This document shows, piece after piece, positions 1 to 10,934 of a stretch of 10,934 nt of DNA. Under the pieces are notes generated by a model. The model had not been told where the DNA came from. It made no database searches and worked only from the letters and a program-made list of their open reading frames with translations. Source of the DNA: Brevundimonas sp. (lineage in GTDB: Bacteria; Pseudomonadota; Alphaproteobacteria; Caulobacterales; Caulobacteraceae); contig JANJTI010000301.1 of assembly GCA_024711185.1 (NCBI GenBank), positions 1 to 10,934 of the forward strand, given 5' to 3'. Numbering within the stretch: the first letter of the stretch is position 1; each line of letters begins with the position of its first letter. The position numbers and the translations under genes are program-made.

Positions 1-227
1 GGGCTGTTGATGTACATGCTGATTTCCTTCTTCGGGTTCTCCGACTCGAGGAACAGCAGCTGGGCGCAGATCAGCGAGGCCATGCCGTCCTCGAAGGGCC
101 CGGTCAGGAAGATGATCCGCTCGCGCAGCAGGCGCGAGAAGATGTCGAAGGCCCGCTCGCCCCGGCTGGACTGCTCCACCACCATGGGGACGAGGTTCAT
201 GTTCAGATAGTCGATCGGATCGCGCAT
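1..227 (-). CDS. clpP: ATP-dependent Clp protease proteolytic subunit, N-terminal part (cut by window edge)
   Basis: This is the first 75 codons of ClpP, the serine peptidase that forms a double-heptamer chamber and degrades unfolded or tagged cytoplasmic proteins fed by ClpX or ClpA. The visible protein starts [19 protein letters not shown] and continues with [40 protein letters not shown] and [15 protein letters not shown], which is the conserved ClpP N-terminal axial loop and first handle region. The catalytic Ser, His and Asp lie beyond the window. The ATG at 227 directly follows an in-frame TGA and has GAGAAGG about 7 bases upstream, so the start is secure. In this group clpP normally follows tig closely; here three unrelated genes lie between them, on the same strand. 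Confidence 0.96.
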
Positions 228-297
228 TCAGGCCTTCTCGGGATGCTGCGGCCGCGACTCACCCGGTCGTCGGCCCTTGCCCGAGATATCGCGTCGT

Positions 298-320
298 GCG
301 CGCCATGACGCAAGGCGCGC
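298..320 (-). terminator. GC hairpin after the secreted paralog block (weak terminator candidate)
   Basis: A 7-bp perfect inverted repeat (gcgcgcc at 298-304, ggcgcgc at 314-320) with a 9-base loop lies just downstream of the stop codon at 328-330 and about 70 bases upstream of clpP. It has no T-run on the minus strand, so it is at best a weak or factor-dependent terminator, or an RNA processing site. The rest of the 228-327 gap shows nothing else clear. Confidence 0.25.
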
Positions 321-327
321 CCACCGA

Positions 328-1287
328 TCAGTCCGACTCCGTCTCCGCGGTCGTCTGCTGCGCCCGCCAGCGCCGGGCCATGTCGTTGGCCATGGTGGTG
401 GCCTGGGCGTGGGGGTTGATCCGTCGCACCGGGCCGCCCGCGACCCGGTACAGCGAGGTCAGATAGGTGCGATCCCATTCGGTCAGGCCGTCCACCGCCG
501 CGGGATTGTCGAACAGGTTCAGGACCGTATCGAAGCTCGACGTGTCTCCGTCAGGATCGACCTGGGCGAGCGACACGAAGGCGAGATAGTCCGCCAGCTG
601 CGCCAGATTGACGCCGCCGAGGTCGTCGACATCGACGACGATCACCGCCTTGTTGAACTCGTCGCGGATCTGGCTGGTCAGGCGCGAGGCCGCGAACACG
701 AATATCCTCGGGGCGACAGGGTTGCCGGTGACCGGATCCACGTCCCCGGGCATGCGCACGGCGATCTTGCCGCTCTCGGAGTCCACCGGCACGCTCACGT
801 GCCACCACCGCACCGGACGGTCGGCGGTCCGGAAGGCCCGCAGGGCCGGGTTGCCGCGATCCACCCCGCCGATGCCAATCCGGAACGCCCGCCGGTGCTC
901 GGCGACCATGGCGTCGGCCAGGGCGGCTCCGTCTTCCGCGAAGACGATCAGGACGTTGGCGTCGCACCCCGGCTCGGCGATCTCGAGGCCGAGGTCGAGG
1001 CCGATACGGGAGATTCGATCCGCCAGCGCCTGACCGATGTCGCGGCGGACGTTGACCACCCCGACGCAGAGCGCGTCCTGCCAGCGCGCCAGCCCCCGTC
1101 GGCGGGGCGGCGCGCCGACCTCGCCGACGAAGTCGCGAACCGCGTCCCCCAGCCGCCGATGGTCGACAACGACGTCCTCCAGCCGGACCGTCCCCGCCGG
1201 CGGCTCCTGGGGCGGCGCCGCGGCGGCGGCCTCCTGCGGCAGCGTCAGGGCGGCGGCGAGCGCTGCGGCGGTCAGCGAAATACCCAT
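328..1287 (-). CDS. Secreted protein of unknown function, paralog 1 of 3
   Basis: I do not recognise a named family. The 319-residue product starts with a hydrophobic segment (residues 1-24, MGISLTAAALAAALTLPQ) that looks like a signal peptide, so the protein is probably periplasmic. Next come a TonB-box-like LEDVVV (36-41), then EVGAPPRRRGLARW (56-69), two cysteines (C74, C108) conserved in all three paralogs and suited to a disulfide, and NVLIVFAED (111-119). RPVRWWHVSVPVD follows (157-169), then an IVVDVDDLGG strand (about 216-225), QLADYLAFVSLAQ (230-242) and LTEWDRTYLTSLY (268-280). The last two segments sit where zincin-like peptidases have HExxH and an LSxxDxxxLRxLY helix, but no HExxH is present. 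GGAG lies 9 bases before the ATG. It is 55 bases after the next paralog, so probably cotranscribed. Function is unknown. Confidence 0.88.
   Translation of the reverse strand: MGISLTAAALAAALTLPQEAAAAAPPQEPPAGTVRLEDVVVDHRRLGDAVRDFVGEVGAPPRRRGLARWQDALCVGVVNVRRDIGQALADRISRIGLDLGLEIAEPGCDANVLIVFAEDGAALADAMVAEHRRAFRIGIGGVDRGNPALRAFRTADRPVRWWHVSVPVDSESGKIAVRMPGDVDPVTGNPVAPRIFVFAASRLTSQIRDEFNKAVIVVDVDDLGGVNLAQLADYLAFVSLAQVDPDGDTSSFDTVLNLFDNPAAVDGLTEWDRTYLTSLYRVAGGPVRRINPHAQATTMANDMARRWRAQQTTAETESD
1088..1131. repeat. 44-bp coding repeat shared by paralogs 1 and 2
   Basis: Positions 1088-1131 and 2064-2107 match at 41 of 44 bases, counted by eye. They encode the equivalent FVGEVGAPPRRRGLARW and FVEEVGAPPRRRGLARW segments of the first two paralogs. 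Nucleotide identity here is clearly higher than in flanking parts of the genes, which suggests recent duplication, local gene conversion or strong constraint. Confidence 0.6.
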
Positions 1288-1342
1288 CGGTCTGGTCTCC
1301 AGGGAAGTGGGCAGCGCTCGAGGGCTGCGGGATGAATGGTGG

Positions 1343-2248
1343 TCAGGGCGCAGTGGAGCCGGCCTCCTGCCGCTCCCGCACCCTGCGCAGGCTGCGCAGC
1401 AACTCGCGCGTCTGGTCGCTGTCCCGAATACGCTCGGACGGGCCGCTGTAGAGCGCCTGCAGGTAGGCGCGATCCCAGTCGCTCAGCCCGGTCGCGGCCC
1501 CGTCGGCGCTGAACAGGTTGAGGATGGTGTCGAAGCGCTCGGTCCGGCCGTCTGGATCGACCTGGGCCAGGGAAACCATGGCGATATAGTCGGCGAGCTG
1601 CGGCAACGGGACGTCGCCCAACCGGCTTGCGTCGACCACGACGATCACCTTGTTCAGGTCGTCGCGCAGCCAGCGACCGCGGTTGACCAGACCATCTCCG
1701 GTGACGACAGGCGCATCTCCGCCCGGGACCCGTATGCCGATGGCGCCCGTGTAGGCGTCTACAGGCACGCTGACATGCCACCAGCGAACGGGCTGGTCCG
1801 AACCGCGGAAGTCCTCGAGGGCGAGATCGCCCCGCTCGAAACCGCCGACGCCGAAGTCGAAGATCCGCCGCCGGCGGTCGACCATCTCGCGCGCCATGGC
1901 GGCGGCGTCCTCGGCGAAAACGACCAGCACGTTCGGCCGGCAACCCGGCTCGCGCGGCGCGACGCCGTATTCCAGCGCCACCTGGGAGACGCGATCGGCG
2001 ATCGCCTGCGCGATCTCATGGCGAATATTGACGACGCCCACGCAGATCGGGTCTCGCCAGCGGGCCAGCCCCCGTCGCCGGGGCGGCGCGCCGACCTCCT
2101 CGACGAACTGCCGGGTCAGCGCTTCCAGCCGCGCGCCCTCGACCACGACCTCGTCGAGGGTGAGCGGCGCTTCCTGCGGGTTCGGCGGAGCCGCCTCCTG
2201 GCCCGAAGCATTGAGCGTCGCGGCGGCGATCAGGGCGAGGAGAGACAT
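1343..2248 (-). CDS. Secreted protein of unknown function, paralog 2 of 3
   Basis: This 301-residue protein has the same layout as its neighbours. It has a signal peptide (MSLLALIAAATLNASGQ), a TonB-box-like LDEVVVEGARLEAL (31-44), EVGAPPRRRGLARW (51-64), Cys pair C69/C103, NVLVVFAED (106-114) and QPVRWWHVSVPVD (152-164). VIVVVDASRLGDV (201-213), QLADYIAMVSLAQVDPD (217-233) and LSDWDRAYLQALY (255-267) follow. I chose the ATG at 2248 because GGGAG lies 7 bases upstream and the signal peptide then matches paralog 1. The frame is open to a TTG at 2302 and an ATG at 2299, which would add an Arg-containing n-region but have no visible ribosome binding site. It lies 55 bases upstream of paralog 1. 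It is probably periplasmic; the function is unknown. Confidence 0.88.
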   Translation of the reverse strand: MSLLALIAAATLNASGQEAAPPNPQEAPLTLDEVVVEGARLEALTRQFVEEVGAPPRRRGLARWRDPICVGVVNIRHEIAQAIADRVSQVALEYGVAPREPGCRPNVLVVFAEDAAAMAREMVDRRRRIFDFGVGGFERGDLALEDFRGSDQPVRWWHVSVPVDAYTGAIGIRVPGGDAPVVTGDGLVNRGRWLRDDLNKVIVVVDASRLGDVPLPQLADYIAMVSLAQVDPDGRTERFDTILNLFSADGAATGLSDWDRAYLQALYSGPSERIRDSDQTRELLRSLRRVRERQEAGSTAP

Positions 2249-2318
2249 GACGGCGCTCCCGGAGCGGGAGCGAAGAGCCCCACGAGAAGACGCTACCATC
2301 AAACACGCTTGGCGCGAA

Positions 2319-2342
2319 GCCGGCCCCGCGGCGGGCGCCGGC
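2319..2342. other. GC-rich hairpin between paralogs 2 and 3
   Basis: An inverted repeat (gccggcccc at 2319-2327 against ggg-c-gccggc at 2333-2342) gives a 9-bp stem with one bulged base and a 5-base loop. It lies in the 102-base gap between the second and third paralogs. No T-run follows on the minus strand, so it is more likely an RNA processing or stability element than a terminator, or simply a by-product of high GC. Confidence 0.3.
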
Positions 2343-2350
2343 CGGTCCCC

Positions 2351-3319
2351 CTACTCGCCAGAGGCGACTTCCGAATGCTGTGCATCCGCGCCGAGGCGCC
2401 GGGCCATCGCAGCGGCGACGGCCGAAAGGTTCGCCCGGCTGTCGGCGCTGGTCTGCCAAGTCCCGTAGAGGCCGGCGAGGAAGGCGCGGTCCCAGTCGGA
2501 AAGGGCGCCCACGTCGCCCCCACCGTCGAAGAGGCCCAGGATCGAGGGGACCGCGAAGGCGCGCGCCTCATCATCGATCTGCGCGAGGGCGACCATCGCG
2601 ACATAGTCGGTCAGTTGCTGAAACGTCGCCCTCTCCAGCGCGGCGCTGTCGATGACGATGATGACCTGTTGCAGGTCGTCGCGGGCGCCCGTGCCCAGGC
2701 GCGACGGCATGACGGTCATCTGGTTGACTCCGAAGTCGGACTTCTTCTGGAGCCTGCGGCCGGTCCATTCCACGGGCGCCTGTCCCGGCAGGCGGCGGAT
2801 CGGATCGCCGGTCTGTTCGTCCACCGGGAGGCTGACATGCCACCATCTCACCGGGCGATCGCCTTGCTGGAAGCGCCGCAGCGCGGCGGAGCCGCGGTCC
2901 GCGCCGGACACGCCGGTCCGGAACTCCCGGGGCCGGGCGGATACGAGCTCCCGGGCGGTGGCTGCGCCGTCCTCCGTCGCGACGACGAAGACATTTGTCC
3001 GGCACCGGGACGACCCGATGGCGACCCCGAAGCTGTGGGCCCAGTCGTAGATGCGGTCGATCATCGCCCTCGCCGCTTCGGCCTGCATGTTGGCGACGCC
3101 GACGCAGATCGGGTCGTGCCAGCGCGCCAGGCTGCGGCCCCGGGCCGGCGCCGCGACGGCCTCGGTGAAGGCTTCCGCCTGCGCCCGACGCGTGGCGCTG
3201 ACAACCACCTCATCCAGCTCATGCGGCTCCGGCTGTCCACCGGGGTCCTGGCCGGCGGGGAGCGTCAGGAGGATCGCCGGCGCGGCGATCATGCTCAGCC
3301 AGACGATTCGGAGTCCCAC
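2351..3319 (-). CDS. Secreted protein of unknown function, paralog 3 of 3 (first gene of the block)
   Basis: This 322-residue protein is the most divergent of the three. It has a signal peptide (GLRIVWLSMIAAPAILLTL) and a very TonB-box-like LDEVVVSATRR (35-45). RSLARWHDPICVGVAN (62-77), Cys pair C72/C106, NVFVVATED (109-117) and RPVRWWHVSLPVD (155-167) follow, then a unique insert around WTGRRLQKKSDFGVNQ (185-200). VIIVIDSAALERA (219-231), QLTDYVAMVALAQIDDE (235-251) and LSDWDRAFLAGLY (273-285) complete it. I chose the GTG at 3319 because GGGAG is 8 bases upstream and the Arg-containing signal peptide then sits at the N-terminus; a GTG at 3358 would add 13 residues. It lies 156 bases after the end of tig, behind a terminator, so the block needs its own promoter. 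I see only a TTGACC at 3381-3386 (minus) without a good -10. Confidence 0.86.
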   Translation of the reverse strand: MGLRIVWLSMIAAPAILLTLPAGQDPGGQPEPHELDEVVVSATRRAQAEAFTEAVAAPARGRSLARWHDPICVGVANMQAEAARAMIDRIYDWAHSFGVAIGSSRCRTNVFVVATEDGAATARELVSARPREFRTGVSGADRGSAALRRFQQGDRPVRWWHVSLPVDEQTGDPIRRLPGQAPVEWTGRRLQKKSDFGVNQMTVMPSRLGTGARDDLQQVIIVIDSAALERATFQQLTDYVAMVALAQIDDEARAFAVPSILGLFDGGGDVGALSDWDRAFLAGLYGTWQTSADSRANLSAVAAAMARRLGADAQHSEVASGE

Positions 3320-3419
3320 GGCCGCATCTCCCGCCCCACCCGCCTTCCCGGACGGCACCGTGCGGCCGCGGCATCGTGGAGGTCAATCCGGAACAGGAGC
3401 CGGCGCCGTCCGGCCAACG

Positions 3420-3451
3420 AAAAGGGCCGCCGCTGTCCCCAGCGGCGGCCC
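3420..3451 (-). terminator. Intrinsic terminator of tig
   Basis: A perfect 11-bp stem (3424-3434 with 3441-3451, gggccgccgct/agcggcggccc) with a 6-base loop is followed on the minus strand by TTTT (3423-3420). It begins 24 bases past the tig stop codon. It separates tig from the secreted paralog genes and indicates that those form a separate transcription unit. Confidence 0.9.
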
Positions 3452-3475
3452 GTCTTTCCTCGAAGGTCGGGCCGA

Positions 3476-4819
3476 TCAGGCCTCGTCTTCGTCCTTGAGC
3501 AGCTCTTCCTTGGTGATCGGCGCGTCGGTCACCTCGGCGGTGTCGAAGATCAGATCGCAGACCTTCTCCTCGTAGATCGGGGCGCGCATCTGGGCGGCGG
3601 CGTTCGGGTTCTGGCGGTAGAAGTCCAGCACCTGCCGCTCCTGGCCCGGATAGTTGCGGGCCTCGTTCATGATCGCCTGGTTCAGCTCCTGATCGGTGAC
3701 CTGGACGTTGTTGGCGCGGCCGATCTCGGCCAGCACCAGACCGAGGCGCACGCGGCGCTCGGCGATGGCGCGGTACTCTTCCTTGAGCTTCTTCTCGGAC
3801 TTTTTGGCGTCTTCCGGCGGCAGGCGGCCGGCTTCCTTGTCGGCCTGCACCTGCTGCCAGATGCCGTCGAACTCGGCCTCGACCATCTTGGGCGGCAGCG
3901 GGAAGTCGTGAGCCTTGTCCAGCTCGTCGAGCAGGGCGCGCTTCAGCTTGAAGCGGGCGGCGCCGCTGTACTGCTGGTTCAGGTTCGAGCGCAGCAGCTC
4001 CTTCAGCTTGTCCAGCGACTCGATGCCGATGCGCTTGGCGAAGTCGTCGTCGATCTTCGCCTCCGCCTCGGCCTTGATGGCCTTGACGGTGACGTCGAAG
4101 GTGGCCGCCTTACCGGCCAGGTGCTTCGCCTGATAGTCCTCGGGGAAGGTGACCTCGATGGTCTTCTCCTCGCCGACCTTGACGCCCTTCAGCTGCTCCT
4201 CGAAGCCGGGGATGAAGCGATTGGAGCCGATCACGAGGTCGGCGTCCTCGGCCGAACCGCCCTCGAAGGCCTCGCCGTCGATCTTGCCGACGAAATCGAT
4301 GGTCACCTGGTCGCCGTCGGCGGCCTTGACCGTCTTGCCCTTCTTGTCCTCGTAGGTCTTGGCCTGCCCGGCCAGCTCCTTGAGCGCCTCCTCGAGGTCC
4401 TCGTCCGAGGCCTCGTAGGTCGGGCGGTTCAGCTTCAGCGTCTTCGGATCCACCGGGGTGAAGTCCGGCATCACCTCCAGCTCCATCTCGTAGGCGAGGT
4501 CCTCGCCGCCGGTCAGGACCTTGTCCATGTCCGAGGTCAGCTTCATCTCGGCCGGGGCGGCCGGGCGCACCTTGGCCTCGTCCAGCGCCTTCTGGCTGGT
4601 CTCGTTCAGGGCGGTGTTGACGATCTCGCCCATCAGGTCCCGGCCGAAGGTCTTCTTCACGTGCGCCACCGGCACCTTGCCCGGACGGAAGCCCTTCAGC
4701 TTCATCTGCGGCGCCACTTCCTTCAGGCGGGCGTCCAGCTTCTCGTTCAGCTCGGCGGCGGGAATGGTCACCGCGATCACGCGGCTCAGGCCTTCGGAGG
4801 ACTTTTCGACGACTTGCAT
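3476..4819 (-). CDS. tig: Trigger factor, ribosome-associated chaperone and peptidyl-prolyl isomerase
   Basis: Trigger factor binds at the ribosome exit tunnel and shields nascent chains in the cytoplasm. The 447-residue length is usual for the family. The N-terminal ribosome-binding domain (about 1-145) carries the signature loop GFRPGK at 43-48. An FKBP-type isomerase domain spans about 168-250 (QVTIDFVGKIDGEAFEGG, then RFIPGFEEQLKGVKVGEEK). The helical C-terminal arms follow and the tail is acidic (ELLKDEDEA). The ATG at 4819 gives the canonical MQVVEKSSEGLSRVI start, although no strong Shine-Dalgarno sequence precedes it. A TTGACC-N17-CATAAG promoter lies about 100 bases upstream and a strong terminator follows. 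tig usually sits next to clpP and clpX; here the spacing to clpP is enlarged to about 3.2 kb. Confidence 0.98.
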   Translation of the reverse strand: MQVVEKSSEGLSRVIAVTIPAAELNEKLDARLKEVAPQMKLKGFRPGKVPVAHVKKTFGRDLMGEIVNTALNETSQKALDEAKVRPAAPAEMKLTSDMDKVLTGGEDLAYEMELEVMPDFTPVDPKTLKLNRPTYEASDEDLEEALKELAGQAKTYEDKKGKTVKAADGDQVTIDFVGKIDGEAFEGGSAEDADLVIGSNRFIPGFEEQLKGVKVGEEKTIEVTFPEDYQAKHLAGKAATFDVTVKAIKAEAEAKIDDDFAKRIGIESLDKLKELLRSNLNQQYSGAARFKLKRALLDELDKAHDFPLPPKMVEAEFDGIWQQVQADKEAGRLPPEDAKKSEKKLKEEYRAIAERRVRLGLVLAEIGRANNVQVTDQELNQAIMNEARNYPGQERQVLDFYRQNPNAAAQMRAPIYEEKVCDLIFDTAEVTDAPITKEELLKDEDEA

Positions 4820-4883
4820 GGTCGGGATTCTGACGCTCTGGGGCGCTCAGCCCGGGGCGGGCGCGCGCGGTGGGAAAAGCAAG

Positions 4884-4911
4884 AAGGGCCGCCCTTGCGA
4901 GGCGGCGCCTT
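4884..4911 (-). other. Hairpin in the 5' leader of tig
   Basis: gccgcc (4888-4893) pairs with ggcggc (4901-4906), and after one bulged G the stem extends by AAGG/CCTT. It would form at the very 5' end of the tig transcript if the promoter at 4923-4951 is used. On the minus strand it is followed by CTTCTTGCTTTT, a moderately T-rich tail, so it could be an attenuator or an mRNA-stabilising 5' stem-loop. Confidence 0.45.
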
Positions 4912-4922
4912 TGAAGCCCGCC

Positions 4923-4951
4923 CTTATGTCGATCAGCGCCTGAAAGGTCAA
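4923..4951 (-). promoter_or_regulatory. Housekeeping sigma promoter of tig
   Basis: On the minus strand TTGACC (4951-4946) and CATAAG (4928-4923) are separated by exactly 17 bases, a good match to the vegetative sigma-70 type consensus. Transcription would start near 4916 and give a leader of about 97 bases before the tig ATG. Confidence 0.65.
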
Positions 4952-5001
4952 CGTGAGCGGCTGCGGTTTCAGCCGGGCCCCGGCTCGGCTATCCAGCGCC
5001 C

Positions 5002-5703
5002 ATGAGCCAGTCCCCTGCCCCGATCGGCGTCGCCGTGTTCCCGGTCACCCCCCTGCAGCAGAACTGCACCCTCGTCTGGTGCCGCAGCACGATGAAGGCC
5101 GCGATCATCGATCCGGGCGCTTCGGTCGACGCCCTGCTGGCGGCCGTGGCGAAGCAGGGGCTGACGCTGGACGCCATTTGGATCACCCACGGCCACCTCG
5201 ATCACGCCGGCGGCGCCGCCGAGATGCAGGAGAAGACCGGCCTCGACATCGTCGGGCCGCATCCCGACGACCAGTTCTGGATCGACGGCATTCCCGCCCA
5301 GGGCCAGATGTACGGCCTGCCTGAGGCGCGATCCTTCACCCCGACCCGCTGGCTCGCCGACGGCGACCGGCTGACGCTCGGTGAGACGGAGTGGGAGATC
5401 TACCACTGCCCCGGGCACACGCCCGGGCACGTCGTATTCTTCAATCGGGAGGCGCGCTTCGCCCAGGTCGGCGACGTCCTGTTCCAGGGCTCCATAGGTC
5501 GGACGGATTTTCCGCGAAGCGATCACGCCAGCCTGCTGAACGCCATCGTCACCAAGCTGTGGCCGCTGGGCGACGACGTCGCCTTCGTGCCGGGACACGG
5601 GCCGAGCTCGACCTTCGGCGCCGAACGGCGCAGCAATCCCTTCGTCTCGGACACGGCCCTGGCGCGGGCGCCGATCCCGCGCCCGGCCACCGGGCCCTCC
5701 TAG
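5002..5703 (+). CDS. MBL-fold metallohydrolase, glyoxalase II-like (YcbL type)
   Basis: This 233-residue cytoplasmic enzyme has the metallo-beta-lactamase fold. The metal-binding motif THGHLDH is at 62-68 (H63, H65, D67, H68). Further ligands are H139 in CPGHTPGH, D158 in VGDVLFQGSIGRTDFP and H199 in VPGHGP. The GSIGRTDFP segment is typical of the YcbL/glyoxalase II-like subgroup, which hydrolyses thioesters such as S-lactoylglutathione; the substrate here is an inference. There is no signal peptide. The ATG at 5002 has no strong Shine-Dalgarno sequence, but the protein beginning (PIGVAVFPVTPLQQNCTLVW) matches the family start. It is divergent from tig, and its stop codon overlaps that of the convergent downstream gene in a shared CTAG. 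Confidence 0.92.
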   Translation: MSQSPAPIGVAVFPVTPLQQNCTLVWCRSTMKAAIIDPGASVDALLAAVAKQGLTLDAIWITHGHLDHAGGAAEMQEKTGLDIVGPHPDDQFWIDGIPAQGQMYGLPEARSFTPTRWLADGDRLTLGETEWEIYHCPGHTPGHVVFFNREARFAQVGDVLFQGSIGRTDFPRSDHASLLNAIVTKLWPLGDDVAFVPGHGPSSTFGAERRSNPFVSDTALARAPIPRPATGPS

Positions 5704-5993
5704 CGGGCCATCAGCAGGCCGATGATCACACCGATGCCAAGCGCATAGACGGAGGCGCGGACCGGCTCCTCCTCGACGGCCCCGCGCAGGCGCCGCGCCC
5801 GCTCGCGGCTCCAGTCGCCGACCAGGCCCGCGTCCTCGCGGAGCGCCCGGCGCAGCGGCCGCACGCCCAGGGAACGCATTTCGTCCCGCATCAGGATGGC
5901 GTCGGCCTCCTGCTCCAGCCGCGTCGTCTCCGTCTCGAAGGCGTCCTCGATGTCTTCCTGGGAATTCGGAACGGGCGGCGTCGTGTCGCTCAT
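5700..5993 (-). CDS. Small membrane-anchored DUF883/ElaB/YqjD-like protein
   Basis: This 97-residue protein has an acidic N-terminus, a charged helical or coiled-coil stretch (about 13-70), and one C-terminal hydrophobic segment (about 79-95, VRASVYALGIGVIIGLLMAR) ending in Arg. This layout, with a Pro before a Gly-rich membrane helix and a final Arg, is that of the ElaB/YqjD/DUF883 group. In enterobacteria those are stress- or stationary-phase-induced inner-membrane proteins, and YqjD binds ribosomes. Family membership is by architecture, not a strong sequence match. The ATG at 5993 has AAGGA 8 bases upstream. The frame stays open far upstream, but nothing protein-like is visible there. An EcfG-type GGAAC-N18-GTT element about 40 bases upstream suggests control by the general stress response. 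Confidence 0.82.
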   Translation of the reverse strand: MSDTTPPVPNSQEDIEDAFETETTRLEQEADAILMRDEMRSLGVRPLRRALREDAGLVGDWSRERARRLRGAVEEEPVRASVYALGIGVIIGLLMAR

Positions 5994-6028
5994 GGAGGGT
6001 TTCCTTCGTCGGGGATCGAACGCCCGTC

Positions 6029-6056
6029 TGAACCGCCGGCCGGCCCGGGCGGTTCC
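6029..6056. promoter_or_regulatory. Near-symmetric two-way EcfG-type stress promoter
   Basis: On the minus strand GGAAC (6056-6052) and GTT (6033-6031) are 18 bases apart, facing the DUF883-like gene. On the plus strand the same inverted repeat reads TGAAC (6029-6033), 18 bases, GTT (6052-6054), facing the Pro/Asp-rich gene. The known EcfG consensus is GGAAC-N16/17-(C)GTT, so the minus-strand reading is the better match and the plus-strand reading has one -35 mismatch. Expected starts are near 6023 (minus) and 6062 (plus). Confidence 0.6.
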
Positions 6057-6116
6057 GTGCCGCCATCGTGCAACGGACCGTCGCCCCGGGGGTTGGTCGA
6101 GGATGAGGAGGTTGCC

Positions 6117-6380
6117 ATGAACCTGATCGCGCCCTCGCGCCTCGGCCAGCCGGAGATCGTCCCGCCGGACACCCCGGGACCCGACATCGACCCCGTGCCG
6201 CCGCCCGATATCGAGCCGGGCTATCCGCCCGACGTTCAGCCGCCGGACACGCCGGGGCCGGACATCCCCGCGCCCGGGACCCCGCGGCCGGACATCGATC
6301 CGGGCGGAAGCCCGCCGGAGTTCTCCGCAATGGCGACCCACGTTCTGCGCAAACCCTGTGATTCGTTCGCATTTGTGTGA
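6117..6380 (+). CDS. Small proline/aspartate-rich disordered protein
   Basis: This 87-residue protein has a very strong ribosome binding site (GAGGAGG, 5 bases before the ATG at 6117). Residues 12-67 are dominated by Pro, Asp, Ile and Gly. The motif PPDTPGPDI occurs twice (16-24 and 42-50, 26 residues apart), with degenerate copies such as PPPDIEPG and TPRPDIDPG between and after. The segment is acidic and almost certainly unfolded. The last 17 residues differ (AMATHVLRKPCDSFAFV) and hold one Cys. There is no signal peptide or membrane helix. Small Pro-rich proteins starting MNLIxPSRLGQPEIVPP are, from memory, found in other proteobacteria without known function. It shares a probable two-way stress promoter with the DUF883-like gene, hinting at a stress role. 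I assign no function. Confidence 0.8.
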   Translation: MNLIAPSRLGQPEIVPPDTPGPDIDPVPPPDIEPGYPPDVQPPDTPGPDIPAPGTPRPDIDPGGSPPEFSAMATHVLRKPCDSFAFV

Positions 6381-6390
6381 CTGGCGCGCC

Positions 6391-6415
6391 GGAACCGTAA
6401 GCAAGCCAGAGGGTT
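6391..6415 (+). promoter_or_regulatory. EcfG-type stress promoter of the KGG protein gene
   Basis: GGAAC (6391-6395) and GTT (6413-6415) are 17 bases apart, matching the EcfG consensus closely. The start would be near 6423, giving a leader of about 33 bases to the ATG at 6456. It lies in the short gap after the Pro/Asp-rich gene. Confidence 0.7.
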
Positions 6416-6455
6416 CAATCCGCGACCGCCACAAGCGCCACGAAAGGAACCCACG

Positions 6456-6677
6456 ATGGCTCAGAGTCAGCCCACGCGAGCCTCCGGCGTCTCCAAGCGG
6501 GGCTTCGCCTCGATGGACCCGGAACGCCAACGCGAGATTGCCCGCAAGGGCGGCGCCAGCGTCCCGAGCGAGAAGCGGAGTTTCTCCCAGGACCGCAGCC
6601 TGGCGGCCCAGGCGGGTCGCAAGGGGGGCGAGGCTTCCCACGGGTCCCGCAATCGCGAGCGGGCCGCCGGCGAATAG
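6456..6677 (+). CDS. KGG-repeat general stress protein
   Basis: This 73-residue, highly charged, hydrophilic protein has two copies of the KGG motif (stress-induced bacterial repeat, as in Bacillus GsiB and many proteobacterial stress proteins). They are RGFASMDPERQREIARKGG (15-33) and a looser copy, RSFSQDRSLAAQAGRKGGEA (41-60). Such proteins are glycine-rich, plant LEA-like and induced by stress; their molecular role is unclear. The ATG at 6456 has AAAGGAA about 8 bases upstream. An EcfG-type promoter lies just upstream, fitting a general stress role, and a strong two-way terminator follows. Confidence 0.93.
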   Translation: MAQSQPTRASGVSKRGFASMDPERQREIARKGGASVPSEKRSFSQDRSLAAQAGRKGGEASHGSRNRERAAGE

Positions 6678-6687
6678 GCCATCGACC

Positions 6688-6720
6688 AAAAGGGGGTGGC
6701 CCGGAGGGGCCGCCCCCTTT
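6688..6720. terminator. Two-way intrinsic terminator between the KGG gene and egtBD
   Basis: gggggtggccc (6692-6702) pairs with gggccgccccc (6707-6717; 11 bp including one T-G wobble) around a 4-base loop. It is flanked by AAAA (6688-6691) and TTT (6718-6720). It can end transcription of the KGG gene on the plus strand and of the egtBD fusion, which stops at 6735, on the minus strand. Confidence 0.88.
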
Positions 6721-6734
6721 CGATTCCCCAGCCT

Positions 6735-8885
6735 TCAGGTCTCCAGCAGGGCCAGCGCCACCGCCGGCGGCGGGCCCTCACGGAAGTCCGCGACCCGCCA
6801 GCCGGCCGACCCGGCCAGTTCGGCGACCGATGCGGCGGTGAATTTCCGCGAGCTTTCCGTGTGGATCGTCTCGCCCGCAGCGAATGCAATCCGGCGCCCC
6901 GCGACGTGCACCGCCATGTCGCGCCGCGCCTCCAGATGCATCTCCATCCGCGACTCGGGACCATTCCAGAGCGCCCGATGGCGAAACGCCTCGACGTCGA
7001 AGTCGGCGCCCGCCTCGCGATTGGCGCGCGCCAGCAGGTTGCGGTTGAAGGCGGCGGTGACCCCCGCCGCGTCGTCGTAGGCCGCGATGAGGGTCTCGGG
7101 ATCCTTCACCAGGTCCACCCCGAGAATGAACAGGGCGCCCTCCCCCAGCAGGCTACGCGCGGCGCGCAGGAAGGCGATCGCCTCGTCCGGATCGAGGTTG
7201 CCGATCGTGGACCCGGGGAAGAAGCCGACGTGGCGCCCCTCCCCGATGCCGTCGGGCAGCCGGTCCAGATGCAGGAAGTCGCCCACCATCGGCCTGACCT
7301 GGAGATGGGGATAGGCCTGGGCGATGCGGTCCGCCGCAGCCTCAAGCGCATCGGCGCTGATGTCGATCGGCACATAGGCGGCCAGGTCCGGCGCGGCGTC
7401 CAGTACGATGCGGGTCTTCTCGCTGGCTCCCGAGCCGAACTCGACCAGCACCGCCCCCGCGCCGAAGCGCTGTGACCACCCGGGCGCCACGACCCGAAGC
7501 AGGGCCGCCTCCTGACGGGTCGGATAGTATTCCGGCAGGTCGGTGATCGCTTCGAACAGCCTCGACCCATCGGCGTCGTAGAACCATTTGGGCGAAACCC
7601 GCTTGGGCGATGCCTCCAGCCCCGCAAGCAGCGCCTCTCGAAAGCCGCTCCCTTCCTTTCCCCCGCTGCTTTCGCGGCGGACATCCCGCGCCAGCCGCAG
7701 ACCGGCGAAGGCCCAGCGCTGATGCGGATAGAAGAAGTTGCGGTAGCTCGCCCGCGCATGGCCGTCGGGCGTGACGAAGCTCGCGCCCCTCAGAACCATC
7801 TGGTTGGCCATGAACTTGCCGTTGTACTCGGCGGCGGTCCCCTCGGTCGGTTGGAAGCCCGGATAGGGCGTGTAGGGCGAGGCCGTCCACTGCCACACCT
7901 CGCTGAAGGTATTGGCCAGCGCGTCGGGCCGGGCGCGGGCGGCGTGCTCCCACTCCGCCTCCGTCGGCAGGCGGGCTCCAGCCCAGCGGGCGAAGGCGTC
8001 GGCCTCGTACCAGCTGATGTGCCGCACGGGCGTCGCCGGATTCACCGGCCGCCGGCCAGCCAGGGTCATGGTGCTCCAGCCCGTCGCCTCCCGTCGCCAG
8101 TACAGGGGGGCGGTCCAGCCTTCGGCCTTCACCAAAGCCCAGCCGTCGGACGTCCACAGCTCGGGCCGGGCGTAGCCCCCCTCGTCGATGAACTCGATCC
8201 ACGCGGCGTTCGTCGCGAGGTCGGCCGCGATCTCGAACGGCTCCAGCCAGACCCGATGCGCCGGGCCTTCGTTGTCGAAGGCGAAGCCGCCGCCGGCGTG
8301 ACCGATCTCGACCAGGCCCCCGTCGAACCCGCTCCAGCCGCCACGCGCCGGCTGCGCAGGTGCGACGCGCGGTTCGTCGGAGAAGGCCGCCGGGTCGAGA
8401 GGCGAGCGGGACATCAGGTGCAGCATATCCATCAGGAACAACTCCTGATGCTGCTGCTCGTGATGCAGACCCAGCTGCACGAGATATCGGGCGCGCGCGT
8501 CGCCGCGGCCCTCGCCCAGCCAGGCGACCATGCGCCGGTCCACCTCGCGCCGGTGGGCCAGCACGGCCTCCACGCCAGGGCGGGTGATCAGCCCGCGCTC
8601 CGGCCGGGCCACGCGCTCGCCCAAGGCCTCGTAATAGCTGTTGAACAGCAGCCCCCATGCCGGATCGACGGGCTCGTAGCCCGGTTCGGCCGACAGGATC
8701 ATCGCCTCCCAGAACCAGCTCGTGTGGGCGAGATGCCACTTGCCCGGACTGCAGTCCTGCATCGATTGGGCGGTCAGGTCCTCGGCCGAAAAGCCGCTGG
8801 CCAAGGCTGGCAGGACCGCACGAACCTGACGGAAAGCGGTGGTGGCGTCAGACGCGCCGGAGGTAATCCCCGCCTGGGTGTTCAT
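6735..8885 (-). CDS. egtBD: Fused EgtB-EgtD: ergothioneine sulfoxide synthase joined to histidine N-alpha-methyltransferase
   Basis: This 716-residue protein holds two enzymes of ergothioneine synthesis. Residues 1-402 are EgtB, the non-haem iron enzyme that couples hercynine to a thiol donor with O2. It has a DinB-like domain with iron ligands H54 (HLAHTSWFWE), H142 and H146 (HHEQQHQELF), then an FGE-sulfatase domain (about 185-400: WYEADAFARWAGARLPTEAE, MVLRGASF, YRNFFYPHQRWAFAGLRLAR). Residues about 415-716 are EgtD, the SAM-dependent enzyme that trimethylates histidine to hercynine (PKWFYDADGSRLFEAITDLP, SAM loop VEFGSGASEKTR at 481-492, GFFPGSTIGNLDP at 554-566, HTESSRKF at 675-682). The linker (about 402-414, ESSGGKEGSG) is short. 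The ATG at 8885 has GGAAGAG 5 bases upstream. EgtC and EgtE are not nearby. A symmetric EcfG-type promoter shared with the sigma gene suggests stress induction. Confidence 0.95.
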   Translation of the reverse strand: MNTQAGITSGASDATTAFRQVRAVLPALASGFSAEDLTAQSMQDCSPGKWHLAHTSWFWEAMILSAEPGYEPVDPAWGLLFNSYYEALGERVARPERGLITRPGVEAVLAHRREVDRRMVAWLGEGRGDARARYLVQLGLHHEQQHQELFLMDMLHLMSRSPLDPAAFSDEPRVAPAQPARGGWSGFDGGLVEIGHAGGGFAFDNEGPAHRVWLEPFEIAADLATNAAWIEFIDEGGYARPELWTSDGWALVKAEGWTAPLYWRREATGWSTMTLAGRRPVNPATPVRHISWYEADAFARWAGARLPTEAEWEHAARARPDALANTFSEVWQWTASPYTPYPGFQPTEGTAAEYNGKFMANQMVLRGASFVTPDGHARASYRNFFYPHQRWAFAGLRLARDVRRESSGGKEGSGFREALLAGLEASPKRVSPKWFYDADGSRLFEAITDLPEYYPTRQEAALLRVVAPGWSQRFGAGAVLVEFGSGASEKTRIVLDAAPDLAAYVPIDISADALEAAADRIAQAYPHLQVRPMVGDFLHLDRLPDGIGEGRHVGFFPGSTIGNLDPDEAIAFLRAARSLLGEGALFILGVDLVKDPETLIAAYDDAAGVTAAFNRNLLARANREAGADFDVEAFRHRALWNGPESRMEMHLEARRDMAVHVAGRRIAFAAGETIHTESSRKFTAASVAELAGSAGWRVADFREGPPPAVALALLET

Positions 8886-8974
8886 ACGGTCTCTTCCAGC
8901 TTCTGGCCCCCTTCACATGGTTCGTCGACGCCACGGACGCCAGCCGCGGCGGCCAAAGTCGACGGCCCGACACA

Positions 8975-9001
8975 GGAACGGCTCCCGGGGGGCGGCGTTC
9001 C
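8975..9001. promoter_or_regulatory. Perfectly symmetric two-way EcfG-type promoter (ecfG / egtBD)
   Basis: GGAAC (8975-8979), 17 bases, GTTCC (8997-9001) is an exact inverted repeat of the EcfG -35 and -10 cores. On the plus strand it reads GGAAC-N16-CGTT toward the sigma gene (start near 9007, leader about 50 bases). On the minus strand it reads GGAAC-N17-GTT toward egtBD (start near 8968, leader about 83 bases). It implies autoregulation of the sigma factor and co-induction of ergothioneine synthesis. Confidence 0.75.
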
Positions 9002-9057
9002 GAAAGGGTCGGCGGCTCGCGTGGGAGCCGTCCCCCTCCGACCGACAGGATCGTCGA

Positions 9058-9630
9058 ATGCCGCACGCCCTCGCGCCGCTCGACGGCGCATCGCCTCCGA
9101 CGGGCCAGACCCGCCCCCGCGACGACATCGCCAATCCATCCGTCTGGCGTCAGGCCGTCACCGGCCAGTTGCCCTCGCTGCGGGCCTTCGCCTGGTCGCT
9201 GTGCCGCAACGCCGCCGACGCGGACGACCTGGTGCAGGAAACCCTGACCAAGGCCTGGACCTACCGTGGCCGTTACGAAGCCGGCACCAACCTGCGGGCC
9301 TGGCTGTTCACCATCCTCCGGAACTCCTGGTACTCGGCGGTGGCGCGCCGTCAGCGCGAGGTGGCGGACGAGGAAGGCCGCTACGCCGCTACGCTGGTCT
9401 CGGAGGGCGCCCAGGAGTGGTCGGTCGAGCTGGGCCGGCTGCGCATGGCCATGGACGACCTGCCGCCGACCCACAGGGAGGCCATTGTGCTGGTGGGCGC
9501 GGCCGGGCTCTCCTACGAGGAGGCCGCCGAGATCGCCGGCTGCGCGCTCGGCACCATCAAGAGCCGCGTCAATCGCGCCCGTAACCGGCTGGCGGAGGTC
9601 ATGGACATTCAGCGCGGCGAGGCCGGCTGA
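9058..9630 (+). CDS. ecfG: EcfG-type (ECF15) RNA polymerase sigma factor, general stress response
   Basis: This 190-residue sigma factor has region 2 at about 31-98 (LRAFAWSLCRNAADADDLVQ, ETLTKAWTYR, then GTNLRAWLFTILRNSWYS) and region 4 at about 126-180 (DDLPPTHREAIVLVGAAGLS, YEEAAEIAGCALGTIKSRVN, RARNRL). The GTNLRAWLFTILRN and ILVGA-G-SYEEAAEI-GC-GTIKSR patterns are hallmarks of the alphaproteobacterial EcfG family (SigT in Caulobacter). That family drives the general stress response and is held by the anti-sigma factor NepR until phosphorylated PhyR removes it. No PhyR is in the window. The ATG at 9058 has AGGA about 8 bases upstream; the open frame extends back to 8839 but would overlap egtBD and cross the promoter. 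A 30-residue Pro-rich leader precedes region 2. It converges with a NepR-like gene 1 base away. Confidence 0.93.
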   Translation: MPHALAPLDGASPPTGQTRPRDDIANPSVWRQAVTGQLPSLRAFAWSLCRNAADADDLVQETLTKAWTYRGRYEAGTNLRAWLFTILRNSWYSAVARRQREVADEEGRYAATLVSEGAQEWSVELGRLRMAMDDLPPTHREAIVLVGAAGLSYEEAAEIAGCALGTIKSRVNRARNRLAEVMDIQRGEAG

Positions 9631-9631
9631 C

Positions 9632-9784
9632 TCAAACCCGGCGGTCCTTGCGGGCGGTCGAGGTCAGGGCTTCGAGATGCGCCCTGAGCCGATCCGGCAC
9701 GGGCTGATCCTCGACCGCCCGGAAGGCCGCCCGCAACTGCTGTTCTGCAGACGGCCGTTCGCCGTCTGGCCGCTTCTTTCCCAT
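9632..9784 (-). CDS. Short NepR-like anti-sigma factor candidate
   Basis: This 50-residue product (from MGKKRPDGERPSAEQQLRAA) carries QQLRAAFRAVEDQPVPDRLR (15-34) followed by AHLEAL. This closely follows the NepR core, LRxxYxxVxxEPVPDRFxxLLxxL, which forms the two helices that clamp EcfG. NepR proteins are usually about 60 residues, so this is near the lower limit but complete for the core. The frame is open upstream into the aldolase 3' end, but no start codon falls between residue 1 and the aldolase stop region. The ribosome binding site is weak, and a CCGCCCGGGCGG palindrome (9797-9808) lies just upstream. Usually nepR is beside and codirectional with ecfG; here it is convergent, 1 base from the sigma gene's end, and 31 bases after the aldolase, with which it may be cotranscribed. 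Confidence 0.72.
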   Translation of the reverse strand: MGKKRPDGERPSAEQQLRAAFRAVEDQPVPDRLRAHLEALTSTARKDRRV

Positions 9785-9815
9785 GGACCGACGATGCCGC
9801 CCGGGCGGAATGCTG

Positions 9816-10835
9816 TCACCTGAAAAGCTTCGCCATATCCGCCAGCAACTCGTCGACCGCGTCTTCGCCCGTGGCCCACGAACAGACGAACCGCACTGAA
9901 CCATCGTCGAAGCGGTAGCAGGCCCAGCCCATCTCGTTCAGCCGTCGGTGCGCCTCGGCCGGCATACGGACGAACACGGCGTTCGCCTCTACCGGATGGG
10001 CGAGGATGAAGGGGGTGCCGACCGCCACCCCCTCGGCCAGCCGCTGGGCCATCAGGTTGGCGTGGGCCGCCCCCGTCTCCCAGGCGCCGCTCTCGAGCAG
10101 GCCGACGAACGGCGCGGCTAGGAAGCGCGCCTTGGAGGCGGTTTGCCCCGCCTGCTTCAGACGGTTGTCGACCCGGCGCGCCAGTGAGCGGTCGAACATG
10201 ACGATGGCCTCGGCGCACAGCGCGCCCGCCTTGGCCCCGCCGAACACCAGCACGTCCACCCCCAGACGGGCGATGTCCTTCAGGTCGAAGCCCGCCGCCG
10301 CCGCATTGGCCAGCCGGGCCCCGTCCATGTGCACGCCGTAGCCGCGCAGCTTCACCGGCTCGATCAGATGGCGCAGCTCCTCCTGGGTGTAGACGGCGCC
10401 GTACTCCGTCGACTGCGTCAGGCTCAGCGCCGCCGGCGGCTGGCGATGGCCGACCTCAGGCTCCTCGAGCGCCGCCTCGAGGGCCAACCGTTCGATCTTG
10501 CCGGAGAACCCCGGCAGGCCGATCAGGCCGACGCCATGGCCGAAGAAGCCGGGCGCCCCGGTCTCGTCGGTGCAGACATGGGCGGCGTGGTGGGCCAGCA
10601 CCGCCTCGTGCGGCCAGGCCAGCATCGACAGGGCGACGGCGTTGGCGGCCGTGCCGGAGAAGACGAAACGCACCTCGGCGTCGGCGTCGAGGCGCTGGCG
10701 GATCAGCTCGGCCGCACGCGCCGTCGCGTCGTCGGCGCCGTAGGCCCGGGCGTAGCCGGCGTTCGCCTCGACCAGCGCCTGCAGCGCCGCGGGCGCCATG
10801 CCGGCCGTATTGTCGGAGCCGAAATCGTAGCGCAT
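9816..10835 (-). CDS. ltaE: Low-specificity L-threonine aldolase (PLP-dependent)
   Basis: This 339-residue cytoplasmic enzyme cleaves L-threonine or L-allo-threonine to glycine and acetaldehyde. It belongs to the fold-type I beta-eliminating lyase/threonine aldolase family. Visible motifs are the N-terminal YDFGSDNTAGMAPAAL, GTAANAVAL (61-69, phosphate pocket), AHHAAHVCTDETGAPGFFGH (81-100), HMDGARLANA (169-178, Asp171 facing the pyridine nitrogen) and FGGAKAGALCAEA (198-210, with K202 as the PLP lysine). Length is normal. The ATG at 10835 has a strong GGAGGAAGG 7-10 bases upstream, which lies inside the end of the preceding gene, so the two are probably translationally coupled. Of several related aldolase types, this matches the branch with GG-K-G rather than the SLSKG branch, so the symbol is tentative. 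Confidence 0.92.
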   Translation of the reverse strand: MRYDFGSDNTAGMAPAALQALVEANAGYARAYGADDATARAAELIRQRLDADAEVRFVFSGTAANAVALSMLAWPHEAVLAHHAAHVCTDETGAPGFFGHGVGLIGLPGFSGKIERLALEAALEEPEVGHRQPPAALSLTQSTEYGAVYTQEELRHLIEPVKLRGYGVHMDGARLANAAAAGFDLKDIARLGVDVLVFGGAKAGALCAEAIVMFDRSLARRVDNRLKQAGQTASKARFLAAPFVGLLESGAWETGAAHANLMAQRLAEGVAVGTPFILAHPVEANAVFVRMPAEAHRRLNEMGWACYRFDDGSVRFVCSWATGEDAVDELLADMAKLFR

Positions 10836-10838
10836 GCC

Positions 10839-10934
10839 TCAGCCTTCCTCCGCCCGCGCGTCGGCCGCGGGCTCCTTGCGCACCCGCACCACCGGCAGGA
10901 CGTCCTTCTCGTCGCCATAGGGCACGGCGACCTG
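10839..10934 (-). CDS. C-terminal end of an unidentified gene (cut by window edge)
   Basis: The last 31 codons of a minus-strand gene read QVAVPYGDEKDVLPVVRVRK, then EPAADARAEEG and TGA at 10841-10839. The stop is 3 bases before the aldolase ATG, and the aldolase ribosome binding site lies within this coding end, which supports it being a real upstream gene in one operon. The short Ala/Glu-rich tail is not diagnostic and I cannot name the protein. Confidence 0.7.
   Translation of the reverse strand, partial: QVAVPYGDEKDVLPVVRVRKEPAADARAEEG

Follow-up and report, generated by a model that had tools for sequence, protein, structure and literature searches.

The box at positions 8975-9001 (GGAACGGCTCCCGGGGGGCGGCGTTCC) of a window of 10,934 nucleotides from a Brevundimonas sp. 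genome separates a gene for an EcfG-type sigma factor from a divergent gene for ergothioneine synthesis (egtBD), and it matched the EcfG consensus GGAAC-N16-CGTT on both strands, at 8975-8999 (+) and at 8977-9001 (-). We consider it fairly probable that this box is a two-way EcfG-type promoter serving both the sigma gene and egtBD. One symmetric box appears to have replaced two separate back-to-back promoters that relatives carry in the same interval. Our confidence in two-way use is restrained because the argument comes down to one event: the separate egt-directed box is missing in exactly the clade with the two-way-reading box.

The first-pass annotation had described an exact inverted repeat with EcfG spacing on both strands, and this description held. 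The perfect arms of the repeat are 6 bp long (GGAACG/CGTTCC), and the -35 element of each direction has three bases in common with the -10 element of the opposite direction. GGAAC-N16/17-CGTT occurred exactly twice within the 10.9 kb of the window, both times in this box; shuffled windows contained a mean of 0.13 matches, and two matches were reached in one of 200 shuffles. An EcfG box is hardly to be expected here by chance, whereas its symmetry alone, once the box is given, is unremarkable. The EcfG consensus is roughly its own complement, and a box reads both ways once CC follows CGTT. CC followed CGTT in 8 of the 63 EcfG boxes of three genomes, a count in which one symmetric site may enter once per strand, compared to 9.0 expected from single-base frequencies, so symmetry is not enriched among EcfG boxes. 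As a sequence, the box is compatible with two binding orientations, which would exclude each other.

Table 1. Positions of the symmetric box, its elements and the neighbouring genes in the window
Feature	Position	Strand	Basis or remark
Symmetric EcfG-type promoter box, GGAACG-N15-CGTTCC	8975..9001	both	sequence; L032, L201 and L202 of the same form as L031 (window)
-35 GGAAC of sigma gene	8975..8979	+	33/33 orthologs; 8977-8979 also within the egt-direction -10
-10 CGTT of sigma gene	8996..8999	+	CGTT kept in 33/33 orthologs
-35 GGAAC of egtBD (predicted)	8997..9001	-	sole minus-strand GGAAC in the intergenic region
-10 CGTT of egtBD (predicted)	8977..8980	-	consensus match
Accessory EcfG-type ECF sigma factor, 190 aa	9058..9630	+	Pfam Sigma70_r2, Sigma70_r4_2, PhyR_sigma2 (48.1 bits, cut-off 27); 44% identity to the nepR-linked core EcfG
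716-aa fusion of EgtB and EgtD for ergothioneine synthesis	6735..8885	-	TIGR03440 507.4 bits (cut-off 360), TIGR03438 366.6 bits (cut-off 290.9)
NepR-like 50-aa ORF, convergent with sigma gene	9632..9784	-	PF18557 26.1 bits (cut-off 25.7)

The genes on either side are divergent, as had been annotated from the sequence, but the sigma gene is not the master ecfG of the genome, and egtB and egtD form a single fused ORF. Judged by its phylogeny and gene neighbourhood, the window sigma is an accessory EcfG paralog, because the master nepR-ecfG pair lies on another contig (C242; the window is contig C213 of an assembly 78% complete in 374 contigs) and because eight window-type sigma sequences, the window's included, form their own clade (support 100/100), distinct from core EcfG as well as from six EcfG sequences of the same order. 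The tree includes only these 6 of the 13 loci in the same-order set, those for which a gene could be called; the 13 had a phyR match in every case and a nepR match in nine. In one further genome, G009, a divergent phyR stands beside the same nepR-ecfG pair. The linkage to nepR and phyR that marks the primary copy is absent at the window sigma locus, where only a weak NepR-like convergent ORF was present. Of 131 genomes of the genus, 33 have an ortholog of the window-type sigma (E <= 1e-55).

The NepR-like ORF lies one base from the stop of the accessory sigma gene. A tblastn match to it adjoins 8 of the 33 sigma orthologs, and its counterpart in G154 gave no Pfam match. A gene resembling beta-eliminating lyases and threonine aldolases is also found downstream of the sigma gene. 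On the other side of the box, the fusion in one frame occurred in 52 of 61 same-genus genomes; among the remaining ones, four had no EgtBD match (E <= 1e-60), the gene was split in G003, G023, G035 and G041, and its pieces lay on two contigs in G022. The domain order in the fused ORF is EgtB-EgtD, the reverse of that in fungal Egt1. Among named loci, those nearest to the window's EgtBD belong to Brevundimonas.

A perfect GGAAC-N16/17-CGTT preceded the sigma gene in all 33 orthologs. At 31 of these loci egtBD divergently adjoins the sigma gene; at L047 and L215 it was not found within the 1.5 kb examined. A separate, egt-directed EcfG-like GGAAC box was present at 27 of the 31 syntenic loci, which are all 27 of those outside the clade of the window. 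The -10 element of this separate box (GGAAC-N15-18) was CATT in 11 cases, GGTT in eight, CGTT in six and TGTT in two, and the two -35 ends lay 23-26 bp apart in 19 of the 27 and 14-20 or 46-48 bp apart in the remainder. At the other four syntenic loci, those of the window (L031) and of L032, L201 and L202, the box of the sigma gene is symmetric, and no further minus-strand GGAAC box came to light, not even when the pattern was relaxed. In a maximum-likelihood tree of the sigma these four formed one clade (99/95) among separate-box loci, so the symmetric-only state looks derived and seems to have arisen once; the fork that nests the clade among separate-box loci has a support of 85/88 only. Three loci (L040, L044 and L212) carry a separate egt box and a symmetric box together. 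Their CC-bearing box corresponds to two changes on the tree, and they possibly represent an intermediate state. In Brevundimonas bullata (L062), whose symmetric box has the same sequence as that of G001 from the same genus, both kinds of box occur.

Within the four-locus clade GGAACG and CGTTCC were invariant, as were 5 of the 15 spacer columns. That the minus-specific bases are kept in all four genomes adds little to the case for two-way use, since 66 of the 136 ungapped columns outside the box were likewise invariant. The suggestion that one site serves both genes is the simplest reading, the box being the only recognisable EcfG promoter in the window and its three relatives while every other syntenic locus keeps a separate egt box.

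For the two-way promoter we infer a mechanism that extends from egt-directed transcription, exclusivity and competition to the driving sigma and the order of evolutionary steps. An EcfG-type holoenzyme, formed with master EcfG, with the accessory sigma or with both, would bind the box in one of two mutually exclusive orientations, the rightward one leading to transcription of the accessory sigma gene and the leftward one to that of egtB-egtD. With the -35 of each direction overlapping the opposite -10, occupancy by two polymerases at once would be excluded. Going by the usual distance from the -10 element to the start, transcription is predicted to begin at ~9005-9008 in the sigma direction and at ~8968-8971 in the egt direction. 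In the lineage of the window, the sigma-gene box would have gained CC after its -10, which would have made the older egt-directed box dispensable, and this separate box would then have been lost. The full proposal is that a pair of EcfG promoters, ancestrally back to back, merged into a single self-complementary box whose -35 elements each double as the -10 of the opposite direction, and that use for egtBD excludes use for the sigma gene; it is tentative, and we place it a little short of even.

The first-pass annotation had also spoken of sigma autoamplification, which goes too far as worded: the sigma is an accessory paralog, and drive by master EcfG is equally possible. The accessory sigma may regulate its own gene, or master EcfG may drive it, as in Caulobacter, where sigma-U is regulated by sigma-T according to a statement in the available text of PMC7083833.

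Interference between the two directions under stress is plausible by analogy with E. coli bidirectional promoters and with HrpL of P. syringae. At the E. coli promoters, as far as the accessible portion of Warman et al. (2026, PMC12825309) describes them, competition arises if one direction is substantially activated and does not arise at basal level; in P. syringae the ECF sigma HrpL, acting at the divergent hrpJ promoter, brings about negative control of its own gene (PMC5263251, in the part available). An alternative compatible with a two-way promoter is that both directions fire too weakly to interfere, which would leave simple co-regulation with no competition or ratio. This is a distinct possibility, though short of probable: five of five tested E. 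coli bidirectional promoters were too low in basal activity for polymerase competition, but strong activation of one direction led to competition (both from the same portion of PMC12825309), and the stress response might activate one direction in this way.

The egtBD gene also occurs away from the sigma gene, the sigma neighbour being absent at 22 of the 30 best EgtBD matches. Upstream of egtBD, GGAAC-N15-18-N[AG]TT was present within 400 bases at 11 of these 22 loci, and therefore the stress-type box there is independent of the sigma neighbour; at the other 11 no EcfG box was found within 400 bases, so loss of EcfG control seems to occur in the genus. Three further sigma-less Brevundimonas-like loci had a box in two cases (L061, L100) and none in the third (L063). 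As a pattern match, the EcfG-type box before egtBD is widespread and sometimes absent. In eight sigma-less relatives (L143-L150) egtBD is preceded at a distance of ~100-130 bases by an aldolase gene of the same strand, and in six of the eight no EcfG box was found there. In Sphingopyxis granuli, egtB and egtD lie within the EcfG (GSR) regulon, according to the accessible sections of PMC7083833. For Sphingomonas melonis, the available part of PMC6599016 gives log2 ratios of about -4 for a gene of the EgtB family (TIGR03440) and for the methyltransferase gene beside it; their motif scores, 6.61 and 6.03, are both below the direct-target cut-off of 10.

The sigma-less loci bear on a second alternative, in which the box drives the sigma gene only, its symmetry is accidental, and in the clade egtBD is no longer under EcfG control but is transcribed from a housekeeping promoter. 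We regard this as unlikely, though well above negligible. When the sigma gene is the divergent neighbour, all 27 loci outside the clade keep an egt-directed box, and the sole clade lacking a separate one is that whose remaining box reads both ways; these two facts stand against the chance frequency of CC after CGTT, the symmetric boxes of L040, L044 and L212 despite a retained egt box, and the missing EcfG box at half of the 22 sigma-less loci, all of which fit accidental symmetry. A reading of the palindrome as the operator of a dimeric regulator (repressor or activator) and not as a promoter, which its location between divergent genes might suggest, is very improbable, because GGAAC-N16/17-CGTT is kept in all 33 orthologous boxes, the symmetry-making CC is missing in 26 of the 33, and the spacer length varies (16 or 17).

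Symmetric stress promoters had further been proposed as a recurring design, with a second example at 6029-6056. The left half of that site is TGAAC, not GGAAC, and only its minus strand matches. Besides the focal box, the four clade genomes contain 24 GGAAC-N17/18-GTTCC sites, which a crude codon-usage gene caller made for this analysis assigned to divergent gaps (18), codirectional gaps (5) and the inside of a gene (1). This proportion looked striking and was weakened by two controls. The N20/21 control sites, 15 of 18 of which had loci, were divergent in 7 of 15 cases, codirectional in five, within genes in two and unclassified in one; intergenic asymmetric one-way boxes were divergent in 23 of 40 (one unclassified box dropped). 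The intergenic symmetric sites, grouped by eye into 13 families with the focal box included, were divergent in nine families, not significantly different from the one-way boxes (p 0.53, Fisher test), and CC was present in 6 of 29 divergent compared to 1 of 17 codirectional boxes (p 0.23, Fisher test). The control comparison covered 60 loci, 30 of the 38 sites of G000 and 30 of the 114 sites of G009 and G116, with L001, L029 and L030 scored at a neighbouring site, the focal box counted from both strands, and duplicates merged by hand before the Fisher tests.

Genus-wide, 101 genomes contained 376 palindromes with N17/18 compared to 467 with N20/21. The count for a backwards-pattern control in these genomes was 694, with the N17/18 pattern above it in 28, below it in 68 and tied in five; in each of the four genomes of the clade the pattern was ahead of this control (6:1, 10:3, 5:2 and 7:6). 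With symmetry at chance frequency, the divergent excess not significant and the N17/18 palindromes fewer than those with N20/21, the idea of a recurring design was not borne out.

A symmetric EcfG-like box is also shared by the gene for the chaperone Hsp33 and a short-chain dehydrogenase gene divergent from it (L232, 1501-1528, and orthologs). In the 30 best of the 60 genomes with a match, the box of this pair was symmetric in 8, one-way in 4 and absent in 18. A separate Hsp33-directed box was present in none of these 30, and for this reason the pair was rejected as proof of two-way use.

Elsewhere in the window, three tandem ORFs of similar length at 328-3358 (-) are related in sequence by eye, and the middle one (1346-2302) had no Pfam or NCBIfam match. 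A gene for a KGG stress protein (6456-6677) follows GGAAC-N17-GTT at 6391-6415 (+) at a distance of ~40 bases. A KGG gene that appears similar by eye stands directly upstream of the sigma gene at L047.

The 8975-9001 box is probably a variant within the known class of bidirectional promoters. Both the membership of egtB and egtD in the Sphingopyxis EcfG regulon and polymerase competition at sigma-70 bidirectional promoters are already known. Like the E. coli promoters of PMC12825309, the box is one pseudo-symmetric sequence on which polymerase would sit in two exclusive orientations. In the E. coli case, as covered by the available text, the symmetry is confined to a -10 that both directions share and the starts are most often 18 bp apart, whereas here the whole promoter is symmetric, each -35 overlaps the opposite -10, and the predicted starts are ~36 bp apart. 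The hrpL-hrpJ region of Pseudomonas syringae, in the available part of PMC5263251, similarly has an ECF sigma gene divergent from a target gene, with sigma-polymerase bound at the shared region feeding back on the sigma gene; it differs in that hrpL needs sigma-54 and in that the elements are adjacent, with no single symmetric box. EcfG1 and EcfG2 of Sphingopyxis granuli are likewise EcfG paralogs under hierarchical control, with egtB and egtD in the regulon and GGAAC-N16-CGTT as the motif, but there the paralog is divergent from the nepR-ecfG operon and not from egt genes, and no two-way box is noted in the accessible text of PMC7083833. A literature search, with subscription journals mostly outside it, found no report of an EcfG promoter whose -35 doubles as the opposite -10, and the main text of PMC6599016 and of PMC3616915 contains neither "bidirectional" nor "palindrom".

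If the merger is true, egtBD would have gained a consensus -10, which is present in the separate box of no more than 6 of the 27 relatives; we count this as a gain because a change from CGTT to CATT or TGTT in one S. granuli promoter lowered in vitro transcription (available text of PMC7083833). The presumed ancestral state, loci with both boxes and the merged state all lie within one genus, so that the presumed passage from two promoters to one can be traced. With a consensus so nearly self-complementary, about one EcfG box in eight (8/63 in the three genomes) could be two-way wherever sigma factors of this family are active. Two-way use, if true, would widen the class of bidirectional promoters beyond sigma-70 to include those of an ECF sigma whose consensus lets whole-promoter symmetry evolve easily, and would link ergothioneine production in Brevundimonas with the general stress response of Alphaproteobacteria.
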